Source: Alphaproteobacteria bacterium
GTDB lineage: Bacteria; Pseudomonadota; Alphaproteobacteria; Rs-D84
DNA length: 64,000 nucleotides
Direction of reading: 5' to 3'
Assembly: GCA_017511715.1 (NCBI GenBank)
Contig: JAFWJF010000002.1
Coordinates: forward strand, 1-64,000
Numbering within the stretch: the stretch's first letter is position 1; every line of letters starts with the position of its first letter. Below, in pieces: positions 1-64,000 of this stretch. The notes under the pieces are model-generated. The model searched no databases and was not told where the DNA came from. It saw only the letters and a program-made list of their open reading frames with translations. The position numbers and the translations under genes were made by a program.

Positions 1-1
1 A

Positions 2-1546
2 AAACCTAAAAGACGAAAGGCTTCGCGCAGAAAACCTTCTGTTTCTGGTGAGGTTCGTGAATACGAATTGCCAGATCCTGAATTGTTGGAAAAGTCTGTT
101 TTTGGTAAAAATGTTGTTACACCAGAATTAAAGAGAAATGCCGAAGCAATGGAAATACATTTCGCGGAATATGGTGTGAACGGAAAGGTAATGGATATTC
201 ATCCTGGACCTATTGTAACGCTTTATGAATTTATGCCAGACAGTGGAACGCGGATGGTCGATGTTAGTAAAACCGTGAAAGATATGACGCGCGCGATGGC
301 AACTGAAAATATTCGTATTGCCCATATTCCATCAACGCAACTTATCGGTGTTGAAATGGTAAACTTGAAACGTCAAACAGTTCGTTATCGTGGTTTGATT
401 GATAACAATTTATTTGTGAATTCTAAGTATAAAATACCGTTGGCGTTGGGGGTAGATATTGGTGGAAACCCGATGTATTATGATTTGGCAAAAATGCCAC
501 ATATGTTGATTGCAGGACGTACTGGATCTGGAAAATCTGTGTTTGTGCAATCTATTATTACTTCAATCGTTTACCATTTTACACCGGATAAATGTAAACT
601 TATCATAATTGACCCAAAGGGTGTAGATTTTGGTTTTTGGGATGATATACCGCATCTTATAACGCCGATAGTTAAACTTGATCCGGCGGCAGCGGTCAAT
701 GCACTAAAATGGTCTGTGCGTGAAATGGAAGAACGTTACAAGCAAATGCAGATGGTTAATGCGCGTAATATAGAAAGTTATAATGAAATTATGACCGCGA
801 AACGCGAGGCAGGGGAAAAATTAACAAAACAAGTTGCTGTTGGAACAGACCCTGAAACGGGTGCGCTGGAATTTGAAGAACAAGAAGTCGATATGTCTGA
901 TTTGCCGTATATAGTTATAATTATTGACGAGGTTGCAGATTTGATGGCATTGGCGCGCAAGGAAGTCGAAGCCTGTGTTCAACGTATTGCCCAAAAAGCA
1001 CGTGCTGCGGGTATTCATCTTGTAATGGCGACCCAGCGTCCTGATGCAACAACAATAACCGGGGTTATCAAAGCGAACTTTCCAACGCGTATTTCTTTCC
1101 AGGCGCGCAGCGCAATTGATTCTATTACTACATTAGGTGAAAAAGGTGCAGAAAACCTGTTGTCTTGCGGTGATATGTTGTTCAGTGAAGCAGGGCGTGT
1201 TCCTGTGCGTATACATGGTGCATTTATTGCTGATGAAGAATTGGCGGCAGTTGGTGATTTCTTGCGTTCCCAGGGCGAACCAGAATATGCAGAAGGTGTA
1301 ACCAGCGAAGATGGCGCGGAATCAGAAGCGAGTGTGCCTGGGGCGGCTGTATCTAAAGAGGCAAAATCTAATGATTTATATGAACAGGCCAAAGAAATAG
1401 TCTTGCGCGACAAAAAACCAACAATATCCTATATTCAGCGCAGGCTGGGGATAGGTTATAACAAAGCCGCAACAATTATCGAACGTATGGAAAATGATGG
1501 TATAGTAAGTGCGCCTGATGCGGGTGGCAAAAGGCATATTTTATAA
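2..1546 (+). CDS. ftsK: DNA translocase FtsK, C-terminal part (5' end outside window)
   Basis: Septal DNA pump that moves chromosome ends and activates XerCD recombination at dif. The reading frame is open back to the window edge with a basic stretch (KRRKASRRK), so this is the 3' part of a larger gene and the N-terminal membrane domain lies upstream. Visible in order: the alpha/beta motor with Walker A GRTGSGKS (nt 515-538), Walker B VIIIDEVADL, the MATQRPD motif, then a winged-helix gamma domain at the end (DLYEQAKEIV... to the last residues) that reads KOPS in known FtsK. No terminator is visible after the stop; the next gene has its own promoter. In many alphaproteobacteria lolA follows ftsK; here lolA is about 38 kb away. 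Confidence 0.97.
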   Translation, partial: KPKRRKASRRKPSVSGEVREYELPDPELLEKSVFGKNVVTPELKRNAEAMEIHFAEYGVNGKVMDIHPGPIVTLYEFMPDSGTRMVDVSKTVKDMTRAMATENIRIAHIPSTQLIGVEMVNLKRQTVRYRGLIDNNLFVNSKYKIPLALGVDIGGNPMYYDLAKMPHMLIAGRTGSGKSVFVQSIITSIVYHFTPDKCKLIIIDPKGVDFGFWDDIPHLITPIVKLDPAAAVNALKWSVREMEERYKQMQMVNARNIESYNEIMTAKREAGEKLTKQVAVGTDPETGALEFEEQEVDMSDLPYIVIIIDEVADLMALARKEVEACVQRIAQKARAAGIHLVMATQRPDATTITGVIKANFPTRISFQARSAIDSITTLGEKGAENLLSCGDMLFSEAGRVPVRIHGAFIADEELAAVGDFLRSQGEPEYAEGVTSEDGAESEASVPGAAVSKEAKSNDLYEQAKEIVLRDKKPTISYIQRRLGIGYNKAATIIERMENDGIVSAPDAGGKRHIL

Positions 1547-1590
1547 TTTTTATTTTCCTGTATTTTTATCTTTTTTCTGCATATTTTTTA

Positions 1591-1599
1591 TGGTATAAT
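1591..1599 (+). promoter_or_regulatory. Extended -10 promoter (TGGTATAAT)
   Basis: A perfect extended -10 (TG, one base, TATAAT) lies 25 nt before the start codon at 1625, with a T-rich upstream tract and no clear -35 box. The Shine-Dalgarno AAAGGAG sits at 1612-1618, so this transcript has a normal leader. Confidence 0.75.
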
Positions 1600-1624
1600 A
1601 AACCAAGATTGAAAGGAGTTTTTT

Positions 1625-2965
1625 ATGAAGAAATATACACTTGCTTTGGTTCTGGCTACATTAATACCTGGTATTGCTGGGGCGGCTTATGATTATAATC
1701 AACCGCGTGGCGGATATTATACGCAGCGCCCAACAACGAAAACAGGTACTTATAAAAAAGCAAGCACCACACGTAAGACAGGCGGATACACTAATGTTGT
1801 AAACAATAATTTTTATTATTCACAATCTGCGCAAACAACACAACCACGCGCACAACGCACAGTCAGCGCAGAAGAAACTAGTTATTATAATGGCGATTCT
1901 TACCGTAGTGATTCTTCTTACTATGCTTATCAACAACCGGCAGAAGTCACAAGGACAAAAAAGACAGTTAAGAAATCTTATGCTACCCAAGAAAGAAAAT
2001 TCTTTTTGGCACATCCGTTCTTTCAGCCGTTAAAGGGACATGTCGGTTCTGTGACTGATTTTTCGTATGCACGTAATAAATTTGATTTTGATTTATTGAA
2101 TGGCAGAACATTGGATATAGATTCCGCATCTGCTTCATATCGTAATGTGACACCTGTTGGTGCGGTTAACCTTGGTGGTACAGCAAAAATATCACAATTT
2201 ACTGTTAAAGAAGATTTAAGTTATGGAATAACAGATACTTTGGCATTGGTTTTGATGGCGCAGTATGACAAAACAAAAGTAGAATTTGGTGATTGGTCTG
2301 TTGGAAGCGAAAGCGACAGCAAATCTGATTCTGGATTGAATTTGTTTGGAATCGGATTACAAAATCGTTTTGTTGATAATAATAAGTGGATTGTTATGGG
2401 CGAAGCGTTCTTTCAACACCAAAAAGATACGGCAAATACGCTTATGTTGGAAGCCAAGGCTGGATATAAAATCGACAGAACTACCATTTATGGAATCGGC
2501 CGTTTTGCATGGGCTAATTTGATTGATGGTGATACATATGGTGCTTATGTAGATGATGCAACTGGTGATTATTTGATGCTGTCTTATAACACAGATGCCA
2601 AGAATATTTTCCATATTGAAGGCGGACTTGGCGCGTTTGCAGTATTAAATAAATATTTCACATTAAATGGAGAAATGGTATTTGGGCATTATGATTGGCA
2701 TAATCAATTGAATATCAAGGGCGCAATCGGATGGCAACCTGCGGATCATTTCGCGTTGAATCTTTATGCGATGACATCTTTGTATGATTCTGCAAAAAAT
2801 AAAGTCAGAAGATATATGAATTATGATGTCAACCCAACTGATTTCCCAGAAGTAGATGGTTCACCTGTATTTACGGGCAGTAAGTTGTTGTACACCGATG
2901 GTGATTATAAAATCAAGAATTACAACGAATGGAAAATCGGTGTTCAGGCGATATTGTATTTCTAA
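1625..2965 (+). CDS. Secreted Tyr-rich protein with predicted outer-membrane barrel
   Basis: No family recognised. The first about 20 residues form a signal peptide (cleavage near GIAGA-AY). Residues about 20-130 are low-complexity and rich in Tyr, Thr, Gln and Ser (many YY pairs), like an extended linker. From about residue 140 the sequence alternates polar and aromatic residues in strand-like segments and ends in AILYF, the terminal-Phe signature of outer-membrane barrels. A strong SD (AAAGGAG) and an extended -10 precede it. The next gene begins only a few bases after the stop and encodes a similar barrel-like protein, so the two are probably co-transcribed. Barrel assignment is inference from pattern; function unknown. 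Confidence 0.8.
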   Translation: MKKYTLALVLATLIPGIAGAAYDYNQPRGGYYTQRPTTKTGTYKKASTTRKTGGYTNVVNNNFYYSQSAQTTQPRAQRTVSAEETSYYNGDSYRSDSSYYAYQQPAEVTRTKKTVKKSYATQERKFFLAHPFFQPLKGHVGSVTDFSYARNKFDFDLLNGRTLDIDSASASYRNVTPVGAVNLGGTAKISQFTVKEDLSYGITDTLALVLMAQYDKTKVEFGDWSVGSESDSKSDSGLNLFGIGLQNRFVDNNKWIVMGEAFFQHQKDTANTLMLEAKAGYKIDRTTIYGIGRFAWANLIDGDTYGAYVDDATGDYLMLSYNTDAKNIFHIEGGLGAFAVLNKYFTLNGEMVFGHYDWHNQLNIKGAIGWQPADHFALNLYAMTSLYDSAKNKVRRYMNYDVNPTDFPEVDGSPVFTGSKLLYTDGDYKIKNYNEWKIGVQAILYF

Positions 2966-2989
2966 GGCGGTATGAACTTGGTGTTTGAT

Positions 2990-3847
2990 ATGATAAAGAA
3001 ATATTTGTTTGTTGGCGCAGCATTGTTTTGCATGACGGGGGCATATGGGGAAGGCGTTGTTTTATCTGATACTTATGTCGCAGATGAAGAACCTTTTGTT
3101 GCACCACAAACATCTGAAAACGACACCGATGATTATACGCCTGTACAAAATTCGTATGTCGGGCAACAAATGAAGCCTGCAGTAAAAAGCACTTTGGAAA
3201 ACGATTCTTCGGATCCGTTGTTTTTGATTCCTGATAACAGATTTTTGTCAGATTCTTATATTACGACAGTTGATAAGAAACTTCGTTTCGGTCAATTTGT
3301 TGGTTATGGAATAAATAATAATTTAGTGTTGCATGCGAATATGCTCTATCAATGGGATTTGTCCGGGGAACATCAAAACGGTTTTTCAAGTACAGAACTT
3401 GGTGGAACATATCGTATGAATCATGGCTCAAACGCAAGTCATATTATTTATGATGTTTTGTTTGGCTTGAAATTGTGGGGGTCTTCACATGTAAGAACAC
3501 CGGAATACGCCGATTCTTCTTATTATGCGGGGCTTCGTTTGGGACGTCAATATGCTGGTGTGACATTTGCAGGAACAATAAAATCTACATGGGTTTTTGA
3601 TGATACTCGCGGTCTTTCTTATCTTGATTTTATCCCAGAAGCATATTTTCGATTCAAGTATGATTGGCGTGCAGGCATCGGTTTTGATATTCGGAAATCA
3701 ACAAACACACAATTTTTGCCAAATCAAGAATGGTTGAATTTCAAGTTGTTGCGTCAGTATGGAAATACACAGTATGTTGGTCATATCGATTATGAATTTG
3801 AAGATGAAGAATTTCAGATTGGCGCAAATGTAAAAATATTATTCTGA
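2990..3847 (+). CDS. Secreted barrel-like protein, partner of the upstream gene
   Basis: No family recognised. I chose the start at MIKKYLFVGA because it gives a clean signal peptide (cleavage near TGAYG-EG); an upstream ATG at 2972 would add six residues but sits only three bases from the nearest AAGG. After a disordered acidic region (to about residue 65) come alternating strand-like segments with aromatic residues, ending in VKILF, again a terminal-Phe barrel signature. It follows the preceding gene by about 25 bases with no terminator between them, so a two-gene outer-membrane operon is likely. It converges on rarA with 8 bases between stops and no obvious hairpin. Confidence 0.75.
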   Translation: MIKKYLFVGAALFCMTGAYGEGVVLSDTYVADEEPFVAPQTSENDTDDYTPVQNSYVGQQMKPAVKSTLENDSSDPLFLIPDNRFLSDSYITTVDKKLRFGQFVGYGINNNLVLHANMLYQWDLSGEHQNGFSSTELGGTYRMNHGSNASHIIYDVLFGLKLWGSSHVRTPEYADSSYYAGLRLGRQYAGVTFAGTIKSTWVFDDTRGLSYLDFIPEAYFRFKYDWRAGIGFDIRKSTNTQFLPNQEWLNFKLLRQYGNTQYVGHIDYEFEDEEFQIGANVKILF

Positions 3848-3855
3848 TAGAATTA

Positions 3856-5112
3856 TTATTTTTTGCGAAAAGAATTCCAATAATCAAAACGATTTTTTAT
3901 TTCGCGTTCAAAACCGCGTTCAACAGGTTTGTATAAACTGACCCTTTCCATGTTTTCAGGGAAACAGTTTTGACCACTACAACCAGATTCTGTTTCGGGG
4001 TCGTATATATATCCATCACCGTATCCTAGATTTTTCATCATTTTTGTTGGGGCGTTTAATATGTTTTTGGGTGGCATCAAAGAGCCTGTATCCCGTGCAA
4101 GTTTATAAGATGCAGTTTGTGCCTTGTATGCAGAAATGCTTTTTGGTGCAGTTGCCAGATAAATCACCAGTTCTGTGAGTGCAATATCTCCTTCGGGTGA
4201 ACCCATGCGTTCATAAATTTGCCATGCAGCCAGGGCGATTTGCATTGCGTTCGGGTCTGCCAAGCCAACATCTTCCATCGCGAATCTGGTAAGACGGCGC
4301 AGAACATATCTTGGGTCTTGACCTGATGTAATCATGCGCGCAACCCAATAAAGTGCAGCATCTGTATCTGACGCACGCAAAGATTTATGAACCGCAGAAA
4401 TTAAATTATAATGTTCATCGCCGGTTTTGTCAGACATTGGCGCACGTTTTTGTAAAATTTCATCCAATTTATCTGAATTGATTTCTTTCTTGAAATTTGC
4501 ACCAGCGATGTATTCTATGCTGTTTAATAAAAACCTGGCGTCACCATCTGCCATTTGGACAAGATGGGCTTTTGCATCATCGCTTAGGGGCAATTTTTTA
4601 TCTAAAAATTTTTCTGCGCGTTCAATCAGGGTTAGCAAATCTGTCGCAGACAATGGTTTTAATACCCCAATATGACAACGTGAAAGCAGTGCGTTGTTTA
4701 GATTAAAACTCGGGTTTTCTGTTGTTGCGCCAATGAATGTGACTGTGCCGTCTTCAAGATACGGCAAAAGCGTGTCTTGCTGGGTTTTGTTAAATCGATG
4801 AATTTCGTCGATAAACAAAAGGGTGTTCCGACCAATATTGTGATTCTGTTTCGCGATATCCATAACTTTTTTTATATCAGCCGTTCCAGAAAATACCGCA
4901 GAAAGCGGGACGAATTCCATGTCTACAGAATTTGCCAAGGCGCGAGCGATTGTTGTTTTGCCACATCCTGGCGGACCCCATAAAAGCAGATTCGACAAAT
5001 TGCCGCTTTTTACCATACGTCGAACAATACCGTTTTCGCCAAGCAGGTCTTTTTGACCAACTATGTCATCTATGTTTTGTGGACGCATCAAATCTGCCAG
5101 TGGTCTTGTCAT
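3856..5112 (-). CDS. rarA: Replication-associated recombination protein A (RarA/MgsA)
   Basis: AAA+ clamp-loader-like ATPase that acts at stalled forks with SSB. The N-terminus [20 protein letters not shown] is typical. Walker [10 protein letters not shown] lies near residues 45-53 and Walker [11 protein letters not shown] near 100, followed by the sensor region GATTENPSF and the C-terminal tetramerisation domain ([28 protein letters not shown]-like). Length (418 aa) is normal. A TAAAAT -10 box ends nine bases before the ATG and no SD is visible, suggesting a leaderless mRNA. Confidence 0.96.
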
Positions 5113-5121
5113 CTTAGTTTT

Positions 5122-5127
5122 ATTTTA
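5122..5127 (-). promoter_or_regulatory. -10 box of rarA (leaderless)
   Basis: TAAAAT on the minus strand ends nine bases before the rarA ATG. Transcription would begin 2-3 nt before the start codon. There is no purine-rich SD in the gap (AAAACTAAG). Confidence 0.55.
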
Positions 5128-5142
5128 TTTAGTGTTTATTTG

Positions 5143-5151
5143 TGATATAAT
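5143..5151 (+). promoter_or_regulatory. Extended -10 promoter (TGATATAAT)
   Basis: Perfect TG-A-TATAAT upstream of the lysozyme-TPR gene, divergent from the rarA promoter about 20 bp away. The transcript leader would be about 50 nt and carries an AAAAAGG SD just before the ATG at 5209. Confidence 0.7.
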
Positions 5152-5208
5152 GTATGGTAGTAAAAAAATAAAGGTTTATCAAGGTTCTTGATAAAAAAAA
5201 GGCAAAAG

Positions 5209-7092
5209 ATGTCTTTGGGCGGAAATGTAAAAAAATTAGTAAAAGAAATAGCCGCGCGTTATAAATATATGCGTGGTAAAAAGGGTGTTCTTGAAAATCC
5301 TCATCAAGATTTGAAACAATGGCAGCCAGATGGCGCTTGGGGTAAAACTGGACGTGTTGCAGGTTTGGCTGGTATTGATTTGGCTTGGTTTTTATTTTGT
5401 TTGATGAAATATACTGCCAAAGACACAAGAAATGCTTTAAATACAGTTTTTTTAAATAATATTGTGATAGATAAATTGGAAGAACGTAATAGAAAGAAAA
5501 AAATAAAAACAGACGATTCAAATTTTAAAAAGTTTTTCAAAAACTTGCAAAAATCACATCCGCGTGCTGCGGCTACATTGCAATTATGGATGGTTTATAC
5601 TTTGATGACGTTGGGAATCGCTGGGGGCAAGGTCGCGTACGACAAAAAAGATTATATAAAAGAAAACCTTAAAGAAAAGTTTGAGAATTTTCAACATCAT
5701 GATGGCGAAATAGAAGATTTGCAGTTGGATCCGTCAGCAGATGAAGATTCATGGAAACAACAGGTGGCTGCTGTACATCCATATGTTGTCGCACATATTT
5801 TTTCTAGTGAAGGTGTCATTTTAGATTCGTATGATGACAATGGTGGAAAAGGAACGGTTACCGTTGGGGCAGGGTTCACAATAGCTGATCAAAAACATAA
5901 AAATTTTGCAGAACGTATTTTGCAAAGACCTGTGTCAGAATCTAATTTTCATGTTACGAAAAGTGAAGCGCGTTTGTTAACAGAGGCATGGTTAATAGAG
6001 GAAATTTATCCAGAAATAAAAAGACATTTTAAGAAACCTATGGATTATAAATTGTTTGTAATTTTATCTGTTGCTGCGTATAACAAAGGTGAAAAAATAT
6101 ATCGTGATGGTAATAGTGGGCAGCCTGTCTGTGATGCGGTGAATTCTGGGCGATCAAAAGACGATATCTTGCATATTTATATACGGGCTTTTGGCGGAAA
6201 AGAAATAACAAAATGGAGCGGACTGGCGAATAAATATGCTGTTTGTGCTTTGTATTATGCAGACCGTGTTCAAGAACGTACTATATTGCAGGCCATCGCA
6301 GAAGCACCGTATGCTTTAGAAGATCTTGTGCAGGAATGTCAGAAAAATATTCATGTAGCAGGCATGAAGAAAAAACGTCTTTTAACGTATGATGACCAAG
6401 GTCGAGTGAACGGTTTGATAATACCTGATAGTATAGAAAATATGCTGTTGGAAACAAAAGTTAGAACAACAAAGGGAAGTTTGCAAGAGCCTGTGATGAA
6501 TTATTTATCCGAAGATGAAGTTTTTAAAATTTTACATGGATATATGTTTGGGGTAAGTCAAGATTTTGGTACTCATTTAAAATCTGATGATAGGGGTAAC
6601 GATAAACCAATTAAACAAAATAATGATTTTGAACAGATGTATAATAATGCATTAGCGTCATATCGTCAAAATAAGTATGAAGAAGCTGCACTGTTGTACG
6701 AACAGCTTATCACTTTATATCCAGATAATGCTTTGATTCGTAACGATTTGTCTGCAACTTATAATCACTTAGGAAAATATAACGAAGCAATAAAACAATC
6801 TCAGGACATTGTAAGACGTATTGCAGATAAATCTCAATATGGGGCGGCACAATATAATGCTGGTGTTGCCTATGAAAATCTTGGTGAACTGGACAGAGCA
6901 TTAAAAAATTATAAACTGTCATTGACTAATGGAAATACATCTGCGGCAAAGGCAATTAAGCGTGTGCAACAAAAATTGTCAAAGAAAAAATCAAAAAAGA
7001 TGGCGTTTGATGATGGGATTATGAAAATCAAAGCAAAACAATCAACACAAGGAAGTATTGTTTATCCATTTGATAATGAACATCGTGTATAA
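5209..7092 (+). CDS. Membrane-anchored GH24-like lysozyme with C-terminal TPRs
   Basis: Start taken at MSLGGNVKKL because AAAAAGG sits about 7 nt upstream; an in-frame TTG at 5188 is less likely. Two hydrophobic segments (near residues 50-70, LAGIDLAWFLFCLMK, and 130-150, LWMVYTLMTLGIAGG) precede a phage-lysozyme-type domain at about 190-340. The domain carries the E..G...Y.D..G.GT.G.G pattern (SSEG with candidate catalytic Glu201, then SYDDNGGKGTVTVGAGF). A middle region of unknown type follows, and residues about 475-590 hold TPR-like helices (MYNNALASYRQNKYEEA, ATYNHLGKYNEA). The end is Lys-rich. A lysozyme domain tied to the membrane and to TPRs suggests wall cleavage for assembly of an envelope machine rather than a free endolysin. 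The next gene is ybeY-lnt, 11 bases on. Confidence 0.8.
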   Translation: MSLGGNVKKLVKEIAARYKYMRGKKGVLENPHQDLKQWQPDGAWGKTGRVAGLAGIDLAWFLFCLMKYTAKDTRNALNTVFLNNIVIDKLEERNRKKKIKTDDSNFKKFFKNLQKSHPRAAATLQLWMVYTLMTLGIAGGKVAYDKKDYIKENLKEKFENFQHHDGEIEDLQLDPSADEDSWKQQVAAVHPYVVAHIFSSEGVILDSYDDNGGKGTVTVGAGFTIADQKHKNFAERILQRPVSESNFHVTKSEARLLTEAWLIEEIYPEIKRHFKKPMDYKLFVILSVAAYNKGEKIYRDGNSGQPVCDAVNSGRSKDDILHIYIRAFGGKEITKWSGLANKYAVCALYYADRVQERTILQAIAEAPYALEDLVQECQKNIHVAGMKKKRLLTYDDQGRVNGLIIPDSIENMLLETKVRTTKGSLQEPVMNYLSEDEVFKILHGYMFGVSQDFGTHLKSDDRGNDKPIKQNNDFEQMYNNALASYRQNKYEEAALLYEQLITLYPDNALIRNDLSATYNHLGKYNEAIKQSQDIVRRIADKSQYGAAQYNAGVAYENLGELDRALKNYKLSLTNGNTSAAKAIKRVQQKLSKKKSKKMAFDDGIMKIKAKQSTQGSIVYPFDNEHRV

Positions 7093-7103
7093 GGAAAAAT
7101 AAA

Positions 7104-9107
7104 ATGAAAGTATATGTTAATATAGAAAATAAAGATTGGAAAAAATATAAAATTGATTTTGTAAAAATCGCTAATGCGGCTGTTTCTGCCGTACACAAAG
7201 ATTCAGAGGTTTCGATAACTCTTGTTGATGATAAAAAAATTCATAAATTGAATAAACAATATCGTGGCATGGACAAACCAACAAATGTATTGTCGTTCGA
7301 ATTGGGCGATGATGTTCTGTTGGGGGATGTTTTTATATCACTTGATACCGTGAAGCGCGAAGCCAAAGAAGCCGGTATTTCTGTGCCGGAACACACTGCG
7401 CATATGATAGTGCACGGGATGTTGCACTTGCAAGGATATGACCATATAAAAGATGACGAAGCAAAAATAATGGAAGATAAAGAAATAAAGATATTGAAAA
7501 AGTTGGGATATAAAAACCCTTATGATGAAGAAAGTTGTGTATACGGCTGTTCTTGTGGCGCTTGTAGTTTTATCAATAAATTAAAATCTATAAAAATTCG
7601 TGAAAATGGTTTGTGGTGGTATGTTGTTGCGGCTGTGCTTGGGGTTATAACATCCCTTGGGTTTGCGCCGTTTAATTTATGGGTGTTATCATTGTTTGGA
7701 ATTGGTTCAATGTATGCATTGATGACAAGGCAAAAAGAACATGTAAGTTTTTGGAAGTCTTATTTATTGGCTTTTCCATACGGCGCTTTTTATGGTATTG
7801 CGATGTTTTGGTGGGTTCTTAATTCTATTTATGTGATACCAGAATTGGCGGCTCAATTTGCGATATGGACTTTGCCTGCTTTGATAGGAATTGGTTTGAT
7901 TTGTGGTTTGATATTGTCTTTGCCCTTTGCTGTAATTCGTTATGTTTCAAGGAAGCCGGCGCAAAGGGCGATTTTGTTTGCGTCAGTTTGGACTTTGGTT
8001 TTATGGGGGCGTGAATGGTTTTTAACAGGTTTCCCGTGGAACCCAATTGCAAATATTACGATGAATATTCCGATGGTCGCAAATTCAATGTCGTTTTGGG
8101 GCGCGCTGGGCTTAAGTTTTGTTATAATTGGTTTGGTCGCATCTTTTGTTGAATTGTGCAGAAGCAGATTGAAATCAAACTGGTTTGTTTTTGTAATGTT
8201 TATTGTATTGTTTATCTGTGGCTGTTTTGCCGGATATCACAATATGATGTTGTCTGATAATATAGGCAAGTCTCCATTGATAAGAATCGTACAACCCGCA
8301 CAATCTGCCGTATACAAAGTTCCTGTTTCCAGAGATGAAGCACATAATATCGCGAAACAAAAGATTCGTGATTTATTTATTTGGGCAACAAGTGATAAAT
8401 ATGAGATGCCTGATTTGATTGTTTTTCCAGAAACCGCATATCCATATACAGTTGTTAATAATTTGTTTCCTTTGTCGCGTGTGTTGAATACGAACGTTAT
8501 TATGGGGGCAAATTCTTATGATAATGGAAAATTATATAATTCTATGTTGGTTGCAGACAAAGAAGGCGTTATCAATCATTTATACAGTAAATCTCACTTG
8601 GTTCCGTTTGGTGAATATCGTCCATTTGGGGATATTATTCCAACGCCTGGTTTATTAACCCCGGGCAACGGTAAAGAATTGATAAGTATTGATGTTGGGA
8701 CAGGCAAGTTTACTTTTGCGCCAGCAATCTGTTATGAAATAATTTTCTCTGATTCTTTGGTTCCAAGTGGTGCAACCCCAGATGCAATTATAAACATAAC
8801 AAACGATACGTGGTTTGGTTTTACCCCCGGGGTTTTTCAACATCTTGATATGGTGCGCAGATATGCTATTGAATCAGGCTTGCCAGTGGTACGTGCAAAT
8901 TATTCGGGTATCAGTGCATTCATCGGCGCAGATGGTAATGTTATATCAATGATACCTGTTGGCGAAACAGGCGCGTTAGATGGATTTGTTTGGGGGGCGC
9001 ATAATACGCCGTATAGAATGATTGGGCGTGATATGTGGATGGTGTTTATTTTGATGTTTTCAATATTTGCTTCAATATCCATATCCTTATTTCAGAAGAA
9101 AGATTAG
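7104..9107 (+). CDS. ybeY-lnt: Fused YbeY endoribonuclease and apolipoprotein N-acyltransferase Lnt
   Basis: One uninterrupted 667-codon frame holds two enzymes normally made separately. Residues 1-150 are YbeY (UPF0054), the 16S rRNA-processing metalloendonuclease, with the zinc motif HGMLHLQGYDH (His104, His108, His114). A short Cys-rich linker (about 150-166, CVYGCSCGACSF) follows. From about 175 comes Lnt: several membrane helices, then a periplasmic nitrilase domain with a Glu-Lys-Cys triad that I place at Glu443 (FPETAYPY), Lys496 (YSKSHLVPFGEYRP) and Cys543 (APAICYE), ending in one more helix. Lnt adds the third acyl chain to lipoproteins, many of which are encoded nearby. ybeY and lnt are often neighbours in alphaproteobacteria, so gene fusion or loss of a stop codon is a simple route. 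YbeY would be on the cytoplasmic side of the membrane. Confidence 0.93.
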   Translation: MKVYVNIENKDWKKYKIDFVKIANAAVSAVHKDSEVSITLVDDKKIHKLNKQYRGMDKPTNVLSFELGDDVLLGDVFISLDTVKREAKEAGISVPEHTAHMIVHGMLHLQGYDHIKDDEAKIMEDKEIKILKKLGYKNPYDEESCVYGCSCGACSFINKLKSIKIRENGLWWYVVAAVLGVITSLGFAPFNLWVLSLFGIGSMYALMTRQKEHVSFWKSYLLAFPYGAFYGIAMFWWVLNSIYVIPELAAQFAIWTLPALIGIGLICGLILSLPFAVIRYVSRKPAQRAILFASVWTLVLWGREWFLTGFPWNPIANITMNIPMVANSMSFWGALGLSFVIIGLVASFVELCRSRLKSNWFVFVMFIVLFICGCFAGYHNMMLSDNIGKSPLIRIVQPAQSAVYKVPVSRDEAHNIAKQKIRDLFIWATSDKYEMPDLIVFPETAYPYTVVNNLFPLSRVLNTNVIMGANSYDNGKLYNSMLVADKEGVINHLYSKSHLVPFGEYRPFGDIIPTPGLLTPGNGKELISIDVGTGKFTFAPAICYEIIFSDSLVPSGATPDAIINITNDTWFGFTPGVFQHLDMVRRYAIESGLPVVRANYSGISAFIGADGNVISMIPVGETGALDGFVWGAHNTPYRMIGRDMWMVFILMFSIFASISISLFQKKD

Positions 9108-9258
9108 AATCAGGACTGCGCGTTTCGTCAATCTGATTGATGATAGAAGAAACAGAAGTTTTGCGTTCTTGAGCGATTTTTTGCAAGATGTCAAAAAATT
9201 CTTTCTCTAGAGAAATGCTGGTTTGATGCCCCGATAAAGAAACTGATATTTTTCGCAT
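9046..9258 (-). CDS. Ribbon-helix-helix (RHH_4-like) protein
   Basis: A 70-residue protein that fits the small alphaproteobacterial RHH family (Pfam RHH_4 as I remember it): GHQTSISLEKEFFDILQKIA then SVSSIINQID and a late NLSSEIRIWIL segment. Such proteins probably bind DNA as dimers. It is the last gene of a four-gene operon, starting one base after the upstream stop (TAA, A, ATG). Its 3' end overlaps the lnt 3' end by 62 bases in antisense, yet the family C-terminal motif lies in that overlap, so the overlap looks real. Confidence 0.85.
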   Translation of the reverse strand: MRKISVSLSGHQTSISLEKEFFDILQKIAQERKTSVSSIINQIDETRSPDSNLSSEIRIWILKQILKTSK

Positions 9259-9259
9259 T

Positions 9260-9694
9260 TTATAATTTTCCTACAATTAGACAGTCAAGCATTGCGCGAT
9301 ATGGATCATCGTATTTTCGTAAAACAGAAAGTGTTAAATTATCAAGCATGTAACAATTTCCAAATGTGTCGAAAGCAAACCAAAATAAATCGTTCCTGCC
9401 AAAAACTGTTTTGCCAAAAAGATTTTTGTTCCCAACCATATCGTTGTTTATCTTGGTAATAGAGGGTAAAGGGTACTTGGTTTCGCGTTTGATTTCTGTT
9501 GGGCCAAAAATACACGCAGACCCCAAACTTATTCCGAAACATGTTGTATAAAAATCTTGCATAAAGCCAGGCAACATTGCGGCACGGATGTTTTGTAAGT
9601 TTGTGTTTGCAAGGTTGATAGCACTTGATTCGCCCGGGGCAAAAATTTTTGCACCACGTGATTTTATCAAAGATAAAAATTCATTTTTGTTCAT
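9260..9694 (-). CDS. SUKH/SMI1-KNR4-like protein (tentative)
   Basis: Start at MNKNEFLSL, one base after the upstream stop (TAA-G-ATG). The sequence is compatible with the SMI1/KNR4 (SUKH) fold: an early LPGFMQDFYTTCFG segment like the LP..y..f....G motif, and a late FWFAFDTFGNCYMLD segment like the usual G.G..y.lD. SUKH proteins are common immunity proteins of contact-dependent and polymorphic toxins. The match is by eye and weak. It is third in a four-gene operon, so it may protect against the product of the preceding gene, but that is inference. Confidence 0.55.
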   Translation of the reverse strand: MNKNEFLSLIKSRGAKIFAPGESSAINLANTNLQNIRAAMLPGFMQDFYTTCFGISLGSACIFGPTEIKRETKYPLPSITKINNDMVGNKNLFGKTVFGRNDLFWFAFDTFGNCYMLDNLTLSVLRKYDDPYRAMLDCLIVGKL

Positions 9695-9695
9695 C

Positions 9696-10202
9696 TTATT
9701 CGTTCCCGCGACCAGATATTGCATTAAATGCAGCCTGGGTTAATCTGTCAGATGTTGCGTTTCCGCCATCGCCACCACCGCCAATGTGAGATGTAAAATA
9801 TACTTTTCTTTCTGGGTTTGGTAAGTAAATCGTACGTGCATCACTTTGTTCAATTATGAACCTGTCCAGATTGTAAGAGTGCGGAAATGTCCAGCATAAA
9901 AACATATTTGATATGTCTAATTCGCCACCCCAAAGCAGAGGAATACGGAATCTTATTGATAAATTTTCTGGCAAAGATTGCCCCATAACAAGATTCATAA
10001 AATCTTCTTGGGGCAAGTTCATAAAGGCTATATCTTCAAAAGAATCTGTCAAAGACTCTAAAAATTCATGGCGAAGCACAGAATATTTCTTGAACCAATC
10101 TTGTGATAGTGAACATTTTTGTGGCGTATATTCAATTACCGGCATGTCGTCCATACCAAGTGCCGCCAATCTTTCCTGTGCTGAATGTTCATTTAATTGC
10201 AT
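9696..10202 (-). CDS. Uncharacterised protein with Gly-rich C-terminal motif
   Basis: Not recognised. 168 residues with no signal peptide or membrane helix. Notable parts: an N-terminal region with YTPQKCSLSQDWFKKY, a middle IPLLWGGELDISNMFLCWTFPHS segment that looks like a folded core, NLDRFIIEQSDARTIYLPNP, and a Gly-rich GGGGDGGN followed by ATSDRLTQAAFNA. Codon use looks like its neighbours. It lies 15 bases after the upstream membrane-protein gene and directly before the SUKH-like gene. It could be an effector, an enzyme or a structural partner; the sequence alone does not decide. Confidence 0.7.
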   Translation of the reverse strand: MQLNEHSAQERLAALGMDDMPVIEYTPQKCSLSQDWFKKYSVLRHEFLESLTDSFEDIAFMNLPQEDFMNLVMGQSLPENLSIRFRIPLLWGGELDISNMFLCWTFPHSYNLDRFIIEQSDARTIYLPNPERKVYFTSHIGGGGDGGNATSDRLTQAAFNAISGRGNE

Positions 10203-10217
10203 CGTTTTTTTACCTGT

Positions 10218-11090
10218 CTACATATTCTTTATATATTTTATTATTGTGTCAATATATTCAGAATACGAATCGAAACTTTCTTGGTCTGTTTCTTCGATAG
10301 CGTCGGCAGGGTGTTCGTTAACAAAAACCTTTAATTCATCAATAGACTTGAAAACTAATAAACCTGTATTTGTCGAATCGTATCTGTTTAATGTATCCAA
10401 TATAAAAGCATTGATGTTGATTTGAATATCTTCCAGTGTTTCTTGAAATACAGAACTTAGCCGTTCTATTCCTTTTGTCATTTTTTCAATATCGCAATCA
10501 ACGCCCCCAACCCAAACAACTTCATTATTTCCAATTGCAAATAAATTTGGGGTGAAACCTGATATATTTGGGGTCTGTTTTATCATATAGCCGTTGTCTG
10601 AAAATATTTCTGATATTATTGGGTTGTACGGGCTTTCAGAAAATGTGTTGGGGGTGGTGTTTGGTTGTTGGTGTGCAATATGATTTTGTTGTGCAATCTG
10701 TGCCATGTTGGTTGGTAAATTCAATCGTGGCGGACGATTAAAATAAGATGGCGTTTCGATGTCTTTTTGTGGTTCGGTCTGAATCTGTTCAACGGCAGAG
10801 GACGCAGCAACCATCGTATTTTCGTTTGTGGTAGTATTTGGAATATCTTTTAGAGTAGAACGGTATATAAAATATATCCCGACAATGAATATGAATATAG
10901 CAACCCCAAAAGATATATAAAAATCAATACTGATTGGGGTATGTGATGCCTGTAATTTAGAAAGTTCGTCCCAGTGCGCGGCATAAAATATATTAAAGTT
11001 ATATATTGTATTCAGCCAAAACGCCAACCCAAGTAATACGGACAGGCCCAAGAGTATAGATAATAAAATATATTCTAATTTATTCTTCAT
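10218..11090 (-). CDS. Two-helix membrane protein with Pro/Asn/Gln-rich linker
   Basis: First gene of the four-gene operon. Two hydrophobic helices (residues about 8-30 and 55-76) flank a short loop, followed by a Thr, Asn, Gln and Pro rich linker (about 80-165) and a globular end (about 165-290) with NPIISEIFSDNGY, NEVVWVGGVDCDIEKM and a run of helices. The end is acidic. The architecture (membrane anchor, flexible linker, soluble domain) is typical of scaffold or secretion-apparatus subunits, but I recognise no family. The extended -10 TGATAGAAT ends nine bases before the ATG with no SD, so the mRNA is probably leaderless. Confidence 0.75.
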   Translation of the reverse strand: MKNKLEYILLSILLGLSVLLGLAFWLNTIYNFNIFYAAHWDELSKLQASHTPISIDFYISFGVAIFIFIVGIYFIYRSTLKDIPNTTTNENTMVAASSAVEQIQTEPQKDIETPSYFNRPPRLNLPTNMAQIAQQNHIAHQQPNTTPNTFSESPYNPIISEIFSDNGYMIKQTPNISGFTPNLFAIGNNEVVWVGGVDCDIEKMTKGIERLSSVFQETLEDIQININAFILDTLNRYDSTNTGLLVFKSIDELKVFVNEHPADAIEETDQESFDSYSEYIDTIIKYIKNM

Positions 11091-11099
11091 TTCGTTTTT

Positions 11100-11108
11100 A
11101 TTCTATCA
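11100..11108 (-). promoter_or_regulatory. Extended -10 of the four-gene operon (leaderless)
   Basis: TG-A-TAGAAT on the minus strand, nine bases before the ATG at 11090. It lies almost back to back with the plus-strand -10 of the next gene at 11116-11124. Confidence 0.6.
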
Positions 11109-11115
11109 TATTTTG

Positions 11116-11124
11116 TGGTAAACT
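11116..11124 (+). promoter_or_regulatory. Extended -10 (TGGTAAACT), leaderless
   Basis: TG-G-TAAACT followed eight bases later by the ATG at 11133 with no SD between. Divergent from the 11090 operon. Confidence 0.5.
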
Positions 11125-11132
11125 GGAATAAA

Positions 11133-11795
11133 ATGATTGATATGGATGAAATTTTTTCTGATTCAGATAAAAGACTTGCTGTTTGGTGCGATGATGTTGC
11201 GGATACTAATGATTTGGCAATGTTGTGCGACCATGTCGTCAGCAATAATGTGCATTTGATATCCGTTCCATCAGAAGTTGTTCGTGATGTTTGGGCTTAT
11301 CTTGAAAAAAATCAAGTTAAAATATTGACGCGCTTTGACGTCGATTCTGTTGCAGATTCTGACTTTTATGAATTGGGTGCAAAAATAACAAGTGTTTGTA
11401 AAAATGGGGCGAATGGCGTACAACTTTTTGTGAAAATGCATGATTTTGCACAATTTGTAGATGGTTTGCAGACGGTCAGGGACGACTTGTTTTTTGGTCG
11501 TGATTTATGTGTCGCCATGGATACAGAAGATTTGGATATAAACAATCTTGATTTCATATTCCAAAAATTAAAAGATATTCGTACCGATTCGTTCGTTTTA
11601 ACATTGAATGAAGATATGGGAAATCGCTCTGATTTTGTAGGACGTGTTTATGCGCTTTTGCAACAGTTTGATTTCGGCGGCGAATTGCATTTTATCTTGG
11701 GAAATAATTTTGATAGAATAGACCAAGTTGTTCGTTTGACAGAATGTTTGCGACCCGAACTTTCTGATAAACTGCGATTCTTTCTTGATTATTGA
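11133..11795 (+). CDS. Uncharacterised alpha/beta protein
   Basis: Not recognised with confidence. The 220-residue sequence alternates hydrophobic strands and helices (RLAVWCDDVADTNDLAMLCDHVV, HLISVPSEVV, GANGVQLFVKMHDF, DSFVLTLNEDMG, GELHFILGNN), which suggests a TIM-barrel-like fold with faint similarity to DeoC-type aldolases; I cannot place a catalytic lysine. The start at MIDMDEIF was chosen because the -10 box ends eight bases upstream; a GTG at 11115 would lie before the -10. Its 3' end overlaps trmB by seven bases in convergent orientation. Confidence 0.7.
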   Translation: MIDMDEIFSDSDKRLAVWCDDVADTNDLAMLCDHVVSNNVHLISVPSEVVRDVWAYLEKNQVKILTRFDVDSVADSDFYELGAKITSVCKNGANGVQLFVKMHDFAQFVDGLQTVRDDLFFGRDLCVAMDTEDLDINNLDFIFQKLKDIRTDSFVLTLNEDMGNRSDFVGRVYALLQQFDFGGELHFILGNNFDRIDQVVRLTECLRPELSDKLRFFLDY

Positions 11796-12460
11796 TTGTT
11801 GGATAAAATCAAATATTTTGGATTGCTGGTGCCGGCCTTGTTTTTCAACTGATATCTTGTTTTGATTGTATCAAGTTCAGTTGATATAATCGAAAGTTTT
11901 GTTTGTTTCAGTTGTTCAATAATCCAATCGTAATATTCCCAATGGTCTGTGCCGATGATGATTTTGCTTTCTGGGGTCATAAAACCAGATAACAAGTTCA
12001 AGAAATCATGATTTAACAGGCGGCGTTTTTCGTGACGTGCTTTTGGCCATGGATCTGGGTGTAATACCCAAATTTCATCAAATGTTATGCCTGAAAAATC
12101 TTTCAACAATAAACGCACATCGTCAGGATAAATTCTAATGTTTTTATATTCGTCAAACAATGTATTATCCGATTCGTTCGTTATCGCAGAAAGCAGGGCG
12201 GCAATGCCGTTCACAAAGGGTTCTGCGCCGATAATTATTTGGGTTGGATTGCTTAATGCTAAATCGCGCAAGTGTTCCCCATTACCAAAACCAATTTCCA
12301 GAATAAGCGATTCGTTAATTAAATCTTTTGCGTTTGGTGTAATTTCTGGCAATAAATTGTCCATAAGCCACTGTTTGCGATTCGATAATTTTTTACCATG
12401 CCTGCGCCCAAATGTTCGCAAGTCTTGAGTTTTTAGATTTTTTAATTCTTGTTTTTCCAT
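11789..12460 (-). CDS. trmB: tRNA (guanine-N7-)-methyltransferase TrmB
   Basis: Makes m7G46 in the tRNA variable loop using SAM. Seen: the SAM-binding motif LEIGFGNGEH (about residues 54-63), the family signature VLHPDPWPKARHEKRRL with downstream GTDHWEYY, and the expected length (223 aa). A TATACT box ends six bases before the ATG and no SD is present, pointing to a leaderless mRNA. It is divergent from gltX, whose -10 box overlaps it. Confidence 0.95.
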   Translation of the reverse strand: MEKQELKNLKTQDLRTFGRRHGKKLSNRKQWLMDNLLPEITPNAKDLINESLILEIGFGNGEHLRDLALSNPTQIIIGAEPFVNGIAALLSAITNESDNTLFDEYKNIRIYPDDVRLLLKDFSGITFDEIWVLHPDPWPKARHEKRRLLNHDFLNLLSGFMTPESKIIIGTDHWEYYDWIIEQLKQTKLSIISTELDTIKTRYQLKNKAGTSNPKYLILSNNQ

Positions 12461-12466
12461 ATATTT

Positions 12467-12474
12467 AGTATAAA
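12467..12474. promoter_or_regulatory. Overlapping divergent -10 boxes of trmB and gltX
   Basis: The minus strand reads TATACT (12472-12467), six bases before the trmB ATG. The plus strand reads TATAAA (12469-12474), about 34 bases before the gltX ATG, which has its own SD (AAGGTGA). The two RNA polymerases could not both melt this site at once, so the two translation genes are probably reciprocally limited. Confidence 0.5.
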
Positions 12475-12507
12475 ATCACTTTATTAGAAAAACAAGGTGA
12501 AATAAAA

Positions 12508-14082
12508 ATGCGAAACGGACTATCAAAAGATTTAATAGCGCGTGTGTTGGGTGGCGCGCCTAAATATACATTGGATGAATTAGAAGCAAAATTTCCAGCC
12601 CGCAAATTACCCGAAGGTGCTTTTGTCACGCGTTTCGCACCAAGCCCAACCGGTTATATGCACCTTGGCGGGCTTTATGGCGCGTTAATAGACTGTAAAT
12701 TAGCATCTCAATCAGGTGGGGTCTTTATGTTGCGTATCGAAGATACCGATACCAAACGCGAAGTCAAAGATGCTGTTGATATTATAATTGAATCTTTGGA
12801 AAAGTTCGGGTTGAAATATAACAATGTGCCAGAATACGGTCCTTATTATCAGTCAATGCGTAAAGATATTTATCATTCTGTGGCGGCATATTTGTTGGAA
12901 AAGGGTATGGCATATCCTTGTTTTTTGACATCCGAAGAAATGGAAGAAATTCGTCAGAAACAAAATGCAGCAGGCTTTGCAACAGGCATTTATGGTGAAT
13001 ACGCGCGCGATAGGGATATCGGCGAAGAAGAAATAATAAAACATCTTGATAATGGCGAAGTACCAACGATTCGTTTGTATTCAACAGGCAATCCTGATAA
13101 TAGAATTTTCTGCAAAGATGCGGTACGTGGTTCTATATCTTTCCCAGAAAATAATGAAGATACCGTGTTAATCAAATCAAACGACAGATTGCCAACGTAT
13201 CATTTTGCGCATTTGTGTGATGACCATTTTATGCGAACCACGCACGTTGTACGTGGCGAAGAATGGTTGTCTTCATTTCCTTTGCATGTTCAGATGTTTC
13301 GTATGATGGGCTGGGTTCCGCCACTTTATATTCATACTTCGACAATTGATAAAATTGATGAAGAAAGTGGCAAACAAAGAAAACTGTCTAAACGTAAAGA
13401 CCCAGAAGCAAATGTCGCTTTTTTCTTGGAAGCAGGTTGGCCAACAGAAGCGGTTATTGAATATTTAGGTAATATCGCAGCATCTGGATATGAAGAAGCA
13501 AAAATGAAAGGTCAGGTAAAATCTTTTTGGGATTATGAAATGCGGCCCAAAAAAATACCGATGTCAGGATCTTTGTTTGATATGAAAAAATTAGAATGGT
13601 GGGCAAAAGAACATATCGCAACTTTGTCAGTGTCTGATTTGGTAAAATCTGTTGTCGATTGGGCAAAAGAATATGGTAGTGATGACAACAAAAAACAAGT
13701 ATCAGATAGGGACTATTTAACATCGGTGTTGTCCATTGAACGCGACAACCCTAAACGCATAAGAAAAGATTTTATCACATGGCAACAAACATTAAAAGAA
13801 GTGTCTTATTTTTGGGACTTTCTGTTCGTGCCGAATAAAGAATATGAATTTAACAAAGATGTTTTGAGTGAATTTTTATCAAGTTTTGATGAAAAAGATG
13901 ATAAAGATTCATGGTGGCAAAAAATCGTCTATACGGCGGAAAAACTGGCTCTTAAGCCGGGGGATGTTGCGATGAATTTGCGTGTTGCAATGACCGGCAG
14001 AACAAACACACCTGATTTATATTCGCTGATGCAGGTTCTTGGTGGCGAACGGGTTCGTGAAAGAATAAATATGGTGCTTTAA
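12508..14082 (+). CDS. gltX: Glutamyl-tRNA synthetase, clostridial-like subtype
   Basis: Class I synthetase charging tRNA-Glu (and possibly tRNA-Gln, which the GatCAB enzyme encoded in this window would amidate). The HIGH-type motif is in RFAPSPTGYMHLGG (about residues 42-55) and the KMSKS-type motif is RKLSKRKDPEA (about 292-302). The extended KRKDPEA and the following AVIEYLGNIA stretch differ from the usual proteobacterial LSKRHGA form and recall GltX of clostridia, which suggests a transferred or ancient paralogous copy. Length (524 aa) is normal to slightly long. The 20-residue N-terminal extension (MRNGLSKDLIARVLGG) before the catalytic core is unusual. SD AAGGTGA precedes the ATG. Confidence 0.95.
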   Translation: MRNGLSKDLIARVLGGAPKYTLDELEAKFPARKLPEGAFVTRFAPSPTGYMHLGGLYGALIDCKLASQSGGVFMLRIEDTDTKREVKDAVDIIIESLEKFGLKYNNVPEYGPYYQSMRKDIYHSVAAYLLEKGMAYPCFLTSEEMEEIRQKQNAAGFATGIYGEYARDRDIGEEEIIKHLDNGEVPTIRLYSTGNPDNRIFCKDAVRGSISFPENNEDTVLIKSNDRLPTYHFAHLCDDHFMRTTHVVRGEEWLSSFPLHVQMFRMMGWVPPLYIHTSTIDKIDEESGKQRKLSKRKDPEANVAFFLEAGWPTEAVIEYLGNIAASGYEEAKMKGQVKSFWDYEMRPKKIPMSGSLFDMKKLEWWAKEHIATLSVSDLVKSVVDWAKEYGSDDNKKQVSDRDYLTSVLSIERDNPKRIRKDFITWQQTLKEVSYFWDFLFVPNKEYEFNKDVLSEFLSSFDEKDDKDSWWQKIVYTAEKLALKPGDVAMNLRVAMTGRTNTPDLYSLMQVLGGERVRERINMVL

Positions 14083-14104
14083 TTTTCAAGAAAGGAAAGA
14101 TGTA

Positions 14105-14881
14105 ATGACCAAGAATAAAAAAGTTGTGAAACAAAAATTACGTGCGGTAAAGAAAGATAAGCACGCATCAAGTCTGCTGAAGGTTTTGCAGGCTACTGGA
14201 CTTTTCCGTTGGGAACGGAAATCAACGCGCGCAGAAGAAGCAGTCAATATTTTGACGCATGGTATTGGAATTGGATTGGCGATGGCAGCGTTGTGTTTGT
14301 TGGTTGCGTTCGCAGTTGTTCATCATAATGTTTGGGCAACGGTCGCATGTTCTATATTTGGTGTGACAATGTTTACCCTGTATTTTGGTTCTACGATGTG
14401 TCATGCAACAATTGGTGATAAAAGCGAATGTTTCTTTGAAGTGTGGGATACTATTGCGATTTATGCATTGATAGCCGGTACTTATACGCCGTTTTTATTG
14501 GTTAACTTAAATCGGTGTGGACATGCTGGTTTGGGGTGGACCGTGTTTGGAATATTGTGGGCAATAGTTATATTTGGTGCTGTAATGAAAATAGTTAACC
14601 CGCATAAACAACCTAAGTGGATGGTTGGCTTGTATCTTGTTATGGGTTGGGCATTGCTTTGGATTTTGCCGGCAATGATAAGTACGATTTCTGCGCGTGG
14701 GATGTGGTTTATATTGGCGGGCGGATTGTCTTATTCGGTTGGGGTAATATTCTATTTGTGGCGAAAATTAAAGTTCGCACACGCCCTTTGGCATTTGTTT
14801 GTAATTGGGGGCAGTGTATGTTTCTTTTTTGCGGTACTTTATGGGTCGATAATAGATTTTGCAACAAAGTGTATACAATAG
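14105..14881 (+). CDS. trhA: Hemolysin III / TrhA-family membrane protein
   Basis: Seven-helix PAQR-like protein of the HlyIII family. Family landmarks are AEEAVNILTHGIG (about residue 40), STMCHAT, DTIAIYALIAGTYTPF and the closing ALWHLFVIGGSV; the conserved His and Asp residues probably bind zinc. Bacterial members affect membrane lipid balance; the hemolysin name is historical. The N-terminus carries about 40 basic residues before the first helix. It starts 22 bases after gltX with SD AAAGGAAAG, so co-transcription with gltX is likely, and is closed by a shared terminator. Confidence 0.92.
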   Translation: MTKNKKVVKQKLRAVKKDKHASSLLKVLQATGLFRWERKSTRAEEAVNILTHGIGIGLAMAALCLLVAFAVVHHNVWATVACSIFGVTMFTLYFGSTMCHATIGDKSECFFEVWDTIAIYALIAGTYTPFLLVNLNRCGHAGLGWTVFGILWAIVIFGAVMKIVNPHKQPKWMVGLYLVMGWALLWILPAMISTISARGMWFILAGGLSYSVGVIFYLWRKLKFAHALWHLFVIGGSVCFFFAVLYGSIIDFATKCIQ

Positions 14882-14907
14882 AAAAACCGCCGTATAGGCG
14901 GTTTTTT
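14882..14907. terminator. Bidirectional terminator, trhA and der
   Basis: CCGCC-GTATA-GGCGG stem flanked by A and T runs, so it works for both trhA (plus) and der (minus). One of several terminators with the same CCGCC/GGCGG stem. Confidence 0.9.
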
Positions 14908-16231
14908 AATCAAACGGGTTTTCTGATTTTTGGTATTCAATAATAATCGGCAAATGTTCCATTTTTAATGCCGTTGCAAGGCCGCGCCGAAGGTATCGCG
15001 TATAAGATTCTGGGATGTCAGATGCGCCACCGACATTGATAGTAATCTTTATCGGATGATGTCCGGTTTGACGTGCGAATTTTATCTTCATCGGGCGTTT
15101 AAGGCGTGACATAGGTGGTTGGCGTTCCGCAACCAATTTTTCAACTATGCGATTTATTAAACTGGTTGGAGCATCGGTGTTTGATATGTCCCATTGTTCA
15201 TAAATGCGCTTGAAAAGGTTTTGAACCCCAGTTCCTTTTTCTGCGGATATCGCAAGGATAAGGGGTTTAATAATTTGATGAAAAGAATTAGTAAATTGGT
15301 GTTTTAATTTCAATAATTTTTCATCGCGTTCAACTGCATCTACTAAATCCCATTTGTTAAGTGCAACACATAAAATCTTGCCTGCATCATATACGCGCGC
15401 AGCGATAGAAAGTGCCTGATTTTCGATGTTTTTTGTCGCGTCAATTATTAAGATAACGATGTCTGATTTTTCAATCGCATCCAACGATTTCAATGCAGAT
15501 AAAGTTTCTACATCGTCTTTTACGCCTGCTTTTCGGCGAAGCCCAGCAGTGTCCATAAGCACGATGTCGCGCCCATAGAATCGTGTTGGTATTTTGACGG
15601 TGTCGCGTGTGATGCCTGGGGCATCCATGACTATTTGTCTGTTTTCGCCAAGGACACGATTTACAAATGTAGATTTGCCAACATTAGGTTGACCGAGTAC
15701 GGCAATTTTTATTTCTTTGCTTGATTCGTTGTCTGCGGCAGATTCGTCCGTATAGAGAGAATCTATGAATTCATAAATTACATCAAAACCGCGTTTGTGT
15801 TCTGCAGATATAAGGATTGGTTCTCCAAAGCCGAGTTTATAAAAATCATGCACGTCAGCCAATCTTTTTGCCGATTCAGATTTGTTTATTAAAAGCAGGG
15901 CAGGCGCTTTGCTTTTTTTGTGAACCAGTTTTGCCCACTCTAAATCCATAGGGTTTAACCCAACACGACCATCAACAACAAACAAAATTGCATCAGCGTT
16001 TTCAATAGTCTTTATTGCCATATCTGTTGAATTTTGTGCAATACCAGATTTTGCATTCTCTAGACCTGCGGTATCAAATATCGTCCAAGGACGATTTGGT
16101 ATCTGACCCGATATAACATCGCGTGTAACACCTGGTCTGTCATGCACCAGTGCATCGCGTGAATTTGTTAGTCCATTAAAAAGTGTTGATTTGCCAGTAT
16201 TAGGACGACCAACAATAACTATGTTCTTCAT
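14906..16231 (-). CDS. der: Ribosome-assembly GTPase Der (EngA)
   Basis: Tandem-GTPase that matures the 50S subunit. Two G domains are visible: G1 GRPNTGKST near residue 7 with DTAGLENAK, and a second G1 GQPNVGKSTF near residue 178 with DTAGLRRKAGV and NKWDL, followed by the C-terminal KH-like domain (RLKRPMKIKFARQTG). The start MKNIVIVGRP was chosen because upstream in-frame codons add no family sequence and GGAAAA lies about 8 nt before it. Length (441 aa) is normal. In many proteobacteria der follows yfgM-bamB; here that pair is 5 kb away on the other strand. Confidence 0.96.
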   Translation of the reverse strand: MKNIVIVGRPNTGKSTLFNGLTNSRDALVHDRPGVTRDVISGQIPNRPWTIFDTAGLENAKSGIAQNSTDMAIKTIENADAILFVVDGRVGLNPMDLEWAKLVHKKSKAPALLLINKSESAKRLADVHDFYKLGFGEPILISAEHKRGFDVIYEFIDSLYTDESAADNESSKEIKIAVLGQPNVGKSTFVNRVLGENRQIVMDAPGITRDTVKIPTRFYGRDIVLMDTAGLRRKAGVKDDVETLSALKSLDAIEKSDIVILIIDATKNIENQALSIAARVYDAGKILCVALNKWDLVDAVERDEKLLKLKHQFTNSFHQIIKPLILAISAEKGTGVQNLFKRIYEQWDISNTDAPTSLINRIVEKLVAERQPPMSRLKRPMKIKFARQTGHHPIKITINVGGASDIPESYTRYLRRGLATALKMEHLPIIIEYQKSENPFD

Positions 16232-16301
16232 GACTTTTTCCATTGATTTTTTGTAATTATAAAGCAAAAATATAAATAATCAAACCCAAGGAGTGCAAAA
16301 A

Positions 16302-16904
16302 ATGAAAGCAAAGAAAAAAAGTTGGCTGGCAAAATTATCTGATGTTTTCTTTCGTCCAAAGTACTTTTTTTCACGCATTGTCGCAGATGGCAAGATGGAA
16401 GATGCAATGCTGAATGCTTTTCTTTGGGGATTGGTTGGTGGAATATTGGTGTTTGTGATTAACCTAATCAGGGGCGGTTTTGATGCGTTTAGCGTAATTT
16501 CGTTGTTCAAGGCGATAGTAATTTTCCCTGTTGTTGCGGTAATGTTGTTGTTTGTATGTGCGGGTCTTATGATGTTAGTGTCTGAAATTACAAATGGCGA
16601 ACGCGATTGGGAAGTGGCGGTTAAGGGAATTGCGTCAATTTTCTTTGTATATTCGTTGGCTGTAATTTTGAATGCATTGGCTTTTGATTGTGCTTCGCTT
16701 TGGTTCGTCAGTTTATTGATAGATTTGTATATGGCGTTTTTGCTTTACAATATTGCGGTATATTGCATGCATGGTAAACGGGTAAGTGTTTTGTTTGTTG
16801 TAATGGTTTGCCTTGTTTTGTTGGGCTGTGTGTATATGTCAGATTACAGAAATATCTGGTTTTTGATAAAGAACCCAACTGCGACATTAAGTTGCCTGAT
16901 GTAA
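16302..16904 (+). CDS. Yip1-family-like membrane protein
   Basis: A 200-residue protein with about five hydrophobic segments and an N-terminal amphipathic stretch (LSDVFFRPKYFFSRI), the layout of bacterial Yip1/YIP1-domain proteins. The ATG follows AAGGAG by eight bases, so I prefer it to the GTG nine bases earlier. Its function in bacteria is unknown; these proteins often sit near envelope or transport genes. It is divergent from der. Confidence 0.7.
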   Translation: MKAKKKSWLAKLSDVFFRPKYFFSRIVADGKMEDAMLNAFLWGLVGGILVFVINLIRGGFDAFSVISLFKAIVIFPVVAVMLLFVCAGLMMLVSEITNGERDWEVAVKGIASIFFVYSLAVILNALAFDCASLWFVSLLIDLYMAFLLYNIAVYCMHGKRVSVLFVVMVCLVLLGCVYMSDYRNIWFLIKNPTATLSCLM

Positions 16905-16947
16905 GCATGTTTTTTATGTAAATCTGCTTTTTTTTATGTTCGTTTTG

Positions 16948-16956
16948 TGGTATAAT
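16948..16956 (+). promoter_or_regulatory. Extended -10 promoter (TGGTATAAT), near-leaderless
   Basis: Perfect TG-G-TATAAT ending 12 bases before the ATG of the large Cys-rich protein. Transcription would begin about six bases before the ATG. An upstream T-rich tract replaces a -35 box. Confidence 0.7.
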
Positions 16957-16968
16957 TAAAGCCAGGAA

Positions 16969-19413
16969 ATGAGAAAGTTTTTGTTATGTTTTTTCATAAC
17001 TTTGCTTTGTGTCGCAAATTCGTTTGCGGCAGATTCTGCTATATCACGCATAATTCCGACAAAAAACGCCACACAGAATACAGAAAAAGTCGAAAATGCA
17101 ACACTTAAAAACCGCAGTGCGCGTGATGTTTCGCGTATGGTGCCCGGGGCAAAAACGACAGAAACAACGTCTGGGGTCATATCAAGAACAGTGAATAATC
17201 GTAAAAACGCTACGCGGGCAACATTAGATGCCGGGGTAAATACGGTTGGGCGCAGTGCGCGTACAGATGCGGCCAGCATAAATAATAAGCCTGCACTGCG
17301 ACGTGCCGGTGTGACATTGCGCGCATCCACAGCAGAAGTTGGCGGACGTGCGACAATTGGAAATACTGATGTGCAGACTGGTTCTAATATAGATGAACAG
17401 GTGCGCGGGGTACAATCGCGAGCATCATTGTTTTTAGGGCAAAAACAGAAAAATGTGACGGCGGAATCTTTGGCTAATGCCAAGGATGTAATGGAAAAAA
17501 CATCTGATTTGAATAACACATGTCAGCAACAATATAACGAGTGCATGGACCAGTTTTGCGCGGTTGTTGATAATAATCAAAAAAGATGTTCGTGTTCGGC
17601 AAACCTGGCCAAATATGCCAAGGCGCAAAAGGCCGTGGAAGATGCAAATACAGAATTAAACGATGTTGCACAAAGAATTCGATATGTTGGGCTTTCTGCG
17701 GATGAAATTCGGGCAATTATGAATGCAACCGAAGCAGAATTGGCAATGGGCAAAAATAAAGATACGACATTAACGCGTTCTATGTTGGATAATATTGCCG
17801 AAATGATAAAAGACCCAACTTCGTCAACAGTGTTGACCGAAGGCACAACGGCAGATTCTTTGTTAGATATGGACTTTGATTTTTCGTCTGATGCGTCTGA
17901 TATCTTTTCGCTGGAAATGTTCACAACGTCCGGCGGGGATATTTCTTCTAAGCGCGGGAAAGCCCTTTATAGCGAGGCAAAAAAACGCTGCAAAACAGTT
18001 CTTAATCGTTGCAAAGATGCCGGCGGTACAGAAGAACAAATTTCTGGTAATTATGATTTGGCAATTGATAAAGATTGTGTTGCCTATGAACAGGGGTTGA
18101 AAAAATTAAACCAAACATTGAAAAACAATGTGCGCAGTGCGAATTTAATGTTGCAGAAAGCGCGCCTTGCGGTGCTGCAAAATAAAAATCAATATGATAT
18201 CAGGGGATGTATTGGGGCACTGGAAAATTGTATGTTGGATGATATGGTTTGTGGTGAAGATTATATAAAATGCATAGACCCGACAAAAATGTTTATTGAT
18301 GAAAACGGCAAGGTTATATTGGGGCGCAATATTGGAAATGTGACCGATTCTATGACGGGATATAACAACATAAAAATAGATGCGAAATTTATTAAACAGT
18401 CCATTGGCGATACAACATGTGAAAATCATGATGGCGCATGCATTGTGAATTATTTGATGACAAAAATAGGGATGGGCGCAACCGCCAAAGATGGTGGACT
18501 TTGTCGCGCAGTGTTGGATAAATGCCAAGACAGGACCTATGTCCAAAATGGGAAAGTATCGACATATGACCCGTATAATGATGTTGTTGTGAATTATATT
18601 CAGCGGGCAATGGTTAATATCAAGGCGGCACAAACCAAGATAATTTCAGATTATGCGGCGAATTGTATGACTGATGTTCAGGAATGTTATACGGCACAAA
18701 ACAGTCAGATAAATTCTTGGTCTTCGTCTGCATCATTGGATAATGTATATAAAGTATTAACCGGAACATGTTATAATGTTGCATTAACGTGTGCTTATGC
18801 GGTATTTGCATATGATTGGGATATGGGACAAGAGTTGAAAGCTATTAAAGATAGCCCTGAACTGTCAGACGAAGCAAAAGATTCCAAACAAAAGGAACTT
18901 TTGATTCATGGTATTTCAGAGGCGTTCTATCAATCGTTACTCTGTCCGATAAATTCAACATTTGTGTTTAACAGCAATCGAACATCAGCAGATGTTATTG
19001 GAACAGTTGAAGGTTTCGTGAATAATAAATGTAGGTGTAATGCTGGATATTCTGTTTCAAATGGTTCATGCAAACCGGCTTGCAGTGAGATAGGAACATA
19101 TCGAGGAACTGGCAGTACAGGGCTTTGCAACGCGTGTGAAACGATACCAGAAGACAACGTCTATAATGTGTCTTGTGGTGCCAATGATTCGTGTACGGTG
19201 GTACAACAAGATTCTGGTGGCGTAAGTGGTGCGATTTATCAATGTAGCGGTTCCAGTTGTTCTGCAAGTGAAACTATCACTTTGGGTAGTACTGCTATGT
19301 CGGGAACAACAAGTACAGGTTGTACTTGCAAATTAGTAAAAGACTTTGATAAGTGTGACGGTGTGGCAAATCATGCACCTGAGTCTCATTGGGAACTGGA
19401 CCCAAACGATTAA
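16969..19413 (+). CDS. Large Cys-rich secreted protein
   Basis: Not recognised. The signal peptide is clear (FFITLLCVANSFAAD). Residues about 25-160 are basic, Thr and Ala rich, and low complexity. A central helical region (about 180-640) contains repeated paired cysteines (NTCQQQYNECMDQFCAVV, RCSCSANL, KKRCKTVLNRCKD, GCIGALENCMLDDMVCGEDYIKC, NCMTDVQECY), typical of a disulfide-rich extracytoplasmic protein. The last about 150 residues resemble an EGF-like or Cys-rich repeat region (NKCRCNAGYSVSNGSC, then CSEIGTY, CNACE). It could be a surface or matrix protein. The gene has its own strong promoter and is closed by a bidirectional terminator shared with the porin. Confidence 0.8.
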   Translation: MRKFLLCFFITLLCVANSFAADSAISRIIPTKNATQNTEKVENATLKNRSARDVSRMVPGAKTTETTSGVISRTVNNRKNATRATLDAGVNTVGRSARTDAASINNKPALRRAGVTLRASTAEVGGRATIGNTDVQTGSNIDEQVRGVQSRASLFLGQKQKNVTAESLANAKDVMEKTSDLNNTCQQQYNECMDQFCAVVDNNQKRCSCSANLAKYAKAQKAVEDANTELNDVAQRIRYVGLSADEIRAIMNATEAELAMGKNKDTTLTRSMLDNIAEMIKDPTSSTVLTEGTTADSLLDMDFDFSSDASDIFSLEMFTTSGGDISSKRGKALYSEAKKRCKTVLNRCKDAGGTEEQISGNYDLAIDKDCVAYEQGLKKLNQTLKNNVRSANLMLQKARLAVLQNKNQYDIRGCIGALENCMLDDMVCGEDYIKCIDPTKMFIDENGKVILGRNIGNVTDSMTGYNNIKIDAKFIKQSIGDTTCENHDGACIVNYLMTKIGMGATAKDGGLCRAVLDKCQDRTYVQNGKVSTYDPYNDVVVNYIQRAMVNIKAAQTKIISDYAANCMTDVQECYTAQNSQINSWSSSASLDNVYKVLTGTCYNVALTCAYAVFAYDWDMGQELKAIKDSPELSDEAKDSKQKELLIHGISEAFYQSLLCPINSTFVFNSNRTSADVIGTVEGFVNNKCRCNAGYSVSNGSCKPACSEIGTYRGTGSTGLCNACETIPEDNVYNVSCGANDSCTVVQQDSGGVSGAIYQCSGSSCSASETITLGSTAMSGTTSTGCTCKLVKDFDKCDGVANHAPESHWELDPND

Positions 19414-19424
19414 TAACAAAAACC

Positions 19425-19446
19425 AACCGCCGTTTGGCGGTTGTTT
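19425..19446. terminator. Bidirectional terminator, Cys-rich protein and porin
   Basis: AACCGCC-GTTT-GGCGGTT stem with an A-rich 5' side and a short T-rich 3' side. It lies between convergent genes. Confidence 0.8.
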
Positions 19447-19449
19447 AAA

Positions 19450-20487
19450 TTAAAATCCGCTTTTTAGACCAACTGCAAAAAATGGTGTTGTGTGCGCAAG
19501 TCCCCCGGACATAAATATTGATGTGTTTTGGGTGTATTTATATCTGAACGAAGCGATAATTGTGTTCGTGTAATCGCCGGATATTTCTGTGCCCGTGATT
19601 TTATCGTTGTGTTTCCAAAGGTTTGTGTCTGAAAAAAGATAACTTAACGAAACGCTGCTTTGCAGGAAATCATAACTGATACCCGTTCCGGCAACCAAAC
19701 CGTCAGATGCTTTGCCAATTGGGTTTTCGTCATATATCAATCGTGACGAAAGCCCGAATACAAAACTGTTATATTGCAGGTTTACACCCAATGCAACCTG
19801 ACCGCGCCAATCTGCATATACTGCTGGTGTGAACGAATTGTCTTCGTAACCATTGGGTTTGTCCATGTATGACAGTGCGACAGAATACGCCGCCTTTAAT
19901 TTCCCCAGTGGCTGTTTGTATTTCGCCGCGGTATCAATCGCAAAATCAAAATCATTACCGCCGGTCGCAATTGATAGACCGTATTGCCCATAATCAGTTG
20001 ATGTTGTGGCGATGTTTAATCGTAATGTTTCATGACCTGTGGTTGCGGTTGTGTCCGATATTAACACTTTGTTCAGATTTAATTTTTTATACAAAATAGA
20101 TTTGTCGTTTATTCGTAAATATCCAACATCGGGCAGTCCCAACCCCATCTTGCGTGCGATTGAATGTGTAAGACCAAATTCTGCGCGACCTATGTTCTTG
20201 TCTTGGAATAAAATAAATGCGTCATGGATATATGTTTCGTCATCAACTGCATTCGCATCAATAGAATAAACCGCGCCAATACGACGTATGGAATTAATAT
20301 GGTATGTCGCACTGGCTTTCACATCCCAATCATAAATACCCAAAGGTTTGTCGTCTTTGGTTTCCAAGAAACCCGCCATGCCGTCCGCATTTAATGAGAA
20401 TCGCCAATTGTCTGTTGAATAATCAAGTGCGTGCGCGTTCGCGCCAAACAGACAACAAATTGCAATCAACGATATCTTTTTATTCAT
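19450..20487 (-). CDS. Porin-like outer-membrane protein
   Basis: A signal peptide (IAICCLFGANAHA) is followed by about 320 residues of alternating strand-like segments with short turns (SLNADGMAGFLETKDD, GRAEFGLTHSIARKMG, VALGVNLQYNSFVFGLSS) ending in GLKSGF. The pattern fits a 16-strand porin or a related trimeric channel. Its ATG overlaps the rpoH stop by one base (TAATG), so it is translationally coupled to rpoH. This is a strange partner: a channel protein co-expressed with the heat-shock sigma factor. Confidence 0.8.
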   Translation of the reverse strand: MNKKISLIAICCLFGANAHALDYSTDNWRFSLNADGMAGFLETKDDKPLGIYDWDVKASATYHINSIRRIGAVYSIDANAVDDETYIHDAFILFQDKNIGRAEFGLTHSIARKMGLGLPDVGYLRINDKSILYKKLNLNKVLISDTTATTGHETLRLNIATTSTDYGQYGLSIATGGNDFDFAIDTAAKYKQPLGKLKAAYSVALSYMDKPNGYEDNSFTPAVYADWRGQVALGVNLQYNSFVFGLSSRLIYDENPIGKASDGLVAGTGISYDFLQSSVSLSYLFSDTNLWKHNDKITGTEISGDYTNTIIASFRYKYTQNTSIFMSGGLAHTTPFFAVGLKSGF

Positions 20488-21419
20488 TATTGTTTTCCAC
20501 TTATTTTCTTTGGTTCGCTTTCGGATAATATCGCATCGCGCAGTTTTGCAAAAGCCCGTTCTTCTATCTGGCGAACGCGTTCGCGCGATATCCCGTATTT
20601 TTGTGATAATGTTTCCAGTGTTAATGCAGGATCTGAAAGTCGCCTTGCGCGCAAGATTTCCCTGTCGCGTTCCGGCAGCAAATCAAGATGCTTTTTCAAT
20701 AATTCATATCCACGGCGTTTGAATTCCAGTTGTTCAAGACCGTCTTCGATATTGATACGTGTGTCCGCCATGTTGGATAAGATATCCTTGGAATCTGAAT
20801 CTGTATTAAGTGGCGAATTTAATGACACGTCACGTGCAGACATGCGGGTTGCAACCCGTTCCACATCGTTTTCAGGCACAGAAAGATATTCTGCAATTTG
20901 TTTGGTTTGGGCATCACTTAATGAATTGTCCATGATACCCAAAGCCCTTTTTGCGCGTGTAAGATTAAAGAAAACACGTTTCTGATTTGCGGAATTGCCC
21001 AGTTTTACTATCGACCAATTATTAAGTATGGTTTCGTATATTTCCGCTTTTATCCAAAACATCGCATATGTTGAAAAACGAAAACCTTTTTCAGGGTCAA
21101 ATTTTTGCAGGGCCTGCATCAGTCCCATGTTGCCACTTGCAATCAAATCAGATACCGGCAGACCATAATTCTTGAAATCGTATGCCACAGACACAACAAG
21201 GCGCAAATGCGACCCCACCAATTTTTCGGCGGCAATCGCATCCTTTTCGTTGACCCATTTTGTCGCGTATTCATATTCTTGCTGGGCAGATAAAATAGGG
21301 AACTTTTGTATTTCTGTGATATATTTTGCCAAACTTACATCATCGCCAGCCCCACCCATAAAAGGAACCGGGGTATTTGTTCGGGCCGATGGTAAAGTTG
21401 TCTTGATTTCCTTGCTCAT
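20487..21419 (-). CDS. rpoH: RNA polymerase sigma factor RpoH (sigma-32)
   Basis: Heat-shock sigma factor that directs transcription of chaperone and protease genes. Region 2 is present with the RpoH signature AEIYETILNNWSIVKLG (about residues 128-144) and the RpoH box-like NQKRVFFNLTRAKRALG, followed by region 4 with the helix-turn-helix LSQKYGISRERVRQIEERAFAKLR. Length (310 aa) is typical. An extended -10 TGCTATACT ends nine bases before the ATG with no SD, so the mRNA is probably leaderless; heat control by an RNA thermometer in a long 5' UTR would then not apply. Confidence 0.95.
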   Translation of the reverse strand: MSKEIKTTLPSARTNTPVPFMGGAGDDVSLAKYITEIQKFPILSAQQEYEYATKWVNEKDAIAAEKLVGSHLRLVVSVAYDFKNYGLPVSDLIASGNMGLMQALQKFDPEKGFRFSTYAMFWIKAEIYETILNNWSIVKLGNSANQKRVFFNLTRAKRALGIMDNSLSDAQTKQIAEYLSVPENDVERVATRMSARDVSLNSPLNTDSDSKDILSNMADTRINIEDGLEQLEFKRRGYELLKKHLDLLPERDREILRARRLSDPALTLETLSQKYGISRERVRQIEERAFAKLRDAILSESEPKKISGKQ

Positions 21420-21428
21420 AACTTTTAT

Positions 21429-21437
21429 AGTATAGCA
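21429..21437 (-). promoter_or_regulatory. Extended -10 of rpoH (leaderless)
   Basis: TG-C-TATACT on the minus strand, nine bases before the rpoH ATG, with no SD in the gap. Divergent from the YfgM-like gene. Confidence 0.6.
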
Positions 21438-21472
21438 ATAAATTACAAATTATCAAGACAGGAGATTTTATT

Positions 21473-22126
21473 ATGACAAGTATCTTGGGACGGAAAAAAG
21501 ACCTTAAACAACCAGTCAAGAAAACACGCGAAGATTATGCAGAAGATGCCCTTTACCGTGAAGTATGGGAAGATGTGAATAACGAAAAAACAGAACAATT
21601 CTTGAAAAAATATTGGCGTCATTTAACTGCGGCTGTTTTGGGAATAATGATTGTCGTTTGTGTAATTCAGATTGGAACGCGTATTTATAATTCTTCGCGT
21701 ATGGCAACTGCGGCAGTTTATGAAGAAGCAATCGCAAATGTTGATGCAAACGCGTTGGCTAATTTGGCAAAAGATACTGGGGGGGCGACATCTGATTTGG
21801 CTCTTTTTCAGGCGTATTTGATTGATAAAGATGTCAAAAAATTGGAAACTTTGGCAAACAAAGGTCATACGCGCGATTTCCAAGATTTAGCACGTCTTCA
21901 TTTGGCAAGTATCAATGGCGATAAAATGGAAGCCACAGAATTAGAAAAATATCTGTCAGATATGAATACTAAAAAATCCCCGTTCTTTTATACTGCGCGT
22001 TTGATGGTCGCTCAAAAATACTTGGCGGTGGGTGATGCCGAAAAAGCAAACAAGATATTGGATGAAATTATAAATGATAAAAATGCACCTGCATCAATCT
22101 CTGCGACAGCACAAACTTTAAGATAG
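21473..22126 (+). CDS. YfgM-like TPR_21 membrane protein
   Basis: A soluble basic N-terminus, one membrane helix (about residues 50-72, HLTAAVLGIMIVVCVIQIG) and a periplasmic TPR-like domain rich in Ala and Asp, including the family NVDANALANLAKD and QDLARLHLA segments. YfgM-type proteins assist periplasmic folding and pair with the SecYEG-PpiD complex. The gene is followed 10 bases later by a BamB-like lipoprotein gene, the same order as yfgM-bamB-der in other proteobacteria. SD CAGGAG precedes it. Confidence 0.85.
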   Translation: MTSILGRKKDLKQPVKKTREDYAEDALYREVWEDVNNEKTEQFLKKYWRHLTAAVLGIMIVVCVIQIGTRIYNSSRMATAAVYEEAIANVDANALANLAKDTGGATSDLALFQAYLIDKDVKKLETLANKGHTRDFQDLARLHLASINGDKMEATELEKYLSDMNTKKSPFFYTARLMVAQKYLAVGDAEKANKILDEIINDKNAPASISATAQTLR

Positions 22127-22136
22127 TATAGTCATG

Positions 22137-22859
22137 ATGAAGAAAAATTTGGCTTTTTTACTGTGTGCGCTGGCAATAACTGCGTGTTCTAAACATGATC
22201 CGATTTTGCCAGGTGAACGCGCTAACATTTTCGATTCCTATGAAATAAATGTGAAAAATCAAGATTTGCCGGAATTATCACCCTCCATAACAGATATTTC
22301 TGGTGATAAAGAGTGCGGTTTTCGTCAGGATGCACAAAATGTAATCTGGTCATCTGATAAAAAAATATGGTCTGGTTTTTCAACTAATAATGCGGTGAAA
22401 TCTGAACAATCGCCGGTGTGCGATGGCAAATTTATTTATACCGGTCTTTCAACAGGTGAAGTTGTTAAAATAAATACTGCGAATCGGAAATTGGTTTGGG
22501 CAAGTGATGTTTACCGCGCGAATAACTTAACTGGTGGTGCTTCGATAGTGGATATAGTTGCGCATGTCGGTTTGGACGGTAAATATGTTTATGCAGGTGG
22601 ACTTGGCGATGCATTTTGTAAATTAAATGCAAATAATGGTGATAAAATTTGGTGTCTTAATATATCTGTGCCAGTTGATTTTATAATGGTTGATAATTTT
22701 ATTTTTGTTGTTGGAACAGATAATAATTTATATGCAATAAATAAACAAAATGGTGAAGTTTATTGGAAAAGTGAAATCAAAAAACTGTCTGTGCCAAAAT
22801 ATGATGGAAAAAATATTATCGTGGGACGACAGAAAATAAGTTATAAAAACGGTCAATAA
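22137..22859 (+). CDS. bamB: BamB-like lipoprotein with short beta-propeller
   Basis: PQQ-like propeller lipoprotein related to BamB, an assembly factor of the outer-membrane Bam complex. The lipobox ITAC (LAITACSKHD) is visible, followed by propeller blades each ending in a GEVV/GDKIW/GEVYWK-type turn (DGKFIYTG, DGKYVYAGG, NLYAINKQNGEVYW). At 240 residues it is well short of the usual about 390, with perhaps four to five blades of eight, and the stop is followed at once by a terminator. It may be a trimmed but functional form. The ATG at 22134 is also possible. Confidence 0.8.
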   Translation: MKKNLAFLLCALAITACSKHDPILPGERANIFDSYEINVKNQDLPELSPSITDISGDKECGFRQDAQNVIWSSDKKIWSGFSTNNAVKSEQSPVCDGKFIYTGLSTGEVVKINTANRKLVWASDVYRANNLTGGASIVDIVAHVGLDGKYVYAGGLGDAFCKLNANNGDKIWCLNISVPVDFIMVDNFIFVVGTDNNLYAINKQNGEVYWKSEIKKLSVPKYDGKNIIVGRQKISYKNGQ

Positions 22860-22884
22860 AAAAACCGCCTGTACGGCGGTTTTT
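22860..22884. terminator. Terminator after the bamB-like gene, bidirectional with lpoB
   Basis: CCGCC-TGTAC-GGCGG stem followed by TTTTT and preceded by AAAA, between convergent genes. Confidence 0.9.
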
Positions 22885-22900
22885 ATGATGTTTGTCGTTT

Positions 22901-23506
22901 TTACCATGTTGGGGCATCTTTGCCTTCTTTGATGATTGGACGTTCGTCTTCCCAAACTGATAAACCTGTTTTCAAGTCTGTTAATGTTAATTGCAAGTAA
23001 TATTCTACACGGGTATCAACAGATGAAAACCATCCTGATTCCAGTTTCAGATTTCTTTGCAACATTTTTCCGGACAATGACATATTTGGTGCAATCAGTG
23101 TTCCTTTTTGGGCGATTGTGCTTTGATTATATTCATCGTTGGTGCGTTCGCTTCTAACTTTGTTTGATGTTGTGTCTTCGCCAGAGAAATTAGTTGCAAC
23201 CTGTGCCTTACCTGATTTCAATAATGTTGTTCTGATTTTCTTGGTCAAGATATCAGGGTCAAAACGTTGCATCGTATCGTTTTTTATGTTTGCAATCGCA
23301 ATAACTGGTTTAGGTTCTGCCTTTAATGCGCCACTGCTTATCATCGATTCGGTCATTTTTTCAGCTGTTGCGGTCCAGTCGCGATATTCTAATTCCATGA
23401 CTTGTTGCATTGCATTAACTTCGTCTGTGTCGTTCAAATCAACAACACGCGTCCCGCCACATGCAGTCAATGCCAAACAAAGTGCCATTGGTATCATTTT
23501 TTTCAT
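22901..23506 (-). CDS. lpoB: LpoB-family penicillin-binding protein activator
   Basis: Outer-membrane lipoprotein that activates a class A penicillin-binding protein during wall growth. The lipobox LTAC (LALTACGG) is at the start; the domain with IAIANIKNDTMQRFDPD, ATNFSGEDTT and TDLKTGLSVWEDERPIIK matches LpoB as I know it. Length (201 aa) is usual. Its ATG overlaps the upstream gene by four bases, so both are one operon. The partner PBP1b is not in the window. Confidence 0.88.
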   Translation of the reverse strand: MKKMIPMALCLALTACGGTRVVDLNDTDEVNAMQQVMELEYRDWTATAEKMTESMISSGALKAEPKPVIAIANIKNDTMQRFDPDILTKKIRTTLLKSGKAQVATNFSGEDTTSNKVRSERTNDEYNQSTIAQKGTLIAPNMSLSGKMLQRNLKLESGWFSSVDTRVEYYLQLTLTDLKTGLSVWEDERPIIKEGKDAPTW

Positions 23507-24699
23507 TTGTGTTCTCCTTTGGTTAAAGATATGTTTTTCGTACTTACTATTTTTCCATTTATTTCACGATTGTAAATTAAATTATTTGTTTTGTTGTTAT
23601 TCTTGTATCGTTCTATGTATATATATTTTGGTAATGTTGCCCATGTGCGAACATCTGCATTAGATGAAGCTGCGGTATAAATAGATGTCATTATCCCAAA
23701 TAATGGTGCATAATCTGAATGTGAATTATATGCGGCCGCTTGTGCCATTGTTTTAGAAACCGCCGATGCATATGCCCGCAAGATTTCGTTCGTCCTGTAT
23801 TCGTTGTATTCGGTCATAAATAATGCATCTACATTCGCCAACATTTCTGCTTTTTGTGGCATATAATAATTCGGTATAAGATAGGCATCAGAAAAAGTAA
23901 ATTGTATCAGCCCCAAATCAAACAGATAAATTGATGCGTTTTCTTCGCGTAATCTGGGCGCGAATCCTGTTTCAATAAATTTCCATGTCGTATTTGTTGG
24001 GCGAATTCTTTTTTGCGCCATTTCTAAATCTTGTTTAATGTATTTGTTGTCAGGTGCCATTCCACTGGCGCGTTCAAGGTATGTAACCGCATTATTAAAA
24101 TCACCATCGTTAAGAAAATATATCCCCGATAAATACATCAATGCGGGGTTCATAATGTCACGGAATGCCAACCAATCTTTGGCGTTTTTGTCGATGAATT
24201 CAGCAATCTGCGAATCGGTCGCGATTTCTTTTTCGTTGTTTTCAATCATCTTTTTGTATTCGCGGGACATGTTTTGTTGCCGTTGATAAGATTGATTTAT
24301 AACTACGCGTGCATTAGACCAATCTTGCATCGCCAACAAATCCCATAACTGATAATAAGATACAAACAGCGAATCCATCATATATGGTTTATAGGAATTA
24401 ACACTTTGTCCCAACAGTAAACCGGTCGCTTCACGGGATAAAGAAGTAGATGTTTCGTTTAGATTCCTGTTGTTGAATTCTTCGAATACCGAATCGCTTT
24501 CGCTGTATTTGCCGTCAAGAAATAGGGCGGTACCGTTAATCAGTAAATCAAGATTGTTTTGGTCTGATGCGATTGATTCTGTTGTGGGGGCGAAGTCTGA
24601 ATTTGCAAAATTATCTTGGACAGTGTTCAGATGTGATTGCATCGTTGTCGCACAACCACATAAAAACAAAGTGAATATAAAGCATATTATTTTTCGCAT
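23503..24699 (-). CDS. COG3014-like lipoprotein, partner of lpoB
   Basis: Lipoprotein with lipobox LCGC (FLCGCATT). About 398 residues, largely helical with TPR-like stretches (YFLNDGDFNNAVTYLERASG). It fits COG3014, a family often encoded next to lpoB. I chose MRKIICFIF as the start because a TATAAT box ends six bases upstream on the minus strand. No enzymatic motif is visible. A role with LpoB in the outer membrane is inferred from the overlapping genes. Confidence 0.75.
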   Translation of the reverse strand: MRKIICFIFTLFLCGCATTMQSHLNTVQDNFANSDFAPTTESIASDQNNLDLLINGTALFLDGKYSESDSVFEEFNNRNLNETSTSLSREATGLLLGQSVNSYKPYMMDSLFVSYYQLWDLLAMQDWSNARVVINQSYQRQQNMSREYKKMIENNEKEIATDSQIAEFIDKNAKDWLAFRDIMNPALMYLSGIYFLNDGDFNNAVTYLERASGMAPDNKYIKQDLEMAQKRIRPTNTTWKFIETGFAPRLREENASIYLFDLGLIQFTFSDAYLIPNYYMPQKAEMLANVDALFMTEYNEYRTNEILRAYASAVSKTMAQAAAYNSHSDYAPLFGIMTSIYTAASSNADVRTWATLPKYIYIERYKNNNKTNNLIYNREINGKIVSTKNISLTKGEHK

Positions 24700-24705
24700 A
24701 ATCAG

Positions 24706-24711
24706 ATTATA
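24706..24711 (-). promoter_or_regulatory. -10 box of the COG3014-lpoB operon (leaderless)
   Basis: Perfect TATAAT on the minus strand, six bases before the ATG. It overlaps the end of the T4CP gene region. Confidence 0.6.
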
Positions 24712-24717
24712 AAACAC

Positions 24718-26979
24718 TTAATGCAAAGGTTCCAATATTTTTATTTCATTGGTATTAGGATTCAAGACGCGTGGTGCACCTTCGTATCCCATGATTGCAT
24801 GGTGCGATGGAATTAGGAATTCTGGCAATGGGGACGCTTCGCCCATCATAACTTTTTGGTGAAGTTTCTTTTGGATATCTGTTTTATTAAGGAAATGCCA
24901 TTCTTGGTCTGCTTCTATTGGACGATGATACCATCCCTGATAAATAACCAAGTGTTTTTGCGATTTTAATTTCATAATGTCAAATTCAGTATAAAGTGGT
25001 TCTTCTTTTGGAGTTTCGATTTCTTTCCCGTCTTTTACTTCAACTTTCTTGGTTATTTTTGTTCCCATCATATCCGCAAATCTTTTTGCAGTTTCTGGGT
25101 CGTTTTGACGCATAACGATTTTCGCAGCGGTTGTTGAAATAATGGTTGCAGCCGCATCTTCACCGTATTTTTCACGAATTTGGTGTATGTCTTGCCCAAT
25201 AATCAGGTAAGATACTTTTTGACCGCGCCCAAGGTCTGGTCCTTGAATAACCGCATCAAGTTTCTGCATTTTTGGCATTTCGTCCAAAACAAATAATACA
25301 GGGTAAGGACCTGTTTTGACGCCATCTACAACCTGATCAGTATTGTGAGCCAACAAATAACTGGACATTAATTCAATAAATATTGCTGTAATCGGATTAA
25401 CTGCCTGCGCATCAACCATGTTCACAGAAAGATATACGCTGACTGGTTTAATTTTGCCATCGCGTGGGTCTTTGATGCCACGTAAATCTGCGAAGTGGAA
25501 ATCAGAATGGCTGGTTCGGTTGCGAACTGCCGCATTACGGAATATTGCCAAACCTTCCATCATGGTTGATAATATAGAACCACGTTCTTTATCTGGGGTA
25601 TTAGCAAGTTGGGTCAATTCAGATACTGCGCGGTGTGTATATGAATATCTGCGTGCTTCATCAACAGCGTTCAATAATAAATCTTTCATTGGGTCAGCGG
25701 TCATCATTGCCATTTGGTCGCCTTGACGTCTGCGTTCTTCCATTTGTTCGGCAATGGCAACCTGACTGGCGGTTAACCAATCAAGAATCATTGAAAACGA
25801 TGCTTCGCGTCCGCGCCATGAATCCGGTATGTTTGCCCATGTTCCAACATGAACATAATTTGTCGTGCTTAATTCCCCTTTCTGAAGCAGAGAATATGCA
25901 GCATATGCATTTGGGTCATTCATCATTGATAAATAATAATCGCCCAATACCGTTGCATCATCACTGTTAAATGTTCCATTATTTATACGCGAATAAAAAT
26001 AATCATCGGCTTTGGCACGTTCTACCTTTGATACGATAAAATGAATCAATCCAGCCAATCCGGCGCGACCAGTATTTCCCCAGTGTGGATCTTGGACAGT
26101 ATCTTGAACCAACACTTTGCACATCGCATCAATATACAAATCGCGTTGTTCTGGGTTATATGGAATATGGTCTGGCGACAATGGATTCCAAGACGGATAA
26201 TAAATTCCGCGTTGTGGGTCGTCTTGACCCGCCCAATTCATAATAAACACAGGTCCAATCGTAGAACGATAGGCGGATGTTTTTTGTTTCAATTCTGGTT
26301 TTGGGTCGTTAATAATCATTGATACATTATCGCAATCAAGAATTGTTGGAATAACAACCCCCTGTGTTTTACCTGTTCCCGGAGGCGCCACACACAACGC
26401 AGATAAACTTTCGTCAAACATCAATGGGGTTTGTTTACCTTTGTATTTAAAATACCCCAGAACCATCATAAAACCATGAAACAAACCTTCTTTGTTGTTG
26501 TGGTCTTGTCCCATCTGTTTGATGTCTTCGGCGGTTGCCTTACGTGCAGATTTTTCATCGTATCTATCTTTGCTGTGCGGGTTAAATTCAGACTTAAATG
26601 TCGCATCTGCCAAGAAATAGTAGCCAAGTATTGGTAACAGGGGTGTAATAGATGCAAAATCAGGGTGTTGCATGGTGCGAACCAACCAATACGGAATTTC
26701 TGCGACTGCAGAAAGGCCAAAAGTTAAAAATAAATTTTTTACATAAATTGATACCCAATGTGCACTGGCAGGGCCCCAACCGTATCGCCATACATGTTCT
26801 GCTGCGAAAGATAAACCAAATAATAAAGCGCAAACCAACCAGATACCAACATCCCAGCGCAATTCCCAAAATTTGCGCGCCATTGGTGTTTGTTCGTGTT
26901 CTTTATAGGCGCTAGATTCGAATATCTTTAACCCTTTGCCAGAACCACTGTTTGATAAAATGTTGAACTTTACTGCCAT
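24718..26979 (-). CDS. VirD4/TraG-type coupling protein (T4CP)
   Basis: Hexameric ATPase that feeds DNA or proteins into a type IV secretion system. Two N-terminal membrane helices (about residues 40-60 and 75-95) are followed by a soluble motor with Walker A APPGTGKTQ (near residue 197) and Walker B LFVLDEMPKM (near 560), then AKIVMRQNDPETA and a C-terminal tail with YQGWYHRP. The start MAVKFN is chosen because an extended -10 TGATATAAT ends seven bases upstream; longer in-frame starts would lie before the promoter. No other type IV secretion, relaxase or conjugation gene is visible near it, so it is an isolated T4CP here. It could serve a system encoded elsewhere, including the secretin at 61.7 kb. 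Confidence 0.9.
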   Translation of the reverse strand: MAVKFNILSNSGSGKGLKIFESSAYKEHEQTPMARKFWELRWDVGIWLVCALLFGLSFAAEHVWRYGWGPASAHWVSIYVKNLFLTFGLSAVAEIPYWLVRTMQHPDFASITPLLPILGYYFLADATFKSEFNPHSKDRYDEKSARKATAEDIKQMGQDHNNKEGLFHGFMMVLGYFKYKGKQTPLMFDESLSALCVAPPGTGKTQGVVIPTILDCDNVSMIINDPKPELKQKTSAYRSTIGPVFIMNWAGQDDPQRGIYYPSWNPLSPDHIPYNPEQRDLYIDAMCKVLVQDTVQDPHWGNTGRAGLAGLIHFIVSKVERAKADDYFYSRINNGTFNSDDATVLGDYYLSMMNDPNAYAAYSLLQKGELSTTNYVHVGTWANIPDSWRGREASFSMILDWLTASQVAIAEQMEERRRQGDQMAMMTADPMKDLLLNAVDEARRYSYTHRAVSELTQLANTPDKERGSILSTMMEGLAIFRNAAVRNRTSHSDFHFADLRGIKDPRDGKIKPVSVYLSVNMVDAQAVNPITAIFIELMSSYLLAHNTDQVVDGVKTGPYPVLFVLDEMPKMQKLDAVIQGPDLGRGQKVSYLIIGQDIHQIREKYGEDAAATIISTTAAKIVMRQNDPETAKRFADMMGTKITKKVEVKDGKEIETPKEEPLYTEFDIMKLKSQKHLVIYQGWYHRPIEADQEWHFLNKTDIQKKLHQKVMMGEASPLPEFLIPSHHAIMGYEGAPRVLNPNTNEIKILEPLH

Positions 26980-26986
26980 GGTTGTT

Positions 26987-26995
26987 ATTATATCA
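26987..26995 (-). promoter_or_regulatory. Extended -10 of the coupling-protein gene (leaderless)
   Basis: Perfect TG-A-TATAAT seven bases before the ATG, no SD. Confidence 0.65.
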
Positions 26996-27032
26996 TAAAA
27001 AGAACCTCTTTTACATATTAAAGATTGAAAAA

Positions 27033-27689
27033 ATGCAAAATATACCAAGAATATTTATAGATGAAAAAATATCATCAGGAAAAATTGTTGCGGCTGATAA
27101 AGATACCGTTCATTATCTGCGCCGCGTTATGCGCAGGGATGACTGTTTGGTTTTTAATGATGGCGATGAATATGTTGCAAAATTATCTGATGATAATAAT
27201 CATATGATAATAGGCAACAAAACAGAACACATTGACCCAAGCAATGATTTGACCCTTTATTTTGCGCCGATAAAAAAATTAGACGATTTAATTAATATGG
27301 CAACTCAAATGGGGGTGGGGACTTTTGTTCCTGTTATTACAAATCGCACAGTGGCGAATCATGTAAATTGGGGGCGAATCAGAAAAATTATGGTAGAAGC
27401 ATCAGAACAATCTGGGCGTAACAGTATTCCTGTGTTGCAAGAGTCAATTAAATTTGATGATTTAGACTTCAAGAATCTGATTGTTGCAGATGAACGATTT
27501 GCGCATGGCAAAGAAAGACTAGATGAAAAAATATCCGGAAAAAGATTACTGATTGGACCAGAGGGCGGTTTTTCAGATTCTGAATTTGCAAAAATGGATG
27601 CTTTGGGTGTTAGGGGCTTGTCACTGGGAAAGACAATTTTGCGCGCAGAAACCGCAGCTGTTGTTGCGATAGCAAAGGTGTTAGGTTGA
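27033..27689 (+). CDS. rsmE: 16S rRNA (uracil-1498-N3)-methyltransferase RsmE
   Basis: SPOUT methyltransferase making m3U1498 in 16S rRNA. The N-terminal PUA-like part includes FIDEKI and HYLRRVMRRDD; the SPOUT knot carries LLIGPEGGFSDSEF and the closing GKTILRAETAAVVAIAKVL, a reliable signature. Length 218 aa. It shares one base with the next start (TGATG), so the two RNA-modification genes form one operon. Confidence 0.93.
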   Translation: MQNIPRIFIDEKISSGKIVAADKDTVHYLRRVMRRDDCLVFNDGDEYVAKLSDDNNHMIIGNKTEHIDPSNDLTLYFAPIKKLDDLINMATQMGVGTFVPVITNRTVANHVNWGRIRKIMVEASEQSGRNSIPVLQESIKFDDLDFKNLIVADERFAHGKERLDEKISGKRLLIGPEGGFSDSEFAKMDALGVRGLSLGKTILRAETAAVVAIAKVLG

Positions 27690-28387
27690 TGAATATAAGG
27701 TTGGCTAAATTTATCGCAGATTCTGGCGTCGCATCAAGGCGCGGTGCAGAAGATTTAATCGCCAAAGGTGTCGTTTCTGTTAACGGCAGTGTAATAAATA
27801 CCCCGGTGTTTTTTGTACAAGAAGGCGATGTTGTTTGTGTAAATGGTAAAAAAATAAACACAGATTATGATGTAAAATTATATGCATTTCATAAACCAAT
27901 AAATACAATGACTACTGCGCGCGATCCGATGGGACGCAAGACGATTTATGATGTGTTGGATAAACAATATAAAAACCTTAAATATATAGGACGACTTGAT
28001 TTCAAGACGACTGGTTTATTGTTGTTAACAAATAATGGCGAATTTGCGCGAAAAATGTCTTTGCCACAAAATCATATCGAACGTACTTATATTGCGACTG
28101 TTGATAAATATACTAAACAGGGACTGGATAAGGCACGACAAGGTATTTGTGTTGAAGGTATTAAATATCAACCAATGAAAATAAAAGTTTTGGATGAACA
28201 TAATTTGCAAATAACATTAACCGAAGGAAAAAAGAACGAAATCCGTATCGTCCTTAAAAGTATCGGTTCACCGGTTAAGGCTTTGCATCGGATTTCTTAT
28301 GGCAAAATAAAACTTGGGAATTTAGCACCAGGAAAAATATTAGCAATAGATAAGAAAACAATTGACCTGATGTTAAAAAATTTCTAA
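27689..28387 (+). CDS. RluB/RsuA-family pseudouridine synthase
   Basis: RNA pseudouridine synthase with an N-terminal S4 domain (IRLAKFIADSGVASRRGAEDLI, then VVSVNGSV) and the catalytic core GRLDFKTTGLLLLTNNGEFA with the conserved Asp, ending with NEIRIVLKSIGSPVKALHRI. It might act on 23S U2605 (RluB), U2604 (RluF) or 16S U516 (RsuA); the sequence alone does not settle this. Length 232 aa fits. It is translationally coupled to rsmE. Confidence 0.9.
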   Translation: MNIRLAKFIADSGVASRRGAEDLIAKGVVSVNGSVINTPVFFVQEGDVVCVNGKKINTDYDVKLYAFHKPINTMTTARDPMGRKTIYDVLDKQYKNLKYIGRLDFKTTGLLLLTNNGEFARKMSLPQNHIERTYIATVDKYTKQGLDKARQGICVEGIKYQPMKIKVLDEHNLQITLTEGKKNEIRIVLKSIGSPVKALHRISYGKIKLGNLAPGKILAIDKKTIDLMLKNF

Positions 28388-28417
28388 AATCGTTTTATAA
28401 GAAGAGGAGAGATATTC

Positions 28418-29377
28418 ATGAAAACAACAAAAAACATCAAAAAAACAAAAGTTAATCCTGTTGTAAAAAAAGCTAATGTTCCTGCCGGTGCAGCCAGTGC
28501 ATGGTCGTGGTCAATTTACGCGTATTGGTTTATAATATTGTTTTTCATAGCGGCTACGTTTTACATTTTGGGACGCAGTCATGAATTCATGTTCAATCGT
28601 CCAGATGCTAATATCACAGAAGAAACTTTGGCGCGTCCAGAAGCATATATAGAAAGTGCAAAAGAAAAATTGGTTGTCGGTGATATGGAAGCGGCAATCG
28701 CAGATTTGAATGCGGCAATTGATGAAAATGCATCTTCTAATACTTATGCTTTACGCGGAGAGGCCTATATGCAGGCTGGCGATTATCAAAACGCGCTAAG
28801 TGATTTTGATGCCGCCTTGGAAATTGATGGTATGAATGCTGTTGCATATTATGACAGGGCTTTGTTGAATACTCGTCTTGAAAATTATGATGCGGCGTTG
28901 ACGGATATAAATAATGCGTTGGCGGCACAATCTGTGAAACCATCGGATGTTCTGAATTTGCGTGATTTATATGCTAAACGCGGTCAGTTAAATTTGTGGA
29001 TGAAAAATTGGCAAGGGGCGATTGCCGATTATACAAATTCTTTGGCGCGCAGCGAAGGTAGTGTTGCTGCTAATGTATATGCAGAACGTGCGGAAGCGTA
29101 TACTGCCATGGGCGAATATGAAAATGCAATCAATGATTATACGTCTGCTGTTCGTATCATAAGTGAACAGATTCAAGCGGCACCGAATCAAGAAACACGC
29201 GAATCGCAATCTAGTAATGCAATGGCGTATTTCGAAAAATCTGCGGCATTGAATTTGCAGTTGGGAAATACGGATGCGGCAAGATCTGATTTAGAATCTG
29301 CCTTTGCAATCGCTGTGGCACTTAATGATGAAGAAAGTTCAAACAGAATCCAAAATCTGATAAATGATTTGAATTAA
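28418..29377 (+). CDS. Single-helix TPR protein
   Basis: A Lys-rich cytoplasmic start, one membrane helix (about residues 35-57, WFIILFFIAATFYILG), then at least five TPR-like repeats (LVVGDMEAAIADLNAAI, YMQAGDYQNALSDFDAAL, LENYDAALTDINNAL, MKNWQGAIADYTNSL, MGEYENAINDYTSAV). A periplasmic TPR scaffold is likely. The strong SD AGAGGAGA and a classical terminator bracket it. Ligand unknown. Confidence 0.85.
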   Translation: MKTTKNIKKTKVNPVVKKANVPAGAASAWSWSIYAYWFIILFFIAATFYILGRSHEFMFNRPDANITEETLARPEAYIESAKEKLVVGDMEAAIADLNAAIDENASSNTYALRGEAYMQAGDYQNALSDFDAALEIDGMNAVAYYDRALLNTRLENYDAALTDINNALAAQSVKPSDVLNLRDLYAKRGQLNLWMKNWQGAIADYTNSLARSEGSVAANVYAERAEAYTAMGEYENAINDYTSAVRIISEQIQAAPNQETRESQSSNAMAYFEKSAALNLQLGNTDAARSDLESAFAIAVALNDEESSNRIQNLINDLN

Positions 29378-29407
29378 AAAATTCCGCCATGGTGGCGGAT
29401 TTTTTTT
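29376..29407 (+). terminator. Terminator after the TPR gene
   Basis: TCCGCCA-TGG-TGGCGGA stem followed by eight T residues. The thrS promoter -35 begins in the T tract. Confidence 0.9.
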
Positions 29408-29434
29408 GACTTTTGTGTTTGATAGTATTAAAAT
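29406..29434 (+). promoter_or_regulatory. Promoter of the thr leader and thrS
   Basis: TTGACT (29406-29411), 17-bp spacer, TAAAAT (29429-29434). Transcription would begin near 29441, at the ATG of the leader peptide. Confidence 0.75.
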
Positions 29435-29441
29435 GCCGATT

Positions 29442-29498
29442 ATGATTTATAAATTTTTCTTTTTGACATTGACTACTACAACCCCTTTGGGGGTCTAA
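29442..29498 (+). CDS. Threonine-rich leader peptide upstream of thrS
   Basis: A short open frame of 18 codons. It begins M-I-Y-K, runs through three Phe and L, then reads T-L-T-T-T-T-P-L-G-V and stops with TAA. Five threonine codons (ACA, ACT, ACT, ACA, ACC) fall within six positions, immediately upstream of the threonyl-tRNA synthetase gene and about one base after the predicted transcription start. Stalling on these codons during threonine shortage could change RNA folding: ACCCC and GGGGT (29481-29494) can pair in the leader and the Thr codons lie at its left edge. I see no textbook terminator; a T tract follows at 29501. Regulation is inferred, the codon run is seen. Confidence 0.7.
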   Translation: MIYKFFFLTLTTTTPLGV

Positions 29499-29582
29499 GG
29501 TTTTTATTTGCGCAAAAATATCGCGCGTATTATAATAAGCAAGCAATTTAATAAAAATATATAAAACAAAAGAAGGTAAATT

Positions 29583-31316
29583 ATGTCTTATCCAATAGAA
29601 TTGATTCGTCATTCACTGGCTCATGTGATGGCGGCAGCAGTAAAAAAATTGTATCCAGATGTTAAATTTGCGGGCGGTCCTGCAATTGAAAACGGTTTTT
29701 ACTATGATTTTGATACAGAACACAGATTCAGCGAAGAAGATTTCGCGGCTATTGAAAAAGAAATGAAATCTTTGATTAAATCTGATGGTCGTTTCGAAAG
29801 ACGCGAAATATCAGTCGATGAAGCAAAAGAAATATTCAAGGACCAACCTTACAAAATGGAATGGTTGAATGAATACGATGCAAATGGTGAAGTTTTGTCC
29901 ATTTATACGTTTCGCGATTTTACAGATTTGTGTCGTGGTCCGCACGTTGCAAGCAGTAAAGATTTGCCAAAGGATGGTTTCAAGATTCGTAATGTTGCAG
30001 GCGCTTATTGGAAGGGTGATTCTAAAAATAAAATGCTGCAAAGAATCTATGTTGATGCGTTCGAAAGTGCAGAAGCATTGGCTGAATTCTTGAAAATGCA
30101 AGAAGAAGCCGCCGCGCGCGATAATCGTAAACTGGGTAAAGATATGGACTTGTTCCATTTTGAGCCTGAATTTGCACCGGGCGCAGTGTTCTGGCACGAC
30201 AAGGGTTATCGCATTTATCGTAAATTGATTGAATATATTCGTGCGCGTCAGGAAAGAGCAGGTTATCAAGAAATTTCCACGCCGTCTGTTATGGACAGAT
30301 GTTTGTGGGAAAAATCTGGACACTGGGCAAAATATGGGGCACATAACTATTCCGGTACAACACAAGATGGTAAGGTTTTCTGTGTAAAACCGATGTCTTG
30401 TCCGGGTGGAATGCTGGTGTTTGGTAACGGTATGAAATCTTATAAAGATTTGCCATTGTATTTGGCTGAATTTGGTAAGGTAAATCGTTATGAGGCTGCC
30501 GGTGCTTTGTCTGGTTTAACACGTGTTCGTGAATTTACCCAAGATGATGCGCATATTTTCTGCACAGAAGAACAATTGGAAAGCGAAGTTGTAAAAATCT
30601 TGCGTTTTATCAAAGATATTTACGGGAAATTCGGATTCGAGAAAATTACAATGAAATTGGCAACGCGTCCATTATCAGAATTCCGTATTGGTTCTGACGA
30701 AGTTTGGGATAAAGCAGAAGGCGCATTAAAACACGCTTTGGATGCAAATGGAATCGAATACGAAATTGCAGAACATGATGCGGCTTTCTATGGTCCAAAA
30801 ATCGATAACTATTTGAAAGATTCTATGGGGCGCGTATGGCAATGTGGTACAGTGCAACTTGATATGAATTTGCCAGAAAGATTCGATTTGTCTTATGTTG
30901 GCGAAGATGGTGAAAAACATCGTCCAATCATGTTGCATCGTGCAATGTTGGGGTCTATTGAAAGATTTATGGGAATCTTGTTGGAGGCCACAGGTGGTAA
31001 TTTACCATTGTGGTTATCACCAGAACCGGTTGTCGTTGTGCCTGTGTCTGAAAAATACAAAGATTACGCAAACGAAGTCGTTGAATCTTTGCGTGAAGCA
31101 GGCGTGATTGCACGTGCCGATTTGCGTGACGAAAAGGTTAATTACAAGGTTCGTGAATTGTCGTTGGCAAAAACACCAATCATCGCGGTTGTCGGCGAAA
31201 AAGAAATGAACGACAAATCAGTGACGTTGCGTTATCTGGGCAAAGAAGGTCAAGATGTTAAATCTTTGGCTGAATTTGTTGAATATATGGCAAATGCAAT
31301 AAAAATGCCATTATAA
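29583..31316 (+). CDS. thrS: Threonyl-tRNA synthetase without TGS domain
   Basis: Class II synthetase. The protein starts directly in the editing domain (RHSLAHVMAAAV) and keeps the second editing motif DLCRGPHV, so the roughly 60-residue N-terminal TGS domain of E. coli ThrRS is absent; the reading frame upstream has a stop just before the ATG. The catalytic core is complete: MSCPGG, FTQDDAHIFC and MLHRAMLGSIERF supply the zinc ligands Cys, His and His known in E. coli, and the anticodon-binding domain closes the protein. Length 577 versus about 640 aa. SD AAGAAGGT precedes the ATG. It is preceded by a Thr-rich leader. Confidence 0.96.
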   Translation: MSYPIELIRHSLAHVMAAAVKKLYPDVKFAGGPAIENGFYYDFDTEHRFSEEDFAAIEKEMKSLIKSDGRFERREISVDEAKEIFKDQPYKMEWLNEYDANGEVLSIYTFRDFTDLCRGPHVASSKDLPKDGFKIRNVAGAYWKGDSKNKMLQRIYVDAFESAEALAEFLKMQEEAAARDNRKLGKDMDLFHFEPEFAPGAVFWHDKGYRIYRKLIEYIRARQERAGYQEISTPSVMDRCLWEKSGHWAKYGAHNYSGTTQDGKVFCVKPMSCPGGMLVFGNGMKSYKDLPLYLAEFGKVNRYEAAGALSGLTRVREFTQDDAHIFCTEEQLESEVVKILRFIKDIYGKFGFEKITMKLATRPLSEFRIGSDEVWDKAEGALKHALDANGIEYEIAEHDAAFYGPKIDNYLKDSMGRVWQCGTVQLDMNLPERFDLSYVGEDGEKHRPIMLHRAMLGSIERFMGILLEATGGNLPLWLSPEPVVVVPVSEKYKDYANEVVESLREAGVIARADLRDEKVNYKVRELSLAKTPIIAVVGEKEMNDKSVTLRYLGKEGQDVKSLAEFVEYMANAIKMPL

Positions 31317-31324
31317 AATCTTGT

Positions 31325-31343
31325 GGGGCGAATTTTTCGCCCC
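31325..31343. other. Strong hairpin after thrS
   Basis: Eight-base-pair stem GGGGCGAA-TTT-TTCGCCCC. No T run follows, so it may be an RNA-stabilising or weak termination structure rather than a full terminator. It lies between thrS and the small lipoprotein gene. Confidence 0.7.
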
Positions 31344-31365
31344 ATATATAAAAAGGAAAGAAAAT

Positions 31366-31506
31366 ATGAAAAAAATAGCATTTATTTTAGCGCTTTGTTC
31401 TTTGGTTGCTGTTGTTGCCGGTTGTTGCAGGTGTGAAAACGAACCTGTTATAGAAGCAAACCATAAATTGATTGTGCCACCTAATTTTGGAAATATGCCA
31501 AAATGA
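31366..31506 (+). CDS. Small lipoprotein (46 aa)
   Basis: A 46-residue lipoprotein: basic start, hydrophobic core, lipobox VAGC, followed by a short tail ending LIVPPNFGNMPK. The tail resembles the proline-rich end of small alphaproteobacterial lipoproteins of the DUF3035 kind, but the protein is too short to be sure. SD AAAGGAAAG sits just upstream. It probably shares the thrS transcript. Function unknown. Confidence 0.75.
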   Translation: MKKIAFILALCSLVAVVAGCCRCENEPVIEANHKLIVPPNFGNMPK

Positions 31507-31527
31507 TTTGGGTTTGTTCGTTTTTTA

Positions 31528-31536
31528 TGATATAAT
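31528..31536 (+). promoter_or_regulatory. Extended -10 promoter (TGATATAAT)
   Basis: Perfect TG-A-TATAAT 30 bases before the SPOR-protein ATG, which has a GGGGG SD. Confidence 0.7.
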
Positions 31537-31566
31537 ATCCACATAAAACAAAAATAGGGGGATATT

Positions 31567-32328
31567 ATGGACCAAGAACAAGATTTAGATTTATTAGATT
31601 TAGAAGACGATACATCAAGTGTTGATGCATTGCCAGAAGCGGCACCGTTTACATCGCCACGCCCAAAGAAGCCATGGCTTTTGATGGGACTTGGGGTTGC
31701 TATAATCGTGTTGGCAACTTGGATAATAATTGCGCGTGTTGGGGGCGATTCTGGAACGACGGTTAATATTGATTTGAACGAACCTGTACAAAATGTCGAT
31801 AATGTTCCGGCACCGGTTGCTGATTTGAATGTACCCGCTAAGCCGGTGGAAGTTGCGCCAGAAACCAAACCTGTGCCAAAGGTAGAAGCAAAGCCACAAC
31901 CTGTACCGGCGGAAACAAAACCGGTGGAAGAAAACGGGACACCCGTGCGCGTTATTTCAGATAGAAAGAACGTGACGTTTAATCCTGATAAACCGACAAC
32001 AGCAAAACCTGCGGCAAAGCCAGCGACAAAACCAACAATAAAACCTGCGGCAAAGGTTGCACCTAAACAGACTGCGACAGCTTCCGCAGGCAGTATTTAT
32101 GTGCAATTTGGTTCATATGGTACACGTGCGGCAGCGCAAAGTGCAGAACAAAAACTGCGTGCAGCACATTCTAATCTGTTTTCGGGCAAACAATTTGTTA
32201 TCTTGGCTGCCCAGGTTAATGGAAAAACAACATACAGATTGCGTGTCGCGTTCCAAAATGCAAATGATGCAAATGGTTTCTGCAGAAATGCAAAATCTGA
32301 TGGTCTTGACTGTTATGTAACAAAATAA
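31567..32328 (+). CDS. SPOR-domain membrane protein
   Basis: Single-pass protein. Acidic cytoplasmic start (QEQDLDLLDLEDD), one membrane helix (about residues 38-60), a Pro, Lys, Ala and Val rich periplasmic linker with repeated KPAAKPATKP, then a SPOR domain at about 175-253 (IYVQFGSYGTRAAAQSAE, YRLRVAFQN). SPOR domains bind peptidoglycan lacking stem peptides at division sites, so this is likely a divisome-associated protein. It precedes tatA by 17 bases. Confidence 0.88.
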   Translation: MDQEQDLDLLDLEDDTSSVDALPEAAPFTSPRPKKPWLLMGLGVAIIVLATWIIIARVGGDSGTTVNIDLNEPVQNVDNVPAPVADLNVPAKPVEVAPETKPVPKVEAKPQPVPAETKPVEENGTPVRVISDRKNVTFNPDKPTTAKPAAKPATKPTIKPAAKVAPKQTATASAGSIYVQFGSYGTRAAAQSAEQKLRAAHSNLFSGKQFVILAAQVNGKTTYRLRVAFQNANDANGFCRNAKSDGLDCYVTK

Positions 32329-32345
32329 ATCAAAGGGGGTAAATT

Positions 32346-32549
32346 ATGCGTGGTGGCATTTGGGAAATAATAATAATTGTTCTTTTGATTTTAATTCTGT
32401 TTGGTTCCGCCAAGATTCCTGCGATGATGAAGAATATTGCAGGTGGAATTAAAACTTTCAAGAAAGAAATCAAAGAAGAACCTGTTAAACCAGCAGTCAA
32501 AAAAGCACCTGTGAAAAAGAAAGCAGTTGCAAAAAAGAAAGCGAAATAG
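32346..32549 (+). CDS. tatA: Sec-independent translocase subunit TatA
   Basis: Pore-forming Tat subunit. N-terminal helix with family motifs (GIWEIIIIVLLILILFGSAKIPAM), an amphipathic helix and a Lys-rich tail. Length 67 aa. tatB and tatC lie together at 40.6-41.5 kb, so tatA is separated from them. SD AGGGGG precedes the ATG. Confidence 0.93.
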   Translation: MRGGIWEIIIIVLLILILFGSAKIPAMMKNIAGGIKTFKKEIKEEPVKPAVKKAPVKKKAVAKKKAK

Positions 32550-32570
32550 AATGTTGATGATGAAAAGATA

Positions 32571-32597
32571 AAAAAACCGCCGTGTGGCGGTTCTTTT
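32571..32597. terminator. Bidirectional terminator, tatA and dksA
   Basis: ACCGCC-GTGT-GGCGGT stem with an A run on one side and TTCTTTT on the other. Confidence 0.85.
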
Positions 32598-33027
32598 ATC
32601 TTTTCTTTTGTTCGTATTCTTCTTGTTCTTCGATCGTCATTGTCGCCAATGGACGAGCCAATAATCTTTGCAGACCGATTTCATCGCCTGATATCACGCT
32701 GTAGCCGTATTTCCCGTTTTCAATACGTTCCAGTGCTGCATTTATTTTTTGTAATAAATTTGTTGTGCGTTCAGACATGCGTAAATTCATCGTAATTTCT
32801 TGTTCCGCTGATGCTTGGTCTTGTTCATCGCCAACACCCGCGGTTTCGTTTTTTTCTGCCATACGAACATCGTTCAAAACATCAGCGCGGTCTTGCATGA
32901 TTTCATCGCGTTGGGCGTTTAATATTTGATAAAAATACGCCAATTGTTCTTCGCACATGTAGGGCTCAGATTTTTTTGGGATGTATTTAGGGTCAAGAGT
33001 TATGTTTTTATAATTCTTTTTTGCCAT
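32596..33027 (-). CDS. dksA: DksA-family regulator lacking the zinc-finger cysteines
   Basis: RNA-polymerase secondary-channel protein that works with ppGpp. The coiled-coil tip motif DEQDQA (D..D.A, about residue 75) is conserved. The C-terminal part GKYGYSVISGDEIGLQRLLARPLATMTIEEQ aligns with the zinc-finger region of DksA, but every position that normally holds Cys is Ser, Thr or other; there is no cysteine in it. A cysteine-free DksA, as in some DksA2-like proteins, would act without zinc. Operon with trxA (4-base gap). Confidence 0.9.
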   Translation of the reverse strand: MAKKNYKNITLDPKYIPKKSEPYMCEEQLAYFYQILNAQRDEIMQDRADVLNDVRMAEKNETAGVGDEQDQASAEQEITMNLRMSERTTNLLQKINAALERIENGKYGYSVISGDEIGLQRLLARPLATMTIEEQEEYEQKKR

Positions 33028-33031
33028 TTGT

Positions 33032-33349
33032 TTAACCTTTTAATTCTTCTATCCATTGGATAAGGGTTTCTTCGTCCATCAATCCTGTGCGGGCTTCGAT
33101 GATTTCGCCGTTTTTGAATGCCAGGACACTCGGGATGCTGCGTATGCCAAATTTGGCTGGGGTGCGTCTGTTAACTTCGTCTATTTCGAATTTTACAAAA
33201 TTAACGTCTGGTTTCATTTCAGATACACTTTCAAATATAGGACCAAACATTTGACATGGACCACACCATGATGCCCAAAAATCTACCAATGTCAAACCGT
33301 TTGCAACCATAGAATCAAATGTTTCATCATTCGCGTGTTTAAGTGCCAT
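33032..33349 (-). CDS. trxA: Thioredoxin
   Basis: Cytoplasmic disulfide reductase with the active-site WCGPC (near residue 29) and the cis-Pro region SIPSVLAFKNGE. Length 105 aa. The ATG follows GGAGAAAAAAG; a longer frame upstream overlaps the divergent sufS start and was not used. It is read with dksA; a redox protein beside a cysteine-free DksA is notable. Confidence 0.93.
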   Translation of the reverse strand: MALKHANDETFDSMVANGLTLVDFWASWCGPCQMFGPIFESVSEMKPDVNFVKFEIDEVNRRTPAKFGIRSIPSVLAFKNGEIIEARTGLMDEETLIQWIEELKG

Positions 33350-33423
33350 CTTTTTTCTCCTTAAGTTATTGATATTTCGATTTAGTCTATTATAATCATA
33401 GCAAAAAGCAAGAGAAAAACGAT

Positions 33424-34518
33424 ATGAAAAATTTCGTCTATATGGATGCCGCGGCAAGTTGGTTGAAGCCTCAATCTGTGATAGAAGTTGAGTCAGATTT
33501 TCTGCGTAATTCCTATGCAAATGCTGGGCGTGGAATATGTGCGCGGGCAGGACGCGTTGATGCTCTGATAGATGTGGCGCGTGCAACAGTTGCTGACTTT
33601 ATTAGTGCAGATAAAGAAAATATTGTTTTTACATCCGGAACAACCGATGCTTTCAACCGTATTGTTAATATTTTGCGAAATACATATCCTGATAAAAATT
33701 TCACTGTTGCGGTTTCAGATTTGGATCATCACAGCGCACGCTTGCCCTTTGCAAATTGGACAAAAACGGTTGTTATGCCTTTGGACAATGATTTTAATAT
33801 TGATGTGAAAAATATTCCAGATGCGGATGCTTATGTTATAACCGCGATGTCTAATGTTGTTGGAATCGCACAAGATGTTCCGTTAATAGCAAAAGCGATT
33901 CGCAAAAAAAATAAAAATGCAATCGTTATTATTGATGCTGCGCAATTTGTGGTACACAACAAAATAGATGTCAAAAAATTTGATTGTGATTTCTTGTGTT
34001 TTTCAGGACATAAAATTGGTGCAGACACCGGTGTTGGTGTTATGTACATCAAAAATCCAGATGATTTTTCCGCAGATAAATTTGGTGGCGGAATGATTAA
34101 TCGGGTTGATGGGAAAAAAATGATATTAAATAAATCACCAGAAAAATTTGAGGCAGGAACTTTGCCTATAACCCAGATTATTGGTTTGCGTGAAGCAATT
34201 GAAAAGTTCTCTATACGCGATAATTCGCGGGCTTTGACAGATTATATGTATGATGAATTATCAAAAATTAAGCAAATAAAAATATTTACCCCACGTGATT
34301 CGTGTATGATAAGTTTTACTGTTGATGGTATGCACGTGATTGATTTCGGCGCATTGTTGGGGGCGCATAATATTTGTGTGCGCGTTGGTAATATGTGTGC
34401 ATCGTGGATACATAAAAAATTGAATATCGAAGGCAGTGTTCGTATATCTGTTGGGCCATGGAACACAATGGATGATGCAAAATATGTCGTCGGTGTAATC
34501 AAAGATTTGGTGAAATAA
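33424..34518 (+). CDS. sufS: Cysteine desulfurase SufS
   Basis: PLP enzyme removing sulfur from cysteine for Fe-S cluster assembly. Seen: the PLP lysine in SGHKIGA (Lys197), TSGTTDAFN, and a catalytic-loop Cys at 325 (VGNMCAS) instead of the usual HHCAQP context. The enzyme is slightly short (364 aa). It begins a sufS-sufT-sufE operon. A TATAAT box is visible about 30 bases upstream. Confidence 0.92.
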   Translation: MKNFVYMDAAASWLKPQSVIEVESDFLRNSYANAGRGICARAGRVDALIDVARATVADFISADKENIVFTSGTTDAFNRIVNILRNTYPDKNFTVAVSDLDHHSARLPFANWTKTVVMPLDNDFNIDVKNIPDADAYVITAMSNVVGIAQDVPLIAKAIRKKNKNAIVIIDAAQFVVHNKIDVKKFDCDFLCFSGHKIGADTGVGVMYIKNPDDFSADKFGGGMINRVDGKKMILNKSPEKFEAGTLPITQIIGLREAIEKFSIRDNSRALTDYMYDELSKIKQIKIFTPRDSCMISFTVDGMHVIDFGALLGAHNICVRVGNMCASWIHKKLNIEGSVRISVGPWNTMDDAKYVVGVIKDLVK

Positions 34519-34833
34519 ATGTCTGATTTGCGCGAAGCCATTATTGATGAAATAAAAAAAGTTTATGACCCGGAAATTCCAGTAAATATTTGGGACTTGG
34601 GTTTGATTTACAATATTGCGATAAATGACAAAAGCGTTGTGATTGAAATGACTTTTACTTCGCCAACTTGTCCGATGATGGAAGATATTTTAAGCCAGGT
34701 TAAATCTAATGTTGAAAATGTGGTTAGCGGTAAAACTGTTGATGTAAAATTGGTGTGGGAACCTGCGTGGGATTTATCACGAATGAGTGATGCGGCACGT
34801 GTAGAACTTGATTTAACAGAGCAGGGATGGTAG
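34519..34833 (+). CDS. sufT: SufT (DUF59/MIP18) Fe-S assembly protein
   Basis: Small protein with the MIP18 motif VYDPEIPVNIWDLGLIYNI and the FTSPTCPMM loop (Cys near residue 54), ending in VWEPAWDLSRMS. These proteins help transfer clusters to targets. It starts directly after the sufS stop (TAAATG), so coupling is tight. Confidence 0.93.
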   Translation: MSDLREAIIDEIKKVYDPEIPVNIWDLGLIYNIAINDKSVVIEMTFTSPTCPMMEDILSQVKSNVENVVSGKTVDVKLVWEPAWDLSRMSDAARVELDLTEQGW

Positions 34834-34835
34834 CC

Positions 34836-35198
34836 ATGAAATATAATGACATAAAAAATGCTTTGGCATTGATAGAAAACCCTGTGGACAAATTAGAGTT
34901 TGTTATGGAACTTGGTAAATCTTTGGATAGTGTTCCAGATGGTGCAAAATGCAGTGAAATATTCGGATGCGCTTCGTTTGTGCAAATTTGTGAAAAAGAT
35001 GGGTGTTTTTATGGACGTGCCGATTCGTTAATGGTGCGTGGTATTGTCGCAATTATTTTGGCAATGGTTGATGGTAAAAGCGTTCAAGAAATTAAAAAAA
35101 CAGACTTGTTGGGCGAATTTAATTCGTTGAATCTAAATTTTGGGGCAGGTCGATTAAATGGTATTCAATCTATGATTAGTTTTTTCAAGAATTTATGA
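34836..35198 (+). CDS. sufE: SufE sulfur-transfer protein
   Basis: Accepts persulfide from SufS. Catalytic Cys45 in EIFGCASFV, and the terminal LNFGAGRLNGIQSMI typical of SufE. The ATG at 34836 is preferred over 34827 because AGGGA sits 8 nt upstream. Length 120 aa. It overlaps nothing and is followed by an extended -10 that overlaps its stop region. Confidence 0.92.
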   Translation: MKYNDIKNALALIENPVDKLEFVMELGKSLDSVPDGAKCSEIFGCASFVQICEKDGCFYGRADSLMVRGIVAIILAMVDGKSVQEIKKTDLLGEFNSLNLNFGAGRLNGIQSMISFFKNL

Positions 35199-35204
35199 TA
35201 CAAT
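35196..35204 (+). promoter_or_regulatory. Extended -10 of ftsL-ftsI (TGATACAAT)
   Basis: TG-A-TACAAT overlapping the sufE stop codon and about 28 bases before the ftsL ATG (SD AAGGAA). It could give ftsL-ftsI its own transcript. Confidence 0.6.
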
Positions 35205-35231
35205 ACTTATTAATACAGGGAAGGAATTTTT

Positions 35232-35522
35232 ATGCGCGATGATGAAAAAATGTTTAATATAGGTACTATCATGTTGGTAGGCGTGATTTTCTTGATTGTA
35301 TTTTTGCAGGTCTGTTATCGCGTGCAAAATTCTAATCTACAGGCGGTGCGGCGAAACATGGAAAATACAAGTCATGAATATGATATCGCAAAAACAAGAT
35401 TTTCTGCATTAACATCGGCAGATTCATTGCGTGGGTCGGTCGTTGGTGTCAATCCAAAGGCTGAAATTGTATCATTCAGCAAGACTGTACATATTGATAA
35501 TATACCGATGGTGGGCGAATGA
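35232..35522 (+). CDS. ftsL: Cell-division protein FtsL-like
   Basis: A short bitopic protein: cytoplasmic start, one helix (about residues 12-30), then a heptad-like periplasmic region (VQNSNLQAVRRNMENTSHEYDIAKTRF). Length 96 aa and position right before ftsI support FtsL; sequence identity across this family is always low. Its stop overlaps the ftsI start (ATGATG). Confidence 0.8.
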   Translation: MRDDEKMFNIGTIMLVGVIFLIVFLQVCYRVQNSNLQAVRRNMENTSHEYDIAKTRFSALTSADSLRGSVVGVNPKAEIVSFSKTVHIDNIPMVGE

Positions 35523-37186
35523 TGCGTTTCAATATAGGCAAAGATATTTTACCACACGAATACAAAGGCGCGATATTTAATCATGAAAGCGCATCGCGTT
35601 TGCGCTGGGTCAAGGGTGCCTTTTCAATAATGTTTGTGATATTTGTTGCCCGCACTCTGCAGTTGGGTTTGCAGAGCAACGATTACAGAAAGTATAATTC
35701 TTTTGATGCCCAAATAGAAAGCCGTGCCGATATAATTGATAGAAATGGTGTCGTTTTGGCAAAAAGTGTGAAATCTGGGAATATAAAACTGTATCCGCCA
35801 CGTGTCAAAGAAAAAGATATAAATAATGTTGCAAATATTATCCATGAAATTGCCCCAATGGATTATAGTGTCGAAGATGCTTTGGCACTTATAAGAACAG
35901 GTCGGCGGGGGGTGTATATAAAAAGAAACGCAAACGAAGAACAAATAAAACTAATAAGGCAAGCCCACAAGAAATATGACTGTTTCGAAATAGAACAATT
36001 TACGCAACGGCGTTACCCGCAAAGAAATGTTTTTGCGCATGTTATAGGTTTTTCTGGTAAAGACGAAGGGTTGGAAGGTATCGAAATGACCTATGATAAA
36101 TATTTGCGTGAAAATAAATCTCCGCTTCGTTTGTCAATTGATTCGCGTGTACAAAATATTTTCCATGAACAACTGACTATCGCGATGAATAAATATCGTG
36201 CACGTGGTGCGATGGGAATGTTGATGAATTCAAGTACAGGTGAAATGATTGCCATGGTGCAAATTCCTGATTTTGATCCGAATAACATAAATGCAATTCC
36301 GGTTAATGTTCGTCGTTTCAAGTTAATGCGCGATAATTTTGAGATGGGGTCTATATTCAAGATATTTAATACTGCGCTGGCATACGAAAACGGTTTGCAA
36401 AACAAAGACTATAAAATTGACGAGCCTTTGATGATTTATGATAAATATGGCCGCCGCGCGATGCGTAAACCAATTGACGACGTTGCTTCGTTCAAACGAG
36501 ATGTTGTAAAAAAAGGCGGTCACAGAACATTAAAAGCCCCAGAAATAATGTTGCATTCTTGTAATGTAGGCAGTGCACGTATTGCGCTTGATTTGCCAGA
36601 TGGTGCGCAAAAAGAATTCTTTGAACGTCTTAATTTCAACAAGGCTTTGCAGTTGGAATTTGGAAAAACAGAACGTGCCATAACTTATAAAACATGGGGG
36701 CCAACGGAACGTGCAACTGCTTCGTTTGGACACGGTATTGCTGTGACACCGATGCATTTGTTATTGGGTGTGAATGCGATGACAAATGGTGGGATATATA
36801 TTTATCCTACAATCCTGAAAAGAAATATCGGTGCCGTGCGTGGTGAACGCGTTTTGAGTGCTGATATATCGGCTAAATTGCGAAATATTATGTTTCATAT
36901 TGCAGAAGAGACCACCGCAAAGAAAGCGCGTGTTAAAGGTATAGAAGTCGGTGGAAAAACAGGAACTGCTGAAAAACGTGGCGCAGATAGATATGTGGAT
37001 AAAAACAGAAATGTGACTGTTTTTACGGGCATATTTCCTGTTTCTGCACCACAATATGTTATTTTGATTATGTTGGACGAACCCCAGGGTACAAAGGAAT
37101 CTGGTGGGTGGAAGACAGCAGCGTGGAATGCAGTACCAACAGCAGGGGCGATTCTTGATGGAATCATGCCGTTGCTATTTGAATAA
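35519..37186 (+). CDS. ftsI: Peptidoglycan transpeptidase FtsI (PBP3)
   Basis: Septal penicillin-binding protein. N-terminal helix, then the PBP dimer-type region, then the transpeptidase motifs: Ser278-I-F-K (GSIFK), SxN at Ser347 (HSCNVG) and KTG at Lys480 (GKTGTAEK). Length 555 aa is normal. The usual mraZ-rsmH-ftsL-ftsI-mur cluster is broken: ftsL-ftsI are flanked here by suf genes and recJ. Confidence 0.95.
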   Translation: MMRFNIGKDILPHEYKGAIFNHESASRLRWVKGAFSIMFVIFVARTLQLGLQSNDYRKYNSFDAQIESRADIIDRNGVVLAKSVKSGNIKLYPPRVKEKDINNVANIIHEIAPMDYSVEDALALIRTGRRGVYIKRNANEEQIKLIRQAHKKYDCFEIEQFTQRRYPQRNVFAHVIGFSGKDEGLEGIEMTYDKYLRENKSPLRLSIDSRVQNIFHEQLTIAMNKYRARGAMGMLMNSSTGEMIAMVQIPDFDPNNINAIPVNVRRFKLMRDNFEMGSIFKIFNTALAYENGLQNKDYKIDEPLMIYDKYGRRAMRKPIDDVASFKRDVVKKGGHRTLKAPEIMLHSCNVGSARIALDLPDGAQKEFFERLNFNKALQLEFGKTERAITYKTWGPTERATASFGHGIAVTPMHLLLGVNAMTNGGIYIYPTILKRNIGAVRGERVLSADISAKLRNIMFHIAEETTAKKARVKGIEVGGKTGTAEKRGADRYVDKNRNVTVFTGIFPVSAPQYVILIMLDEPQGTKESGGWKTAAWNAVPTAGAILDGIMPLLFE

Positions 37187-37232
37187 TTTTATATTATAAT
37201 AGTTCCGATAATAATAAAAAAAGAGTAATAGA

Positions 37233-38987
37233 GTGCGAAAAATAGTGGAAAAGTCCATGCTGGGTAAGGTGTGGGCTGTGTCGGATGATTATAATCTGGG
37301 GTCAGATTCTAACGATACAAAAGATTTAGTCAAAAACATTTTAGCCAGTCGTGGGGTCGTTGGTGATGAAGCGGTGGACAGGTTTTTACATCCTTCAATC
37401 AAAGAATATATGCCAGACCCATCCGTGTTGAAGGATATGGATATTGCAACACGTGTTATTGCTGATTCAATATGTAATGGGGAAAAAATCGCGATATATG
37501 GCGATTATGATGTAGACGGAATAACTTCTACGGCGATTTTTGTGAAATATTTGCGCGGGATTGGTGTTGATGTTTCGTGGCACTTGCCAACCAGGGAAGG
37601 CGAAGGTTATGGTTTGAATATTGCCGCGGTTGAACAAATAGCAAATGCCGGCGTGAAATTGATGATAACTGTTGATTGTGGGATAAGCGGTAATGTTGAA
37701 GTTGACAGGGCAAAAGATTTAGGTCTTAAGGTTGTTATAACCGACCATCATTCGCCAGATACTGTTTTGCCAAACGCAGATGCTGTGGTTAACCCAAAAC
37801 GAATTGATGACGAATCTGGTTTGGCTTTTTTGGCTGGTGTTGGGGTTGCGTTCCTGACCTTGGTTTCTTTGAATCGTGAATTGAAAAACAGAAACTTTTT
37901 TAATAAATCAAGACCACAGATAAATTTGTTGAATTATATGGATTTGGTCGCGCTTGGGACGATATGTGATACGATGCCTTTGGTGGGGCTAAATCGTGCG
38001 TTTGTTGCAACGGGACTAAAGGTAATGGGACTGCGTCAGAATTTGGGATTGCGTACCTTAATGGATTTAGCAGGAATAAAACATCCAACTGTATATGCTG
38101 TTGGGTTCGCGCTGGGACCTCGTCTTAATGCAGCAGGACGACTTGATTCTGCATCGCCATCACTAGAGTTGCTGTTAACAGATAATCCTTTGATTGCGAA
38201 CGATTTGGCAAACAAATTGCATCATATGAATCAAGAAAGAATTGATATACAAAACGCGATAATGGTGGATGCTGCAAATATTGCTGATAAATGTTGCAAG
38301 GATGGAAAGTGCAGTTTGTTCGTTTGTGGCGATAATTGGCATGGAGGGGTTATGGGAATTATCGCTGGGCGATTGAAAGACAAATACAACTTGCCGACAT
38401 GTGTTGCAACCCGGGGTGGTGGTATTATTAATGGGTCTGGTCGTTCTATACCTGAAATAGATTTAGGAAAAATTATTCATGAAGCATTGTCTTTGGGAAT
38501 ATTATCAGAAGGTGGCGGACATGCAGCCGCGGCAGGTTTTACCTTAAATGCAGAACGCGAACAAGATTTCTGTAATTTTCTTGAAAAATCTGTTAATGAA
38601 CAACTAGGGGGTGGACGACCTGTCCCTGAAATTGTGGTTGATGCACAAATAGACGCGGGTAGCGCAAATATGAAACTGATTGAAAAGTTGTCTGATCTTG
38701 CACCGTTTGGTCAATGTAATCCCGAACCAACGTTGGTTTTGAAGGGGGCGGTGCTGAAATTTGCGACAGTAATGGGAAATGGCGCACATTTACGTGGTTC
38801 GATTCGTTGCAGTAATGGTAACCAGTTATCTTTCGTTGGGTTCAATTTAGTCGGAACTCCTGTCGGTGATTTTTTACTGGACGATGCGAATACAAATACT
38901 ACAATAATGATGTTAGGTAAATTGAAAGAAAATGAATATAACGGTCGTGTAAGCGCACAATTTACATTGGAAGATATTGCAATATGA
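37233..38987 (+). CDS. recJ: Single-strand exonuclease RecJ
   Basis: 5'-3' ssDNA exonuclease with the DHH core: YGDYDVDGITST (about residue 90), DHHS (about 170), GRLNAAGRLDSA and the DHHA1 part with SEGGGHAAAAGF. Length 584 aa. A GTG start is used with AGAG upstream. Its stop overlaps the next start (ATGATG), so a translationally coupled pair. Confidence 0.95.
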   Translation: MRKIVEKSMLGKVWAVSDDYNLGSDSNDTKDLVKNILASRGVVGDEAVDRFLHPSIKEYMPDPSVLKDMDIATRVIADSICNGEKIAIYGDYDVDGITSTAIFVKYLRGIGVDVSWHLPTREGEGYGLNIAAVEQIANAGVKLMITVDCGISGNVEVDRAKDLGLKVVITDHHSPDTVLPNADAVVNPKRIDDESGLAFLAGVGVAFLTLVSLNRELKNRNFFNKSRPQINLLNYMDLVALGTICDTMPLVGLNRAFVATGLKVMGLRQNLGLRTLMDLAGIKHPTVYAVGFALGPRLNAAGRLDSASPSLELLLTDNPLIANDLANKLHHMNQERIDIQNAIMVDAANIADKCCKDGKCSLFVCGDNWHGGVMGIIAGRLKDKYNLPTCVATRGGGIINGSGRSIPEIDLGKIIHEALSLGILSEGGGHAAAAGFTLNAEREQDFCNFLEKSVNEQLGGGRPVPEIVVDAQIDAGSANMKLIEKLSDLAPFGQCNPEPTLVLKGAVLKFATVMGNGAHLRGSIRCSNGNQLSFVGFNLVGTPVGDFLLDDANTNTTIMMLGKLKENEYNGRVSAQFTLEDIAI

Positions 38988-39934
38988 TGGAAAAAATAAA
39001 AGTTTTTATAGAAAAAGTACGCGAAGCAAAATCAATCGCTATTTCTGGACACAAAAATTTAGATGGGGACGCGCTTTGTTCTGCGTTAGCGTTGATGAAG
39101 ATTATCGAATTGAATTTCGATAAAAAAGCGACGGTTATATATGATGGTAATGTGCCACGTGATCTAGATTATGTCCCATTGCGAAGCGAAATTGTATTTC
39201 ATAAAAACATACCAGAAAACGCAAAGTACGATTTGTATATTTTGGTAGATTATGGAACAAGAAAGCATTTGGGCGAAGTCGAAAAATATGTAAATGCAGC
39301 AGATTTCGTGATTGAGTTTGATCACCATTTTAACGATGATTTGGTAGGAAATCTTTGTTTTGATGATGAAGAAAAAGCCGCCACCGCACAGGTAATTTAT
39401 GATATGGTAAAGGTTGTTAATTTCAATATAAATCAAGAAATTGTTGATCTTTTGATGTTAGCGATAATTACAGATACTGGTAAATTCAAGTTTGTAAGGT
39501 CAAGTGATGTTTTCAAGGATGCTGCAAAATTAGTGACAGCCGGTGCAGATGTTGGGCACTTGATGAATTTATTAAATAATAAAGACAAAAAAACAGTTTT
39601 AGTTGAATCAAAGGCAGTGTCTTTGGCAGAGTTTTTTATGAAAGGCCGACTTGTGATTGCCACAATACATAATGAAGATTATAAAAAATTAGATGGGCGT
39701 GGCGATACAGTTTTGTCTTTGTTAGGACAGGTGCACGGTGTTCAATATATTGTGTTGTTGAAAGAACAAAAAGAAAATCGTATAGGAGTTTCGATTCGTT
39801 CCAGACAAACACCAATAAATCAAATCGCAGAATCTCTTGGTGGTGGTGGTCATTTGTGCGCCGCTGGGGCTGTGGTGGAAGACAGTTTGGAAAATGTCCG
39901 TGCAAAAATTATAAACGCGTTCAAGGGAATGTAG
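38984..39934 (+). CDS. DHH-family phosphoesterase (NrnA/oligoribonuclease-like)
   Basis: DHH/DHHA1 protein with HKNLDGDAL (about residue 21), FDHHFND (about 112) and LGGGGHLCAAGA near the end, the layout of NrnA-type nanoRNases that also dephosphorylate pAp. Length 316 aa fits. It is co-translated with recJ. Whether it degrades nanoRNA, c-di-AMP intermediates or pAp cannot be told from the sequence. Confidence 0.88.
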   Translation: MMEKIKVFIEKVREAKSIAISGHKNLDGDALCSALALMKIIELNFDKKATVIYDGNVPRDLDYVPLRSEIVFHKNIPENAKYDLYILVDYGTRKHLGEVEKYVNAADFVIEFDHHFNDDLVGNLCFDDEEKAATAQVIYDMVKVVNFNINQEIVDLLMLAIITDTGKFKFVRSSDVFKDAAKLVTAGADVGHLMNLLNNKDKKTVLVESKAVSLAEFFMKGRLVIATIHNEDYKKLDGRGDTVLSLLGQVHGVQYIVLLKEQKENRIGVSIRSRQTPINQIAESLGGGGHLCAAGAVVEDSLENVRAKIINAFKGM

Positions 39935-39936
39935 AA

Positions 39937-40551
39937 ATGAAAAAAATAATATCTTTGTTGTTTGGACTTATCATTTGTTTTAATGCAAATGCTGATGTTG
40001 ATAAAAATTTGATAATAAGTGCAGAAAAGTACTTGAATTCTATAACTGGTTTGCAAGGTGGTTTTTCCCAGACGGCCGATGGTAAAACCCAAAACGGTAT
40101 TTTTTCAATGTTGCGCCCTGGACGGGTAAGGCTTGATTATAAAAACGCGCCGATTCAATTAATTTCTGATGGCAAAGATTTGTATTTTTATGATAAATCT
40201 TTGGACCAAATTACAACAGTTCCTTTGACCAGTACGCCTGCTGGTATTTTGGTGCGTAAAAAGATAGATTTACAAAACGCAGATATCAATGTGTACGAAA
40301 CAGATTCTGATAAAAATACATTTACATTAAAAATGAATTTGCGTGATAAAGAAGGTCTGGGGCACATGGATGTTGTGTTTGATAAAAAGCCTGTTAAATT
40401 GAAATCTTGGTCTGTGGTTGATGCAACCTCTACCAAAACGGATGTTGTGTTTGATAATTTGAAAACGAAAACAGATTTTGGAAAAAATTATTTTCAATTA
40501 TCGCGTCATAAGACTGCTTCGACAAATAGTGGCGATGATTTTTATGATTAA
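39937..40551 (+). CDS. lolA: Outer-membrane lipoprotein carrier LolA
   Basis: Periplasmic chaperone carrying lipoproteins to the outer membrane. A signal peptide (LFGLIICFNANA) is followed by LQGGFSQTADGKTQNGIFSMLRPGRVRLDY, matching the LolA fold motif. Length 204 aa. The start is the ATG two bases after the previous stop with a weak SD. Its presence fits the many lipoproteins in this window. Confidence 0.9.
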   Translation: MKKIISLLFGLIICFNANADVDKNLIISAEKYLNSITGLQGGFSQTADGKTQNGIFSMLRPGRVRLDYKNAPIQLISDGKDLYFYDKSLDQITTVPLTSTPAGILVRKKIDLQNADINVYETDSDKNTFTLKMNLRDKEGLGHMDVVFDKKPVKLKSWSVVDATSTKTDVVFDNLKTKTDFGKNYFQLSRHKTASTNSGDDFYD

Positions 40552-40559
40552 GGTAAAAT

Positions 40560-40835
40560 ATGTTCGGTATCAGTTGGACTGAATTTTTAGTAATTTTATT
40601 GGTTGCAATTTGTGTTGTGCCTGCAAAATATTGGCCGGACGTGATGCGTTTTTTTGCGCGTGTGTTCAAGTATATTCGTAATATAGTTTGGAAAATAACC
40701 GATTTTTCAGAAAATTTACAACAAAGATTAGATTTGGAAAAACCAATTGATGATTTGTTGGAAAATGCGACAAATGATATGTTCGGTGAACCTGTAAAGA
40801 AAATAAAGAAAAATAAACGAACGCGCAAAAAATGA
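40560..40835 (+). CDS. tatB: Tat subunit TatB
   Basis: One N-terminal helix (FGISWTEFLVILLVAICVV), then an amphipathic region and a Lys-rich tail. Starts MFGISWTEF like TatB (MFDIG.SEL). It overlaps tatC by four bases. With tatA elsewhere the Tat genes are split. Confidence 0.9.
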   Translation: MFGISWTEFLVILLVAICVVPAKYWPDVMRFFARVFKYIRNIVWKITDFSENLQQRLDLEKPIDDLLENATNDMFGEPVKKIKKNKRTRKK

Positions 40836-41533
40836 AAATGACATTGATGCAACATTTTTCAGAATTGCGGCGCAGAATATTGTGGACTGCGCTTGTGTTC
40901 GTTTTTGCTTTCGCTTTTGGTTGGATTATATCAGATAGGGTTGAATTGTTTTTAAGTGTGCCGTTGATGTCTGTTTGGAATGATGCCGCGTTGCTCTATA
41001 CAGAAATAACAGACGGTTTAATGATACAGTTTTCTTTGGCGACATTGGTTGCATTGATTATAACTGTTCCTGTGTTGTTGTGGCATATATGGGCATATAT
41101 TGCACCGGGTTTGCATAAAAACGAAAAACAGTTTTTAATACCGATATTTCTGTTTTCTCCGTTATTGTTTATCTTGGGCGCAGCATTTGCTTTTTATGTT
41201 TTGTTTCCTTTTGTGTTCAAGTTTTTCTTAGAAATAAACGAATCTGCAACCGTTCCGACAGTTTTATTGCCATCTATTAAGGGGTATCTGGCTTTTTCAG
41301 TTGGTTTATTAAAGGTTTTTGGGTTGGCGTTTCAATTGCCTTTGGTTTTGGTCGGCTTGAACAGAATAGGGGTGCTTTCCAAGGAAATGGCAATCGCAAG
41401 TCGCAGATATGTTATTGTTGCAGTGTTTGTTTTGGCGGCGATTTTAACCCCACCAGATGTTTTATCACAGGTTTTATTAGCACTGCCGATGTTGTTATTA
41501 TTTGAAATAAGTTTGTTTTTTATGCGCGATTGA
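40832..41533 (+). CDS. tatC: Tat translocase subunit TatC
   Basis: Six-helix receptor for twin-arginine signals. Family landmarks: MQHFSELRRRILW at the start, FSLATLVALIITVPVLLWHIWAYIAPGL and the closing LTPPDVLSQVL region. Length 233 aa. Starts inside tatB (ATG overlap). Confidence 0.95.
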   Translation: MKMTLMQHFSELRRRILWTALVFVFAFAFGWIISDRVELFLSVPLMSVWNDAALLYTEITDGLMIQFSLATLVALIITVPVLLWHIWAYIAPGLHKNEKQFLIPIFLFSPLLFILGAAFAFYVLFPFVFKFFLEINESATVPTVLLPSIKGYLAFSVGLLKVFGLAFQLPLVLVGLNRIGVLSKEMAIASRRYVIVAVFVLAAILTPPDVLSQVLLALPMLLLFEISLFFMRD

Positions 41534-41566
41534 TTCGTATAACTGTTTTATTTTGCGTTAATTTTA

Positions 41567-41575
41567 TGATATAAT
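41567..41575 (+). promoter_or_regulatory. Extended -10 (TGATATAAT), leaderless
   Basis: Perfect TG-A-TATAAT ending seven bases before the GTG start of the NlpD-like gene, so transcription would start essentially on the initiation codon. Confidence 0.65.
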
Positions 41576-41582
41576 TCAGAAC

Positions 41583-43058
41583 GTGAGAATATATAAAAAC
41601 ATTTTGGGTGTGTTTGTTTTTTGCGCACTTGTTTTGTGCGCGTGTGATTTGCAACCTAGAATTGCATCTATTCCAGACAATATAGGCATGTTTATAGAAG
41701 ACAGGTATCCTGCATTATTGGCAGATCCGGAAACACAACCAGAAATTTATAATTCTGCAGCAACAGATTATGGGGTTTATGCTTCGCCAGAATTGTATGG
41801 TTCGTCCAGTATGGAAGATTATGTTTTATATGCCAGTGTGGACGATTATGTGCTGGTTCCAGAAGTCCAGGAAGATATTAGCGATATAAAAACAAAAGAA
41901 GAACAGAATATAGAAACCGATTACCTGATTGTCCCGCTGTACGGCGGAAATACTGTTGTTGATGAAATTGAAGAAGCGTCAGAACCACAACAAACAAAAG
42001 AGGGAATAATCACTGTCGTAAAGGGGGACACTGTTTATTCTTTGGCACGCAAAAATAATATGAGTGTTTCTGAATTTGCACAAATAAATAATCTGCACGA
42101 ACCATATACTTTGTCGATAGGACAAAAACTGACAACGCAAAGGTTGGTGCTTGAAAAGCCTGTGCCAAATGTCATATCGGTTGAAAAGGTTCAAGAAATT
42201 AAATCTGAAAAATTGGTGGACAAAGAAATAAAAGAACCTCTTCAGGTGACAGAGACGAAACGTGTTAATTTGCAAGAAATAACCGTTCAAAAAGGGGATA
42301 CTTTGTATTCTTTGTCGCGTAAATATGAAATACCAGTTAACGATTTGGCGGTAATGAATAAATTGTCTAGTCCTTTTACATTAAGTGTCGGGCAAAAAAT
42401 CAAAGTACCCAAATTGGAAAATGTAAAAACTGCATCTGTATCAGAAATAAAGACAGCCCCGGTAAGTGCTGAAAAGGTTGTAAAAATTACGCCTGCTAAG
42501 AAGACGGTTGTAAATGAACCCAGAATAATAAAAACATCAAAAGATGTTGCAAAAAAGCAAAATGCGGTAAAAGCACAAACAAAGACTGCGACGCAAATAA
42601 AGCCTGTGCCAACAAAAACTGCATCGCAACAAAAAATATCATCAAACCCAAAGAAAGAATTGCCAAAAATTGTTGCAAGATCGAGTTCTAAGTTTTCTTG
42701 GCCGATTCGCGGTAAAATTTTGTCTGCATATGGAGCAAAAAATAATGGGCTGTTTAATGATGGTATCAATATTGCGGCATCTCTGGGTGCAACTGTTAGG
42801 GCCGCAGAAAATGGTGTTGTGGCATACGCAGGAAACGAAGTCAAAGGTATGGGTAATTTAATCATTATTCAACACAGCGATGGGTGGATGACGGTTTATG
42901 CACATCTTGATTCTATGTCTGTAAAACGCGGGACGCGCGTTGGTGTTGGGACGCCAATTGGCAGGGCTGGAAAAACAGGAAAGGTCGATAAACCACAATT
43001 ACATTTTGAGATTCGCAGAGGAACAAAAGCATATAACCCAACAAAGTATCTTAAATAA
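41583..43058 (+). CDS. NlpD/EnvC-like lipoprotein with degenerate M23 domain
   Basis: Lipoprotein with lipobox LCAC (LVLCACDL). A long acidic stretch is followed by LysM at about residues 143-190 and 233-280 (KGDTVYSLARKNNMSV, KGDTLYSLSRKYEI), a Lys, Thr, Ala and Pro rich linker, and an M23 (LytM) domain at about 370-491. In active M23 enzymes the start of the domain is HxxxD; here it reads NDGIN, and other ligand positions are altered, although LHFEIR and YAHLD are kept. This fits the inactive amidase-activator type (NlpD/EnvC). Expected to help daughter-cell separation with the divisome genes nearby. GTG start chosen from the -10 spacing. Confidence 0.88.
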   Translation: MRIYKNILGVFVFCALVLCACDLQPRIASIPDNIGMFIEDRYPALLADPETQPEIYNSAATDYGVYASPELYGSSSMEDYVLYASVDDYVLVPEVQEDISDIKTKEEQNIETDYLIVPLYGGNTVVDEIEEASEPQQTKEGIITVVKGDTVYSLARKNNMSVSEFAQINNLHEPYTLSIGQKLTTQRLVLEKPVPNVISVEKVQEIKSEKLVDKEIKEPLQVTETKRVNLQEITVQKGDTLYSLSRKYEIPVNDLAVMNKLSSPFTLSVGQKIKVPKLENVKTASVSEIKTAPVSAEKVVKITPAKKTVVNEPRIIKTSKDVAKKQNAVKAQTKTATQIKPVPTKTASQQKISSNPKKELPKIVARSSSKFSWPIRGKILSAYGAKNNGLFNDGINIAASLGATVRAAENGVVAYAGNEVKGMGNLIIIQHSDGWMTVYAHLDSMSVKRGTRVGVGTPIGRAGKTGKVDKPQLHFEIRRGTKAYNPTKYLK

Positions 43059-43060
43059 CA

Positions 43061-43090
43061 AAGGCGTCAAAAATGACGCCTTGGTTTTTT
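43061..43090. terminator. Terminator after the NlpD-like gene
   Basis: AAGGCGTCA-AAAA-TGACGCCTT stem followed by a T run, between convergent genes. Confidence 0.9.
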
Positions 43091-43102
43091 ATCAATAGGT
43101 CG

Positions 43103-43639
43103 TTATTGATTTAATGTTCCCCATGCGGCTTTGTATCCGCCATCACGAGTCAGTTTTAATTTAGCATTGTTTAATTGTGCTGCGGTCAATCCGCGTATTA
43201 TGTAAGATTGTTGCAGACGTTCGCCGTTGGTACTTTTGATTTGTGGTAAATCAATTGCCATTGCTTCTGTGTCACAGCATACGCTGTCATTGCAGGCACC
43301 GCATTGATAAACTTGGGCAGTATATATTTTCCCTGGGCGCAAATGTATCAAGTCAACATTCATTTTCAAGCCGCTTTCTGTTTCCTTGAAATCAATGTAG
43401 CCCATTTCTGCATTGCCACCATCCGCAGAACGTGTGAACATTTTTGCGCGAACATTATGAACGTCATCCCCGCTGTAGTTTTGTTGAAACACGACAGGTT
43501 CAGAATTTTTTTTGTGCTTTTTATGCATTTTTTGTTCATGATATTTGTCGTGGGTATGAGTTGGGCAACTTGTACAGCCCGCAGTTAAAAGTGTGACACC
43601 ACAAAGCGATGCCATTAAAAACAATGATTTGTTTTTCAT
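43103..43639 (-). CDS. Lipoprotein, His/Lys-rich start, SodC-like fold (tentative)
   Basis: Lipobox TAGC (LLTAGCTSC) followed by a His and Lys rich stretch (THTHDKYHEQKMHKKHKK). The rest has a pattern reminiscent of Cu,Zn superoxide dismutase-like barrels (MGYIDFKETESGLKMNVDLIHLRPGKIYTAQVY), with two close cysteine pairs (CGACNDSVCC), but I do not see the usual copper-binding His set in order, so an active SOD is not supported. 178 aa. SD AAAGGAGA before the ATG. Confidence 0.6.
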   Translation of the reverse strand: MKNKSLFLMASLCGVTLLTAGCTSCPTHTHDKYHEQKMHKKHKKNSEPVVFQQNYSGDDVHNVRAKMFTRSADGGNAEMGYIDFKETESGLKMNVDLIHLRPGKIYTAQVYQCGACNDSVCCDTEAMAIDLPQIKSTNGERLQQSYIIRGLTAAQLNNAKLKLTRDGGYKAAWGTLNQ

Positions 43640-43765
43640 AAGGTTTCTCCTTTTGTTGTTTAAGGTTGCATAAGTATTTTACAATAATGATTAAGATATA
43701 TCGTCAGGTTTGATTGCCTAAAGTTAATGAAATAATGCGTGCCGGGCGATTTTTGTGATAAAAAC

Positions 43766-43794
43766 TTGCATTTAGCAAAAAAAGCATATAAAAT
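43766..43794 (+). promoter_or_regulatory. Promoter of tRNA-Lys
   Basis: TTGCAT (43766-43771), 17-bp spacer, TAAAAT (43789-43794); the tRNA begins 11 bases after. Confidence 0.65.
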
Positions 43795-43804
43795 TCACAG
43801 CACT

Positions 43805-43880
43805 GGATGCATAGCTCAGTTGGTAGAGCAACTGACTCTTAATCAGTGGGTCCAGGGTTCGAGTCCCTGTGCGTCCACCA
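43805..43880 (+). tRNA. tRNA-Lys (anticodon CTT)
   Basis: Cloverleaf folds by hand: acceptor GGATGCA pairs with TGCGTCC (one G-T pair), D arm GCTC...GAGC, anticodon arm ACTGA-CTCTTAA-TCAGT with anticodon CTT, T arm CAGGG-TTCGAGT-CCCTG and an encoded CCA. 76 nt. Confidence 0.97.
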
Positions 43881-43947
43881 CAAATAAAACCGCCCAATCG
43901 GGCGGGTTTTTATTTGTGTCGCACAGATGGACGAGAAGCCTTTTGCA
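43862..43947 (+). repeat. Direct repeat, copy 1 (tRNA-Lys tail and terminator)
   Basis: 86 bp beginning inside the T arm of tRNA-Lys and running through the CCA, the terminator hairpin and the flank (ACGAGAAGCC). The second copy begins 177 bp further on and differs at one base (position 43941 T, 44118 C). Confidence 0.9.
43881..43916 (+). terminator. tRNA-Lys terminator
   Basis: Long hairpin CAAATAAAA-CCGCCC-AATC-GGGCGG-(G)-TTTTTATTTG, a strong Rho-independent signal directly after the tRNA CCA. Confidence 0.9.
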
Positions 43948-44038
43948 ACAAAGTTGCAGGTTCGACAATGAGTAAGCGAAAACGAACGAAGTGAAGTTTG
44001 AGTGCTAACGAATGCGGCGCAGGTCGTTAGACCGAGCC
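43948..44038. other. Spacer between the two tRNA-tail repeats
   Basis: 91 bp between the two 86-bp repeats. No coding frame, tRNA or recognisable element was seen. It contains a short run of similar GAAC/GAAG words (AAAACGAACGAAGTGAAGT) and ends AGACCGAGCC directly before the second copy. Confidence 0.6.
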
Positions 44039-44124
44039 AGTCCCTGTGCGTCCACCACAAATAAAACCGCCCAATCGGGCGGGTTTTTATTTGTGTCGCA
44101 CAGATGGACGAGAAGCCCTTTGCA
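44039..44124 (+). repeat. Direct repeat, copy 2 (tRNA-Lys tail without tRNA body)
   Basis: Second 86-bp copy. It keeps the T-arm 3' side, acceptor 3' strand, CCA and terminator, but the rest of the tRNA is missing, so it is a remnant and not a gene. Confidence 0.9.
44058..44093 (+). terminator. Second copy of the tRNA-Lys terminator
   Basis: Same CCGCCC-AATC-GGGCGG hairpin with a T run, inside repeat copy 2. Confidence 0.85.
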
Positions 44125-44152
44125 TTTTCTGCTTTGTTTATCTGGTGTTGCG

Positions 44153-44161
44153 TGATAAAAT
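44153..44161 (+). promoter_or_regulatory. Extended -10 of the surface-lipoprotein/Slam operon
   Basis: TG-A-TAAAAT 28 bases before the ATG, which has an AAGGGG SD. Confidence 0.5.
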
Positions 44162-44189
44162 AACAATATATAAAGTCAAGGGGAAAAAC

Positions 44190-45524
44190 ATGAAAAGATA
44201 TTTTCTTTTAACATCAGTTTTGGCACTGGCTGCATGTGGTGGTGGTTCCGGTGGTGGTGGCGGAAATGTCGGCGATGCTATTAATGGCAGAATGCCAGGA
44301 AACCCTACCGAACATTTGCGTGCTTCAGATTTAATTGGTGATACAGATAATAATGAAATAACCAGTATGGCATCGGCAATAGTGGTCAAAAATGGTTCTT
44401 CTTGGAGTAGTGTTGCACGTTCAGCAACAGATCCGGACAAAACATCGCACCCTGGATATACAATTTATAAGTTAGACAATGTTGATTTCAAGTTAGCAGG
44501 TGAAGATGATGCGACTTTTAATTTCGAAATCAATGACGATGGCCGTATTGTAAGAGCTGTCGCAAACGGCCAAAAGATAGAACGCGATACAACAGATACG
44601 ACCTTATTTAAAGGAAAAATCTTTCAGTTCGTAAAAGATGGTGATGACAAAGAAGTGGTGACTGTTATGGATAATGATCCAGAACATCCTGTTAATCAAG
44701 CTGCTCTGAGTGCTGCATTGGAGGCTGCAGTTACCGCTGAAAAGTTAACACAAGATGAAGCAAATGCCGGTCATTGGAATTATTTGGAACAAAATTGGAA
44801 ATTTGACACCAGCGGCAAAGATAAAGGTTTGACTTATTCTGATTTTGGGTATTTTACATCAACAAATCTTAGAAAATTATCCGATATCAGTTTTGATTCA
44901 GAAGGAAATGTTCAGGGAACAGAGAACCCAACAGATCACGAATCTGTGATGTTGTTCGCCGGCGGATATGGTATCTTACCAGAAGCAACCAGACCAATCA
45001 ACGGTGCGCATTTTACCGGGACAGCAATTGGGGTAATAAATACCTCTATTGATGGAACGGATGGTGAATTGTCTGGTGACCAAAAAGAGATCTATGAACA
45101 TAGTTGGGAAGATCAGGAACACGGTATTTATAACAAAACTGAAACAGCAAAATTGTCGACAAAGAAAGCGGAATTGGACATAGATTCAAACGGAAATCCA
45201 ATTATATGGATGCCGTTTGGCAGTGACGGTACCGCCACAGATGTTCGCGATGGTTCCAGTGTTCAATGGTATAATGTTAGGGTGACCGATGGCGATGTAG
45301 AATTTGTGGTGCCAACGGGTAAAACAGAATCTGATATTACAAAACGTTTTTCACACGATAATGATGCGGCTGACAACCCAATACAAGAAGTTGATGCCAG
45401 ATATTATGGTATAAATACCCCGGTTGAGGCAACTGGCATAGTTGTTTATGAACAGGAACACGATTTGGGTGATGGCAATACAACGCGTAACTTTAATTTT
45501 CAGGCGGCTTATGGTATGAAATAA
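44190..45524 (+). CDS. Predicted Slam-dependent surface lipoprotein
   Basis: Lipoprotein: signal peptide, lipobox AAC (LALAACGGGSGGGGG) and a long glycine tether, as in surface-exposed lipoproteins. The body is rich in Asp, Asn, Thr and Gly. The end (ARYYGINTPVEATGIVVYE, then closing FQAAYGMK) resembles the C-terminal barrel domain of Slam clients such as TbpB/HpuA (pattern F/YYG..A.E..G, final strand). The next gene, three bases on, encodes a Slam-type exporter, which fits cognate client and exporter. The start at MKRYFLLTSV is set by SD AAGGGG and signal peptide; longer in-frame extension would cross the tRNA repeat. Ligand unknown. Confidence 0.8.
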   Translation: MKRYFLLTSVLALAACGGGSGGGGGNVGDAINGRMPGNPTEHLRASDLIGDTDNNEITSMASAIVVKNGSSWSSVARSATDPDKTSHPGYTIYKLDNVDFKLAGEDDATFNFEINDDGRIVRAVANGQKIERDTTDTTLFKGKIFQFVKDGDDKEVVTVMDNDPEHPVNQAALSAALEAAVTAEKLTQDEANAGHWNYLEQNWKFDTSGKDKGLTYSDFGYFTSTNLRKLSDISFDSEGNVQGTENPTDHESVMLFAGGYGILPEATRPINGAHFTGTAIGVINTSIDGTDGELSGDQKEIYEHSWEDQEHGIYNKTETAKLSTKKAELDIDSNGNPIIWMPFGSDGTATDVRDGSSVQWYNVRVTDGDVEFVVPTGKTESDITKRFSHDNDAADNPIQEVDARYYGINTPVEATGIVVYEQEHDLGDGNTTRNFNFQAAYGMK

Positions 45525-45527
45525 ACC

Positions 45528-46871
45528 TTGAAACGATTATTGGCTTTTTTTGCGTTTCTTGTTCTTCAGCCCACGTTTTTGTGGGCTGAATCTGATTTGA
45601 ATAAGTCCGAATCTATGTCTGCGCTGGATACTGTCCGGGTGGCGGGGCGTTTGGTGAATATGGGAGATTTTGACCGTGCACAGCAGTTGCTGATACAATT
45701 ACCAAAAACAAACAGTTTGTCGGTTGAACTGGAAAGGTGGTTCTTACTGGCACAGATGGAACAGCGCAAGGGGAATTATGAAGAGGCTGTGCGAATATAT
45801 CGCAAAATACTTGATGACCAACCAGATTTGGCGCGTGTTCGTTTCGAATTGGCGTTATGTTATATGAAGATGGGTTATTGGTACCGGGCAGATTATCATT
45901 TGCGCCTTGCGATGGCAGGTAAAGATTTGCCTGAAAACGTGAAACAGATGATGGCTTATTATCGCTATGTTGTGCGCCAAAATAAACGTTGGAACGTTTG
46001 GTTTAATTTTGGTGCCGCCCCGGACAGTAATATTAATAATGGTAATGGTGGCGAAGAGTGCGTTGTCAATGGCTGGGGGCGTTTTTGTCGCAATCTTAAA
46101 GAACCAGAATCTGTTATGGGGTCAAATCTGACTTTGGGGGGCAGTTATGAATTTGTGCTGTCTGATCATTGGCGTTGGAAAAGTGATGCGAATATTTATT
46201 CTAATACGTATAATAATCACGATTATGACGATTTGTATTTGTCGGCATCTTCTGGGCCTAGGTATATCTGGTCGCGTGGTGATGTTTGGCTTGCCGCAAT
46301 AGGGGCACGTCGGTGGTATGGGAATGAAAAATATAATTATTCTTATGGTGCCAAAATAGATACAAATTATGATTGGACACGAAAAATGTCTTCAGGGCTG
46401 TCGTTGCGTTATATGGAAAATAAATATGATGAATATGGCGCTTTTTTTAATGGACAAACATATTCATCAAATCTGCGATTTGTGTATTCTTTTAATGCGC
46501 GTTTGTATGGACTGCTTCGGGGCGGGGTAAATCGCGAAACGACAGTGATTTCAAGTTATTCTTATTGGCAGCCAAATTTTGCCATTGGGTTGGGTATAGA
46601 AATGCCTTATGGTTTTCATATATATGCGGAACCGTCATTTTTTATGTCTAAATATGATGAAGCCCAATGGGTGGTTAAAGATAATGCTTTTGTACAAATC
46701 ACAGAGCGCGATTTTGTTCAGAGATATTCGTTATCAATTTCTAATAATAAATTTGATGTATGGGGGTTTGTGCCGACTTTTACAATATCTTATACAAAGC
46801 GCGATTCAAACATATGGCAAAGAGAATACAATAAAACAACTCTCGAATTTACAATGCAACAGCGGTTTTAA
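45528..46871 (+). CDS. Slam-family outer-membrane exporter (type XI secretion)
   Basis: Translocates lipoproteins to the cell surface. A signal peptide (LAFFAFLVLQPTFLWA) is followed by an N-terminal TPR-like periplasmic domain (about residues 35-150: GDFDRAQQLLIQLP, QRKGNYEEAVRIYRKIL, LALCYMKMGYWYRADYHL) and a barrel of about 290 residues (from NVWFNFGAAPDSNINN to EFTMQQRF). This two-part architecture is that of Slam/DUF560 proteins as I know them. Start is TTG with weak spacing to the upstream stop (TAA-ACC-TTG). The Slam label is by architecture and should be checked by profile search. Confidence 0.82.
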   Translation: MKRLLAFFAFLVLQPTFLWAESDLNKSESMSALDTVRVAGRLVNMGDFDRAQQLLIQLPKTNSLSVELERWFLLAQMEQRKGNYEEAVRIYRKILDDQPDLARVRFELALCYMKMGYWYRADYHLRLAMAGKDLPENVKQMMAYYRYVVRQNKRWNVWFNFGAAPDSNINNGNGGEECVVNGWGRFCRNLKEPESVMGSNLTLGGSYEFVLSDHWRWKSDANIYSNTYNNHDYDDLYLSASSGPRYIWSRGDVWLAAIGARRWYGNEKYNYSYGAKIDTNYDWTRKMSSGLSLRYMENKYDEYGAFFNGQTYSSNLRFVYSFNARLYGLLRGGVNRETTVISSYSYWQPNFAIGLGIEMPYGFHIYAEPSFFMSKYDEAQWVVKDNAFVQITERDFVQRYSLSISNNKFDVWGFVPTFTISYTKRDSNIWQREYNKTTLEFTMQQRF

Positions 46872-46878
46872 TACTGTG

Positions 46879-46906
46879 TTGAAAAATTGTATTTTTATGC
46901 TTTAAT
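46879..46906 (+). promoter_or_regulatory. Promoter of tatD-tcdA (leaderless)
   Basis: TTGAAA (46879-46884), 16-bp spacer, TTTAAT (46901-46906) with TG at 46898-46899. The -10 ends seven bases before the ATG at 46914; no SD. Confidence 0.55.
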
Positions 46907-46913
46907 GGTTTTT

Positions 46914-47582
46914 ATGAAAATAATAGATGCGCACAGCCATATTGATTATATAACCCATAAATTCCAAGATGATGTTGTTGGGACTGTTTGTTGTACGACA
47001 AAAGAATCGGAATGGAACAAGTTGGTCGAATTGATGGGGCGGGATAAAAATATTTATGGCGCGTTTGGTATTCATCCATGGTTTATAGACACCGTTAAGG
47101 ATGGTTGGGAAAAACGGTTAGAGTGTTTGTTGAAAACGAATCGGGATTATATGGTTGGAGAAATAGGACTTGATAAATATAAACCTGATATAAGCAAGCA
47201 AATAGATGTTTTCCAAAAGCAATTTGATATGGCGATTCGTTTGCATCGAACGGTATTTTTACATTGTGTTGGTGCGTGGGATAAAATATTGCATGTTCTA
47301 AAGCAATATAAACAATCTGATTTGCCGATAATTGTTCTGCATGATTTTAATGCAAATAATGAAGTTTTGGCACAGTTATTATTATATAAAAACATGTATT
47401 TTTCTTTTGGTAAAAATGTTCTATACGGCAGATTCCGCCGTATAGAAGAAATTCCAATGGATAAGATTTTGGTTGAATCAGATTCTGATAAAAATATAAT
47501 TTTGAAAGATATTATTGATAAAACATCAAAAAACGAATCGGTTATTTATAACAATACATTAAAGGTGTTGCATAATGAATAG
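46914..47582 (+). CDS. TatD-family hydrolase
   Basis: Metal-dependent amidohydrolase-fold nuclease. Motifs: DAHSHIDY at the start, GIHPW, VGEIGLD, LHCVGAW, VLHDF and ESDSD. The set of metal ligands seems complete. Length 222 aa is at the short end (TatD about 260). The ATG lies seven bases after the -10 box. Overlaps tcdA by eight bases. An unusual perfect inverted repeat (CTATACGGC/GCCGTATAG) lies inside the gene. Confidence 0.9.
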   Translation: MKIIDAHSHIDYITHKFQDDVVGTVCCTTKESEWNKLVELMGRDKNIYGAFGIHPWFIDTVKDGWEKRLECLLKTNRDYMVGEIGLDKYKPDISKQIDVFQKQFDMAIRLHRTVFLHCVGAWDKILHVLKQYKQSDLPIIVLHDFNANNEVLAQLLLYKNMYFSFGKNVLYGRFRRIEEIPMDKILVESDSDKNIILKDIIDKTSKNESVIYNNTLKVLHNE

Positions 47583-48249
47583 ATTACACAGAATCACTTT
47601 GTTGTTGGGGCAAGAGGCTGTAAACAAATTGCGAAACGCAACGGTTATGGTTGTCGGTTGTGGTGCGGTTGGTTCTTTTGCAATAGAAGCCTTGGCACGA
47701 AGTGGGGTTGGACATATTATAATTATAGATTTTGATGATGTCGAAGAATCAAACATAAATCGTCAATTGTTTGCTCTTGATTCAACTGTGGGCAATGCAA
47801 AGGTTGATGTCGCAAAAGACAGAATACTTGATGTTAACCCAAATATAAAAGTTGATGCAAAAAAATTGTTCTTTGATTCAGAAACAGACTTGGCTATAAA
47901 ACCTGACTTCGTTATTGATGCAATCGATTCTGTTCAATCAAAAATTGCACTTTATAAGTGGTGCATGAAAAACAAAATACCTTTTGTTTCTTCTATGGGG
48001 GCGGCACGTAAAACGGATATATCAAAAATTAAAATAGGCAAAATATCAAAAACCAGCGTTTGTCCCCTGGCATCAAAAATAAGACATATTGTTCGTGAAG
48101 AAAAACTGAAAGATTTTCCCGTGGTTTATTCGACAGAAAACGCAAGTCCACAAAAAAATGGCGGTCGTGAATTTGGTTCTATTATAACAGTCACGGGGAC
48201 CTTTGGGTTAATGTTGGCTGATTTTTGTATAAAAAAATTGATTTCATAA
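47575..48249 (+). CDS. tcdA: tRNA threonylcarbamoyladenosine dehydratase TcdA
   Basis: E1-like (ThiF/MoeB) enzyme making cyclic t6A37 in tRNA. Nucleotide-binding motif VVGCGAVGSFAIEALARSGVG (about residues 20-40), SNINRQLFALDSTVGNAKVDV, and DAIDSVQSKIAL. Length 224 aa fits TcdA. Ends GTFGLMLADFCIKKL. Co-translated with the TatD gene. Confidence 0.88.
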   Translation: MNRLHRITLLLGQEAVNKLRNATVMVVGCGAVGSFAIEALARSGVGHIIIIDFDDVEESNINRQLFALDSTVGNAKVDVAKDRILDVNPNIKVDAKKLFFDSETDLAIKPDFVIDAIDSVQSKIALYKWCMKNKIPFVSSMGAARKTDISKIKIGKISKTSVCPLASKIRHIVREEKLKDFPVVYSTENASPQKNGGREFGSIITVTGTFGLMLADFCIKKLIS

Positions 48250-48377
48250 GTCTTTTGTATACGGCTGATTTTGTGCTTTGTGATAAATATCCTAAGGATA
48301 CATGCCTATATAAATATTATATGCTGTCTGATAGAATACGAAGTGTTGAGATTAATCAGCAACAAAAGGAGATGATT

Positions 48378-48980
48378 ATGAAAAAACTTATTGCCACATC
48401 AATGGCAGTATTAATCGCTGCCCCGGCATTTGCAGGTGGGCGGGCATATGAACAACAAACGACCAGCTTTTTGGGTTGGGACATTTTGCCATATGTTGCA
48501 TTACGTGGTGGTGCTACATACGGTAATATCAATTACAGTTTTAATGATACAAAAGAAAGTGTGTCTCAAAACTTGTACCAGCTTCGTGCAGCATTAGGTT
48601 TGGCTATTTATGATAAATCGCGTGTTGAAATCGAAGGTTCTTTCTTTACGAAAGGGAACAAAACGAAAACTTTTGGTGATTTCCAAAATGCCGGTGTTTC
48701 CACAGAGAACATAGAATTGATGGCAAATGTATATATGGATTTGTGGCACTTTAAGTACATACAGCCTTTTGCAGGACTTGGTGCTGGTATGGCCTTTATC
48801 AATACACAGGCTGCAGATGTTAGCAACGATGGTACAAAGTTTTCCGCAATGGGTACTTTGGGTTTAGCAATGCCATTTGGCTGCTTTAATGTCGAAGTTG
48901 CAGCGCGTTATAACTATATTGACATTATGTCTGGGATGCACAATTTCAGCGGTGATGTTGGTATTCGTTATATGTTCTAA
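48378..48980 (+). CDS. Small outer-membrane barrel protein (OmpW/Opa-like)
   Basis: Signal peptide (VLIAAPAFAGG) then eight strand-like segments (YVALRGGATYGNINYSF, YQPFAGLGAGMAFI-type, VEVAARYNYIDIM) ending VGIRYMF, the classic last strand with Phe. Length 200 aa fits the eight-stranded Opa/OmpX/OmpW-like class. SD AAAGGAG lies six bases upstream. The 128-nt leader before it contains a small palindrome (TATCC-TAA-GGATA) and no gene. Confidence 0.85.
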   Translation: MKKLIATSMAVLIAAPAFAGGRAYEQQTTSFLGWDILPYVALRGGATYGNINYSFNDTKESVSQNLYQLRAALGLAIYDKSRVEIEGSFFTKGNKTKTFGDFQNAGVSTENIELMANVYMDLWHFKYIQPFAGLGAGMAFINTQAADVSNDGTKFSAMGTLGLAMPFGCFNVEVAARYNYIDIMSGMHNFSGDVGIRYMF

Positions 48981-49002
48981 ACTATTTCCTCGTTTCGCTT
49001 TG

Positions 49003-49028
49003 AATCCCGTTTCAAACGGGATTTTTTT
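49003..49028 (+). terminator. Terminator after the small barrel gene
   Basis: AATCCCGTTT-C-AAACGGGATT stem followed by a T run. Confidence 0.9.
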
Positions 49029-49050
49029 GTTGTATTGAAAAATCTTGGTG

Positions 49051-49059
49051 TGTTAATAT
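49051..49059 (+). promoter_or_regulatory. Extended -10 (TGTTAATAT), leaderless
   Basis: TG-T-TAATAT nine bases before the ATG at 49069, no conventional SD placement (GGGTG lies too close). Confidence 0.5.
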
Positions 49060-49068
49060 TTGGGTGTT

Positions 49069-50349
49069 ATGAATAAATACCTAATATTTTGTTCTTTGAT
49101 ATTCGTTCCTTTTGGCGTTTTTGGTGCAGTTCTAACCAGACAGGAAGATTCTTTGATTATTGCCCAGATTCATGATTATGATTATATCAATTTTGCAGAA
49201 ATCAAAAATACTGTGGCAGATAAATATGAATTTGACAATTCTGTTGTGTTCATAGATGATTTTTCTGATTGGCAAAATTGGAACGGATATGCTGTTTTTG
49301 GTACAAATGTTTCATTTCGAATCAAGAATCTTGGTATGGCAAATAACGGGGAAAAGTTGGAACATGTGCCTGCTTCGGACGAAGTAAATGTGTCTGTGAA
49401 AGATGCAGATAATTTATATACGGTGAATTTTACTCATGATGCAGGTTCTTTGTTTCTTAATTTAGTTCGGGAAACAGATTATACCAAAATATTCAGAGAT
49501 TCACGGGGAACATTTCTTGAAAATTTGAGAGCAAATCAGCCAAATAATAAAATGTTATCTGTGATGGACAGGGCGACTAGCATGCAAGAAATAAATTCTG
49601 TGATGAATTCGTCTTATCATTTCAATCCGATAATTTTAATGCGGCCGATTAAGACAATAAATCAAGCGGCACTATCAAACTTTTTGTCTGATTTTCGTCC
49701 AGGAATTGGTGCAGATATAGATTATATTATCTCTGATAAAACAAGTGATTATGGTGGCCATCTTTACTATGCCGATAAATATGAAGATTTGTATTTTAAG
49801 ATAGGGCTGAATTTGAATAGGTTTTCTTATGCTGACAATACTAATGAATTTACTGGTATGGTATATGGAATTGATGTTAGGGCTAAACAATATTTGAATA
49901 ATTTTTGGATAGACGGTTTGTTTGGGATTAATCGTGCAACATTTAATGCTGACTTTGTATATTCAAATGGAAGTGTTTCAAATAAGCCGACGGGCATGTC
50001 TGAATATGCACGTGTTGGTTTGGGATACGATATTAAACACGTATCTGATTTTGTTTTGTCGCCATTTGCAGGTATGATATTCCAAAAATCAGATATTTCA
50101 GGAATGACAGATTCAGATATAAATTTATATTCTGGTATTATTGGAAAATACGATTTTGTAATGGATGGTATAAAATATGAATATGGTGCATCGCTTGCCA
50201 CAGACGAAAGCGCAAATATAGATTTAGGTATAAAAGTTGGGTTCTTGTCTGTTTTGGATAACGCTGGGGCTTATGCGACAGTCAACATATTTCAAAATGA
50301 TTTCGGAACAAATTATAAATTGTCGGTTAATGCTAATTTAAGGTTTTAA
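49069..50349 (+). CDS. Autotransporter-like outer-membrane protein
   Basis: A signal peptide (IFVPFGVFGA) is followed by a passenger-like region of about 130 residues and, from about residue 150, a barrel-like half with many alternating segments (FKIGLNLNRFSYADN, GMVYGIDVRAKQYL, WIDGLFGINRATF, ARVGLGYDIKHV) ending LSVNANLRF, the autotransporter last-strand signature. The middle NQPNNKMLSVMDRAT helix before the barrel is compatible with the linker helix. Short passenger, function unknown. Start set by the -10 box (ATG), not the TTG nine bases earlier. Confidence 0.75.
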   Translation: MNKYLIFCSLIFVPFGVFGAVLTRQEDSLIIAQIHDYDYINFAEIKNTVADKYEFDNSVVFIDDFSDWQNWNGYAVFGTNVSFRIKNLGMANNGEKLEHVPASDEVNVSVKDADNLYTVNFTHDAGSLFLNLVRETDYTKIFRDSRGTFLENLRANQPNNKMLSVMDRATSMQEINSVMNSSYHFNPIILMRPIKTINQAALSNFLSDFRPGIGADIDYIISDKTSDYGGHLYYADKYEDLYFKIGLNLNRFSYADNTNEFTGMVYGIDVRAKQYLNNFWIDGLFGINRATFNADFVYSNGSVSNKPTGMSEYARVGLGYDIKHVSDFVLSPFAGMIFQKSDISGMTDSDINLYSGIIGKYDFVMDGIKYEYGASLATDESANIDLGIKVGFLSVLDNAGAYATVNIFQNDFGTNYKLSVNANLRF

Positions 50350-50351
50350 TA

Positions 50352-51653
50352 TTATTTAATTATTTCACCATGCAGACATGATTTATTTGCATCGGTGATT
50401 TTTATTTTTTGTAATGGTTCAATTTTTGTATTTGGTTTTTCGACAATACATTGCTGCATATATGGTGTGCGGAATACAAGATTACGTCCGGTTTTATCTT
50501 CGCCCTCAAATAAACAAATCATTTCTTGTCCAATGCAAGATATATTAAATTCACGTTGGTTTTCATTTAATTGAGAATCGAGTTGTTGCAGACGGACTGA
50601 TTTTATCTGTTCGCTGATTTGGCCGCTCATCAATGCTGCTGCGGTATGCGGGCGGGGGGAATATTTGAAAGAATACGAATTTATATATTTTATTTCACGC
50701 GCAATTTGCAATGTTTGGTTAAAATCATCATCTGTTTCATCAGGAAAACCCACAATGAAATCAGAAGATATTTGAATGTCGGGTCTGACAGATTTCAATT
50801 TGTTTACAATTGTTTTATATGCATTTATATCATCCGGTCGATTCATTTTTTTTAATATACGTGGCGAACCACTTTGGATAGGCATATTTAGAAATGGTAA
50901 TAATTTTGGTTCCTTGCCAAATATTTCTATCAAATCATCAGACATTTCTGTTGGATAACTGGATGTAAAGCGTATACGGCTGATTTCTGGCAGTTTGGCC
51001 GTTTCGCTAATCAAATCTGACAGTTTATATAACCTGCCGTTTTCATCAGTATATTTATAGCCATTGACATTTTGCCCAAGGAAACAGATTTCAATTGCGC
51101 CGGTTTTTGCCGCATTAATTGTATCGTTAATAATATCATTAAAAGGACGCGACAATTCACGGCCGCGCGTATATGGTACAATGCAATATGTACAGCAATG
51201 ATTACAGCCTTCTTGGATGGGGATGTACGCGACCAGTGGTGATTTTGTCATTTGTGGTAATTCATCAAATTTTTCAAGACCGCCTAAATCAATGTTTAAT
51301 AATTTTGTGTCGGGGTTTTTTAATATTTCCGGTAATTTATGATAACTTTGTGGACCCAAAACAAAATTTAATTCGGGTATTCTGCGAAATGCATTACTGC
51401 CCGATTCGCGCGCAACACAACCAACAATACCAAGCAGGGCAGAGGGCTTTTTAACACGTCTTATACGGCCTAGTGCAGAATAAACTTTATCGGTTGCCTT
51501 TGCCCGAACCGCACAAGTATTAAGGATGATTATGTCTGCATCGCTGGCTTTGTCGGTTTGGGTTAGCCCATGTTTTTCAAGCATAGCGGCAATTCTTTGT
51601 CCGTCATACACATTCATTTGGCAACCAAAAGTTTGTATAAAAAATTTCTGCAT
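50352..51653 (-). CDS. miaB: tRNA-2-methylthio-N6-dimethylallyladenosine synthase MiaB
   Basis: Radical-SAM methylthiotransferase forming ms2i6A37. N-terminal UPF0004 domain with TFGCQMNVYDG, then the radical-SAM cluster motif GCNHCCTYCIVPYTRGRE (about residues 152-170) and a C-terminal TRAM domain. Three N-terminal cysteines for the second cluster are present in FGCQM, LNTCAVR and IVGCVAR. Length 433 aa. The start MQKFFIQTF is chosen as the family N-terminus. Confidence 0.95.
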   Translation of the reverse strand: MQKFFIQTFGCQMNVYDGQRIAAMLEKHGLTQTDKASDADIIILNTCAVRAKATDKVYSALGRIRRVKKPSALLGIVGCVARESGSNAFRRIPELNFVLGPQSYHKLPEILKNPDTKLLNIDLGGLEKFDELPQMTKSPLVAYIPIQEGCNHCCTYCIVPYTRGRELSRPFNDIINDTINAAKTGAIEICFLGQNVNGYKYTDENGRLYKLSDLISETAKLPEISRIRFTSSYPTEMSDDLIEIFGKEPKLLPFLNMPIQSGSPRILKKMNRPDDINAYKTIVNKLKSVRPDIQISSDFIVGFPDETDDDFNQTLQIAREIKYINSYSFKYSPRPHTAAALMSGQISEQIKSVRLQQLDSQLNENQREFNISCIGQEMICLFEGEDKTGRNLVFRTPYMQQCIVEKPNTKIEPLQKIKITDANKSCLHGEIIK

Positions 51654-51666
51654 TTTGCCGATTTCT

Positions 51667-52143
51667 TTATCTTTGTTTGCTTGTTTCAACGGTTATTAAA
51701 TCGGACAGAACAATATCTGTTACATGTTGCATGAGATTTTGTAATGCGATTTTGTTTAGGCGTTGTTTCTTTTCAAATAAGTCTTTTGCTTTTCTAAAAC
51801 GTTTTTTGTTTAAATCAACCGGTCTTTGTGAAGATTTCAGGTTGTAAGAATATGATATGTTTATGCGCATACGATATTTACGTTTTGGCTTTTTATGTGC
51901 TGTTTTTGTTTCTTTTTCAACATTCGCTGTTTTTATGCGTGCGCTTTTAACAGAATTATGTTTGTTATTTTGTTCTTTTAATTTTTTTTCTTTATTTTTC
52001 GGTGATGAAACAATGATTTCTGTTGTGGTTGGTACTTCAGTAAGACCGTATTCAACACCTGTTATATTATTGTTTTTTATAATGTTGACGCATTTTATTG
52101 TTGTTTTTATATGTCTTTTTTTAATAAACATCGATTCTTTCAT
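51667..52143 (-). CDS. Lys-rich hypothetical protein between miaB and gatB
   Basis: 158 residues, strongly basic (Lys, Arg, Asn, Thr), with no signal peptide, no helix of membrane type and no recognised domain. The SD AAAAGGTG six bases before the ATG and the 17-base gap to gatB suggest it is a real gene of the gatB-miaB operon. Possibly an RNA- or nucleic-acid-binding protein by composition only. Confidence 0.6.
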   Translation of the reverse strand: MKESMFIKKRHIKTTIKCVNIIKNNNITGVEYGLTEVPTTTEIIVSSPKNKEKKLKEQNNKHNSVKSARIKTANVEKETKTAHKKPKRKYRMRINISYSYNLKSSQRPVDLNKKRFRKAKDLFEKKQRLNKIALQNLMQHVTDIVLSDLITVETSKQR

Positions 52144-52160
52144 TTTTTACACCTTTTTGT

Positions 52161-53687
52161 TTAACTTAATTTTTTCTTTAATAAATCACTTACCATTGCT
52201 GGGTTGGCCTGACCATGTGTTGCCTTCATAACATTGCCAACAAAGAACCCAAGCAATCCAACTTTACCAGATTTATATTGTTCAACCTGGGATGGATTAT
52301 TTTTGATAACTTCATCAACTGCACTTTCAATTGCGCCTGTATCGGTGATTTGTTTCATGCCATATTTATCGGCAATTTCGTGAATTGTTCCGCGTTCCCC
52401 GTCCAGCATTTTTATAAATATTTCTTTTGCTTGCTTTCCATTGATTTCGTTTGCTGCAATCATGTCGACCAATTCAGCCAAGTTTTCTGGGGTAATAATA
52501 CGTGGTGCATCGGGGTCTGAATTTTCTTTGACTTGGTTTTCAATATCAAAGTTTTCAGGGTGTGCAAATAATTCACTTATCATCCAGTTTGCAACAGGTT
52601 TTGCACGTTCTTTTTTGCCGGATACAGCCGTATCGTACCATTTGGAAATGTCTGTTGTTTCAGTAAGGCGATTCGCATCATATTCAGACAAACCGTATTC
52701 GTTAATATATCTTGCGCGTGTTGCAGCCGGTAATTCTGGCATCGTTTTGCGGATGCGTTCAATTTCATCATCTGTTATTATTAATTCCAATAAGTCTGGG
52801 TCTGGGAAATAACGATAATCAAGCGCATCTTCTTTGCTGCGCAAGACAGATGTTGTCCCATCGCTTTGAGAATAACGCATCGTGTCTTGGGAAACCGTAC
52901 CACCATTTTCATATATTTCAATTTGACGGCGTGCCTCATATTCTATTGCAGATTTAATGAATTTGAATGATACCATGTTTTTGGTTTCTGTACGTGTGCG
53001 GAAAGTTTTTTCACCCACAGGACGAACGGAAACATTTACATCGGCACGCATAGAACCTTCTTCCATGTTTGCCTTTGATACACCAAGCGCGCGTGCGATT
53101 TCACGAATTTCACGTAGGTATCTTTCTGCTTCATCTGGGGAAGTTATATACGAATTGTTTTCCGGGTTTTTAGTATCCAAAAATGTTACGATTTCAAGCA
53201 GTGTTACGCCGGTCCTGTTATAATCAGCCATAGACTTGGTCGGGTGCATGTCATGCTTTAATTTTCCGGCATCTTGTTCAAGGTGTGCACGTTCAATCAA
53301 AATCTTTTTGGGGTTACCATCGTCCCCCATAATTTCAATCCAACCACGACCAACCACAGGCGGTTCTTCGGCTGGTTGTGAAATCTGATAGCCCTGGGGC
53401 AGGTCAGGGTAAAAATACTGTTTACGGGCAAATTTAGAACGATTAGAAATTTTTGCGTTAATACCCAAACCAAACTTAATCGCCTGTTCAACGCAGTATT
53501 TGTTTAACACTGGCAACATGCCGGGCATCGCAACGTCAACCATGCATGCCTGAGTATTCGGGGCAATTGTCGGGTTATAATTTGCAGATGCGCCACTGAA
53601 AATTTTACTGTTAGATAAAACTTCTATGTGGGTTTCCAATCCAATAACCAATTCCCAATCTGTTGTTTTGCCTTTAATCGTAAACAT
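52161..53687 (-). CDS. gatB: Glutamyl/aspartyl-tRNA amidotransferase subunit B
   Basis: Kinase subunit of GatCAB, which converts Glu-tRNA-Gln (and Asp-tRNA-Asn) to the amide form. N-terminal GLETHIEVLSNSKIFS, then GYQISQ, EQDAGKLKHD and the YqeY-like C-terminal tail. Length 508 aa is normal. Separated from gatA by a tRNA-Phe on the opposite strand. GGAAAA SD. Confidence 0.95.
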   Translation of the reverse strand: MFTIKGKTTDWELVIGLETHIEVLSNSKIFSGASANYNPTIAPNTQACMVDVAMPGMLPVLNKYCVEQAIKFGLGINAKISNRSKFARKQYFYPDLPQGYQISQPAEEPPVVGRGWIEIMGDDGNPKKILIERAHLEQDAGKLKHDMHPTKSMADYNRTGVTLLEIVTFLDTKNPENNSYITSPDEAERYLREIREIARALGVSKANMEEGSMRADVNVSVRPVGEKTFRTRTETKNMVSFKFIKSAIEYEARRQIEIYENGGTVSQDTMRYSQSDGTTSVLRSKEDALDYRYFPDPDLLELIITDDEIERIRKTMPELPAATRARYINEYGLSEYDANRLTETTDISKWYDTAVSGKKERAKPVANWMISELFAHPENFDIENQVKENSDPDAPRIITPENLAELVDMIAANEINGKQAKEIFIKMLDGERGTIHEIADKYGMKQITDTGAIESAVDEVIKNNPSQVEQYKSGKVGLLGFFVGNVMKATHGQANPAMVSDLLKKKLS

Positions 53688-53698
53688 TTTATTTTTCC

Positions 53699-53727
53699 TT
53701 GCTTTTTGTTTTTTTATACTATATTAT
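53699..53727 (+). promoter_or_regulatory. Promoter of tRNA-Phe
   Basis: TTGCTT (53699-53704), 17-bp spacer, TATTAT (53722-53727); tRNA starts 14 bases later. It overlaps the region directly upstream of gatB, on the opposite strand. Confidence 0.55.
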
Positions 53728-53740
53728 GCTTCTCACGGAT

Positions 53741-53816
53741 GGCCAGATAGCTCAGTTGGTAGAGCAAGGGACTGAAAATCCCTGTGTCAGAGGTTCGATT
53801 CCTCTTCTGGCCACCA
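53741..53816 (+). tRNA. tRNA-Phe (anticodon GAA)
   Basis: Acceptor GGCCAGA/TCTGGCC, D arm, anticodon arm AGGGA-CTGAAAA-TCCCT with GAA, T arm AGAGG-TTCGATT-CCTCT, encoded CCA. 76 nt. It sits between gatA and gatB but on the opposite strand, so it interrupts what is usually a gatCAB operon. Confidence 0.97.
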
Positions 53817-53849
53817 GTTTTTTTATGCCCTGATTTTTCCATAACATTT

Positions 53850-55319
53850 TTAACAGCCCATTATTTTTGTTGGACGATTATCTATGCTTGCGGCAGTTTC
53901 GATATGTTTTGCCAGTTGTAAAACACGCATATCATCAAAACGACGACCGACAACCTGCATGCCCAGTGGCAAGCCATTTTGTGCCAATCCGCATGGGACA
54001 GATGACGCCGGTATTCCCGCCAAGTTCATCGCAACTGTGAATAAATCAAGCGCATAGTATTCCAGTGGTGTCAAATCTGAATCAAGTGGCATTGCTGTTC
54101 CTGCACTTGATGGACATACAATCAAATCGCATTGTTCAAATGCAGAATTGAAACTGTCGGCTATCATGCGGCGAACACGTGCAGCCTGCATATAATAGAC
54201 TTCGTAAGATTCACTTGATAACACTGCTGTACCGATAATCATACGGCGTTGAACTTCTTCGCCAAAGCCGGCAGCACGCGTCTTTTTATATGTATCGATT
54301 AAATCTTCGCCTTCGACACGTAAACCATATCTCATACCATCATAACGTGCCAAGTTAGAAGATGCTTCTGCCGGGGCAATAATATAATATGCCGCCAATG
54401 CATCCAAGATGTTTGGAATAGAAACTTCTACGATTTCTGCACCCATAGATTTTAAGTCGGCGATACGTTTGTTAAATAATGTTTTCATATCTTCAGAAAT
54501 TTCAACATTATTGAATTCTTTGATTATGCCAATGCGTAATTTTTTGCCATCGCCCAAAACAGGTTGCAAATTGCCATCGCTTGTAAAGTGTGCATTTGGT
54601 GAACTTGTTGAATCTTTGTCATCGTGTCCTGCCATTGCAGACAACATCAATGCTGTATCTTCAACCGTTCTTGCAATTGGACCGGGGGTATCAAGACTTG
54701 ATGCAAATGCAACACAGCCCCAACGTGAACACAGACCGTAAGTTGGTTTTATACCGACCAAACCTGTCATCGCAGAAGGAAAACGAATCGACCCACCAGT
54801 ATCTGTTCCAGTTGCCGCGATAGCAAGACCAGCGGCAACACTGCTTGTTGAACCACCAGACGAACCACCTGCGGTTAATCTTTTTTCCTTTTGCCATGGA
54901 TTAACTGGTGCGCCAAAGTATGAAGTTTTGGAAAAAGTTCCCATTGCAAATTCATCAAGATTTGCCTTGCCCAAAAGAACTGTTCCTGCATCGATAAATT
55001 TTTGTGATACTGTTGATTCGTATTCAGGAACAAAATTTTCAAGCATCTTTGACGCCGCAGTTGTGCGAATGCCATGTGTTGCAAATAAATCTTTCATTGC
55101 GATTGGCATACCATCTAAAGGAAGCGCAGTCCCATTCGCATAACGTTCATCAGATGCAGCCGCATCCGATAATGCGCGTTCTGGTGTAATTGTGATATAG
55201 CAATTTAATTCTTTGCCATATTTTTCAATACGGTCAAGATAAGCGCGTGTTAATTCAGTTGCGCTTATTTCGCGCGATTTCAATTTTGCCAGTGCCTGTT
55301 TTATCGTTAAATCTATCAT
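53850..55319 (-). CDS. gatA: Glutamyl/aspartyl-tRNA amidotransferase subunit A
   Basis: Amidase subunit of GatCAB. The Ser-Ser-Lys triad is visible: Lys76 (AMKDLF) and the Ser pair in GGSSGGSTSS with GTDTGGSIRFPS. The start MIDLTIKQAL is set by AGGGA nine bases upstream; an upstream frame extension carries no family sequence. Length 489 aa. gatC lies 19 bases upstream in the same direction. Confidence 0.95.
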   Translation of the reverse strand: MIDLTIKQALAKLKSREISATELTRAYLDRIEKYGKELNCYITITPERALSDAAASDERYANGTALPLDGMPIAMKDLFATHGIRTTAASKMLENFVPEYESTVSQKFIDAGTVLLGKANLDEFAMGTFSKTSYFGAPVNPWQKEKRLTAGGSSGGSTSSVAAGLAIAATGTDTGGSIRFPSAMTGLVGIKPTYGLCSRWGCVAFASSLDTPGPIARTVEDTALMLSAMAGHDDKDSTSSPNAHFTSDGNLQPVLGDGKKLRIGIIKEFNNVEISEDMKTLFNKRIADLKSMGAEIVEVSIPNILDALAAYYIIAPAEASSNLARYDGMRYGLRVEGEDLIDTYKKTRAAGFGEEVQRRMIIGTAVLSSESYEVYYMQAARVRRMIADSFNSAFEQCDLIVCPSSAGTAMPLDSDLTPLEYYALDLFTVAMNLAGIPASSVPCGLAQNGLPLGMQVVGRRFDDMRVLQLAKHIETAASIDNRPTKIMGC

Positions 55320-55338
55320 TGTTGTATCCCTGTATTTT

Positions 55339-55632
55339 TTATTCATCCATAACTTTTGGTACGGCAAAATATCCGCGTTGTACACCAGTGGTGTCTGGGT
55401 CATTTGCTAATATTTTATCGCGCATATTTGGTTCGGTTACAACATCTTCGCGCAGGGGCAGGCTGTGTTCTGCCGGGCTTATCATCGGCTTTACCCCAGT
55501 TGTATCAATTTGTTGTAATTTATCCAACCATTCAACGACGGAATCTATGTTCATTTTTTCCAATTTTTCATCAGGAATTTCAATTCTGATTAAATTGGCG
55601 AATTTATGTAATTGTTGCTTGCTAAATGCCAT
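55339..55632 (-). CDS. gatC: Glutamyl/aspartyl-tRNA amidotransferase subunit C
   Basis: Small bridging subunit. 97 residues with HKFANLIRIEIPDEKLEKM, DTTGVKPMISPAEH and LREDVVTEPN, all GatC landmarks. SD AGGA upstream of MAFSKQQL. Divergent from ruvX. Confidence 0.93.
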   Translation of the reverse strand: MAFSKQQLHKFANLIRIEIPDEKLEKMNIDSVVEWLDKLQQIDTTGVKPMISPAEHSLPLREDVVTEPNMRDKILANDPDTTGVQRGYFAVPKVMDE

Positions 55633-55670
55633 TTTGAATCCTATTATTAAAAACGTAAAGGAATTATACA

Positions 55671-56117
55671 ATGATTTTGTCTGATTACAAGGATTTTCCG
55701 CGCAAAGGGCGCATAATTTCACTTGATTGGGGGTTGCGTCGCTGTGGGGTTGCTGTATCAGATGAAAATCGTGATTTTGCCTTTACTCGTCCGCAACTTT
55801 ATATCAATTCTCAAGAAGAGTTAATTCAGAAAGTTTTAGACATTATTGATAAGGATAAAATATCTGGTGTTGTTGTTGGGTTGCCCCTCTATAGTGATGG
55901 CAGCGAATCTGATACTACAAAAATGGTGCGGGAATTTGCAAATTCTTTGGCAAAAAATACTGATTTGCCAATCGTTTTTGTCGAAGAAAATTTGACCAGT
56001 GCTGCCGCCCAAGAAGAAATAGGGCGCAAGAGTATCGCAAAAATCAAATCAGAGTTAGATTCTGTTTCTGCAAAAATAATTCTTGAAAACGCAATCGCTA
56101 TATTAAAGCGAATTTAA
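55671..56117 (+). CDS. ruvX: RuvX/YqgF Holliday-junction resolvase-like protein
   Basis: RNase-H-fold protein involved in rRNA 5' processing in E. coli. Motifs ISLDWGLRRCGVAVSD (about residue 17), VVGLPLYSDGSES and VFVEENLTS, expected length 148 aa. Divergent from gatC; its 3' end overlaps the AI-2E gene by four bases, convergent. Confidence 0.92.
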   Translation: MILSDYKDFPRKGRIISLDWGLRRCGVAVSDENRDFAFTRPQLYINSQEELIQKVLDIIDKDKISGVVVGLPLYSDGSESDTTKMVREFANSLAKNTDLPIVFVEENLTSAAAQEEIGRKSIAKIKSELDSVSAKIILENAIAILKRI

Positions 56118-57160
56118 TCTTCGTTTTTTGTTTCGTCTGGGATTTTTCCGTCACTGGACAACAATGTTGCAAACCAACGGGTTGATGTAAACTGTGCCGT
56201 TGTGATGTATATTGCCACCAAGATAGGAACACTAAAGAACATTCCTGCCGGGCCCCAAATCATGCCCCAAAAGACCAAGTTGATTAATATTGCAAGTGTT
56301 GAAATATTTAATGTTTTGCCGGTCAATTTTGGGTCCAGTATATTTCCAAAAACAATTTCCAAACCAATCAATGAAACCGCGGTAAATACCGGTAAATGCC
56401 AAGTGTCGCCACTTATCAACGCGTACGCGATTGGTAACGCACATGCCAAAATTGAACCGATGGTTGGAATATAATTCAATATAAATATTATAAACGCCCA
56501 AACCGATGCGTATTCAAGCCCGATAAAGTGCAACAGTATATATGCGCCCAAACCCGTTGCAGCAGAAATGAAAGTTTTTGTAAACAAATATTTTTTCATG
56601 TTTTCGTCAATGCTGTTAAGAATATAACGCAATTTTTTAGCACGTAATTTAGTTAACGGCATCGCATCAATCTTTTTGTTGAATGAACTTTGTTCCACAA
56701 ACATAAAGATAAGATATATTAAAACCATGCCGGTTGATGTGGCAATTCCCGCCAATGATGAACCGATGTATCCGGCGATTTCTGGCAGGTTTGGCATTAA
56801 ATTCATATCAATACTTATGCCTATTTTTTTGGAAATGTATTCTGAAAATACTAACAATTTTTCCTGTAATATAGGTGTTGCGTTATACAGTTCTGACAAC
56901 ATAGGTCGTATTTGTGTCGCAAATAAATATATTATCCCGAACACAGTCACAAAAGACAAAAGTGTGGATAAAAAATTATAAAAATTTTTTAGAGCAATCG
57001 TGCAATATTCAGATTTATAACAAGGCATAATACGTCTGTAATATGCGGAAATTGCGTTTAATAAATACCACAAAAATGTTGCAAAAAGCAGTGGGATAAA
57101 TATTGAACGCCCTATCCACAATATAAATATCAAACCGATAAAGAATACTATATTATGCAT
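56114..57160 (-). CDS. AI-2E-family transporter
   Basis: Membrane protein of the PF01594 class. Around eight hydrophobic segments with the conserved ILNYIPTIGSILACALP (about residues 225-240), LTGKTLNISTLAILINLVFWGMIWGPAGMFFSVPI near the end. Length 348 aa. Some family members export signals or act as Na+/H+ antiporters; substrate unknown. Likely co-transcribed with the upstream membrane-protein gene (15-base gap). SD AAAGGAAAA. Confidence 0.9.
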   Translation of the reverse strand: MHNIVFFIGLIFILWIGRSIFIPLLFATFLWYLLNAISAYYRRIMPCYKSEYCTIALKNFYNFLSTLLSFVTVFGIIYLFATQIRPMLSELYNATPILQEKLLVFSEYISKKIGISIDMNLMPNLPEIAGYIGSSLAGIATSTGMVLIYLIFMFVEQSSFNKKIDAMPLTKLRAKKLRYILNSIDENMKKYLFTKTFISAATGLGAYILLHFIGLEYASVWAFIIFILNYIPTIGSILACALPIAYALISGDTWHLPVFTAVSLIGLEIVFGNILDPKLTGKTLNISTLAILINLVFWGMIWGPAGMFFSVPILVAIYITTAQFTSTRWFATLLSSDGKIPDETKNED

Positions 57161-57175
57161 GTTTTTCCTTTTATA

Positions 57176-58009
57176 TTATACTGATAATATAATAATTGAA
57201 ATGATAAACGCCAGGTTTATTCCTACACAGGTCAAGGCGTATCCGCCGTTTATGTTCTTGATAAAATCAGATTTGTGTTTTTTGTTCCATAATGCATAAA
57301 TAACCAACAGGGCAATTGTTAATATTGTTGTTGATAAACCCGCAATGACAGCCTTTGCAAAAAGGAAGAACAAAAACGCAAATAACAGATTAGAAGAATT
57401 TGACATAACCCAGTTATTAAAACGACTGTACCATTTTGATTTTATCATCAGGTTTGATTTTTTCGTTTTTTCTTCAATTAAATATCCCGGGGTCCATAAT
57501 AATAAAAATGCAAAAGGCATGGACAATATGGCTTTCCATGATGAAACGCCAATCGATGTTACGCGTTTGTATTTCGCGTACAGACCAGATATAGCCACAC
57601 CCAAGATGTACAAAGAAACAATTGTAATAATCAAGAATACAAAAGCAAACAATGTTGGGTGTAATAAATACATCGACATCATTTTACGCTGAAATACAGA
57701 ACCGTATAAGCCAAACACGGTTATCGCGATAATGGACGATATAACAGATATAATCGATACTCCATTTGTTATTGCAACAAAATCTGATTGATAAAGTTTA
57801 TCGTGAGGCAACTTTTTTATCATGTAATATACAGAATATATAAATGATAGTGCGAATATAAAATATATCGGTGTCAGTGTTTCAAAATGGAATAGTGTCT
57901 GAAAAGCAGAATAAATCAGCCCCAAAATAACCACCAAACCAAAAAACATCAGCGAGAATATTGCCGGTTTACTAAAAAGCCATTGTTTCAATTGTGTAAT
58001 ATTTTTCAT
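57176..58009 (-). CDS. Multi-pass membrane protein, unknown
   Basis: 277 residues with roughly seven hydrophobic segments and no recognised motif; one basic cytoplasmic loop between about residues 178 and 197 (EEKTKKSNLMIKSKWYSR). No relation to SufD is visible although it lies directly after sufC. SD AAAGGAAA. Confidence 0.75.
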   Translation of the reverse strand: MKNITQLKQWLFSKPAIFSLMFFGLVVILGLIYSAFQTLFHFETLTPIYFIFALSFIYSVYYMIKKLPHDKLYQSDFVAITNGVSIISVISSIIAITVFGLYGSVFQRKMMSMYLLHPTLFAFVFLIITIVSLYILGVAISGLYAKYKRVTSIGVSSWKAILSMPFAFLLLWTPGYLIEEKTKKSNLMIKSKWYSRFNNWVMSNSSNLLFAFLFFLFAKAVIAGLSTTILTIALLVIYALWNKKHKSDFIKNINGGYALTCVGINLAFIISIIILSV

Positions 58010-58033
58010 ATTGTTTCCTTTTTGTTGTCTTTC

Positions 58034-58711
58034 TTATTCTATCACAATTTTACCATTATCCAAAATAGTTGTTTCAGTTATTTTGATTTTAGATGAAAAA
58101 TCATCTTGGTGGGAAATGAATAAAAATGTTGTATTTGGCATATTGTTAATTGTATCGATAATTTGTTGTTTCGTTTCGGCATCTGCGCCAGAATCAGGTT
58201 CATCCAAAATTGCGAGTTTGGGTTGTGTAAGAATCAATCTTAAAAGCATTATGCGTTTGCGTTCCCCACCAGAAAAGCCAACGTTCACAGAGCGGTTAAG
58301 CCATTCTTTTGGGATGTTTAACTGTTCGCGTGCGTTTTCCAGTTTTTCTAAAAATTCGCCCATGGATAAATCTTTACCTGTATTAAAATGCGTATGCGCA
58401 ATCATAGAGTGTTTAAGAAAACTTAGTACACTTAAGCCTGGTATTTCTGGAACATTTTGTGCCCCAATAAATATTCCCATCAGAGCACGCGTTGTTGCAT
58501 TTTCATTTGTTATGTTTGTGCCGTTAAAAAAGATTTGGCCAGATTTGATGTGGTAATCAGAATCGCCTGCGATTGTGTTGACCAGCGTTGATTTCCCAGA
58601 ACCGTTATGTCCAGCAAGGCGATGTCGCGCCCCATCTTTGACGGTTATATTGATGTTTTGCAACAAGTCTTTTTTGTCTGTACCTACACAAAGATTTTTT
58701 ATTTCTAACAT
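58034..58711 (-). CDS. sufC: Fe-S assembly ATPase SufC
   Basis: ABC ATPase of the Suf scaffold. Walker A GHNGSGKST (about residue 35), ABC signature VGFSGGERKRI and Walker B AILDEPDSGAD. Length 225 aa. It follows sufB by four bases. No sufD follows. Confidence 0.95.
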   Translation of the reverse strand: MLEIKNLCVGTDKKDLLQNINITVKDGARHRLAGHNGSGKSTLVNTIAGDSDYHIKSGQIFFNGTNITNENATTRALMGIFIGAQNVPEIPGLSVLSFLKHSMIAHTHFNTGKDLSMGEFLEKLENAREQLNIPKEWLNRSVNVGFSGGERKRIMLLRLILTQPKLAILDEPDSGADAETKQQIIDTINNMPNTTFLFISHQDDFSSKIKITETTILDNGKIVIE

Positions 58712-58715
58712 TTTC

Positions 58716-60056
58716 TTATTCTTTTTTTAGAGCCATTTGTATTAATTGTTTCGATTCTACCAAGAATTCCATCGGTAATCTAGATATTATTGGTGAAGCA
58801 TTTGCACCGATAATTAATGCAGTGGCTTCGTCTTCTTCGATTCCGGTCTGCATAAGGAAAAGCAGGGCGTTTTTATCAATGGCCCCGGTGGTTGCTTCGT
58901 GTGATTGGGCATTTGTCGCATTGCCATGGATGATTGTTGGGATGGTGTTTGCCGTTGCGTTTGTACCTATGATTCTGGTGTCGCATTTGCTGGCATTTTT
59001 ACAATCTGTGCCTGAAAAAGAAACAAGACTGCGAAATGTTTGGCGCGAATAATCTGTTGCAACGCCATATGAAATAATGTTTGATTTTGTGTTGTTGCCA
59101 ATATGAATCATTTTTGTTCCTGTATCGGCTTGTTGTGTGCCGCGGGTAATAGACAGGGAATAAAAATCGCTTTGTGAATTATCGCCTTGTAAAATGGTTG
59201 ATGGATATTTCCATGTCATCGCAGAACCAATTTCAACCTGTGTCCAATCAAGAGTTGCGTTATCAAAACATTTTCCGCGTTTTGTTACGAAATTTAGAAT
59301 GCCGTTTTTCTTTTTGTTAGAATCGCTGTATACGGCAGAATCTCCTGCATACCAATTTTGGACAGTAGAATATTTTACCGTTGCATTATCGTGGACAATT
59401 ATTTCAACAACGCCACTGTGTAATTGATGATTCGGGCGACGCGGGGCACTGCATCCTTCCATATAAGAAAGGCTGCTGCCGGGTTCGGCAATAATCAAAG
59501 TGCGTTCAAATTGTCCTATTTTTGCTGTTTCGATTCGGAAATAACTTGCTAAATCAATAGGGCATTTTATACCACGTGGTATGTAAACAAAAGTTCCGTC
59601 TGAAAATACGGCGGCATTAAGGGCGGCAAAGAAATTGTCGTCATTTGGAACAACACTGCCAAGGTATTTTTTTACTAAATCAGGATGTTTTATAACTGCT
59701 TCGGAAAATGGTAAAAATATTATCCCAAGTTTATTTAATTCTTCGGTATAGGAAGTGTGGACAGATTGACTGTCAATGACAGTGTCTGTCGCCATGCCAA
59801 GAAGAGCGCGCTGTTCTGATTCAGGAAGTCCCATCTTTTTATAGGTTTCTTTTAATTCGGAATTGTCTATCTTTTGTGCTTTGTTGTAATAATTCAGCGA
59901 ATCATAATCAATCGGTGTGTAATCTATTTCTGCCCAATGCGGTTCTTGCATTTGTTGCCATTTTTCAAATGCATCTAGTCGCCACTGAAGCAACCAATCT
60001 GGTTCGTTGCGTAATTTTGATATGTTTTGTATAAGTTTTTGGTTTAGTTTGTTCAT
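58716..60056 (-). CDS. sufB: Fe-S scaffold protein SufB
   Basis: Scaffold on which Suf clusters are built. N-terminal NEPDWLLQWRLDAFEKW, then IPRGIKCPIDLASYFRI, EGCSAP, NTKSNIISYGVA and the ligand region KNASKCDTRIIG (Cys, corresponding to the E. coli Cys405 area). Length 446 aa. It starts inside the upstream gene (4-base overlap). Together with sufC it may form a SufBC core; sufD is not in this window. Confidence 0.95.
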   Translation of the reverse strand: MNKLNQKLIQNISKLRNEPDWLLQWRLDAFEKWQQMQEPHWAEIDYTPIDYDSLNYYNKAQKIDNSELKETYKKMGLPESEQRALLGMATDTVIDSQSVHTSYTEELNKLGIIFLPFSEAVIKHPDLVKKYLGSVVPNDDNFFAALNAAVFSDGTFVYIPRGIKCPIDLASYFRIETAKIGQFERTLIIAEPGSSLSYMEGCSAPRRPNHQLHSGVVEIIVHDNATVKYSTVQNWYAGDSAVYSDSNKKKNGILNFVTKRGKCFDNATLDWTQVEIGSAMTWKYPSTILQGDNSQSDFYSLSITRGTQQADTGTKMIHIGNNTKSNIISYGVATDYSRQTFRSLVSFSGTDCKNASKCDTRIIGTNATANTIPTIIHGNATNAQSHEATTGAIDKNALLFLMQTGIEEDEATALIIGANASPIISRLPMEFLVESKQLIQMALKKE

Positions 60057-60595
60057 TTATCTGTGTTTGCTAATGCTTGGGCTTGGGCAAAAAAAGTTAA
60101 AGATTGTCCCAAAAGACCGTCCGTAAAAGTTGTTGATAAAATCCCGTCTGTGTCTGTTGATGCCATATGTTGCAAAAACATGTTTGCGCGATTCAGATAA
60201 TGTCCGACATTGTGGGCAATGTTGGAATCAAGTTTTATTACGCGACGCAATTTTTCCAAAACAAACGGGTTTTTTGCGTATTCGTCCATTATGCCACCCA
60301 GTGCGCGCCAAAGGGGGTGTTCTGATGTTGTTCGTGGCATCACATCGATTGCCGCCATAATCGGTATCAGGTCTTGTAATAAATCTTGATAAATTATTTC
60401 TGCCTTGTCAGTCGTTTCATTAACAGAGGCTTTGTTTTTCAATACGTTTTGTATTTTTACCAACAGGTTGTATTGATAGGTCAATGTTTTTGTGACCTGT
60501 TTTAGGTTTTTGTTTCCATTGATTACAAAGAAAATAGCAACCAAACTGGTCAATGTGCAAATGCTTATTAATACAGATAATAATGTTTCGTTCAT
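60053..60595 (-). CDS. Uncharacterised single-helix protein heading the suf operon
   Basis: 180 residues with one N-terminal helix (LLSVLISICTLTSLVAIFFVI) and a helical domain behind it (EIIYQDLLQDLIPIMAAIDVM, NPFVLEKLRRVIKLDSN). I recognise no family. It is translationally coupled to sufB (4-base overlap) and preceded by an extended -10 about 40 bases upstream, so it leads the sufBC operon in place of an IscR-type repressor. Confidence 0.7.
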   Translation of the reverse strand: MNETLLSVLISICTLTSLVAIFFVINGNKNLKQVTKTLTYQYNLLVKIQNVLKNKASVNETTDKAEIIYQDLLQDLIPIMAAIDVMPRTTSEHPLWRALGGIMDEYAKNPFVLEKLRRVIKLDSNIAHNVGHYLNRANMFLQHMASTDTDGILSTTFTDGLLGQSLTFFAQAQALANTDK

Positions 60596-60631
60596 GTTTT
60601 TTGCCCCGATTTTTTAGTTTTGTCGTGTATA

Positions 60632-60640
60632 AGTATAACA
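60632..60640 (-). promoter_or_regulatory. Extended -10 of the sufBC operon (TGTTATACT)
   Basis: TG-T-TATACT on the minus strand, about 37 bases before the ATG at 60595. GGGG SD downstream. Confidence 0.55.
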
Positions 60641-60705
60641 TGTTTTATCGATTCGTGCGATTTTTTATGACAGATATTTTTTTGCGTTTTTTGTGTTTTT
60701 AAGTC

Positions 60706-60734
60706 TTGCACAGATTCGGTCAAATTGTTATAAT
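60706..60734 (+). promoter_or_regulatory. Promoter of the TcpQ-secretin operon
   Basis: TTGCAC (60706-60711), 17-bp spacer, TATAAT (60729-60734). SD AAAAGGAAAAAA just before the ATG at 60765. Confidence 0.75.
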
Positions 60735-60764
60735 CATATATAATAATTAAAGAAAAGGAAAAAA

Positions 60765-61682
60765 ATGTTCCAAAAGTTTTGCGTATTTATTGCTTTCGCA
60801 AGCATTATCGGTGTCGCTGGGGCAGCTGATAAAATTCCCCAGGTTGTGACTTCAGAAGTTTTTTATGATTCCGGTCAGGAAGAATATTCTACCGAAGAAG
60901 AAGTGGTTCAAGAACCTTCGTATGAAGTGTATGAAGAATACGAAGAGTATGAATCTGCCCCGGTTGTTCAACAAGAAGTGCCTGTGTGGCCTTTGGCTGG
61001 ATCAGAAGCGGATGTTGAAATTGCCTGTGGCGATTTAGGTTGTTCTGGAAATGATGCAAAGATTGTTTCCAAGGTCGGTAGTGGTTTGGTTATTGAAAAT
61101 AATATTGTGACAAGTGGAACCGGGTGGACTGGTGGCCCAAATATTTCTAATGGGATACAAATACCGGCTGGTTTTGATTATGAATGCGCGAATAATGCAG
61201 AAATGCCATTGATGCGTCGCGAAATGATGGAAGACGATGGTGGCAGTGTTTTGGCTATGTCACGCAGTTTGCGTAAAAACTGTAATAAATCTGCAGATTC
61301 TTATGCGGTGTTTGCCCAACGTGCGGGTTTCGCGGCAGAAACAAGTTGTAATAAAACAGCAGAGGCAGATACAGAAGTTGCTGTGAATGAATATGTTGAT
61401 GATGAAACATCTACCCCTGTGCAAGATCAAGTTCGTTCGTGGGTTGTTACGAATGGACAAACTTTGCGTCAGGTTTTGCAATCTTGGTGTGACAAAGAGG
61501 GCTGGGATTTGGTTTGGACAACTTCGCGCGAATATCCGATTGAAGCAAGTGCTGTATTCAAGGGGCGTTTTGTAGATGTTGCGTCGGCGTTGGTTCGTAA
61601 TTTTGAACGTGCGACACCGATTCCTTATGCTAAGTTCTATAAAGGAAATCGTGTAATTGTTATTTCAACCGCAGAAGAATAA
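60765..61682 (+). CDS. TcpQ/PilL-like secretin partner
   Basis: Signal peptide (FASIIGVAGA) then an acidic Tyr/Glu-rich region (YEEYEEYE), a middle of unknown type, and a C-terminal domain (about residues 220-305) with WVVTNGQTLRQVLQSWCDKEGWDLVW, AVFKGRFVDVASALVRNF and a closing NRVIVIST, matching the TcpQ C-terminal domain (Pfam TcpQ) as I know it. TcpQ-type proteins help target the secretin of type IVb pili to the outer membrane. It is followed 40 bases later by the secretin. Confidence 0.8.
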   Translation: MFQKFCVFIAFASIIGVAGAADKIPQVVTSEVFYDSGQEEYSTEEEVVQEPSYEVYEEYEEYESAPVVQQEVPVWPLAGSEADVEIACGDLGCSGNDAKIVSKVGSGLVIENNIVTSGTGWTGGPNISNGIQIPAGFDYECANNAEMPLMRREMMEDDGGSVLAMSRSLRKNCNKSADSYAVFAQRAGFAAETSCNKTAEADTEVAVNEYVDDETSTPVQDQVRSWVVTNGQTLRQVLQSWCDKEGWDLVWTTSREYPIEASAVFKGRFVDVASALVRNFERATPIPYAKFYKGNRVIVISTAEE

Positions 61683-61722
61683 TACATATACAAGAAGAAA
61701 TTAGGAAGGACGGGAGACAATT

Positions 61723-63321
61723 ATGAAAATTCGTTTCAATATATGTTTGATGTGTTTGATGGCCATATTGTCTGGTTGCACACTGAGAGAGTCTGCAAAG
61801 GTTTCTGCGACAGTGGATCAGAATTTTGTTAATGCTTATGAAGCATTCGAAATGGCGAAAAATCCACGTGCAAAGGTCACCAGCAGCGACACTGTGTCTA
61901 TGTCAGAAGGCGTGTGGTTGGGAAACAAATCAACTTTGTTGGAACATAAAAACAGTTTGCCGGCTAAATTTGAAACAGATACGGGTATAACAATTTTATT
62001 AAATGAACCTGTCACACTACAGGTTTTGGCAAATGATATAAACTCTATTACTGGAATCCCTGTTAAAATTGATAGTCAGGTTGATGCTGAAAAATTAAGA
62101 AAAACTGTAGATGTGGCGTATACAGGAAAATTATCAGGTTTGCTTTCACAGATTGCGACAGATTTAGATTTGCTTTGGTATTATGACAAAGATTCAATAG
62201 TTTTTTATGAAACAGAAACCCGTACCTATACATTATATGCATTGGGGACAGATGTGTCATATCAGTCTTCTGTTCAGACAGATTCTGGGAATCAGGTATC
62301 ATTGGAATCAACGTTGAAAGAATGGGATGAAGTAGAGGCTACTATTAATTCTATTATAAATAATTCTAAGAATGCTCAATTTACGGTATCGCGCAGTTTG
62401 GGGACGATTACAGTGACTGCTTCGCCATCTGTGCTGAATCGTGTGTCTGAATATATCGCAAAGCAAAATAAGCGTTTGTCTCAATTAGTAACAATAGATG
62501 TAAAAGTTTTGCAGGTATCTTTGGCTAACGAATCGGCATTTGGTTTGAATTTAGCGGCTGCGATTAATTCTGCGTCAGGTCTGAATATTGTCGCAAATCC
62601 AAAGAATAATTTGGCTTCGACGGAAACTTCGTCAATGAATGTTGCGGTATTGTCTAATGAATTAGCAAAAAGTGTGACGGGGCTTGATAATACATATTCG
62701 GCAGATCAGATTAAAAATGGCTCTATGGCGCGTATGGCGGGCTCAAATGCTTTGATTGAGGCTTTGGCAAAGCAAGGCAAGGTTTCTTTGGTGACAAATG
62801 TTGGGGTGACAACTCGTAATAATCGTGTCGCACCTGTGACAAATACAAAATCTACTGGGTATATCAAACGTTTTGAATCGCGTACATTTACAACTGTGGA
62901 ATCAAGCACTGTTGACCAAGATGATTTGGAAACTGGTTTTTCAATGCAGTTATTGCCAAATGTTTTGGAAAATGGCAAAATCTTGCTTTTGTTTAAGATG
63001 TCCGTGCGTGAATTGTTGAAGATGTCGACCCAAACAATAGGTGCGGTTACATTGCAATTACCAGAAGTAGAAGAACGTTCCTTTATGCAGGAAGTTATAA
63101 TGGAATCTGGTCAGATGTTGGTTGTGTCTGGCTTTGAAAAACAAAGCAATAACGATACAAGATATGGCTTGGGCGATGCGGACTTTATGGCATTGTCTGG
63201 TTCGCGCGATACTTCTGCTTCGCGTGAAGTGTTGGTTGTTATCTTGACACCTCAGGTTTTAGTCAGTCCAATGGATGCAGAACGCAGCATACAACAACAT
63301 TGGGGCGCACCGTTGAATTAG
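61723..63321 (+). CDS. PilN/BfpB-type secretin lipoprotein
   Basis: Outer-membrane secretin with lipobox LSGC (ILSGCTL). N-terminal domains contain ITILLNEPVTLQVLANDIN and an STN/N1-like LSGLLSQIATDLDLLWYY. The C-terminal secretin core (about 380-530) ends VVILTPQVLV. The closest architecture is the PilN family of type IVb pili or related type II-like systems. 532 aa. SD AGGAAGG. No pilin, ATPase or prepilin peptidase is in the window. Confidence 0.85.
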   Translation: MKIRFNICLMCLMAILSGCTLRESAKVSATVDQNFVNAYEAFEMAKNPRAKVTSSDTVSMSEGVWLGNKSTLLEHKNSLPAKFETDTGITILLNEPVTLQVLANDINSITGIPVKIDSQVDAEKLRKTVDVAYTGKLSGLLSQIATDLDLLWYYDKDSIVFYETETRTYTLYALGTDVSYQSSVQTDSGNQVSLESTLKEWDEVEATINSIINNSKNAQFTVSRSLGTITVTASPSVLNRVSEYIAKQNKRLSQLVTIDVKVLQVSLANESAFGLNLAAAINSASGLNIVANPKNNLASTETSSMNVAVLSNELAKSVTGLDNTYSADQIKNGSMARMAGSNALIEALAKQGKVSLVTNVGVTTRNNRVAPVTNTKSTGYIKRFESRTFTTVESSTVDQDDLETGFSMQLLPNVLENGKILLLFKMSVRELLKMSTQTIGAVTLQLPEVEERSFMQEVIMESGQMLVVSGFEKQSNNDTRYGLGDADFMALSGSRDTSASREVLVVILTPQVLVSPMDAERSIQQHWGAPLN

Positions 63322-63339
63322 TATAAAAGCAAAAAAAAC

Positions 63340-63360
63340 ACCGCCCGATTGGGCGGTTTA
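63340..63360 (+). terminator. Terminator after the secretin gene
   Basis: ACCGCCC-GATT-GGGCGGT stem with an A tract upstream and a short T run after it. Confidence 0.75.
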
Positions 63361-63382
63361 TATTGTTAATATGTATGATATG

Positions 63383-63391
63383 TGATATAAT
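63383..63391 (+). promoter_or_regulatory. Extended -10 (TGATATAAT), leaderless
   Basis: Perfect TG-A-TATAAT eight bases before the ATG at 63400, no SD. Confidence 0.65.
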
Positions 63392-63399
63392 TAAGCATT

Positions 63400-64000
63400 A
63401 TGAGAAAAAGATTTTCTTTTTTATTTTTGTTTCTTTTTATGTGTGGCGCATATGCCGATGATGCGTATGATTTAGAGGTAGCTTTGCAGAATACGTATCG
63501 TGCATGTGTTGGTATAGATGAAAGTTTGCATGATATAAAAGTCTTGGCAGGAATAAATACTGCAGTGACTGGTGTTGGAACAGGACTTGGGGTTGGTGCT
63601 GTTGCAACGGGTTTTGTCAAGCAAAATACAGATAATAGACTTGAAGAATTAGAACCATTATTACACGAGATCGAAGATTTGTCCGGGCGTTATACTGGAA
63701 AAGAGCCAGAAGCAGAAGACATAGCGCGTTTTTGGGAAGAATATAATAACTCTTATGATGTTGCAATCAATGAATCGGTCAAGAAAGAACAAGATAAATT
63801 AACACAAAAAAGTAAAAGACTTGGTAATTGGCGTACTGGTTTGATGGCAGGCAATACAGCAACGAATATTGCAGGGGCAATTATTGCCAGCAAGACAATA
63901 AATAAAGACGGTATCCAAGGACAAATTGAAACATGTATAAATGCAACCAAAGAATTAAATAGTGCGATAATTGCCGCCAAAATGTCAGGGGAAGATATAA
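63400..64000 (+). CDS. Secreted protein, 3' end outside window
   Basis: A 200-codon open frame running off the window edge. Signal peptide (FSFLFLFLFMCGAYADD), then a mostly helical region with two Gly/Ala-rich segments (AVTGVGTGLGVGAVATG and NTATNIAGAIIAS) that look like membrane-inserting or pore-lining stretches, and long charged helices between. It follows the secretin but has its own promoter. No family recognised. Start from the -10 spacing (ATG, no SD). Confidence 0.75.
   Translation, partial: MRKRFSFLFLFLFMCGAYADDAYDLEVALQNTYRACVGIDESLHDIKVLAGINTAVTGVGTGLGVGAVATGFVKQNTDNRLEELEPLLHEIEDLSGRYTGKEPEAEDIARFWEEYNNSYDVAINESVKKEQDKLTQKSKRLGNWRTGLMAGNTATNIAGAIIASKTINKDGIQGQIETCINATKELNSAIIAAKMSGEDI

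Follow-up and report, generated by a model that had tools for sequence, protein, structure and literature searches.

Two adjacent genes of an alphaproteobacterium of the order Rs-D84 most likely work as one unit for surface display by type XI (Slam) secretion, in which a lipoprotein client is paired with the outer-membrane exporter that would carry it to the cell surface. We give this reading, with the mechanism proposed below, a probability of about 85%. Both genes lie on the forward strand of the 64-kb stretch of DNA that was analysed (the window), as do all of their features described here. The client (44190–45524; 444 aa) ends three bases before the TTG start of the exporter (45528–46871; 447 aa), as a preliminary description of the DNA had stated. 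Both of the reading frames in that description are present, but the start that it gave to the client, at 44153, is upstream of the actual ATG at 44190 and out of frame with it.

The host genome (G000) is alphaproteobacterial, 0.85 Mb long in 8 contigs and 97% complete. The nearest named loci come from metagenome genomes of gut and rumen, among them Candidatus Enterousia, a reduced-genome and probably partner-dependent genus of the GTDB order Rs-D84 (PMC12306168). Members of Rs-D84/Enterousia live in the gut, have not been cultured, carry genomes of about 1 Mb or less and seem to rely on a partner; the paper that describes them makes no mention of lipoproteins or secretion (PMC12306168).

The exporter belongs to the Slam family

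By profile, by its TPR-plus-barrel architecture and by a predicted 14-strand barrel, the product of 45528–46871 belongs to the Slam family. It matches PF04575 SlipAM (DUF560) over the full length of the model (positions 1–288 of 288; E 1.3e-30; 107 bits against a cut-off of 22) and is the only ORF in the host genome to do so. Several TPR families match as well (E 1e-8 to 1e-5), and TPR_Slam is 0.3 bits short of its cut-off (34.9 against 35.2 bits). The AlphaFold2 model, made from an alignment of 16 Slams (pLDDT 85.5), has seven TPR helices, 14 long strands and a C-terminal Phe. Together with the Pfam matches, it places a predicted periplasmic TPR domain at residues 32–152 (45621–45983), followed by the predicted outer-membrane barrel (45990–46868), for which the 14-strand OmpG is among the fold matches. 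The preliminary description, which had called this protein Slam-like, had named as grounds for rejection the lack of a Slam profile match or of either barrel in predicted structures; a full-length match was found, and the barrels of both exporter and client were predicted. In its N-terminal TPR domain, 14-strand barrel and SlipAM membership, the protein resembles Neisseria meningitidis Slam1 and Slam2 and Xenorhabdus NilB, the genes of which likewise lie beside that of a lipoprotein with a C-terminal barrel.

The client is a remote relative of TbpB

The client gene is preceded by a Shine-Dalgarno-like run, AAGGGG (44178–44183), and opens with a type II signal peptide (44190–44237; MKRYFLLTSVLALAA followed by CGGGSGGGGG), in which the lipobox LALAA precedes Cys16. 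This Cys is invariant in the alignment of 54 clients (A2), and half (50%) of the 12 residues after it are Gly in 63 clients, which agrees with the Gly-tethered lipoprotein originally described. The flexible Gly/Ser tether (44235–44324; CGGGSGGGGG...) has low model confidence (pLDDT <50 for residues 5–44). It leads into a beta-rich, handle-like N-terminal domain (44325–44768; model strands 63–161, helices 170–193) and then a predicted TbpB-type barrel (44772–45521) with the motifs LTYSDFG, FTGTAIG, YYG..PVEATG and AYGMK. The AlphaFold2 model as a whole, with its disordered anchor, beta-rich N-terminal part and C-terminal barrel, reaches a pLDDT of 82.5 and a pTM of 0.81. The family motifs besides the lipobox Cys are LxYSDFG, FAGGY, FTGxAxG, NWYDV and YYGxxxPTEATG...AFGxK in the 54-sequence alignment. 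The N-terminal domain varies in length and sequence, with a mean pairwise identity of 23–24% among these segments. Overall, clients share a mean identity of 30%, compared to 61% for the exporters, so that clients change far faster.

The TbpB-like last domain that had been proposed gains nothing from searches with single sequences. One client sequence gave nothing usable against Pfam, NCBIfam and the PDB, a profile from 27 clients had no match in the PDB, and a pattern scan of the genome contigs with the client alone found no relative. TbpB_B_D (PF01298) matched 0/54 family members at E 0.01, no relevant Pfam family matched any of them, and the model was found above its Pfam cut-off in 0/201 genomes of the order. 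Matches of the client to DUF4258 (E 0.015) and to a Fab heavy chain were dismissed as chance.

Support comes instead from predicted structure and from comparing families. When the client family was aligned by hhalign with TbpB_B_D proteins from other alphaproteobacteria (alignment A4), the two matched with 95% probability (P 3.2e-8) over 168 columns reaching the C-terminus, at about 12% aligned identity and with the motifs in register: FYGPxAxExGG...FGAKR of the TbpB_B_D proteins corresponds to YYGxxxPTEATG...FGxK of the client. The controls gave P 0.62 (Slam against A4) and P 0.039 (client against Slam). A4 itself retrieves TbpB, LbpB, NHBA, fHbp and haemophilin from the PDB, and the 11 best Foldseek matches of the client model in the PDB are all LbpB or TbpB (best E 4.3e-5), albeit with low TM-scores (about 0.2) and no close superposition. 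As judged by profiles and models, the client is therefore a distant member of the TbpB-type superfamily, with a single lobe, that the curated Pfam model overlooks. It shares with TbpB, LbpB, NHBA, fHbp and haemophilin a lipobox (in those that are lipoproteins), a flexible anchor, and a beta handle followed by an 8-strand barrel that ends at the C-terminus, but differs from them in its one lobe and hypervariable N-terminal part.

Loci that combine TbpB_B_D proteins with Slam were also found in other alphaproteobacteria. Separately, a 2.3-Mb genome of the class outside Rs-D84 (G543) has 117 first-look TbpB_B_D candidates, located on contigs C20, C27, C67 and C92 and in part in locus L223; its scored domains repeat within giant open frames of about 1700–3150 aa.

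The two families are linked across Rs-D84

Among 201 Rs-D84 genomes, 97 have both families, 8 the client only, 10 Slam only and 86 neither. Thus, the client is matched strongly (E of 1e-15 or better) in 105/201 and Slam is present in 107/201; the Fisher value of 4e-35 is not to be taken literally, as the genomes are related and some of them trained the client profile. A search with the Slam alignment found 80 loci. In 63 of the 76 named loci with room upstream of Slam, a client lies within 300 bp (59 upstream and five downstream, with one locus having clients on both sides), a figure that is partly circular, because the profile used to find clients derives from neighbours of Slam; the genomes, besides, are not independent of one another. 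Three further loci of the 76 have a client at 310–314 bp, and some loci carry two or three in tandem. The Slam and client families are genetically linked across the order. The genomes with a strong client match and no SlipAM match are G011, G021, G032, G048, G050, G052, G068 and G105, some of which are incomplete assemblies; candidate readings are that contigs are missing, that the exporter was lost or that export takes another route.

Locus organization and exchange

In many genomes, the pair occupies a conserved site: TatC, M23 peptidase, tRNA-Lys, client(s), Slam, TatD, ThiF, MiaB. At this site, locus L055 has Slam without a client and L117 has two clients, and mean pairwise identity is 0.60 for TatD, 0.76 for ThiF, 0.68 for Slam and 0.35 for the client. 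The trees conflict with each other. The flanking genes group the window with L162 and L193 (100/99) and the client groups it with L193 (93/96), whereas Slam groups it with L117 (100/100). Compared to that of L117, the exporter is 41% identical in the first 60 residues and 87–97% identical in 60-residue windows starting at residues 61 to 241; because of this step, recombination probably swapped the body of Slam, the breakpoint lying close to the signal peptide. Slam and client would then probably have been exchanged separately in this window, which is new as far as checked. A Slam that functions with an exchanged client would fit recognition via the conserved barrel.

Just upstream of the client is an 86-bp direct repeat (99%; 43862–43947 and 44039–44124, 177 bp apart), which comprises the 3' end of the tRNA-Lys and its terminator and resembles an attachment site. 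It is not tied to client presence: the repeated tRNA-Lys 3' end also occurs in L055, L162 and L174, and L055 has no client, so that the repeat is unsupported as the mark of a client-carrying insertion.

Other envelope genes lie nearby. A small lipoprotein is encoded on the reverse strand at 43103–43639 (lipobox LLTAGC; no convincing Pfam match) and is also kept, at the same site, in L117 and L055. A small outer-membrane beta-barrel protein (48225–48980) weakly matches the rickettsial adhesin Adr family (NF052636; E 3.6e-6, below cut-off). Between the ThiF/outer-membrane protein genes and MiaB, an autotransporter beta-domain protein (49060–50349; E 1.5e-7) takes a position where the gene in the relatives L117 and L055 has a different length.

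A conserved RNA hairpin at the junction

The RNA across the gene junction would form a hairpin (45565–45590) with a perfect 11-bp stem, 40 nt past the client stop and within the signal-peptide codons of Slam; the region folds with a z of -2.9. Every one of the 42 tightly coupled loci, picked for having Slam closely after the client and a recognisable signal-peptide motif, keeps the hairpin with 7 or more of its 9 pairs, and all nine pairs are present in 35/42. In 38 distinct sequences, 97.4% of cells are paired, compared to at most 49% when the alignment is slid by 1–3 columns, and the pairs covary (31 cells with a double change, where shuffles give 7.8). RNAalifold recovers the same helix. 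Rfam has no family for it (a mir-205 match at E 0.78 is chance), and no cis-acting RNA of this kind is known to us from any Slam system. A TTG or GTG start, assigned by pattern, is used by many Slams of the coupled loci. In loci with a wide gap between the genes, it is common to find an ordinary GC hairpin about 14–31 nt past the client, in many cases with T's after it, and other strong GC hairpins in the window sit mostly at gene ends. We read the junction hairpin as the 3'-end hairpin of the client, overlapped by the Slam gene, which may lower Slam expression relative to that of the client or protect the client mRNA.

Alternative explanations

Could the hairpin be simply a by-product of the conserved signal-peptide sequence (LPxxxWAE) rather than a selected RNA? 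It does sit in signal-peptide codons, and three core pairs are invariant. However, in pair 8-27 (UA 24, AU 8, GC 4), the third base of an Ala codon changes together with the second base of the Leu, Gln or Trp codon before it, and changes of Trp to Ser, Arg or Leu are matched at the third base of Pro. A synonymous base thus pairs with a non-synonymous one in the other arm, a pattern for which protein constraint alone does not account. Slams without an upstream client, moreover, have a stem of 9 or more in only 1/21 cases, that one at a contig edge, and in the wide-gap loci a terminator-like hairpin occupies the same place after the client. The by-product explanation is therefore unlikely, and a selected RNA is preferred. 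An alternative for the proteins, that the TPR-barrel protein exports a polysaccharide in the manner of BcsC or PelB and its neighbour is an unrelated periplasmic protein, we consider highly improbable. Among solved structures, the Slam model matches the folds of BcsC and PelBC best, and TPR plus barrel is common to both kinds of exporter. Yet there is no solved Slam among the fold matches, so another TPR-barrel exporter is to be expected as the best one; the SlipAM match is full-length, the ORFs and Pfam matches around the pair include no synthase or polysaccharide genes, and the linkage with a single lipoprotein family is tight over the whole order.

If the pair is a Slam unit, does it serve to acquire iron or haem, like TbpB, HpuA or haemophilin, with the ligand delivered to a TonB-dependent receptor? 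The client barrel falls within that superfamily, whose known Slam-exported members often act with TonB-dependent receptors (PMC5449769), and 120/185 known Slam-lipoprotein clusters include such a receptor (PMC5449769). The TbpB and HpuA piracy systems have a partner receptor, whereas a profile search found no TonB-dependent receptor barrel in the host genome, and the plug domain occurs in only 2/201 Rs-D84 genomes. Iron or haem acquisition is distinctly unlikely on these grounds, and direct binding of a partner is favoured over it because the receptors are almost absent from the lineage.

Proposed mechanism

By analogy with characterised Slam systems, the client would be made as a lipoprotein precursor, acylated at Cys16 and taken to the outer membrane by Lol, while Skp would keep it unfolded. 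A LolA gene lies in the window (40039–40500) and an OmpH/Skp-family gene on contig 5 of the same genome; Lol and Skp components both serve Slam cargo elsewhere (for Skp, PMC9090332). The TPR domain of Slam would then capture the client by the TbpB-type barrel at the client's C-terminus, after which the barrel of Slam would translocate the protein across the outer membrane to the outer leaflet, where it would hang on its Gly tether with the variable N-terminal domain facing outward. The displayed client would most likely bind a partner directly, as an adhesin for glycans or cells of the host or for another microbe, a role suggested by the absence of receptors and the variability of clients; NilC is the adhesin precedent (PMC9100927). 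The hairpin would most likely keep client mRNA in excess over Slam mRNA. A wider proposal, which we hold tentatively and at somewhat under even odds, is that Rs-D84 represents a receptor-independent type XI branch, with exchangeable, fast-changing partner-binding clients and a dedicated covarying hairpin, within the signal-peptide codons of the exporter, that sets the ratio of cargo to exporter.

Relation to known systems and significance

The preliminary description had taken such a pair to be new for an apparently gut-type alphaproteobacterium. The exporter is not: Slams have been reported from every proteobacterial clade (Hooda et al. 2017, PMC5449769), earlier papers cover Slam systems as such and those of alphaproteobacteria (PMC5449769, PMC8406197, PMC12282271), and the other loci described above agree with this. 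Sphingomonas, for example, has TbpB_B_D surface proteins beside Slam, likewise alphaproteobacterial Slam-plus-lipoprotein pairs, but these have Pro-Thr repeats and Pfam-recognised barrels (PMC12282271) in place of Gly tethers and unrecognised ones. A full-text search found no paper that joins Slam, TbpB and alphaproteobacteria, and some of these Slams may already be listed in supplementary tables. What does appear new, as far as checked, is the hypervariable client family outside Pfam, the near-absence (2/201) of the usual partner receptors, and the covarying junction hairpin. These also set the system apart from Slam1, Slam2 and NilB, as does its occurrence in reduced-genome gut alphaproteobacteria.

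The range of type XI cargo reaches beyond the barrel model of Pfam that serves to detect it, and as this model misses the client, present cargo counts are probably too low. Slam export is here set apart from TonB-linked iron uptake, and the junction hairpin is a new element that can be tested directly. For Rs-D84 itself, a widespread surface-display system with hypervariable clients offers concrete candidates for contact with the partner on which these bacteria seem to rely.
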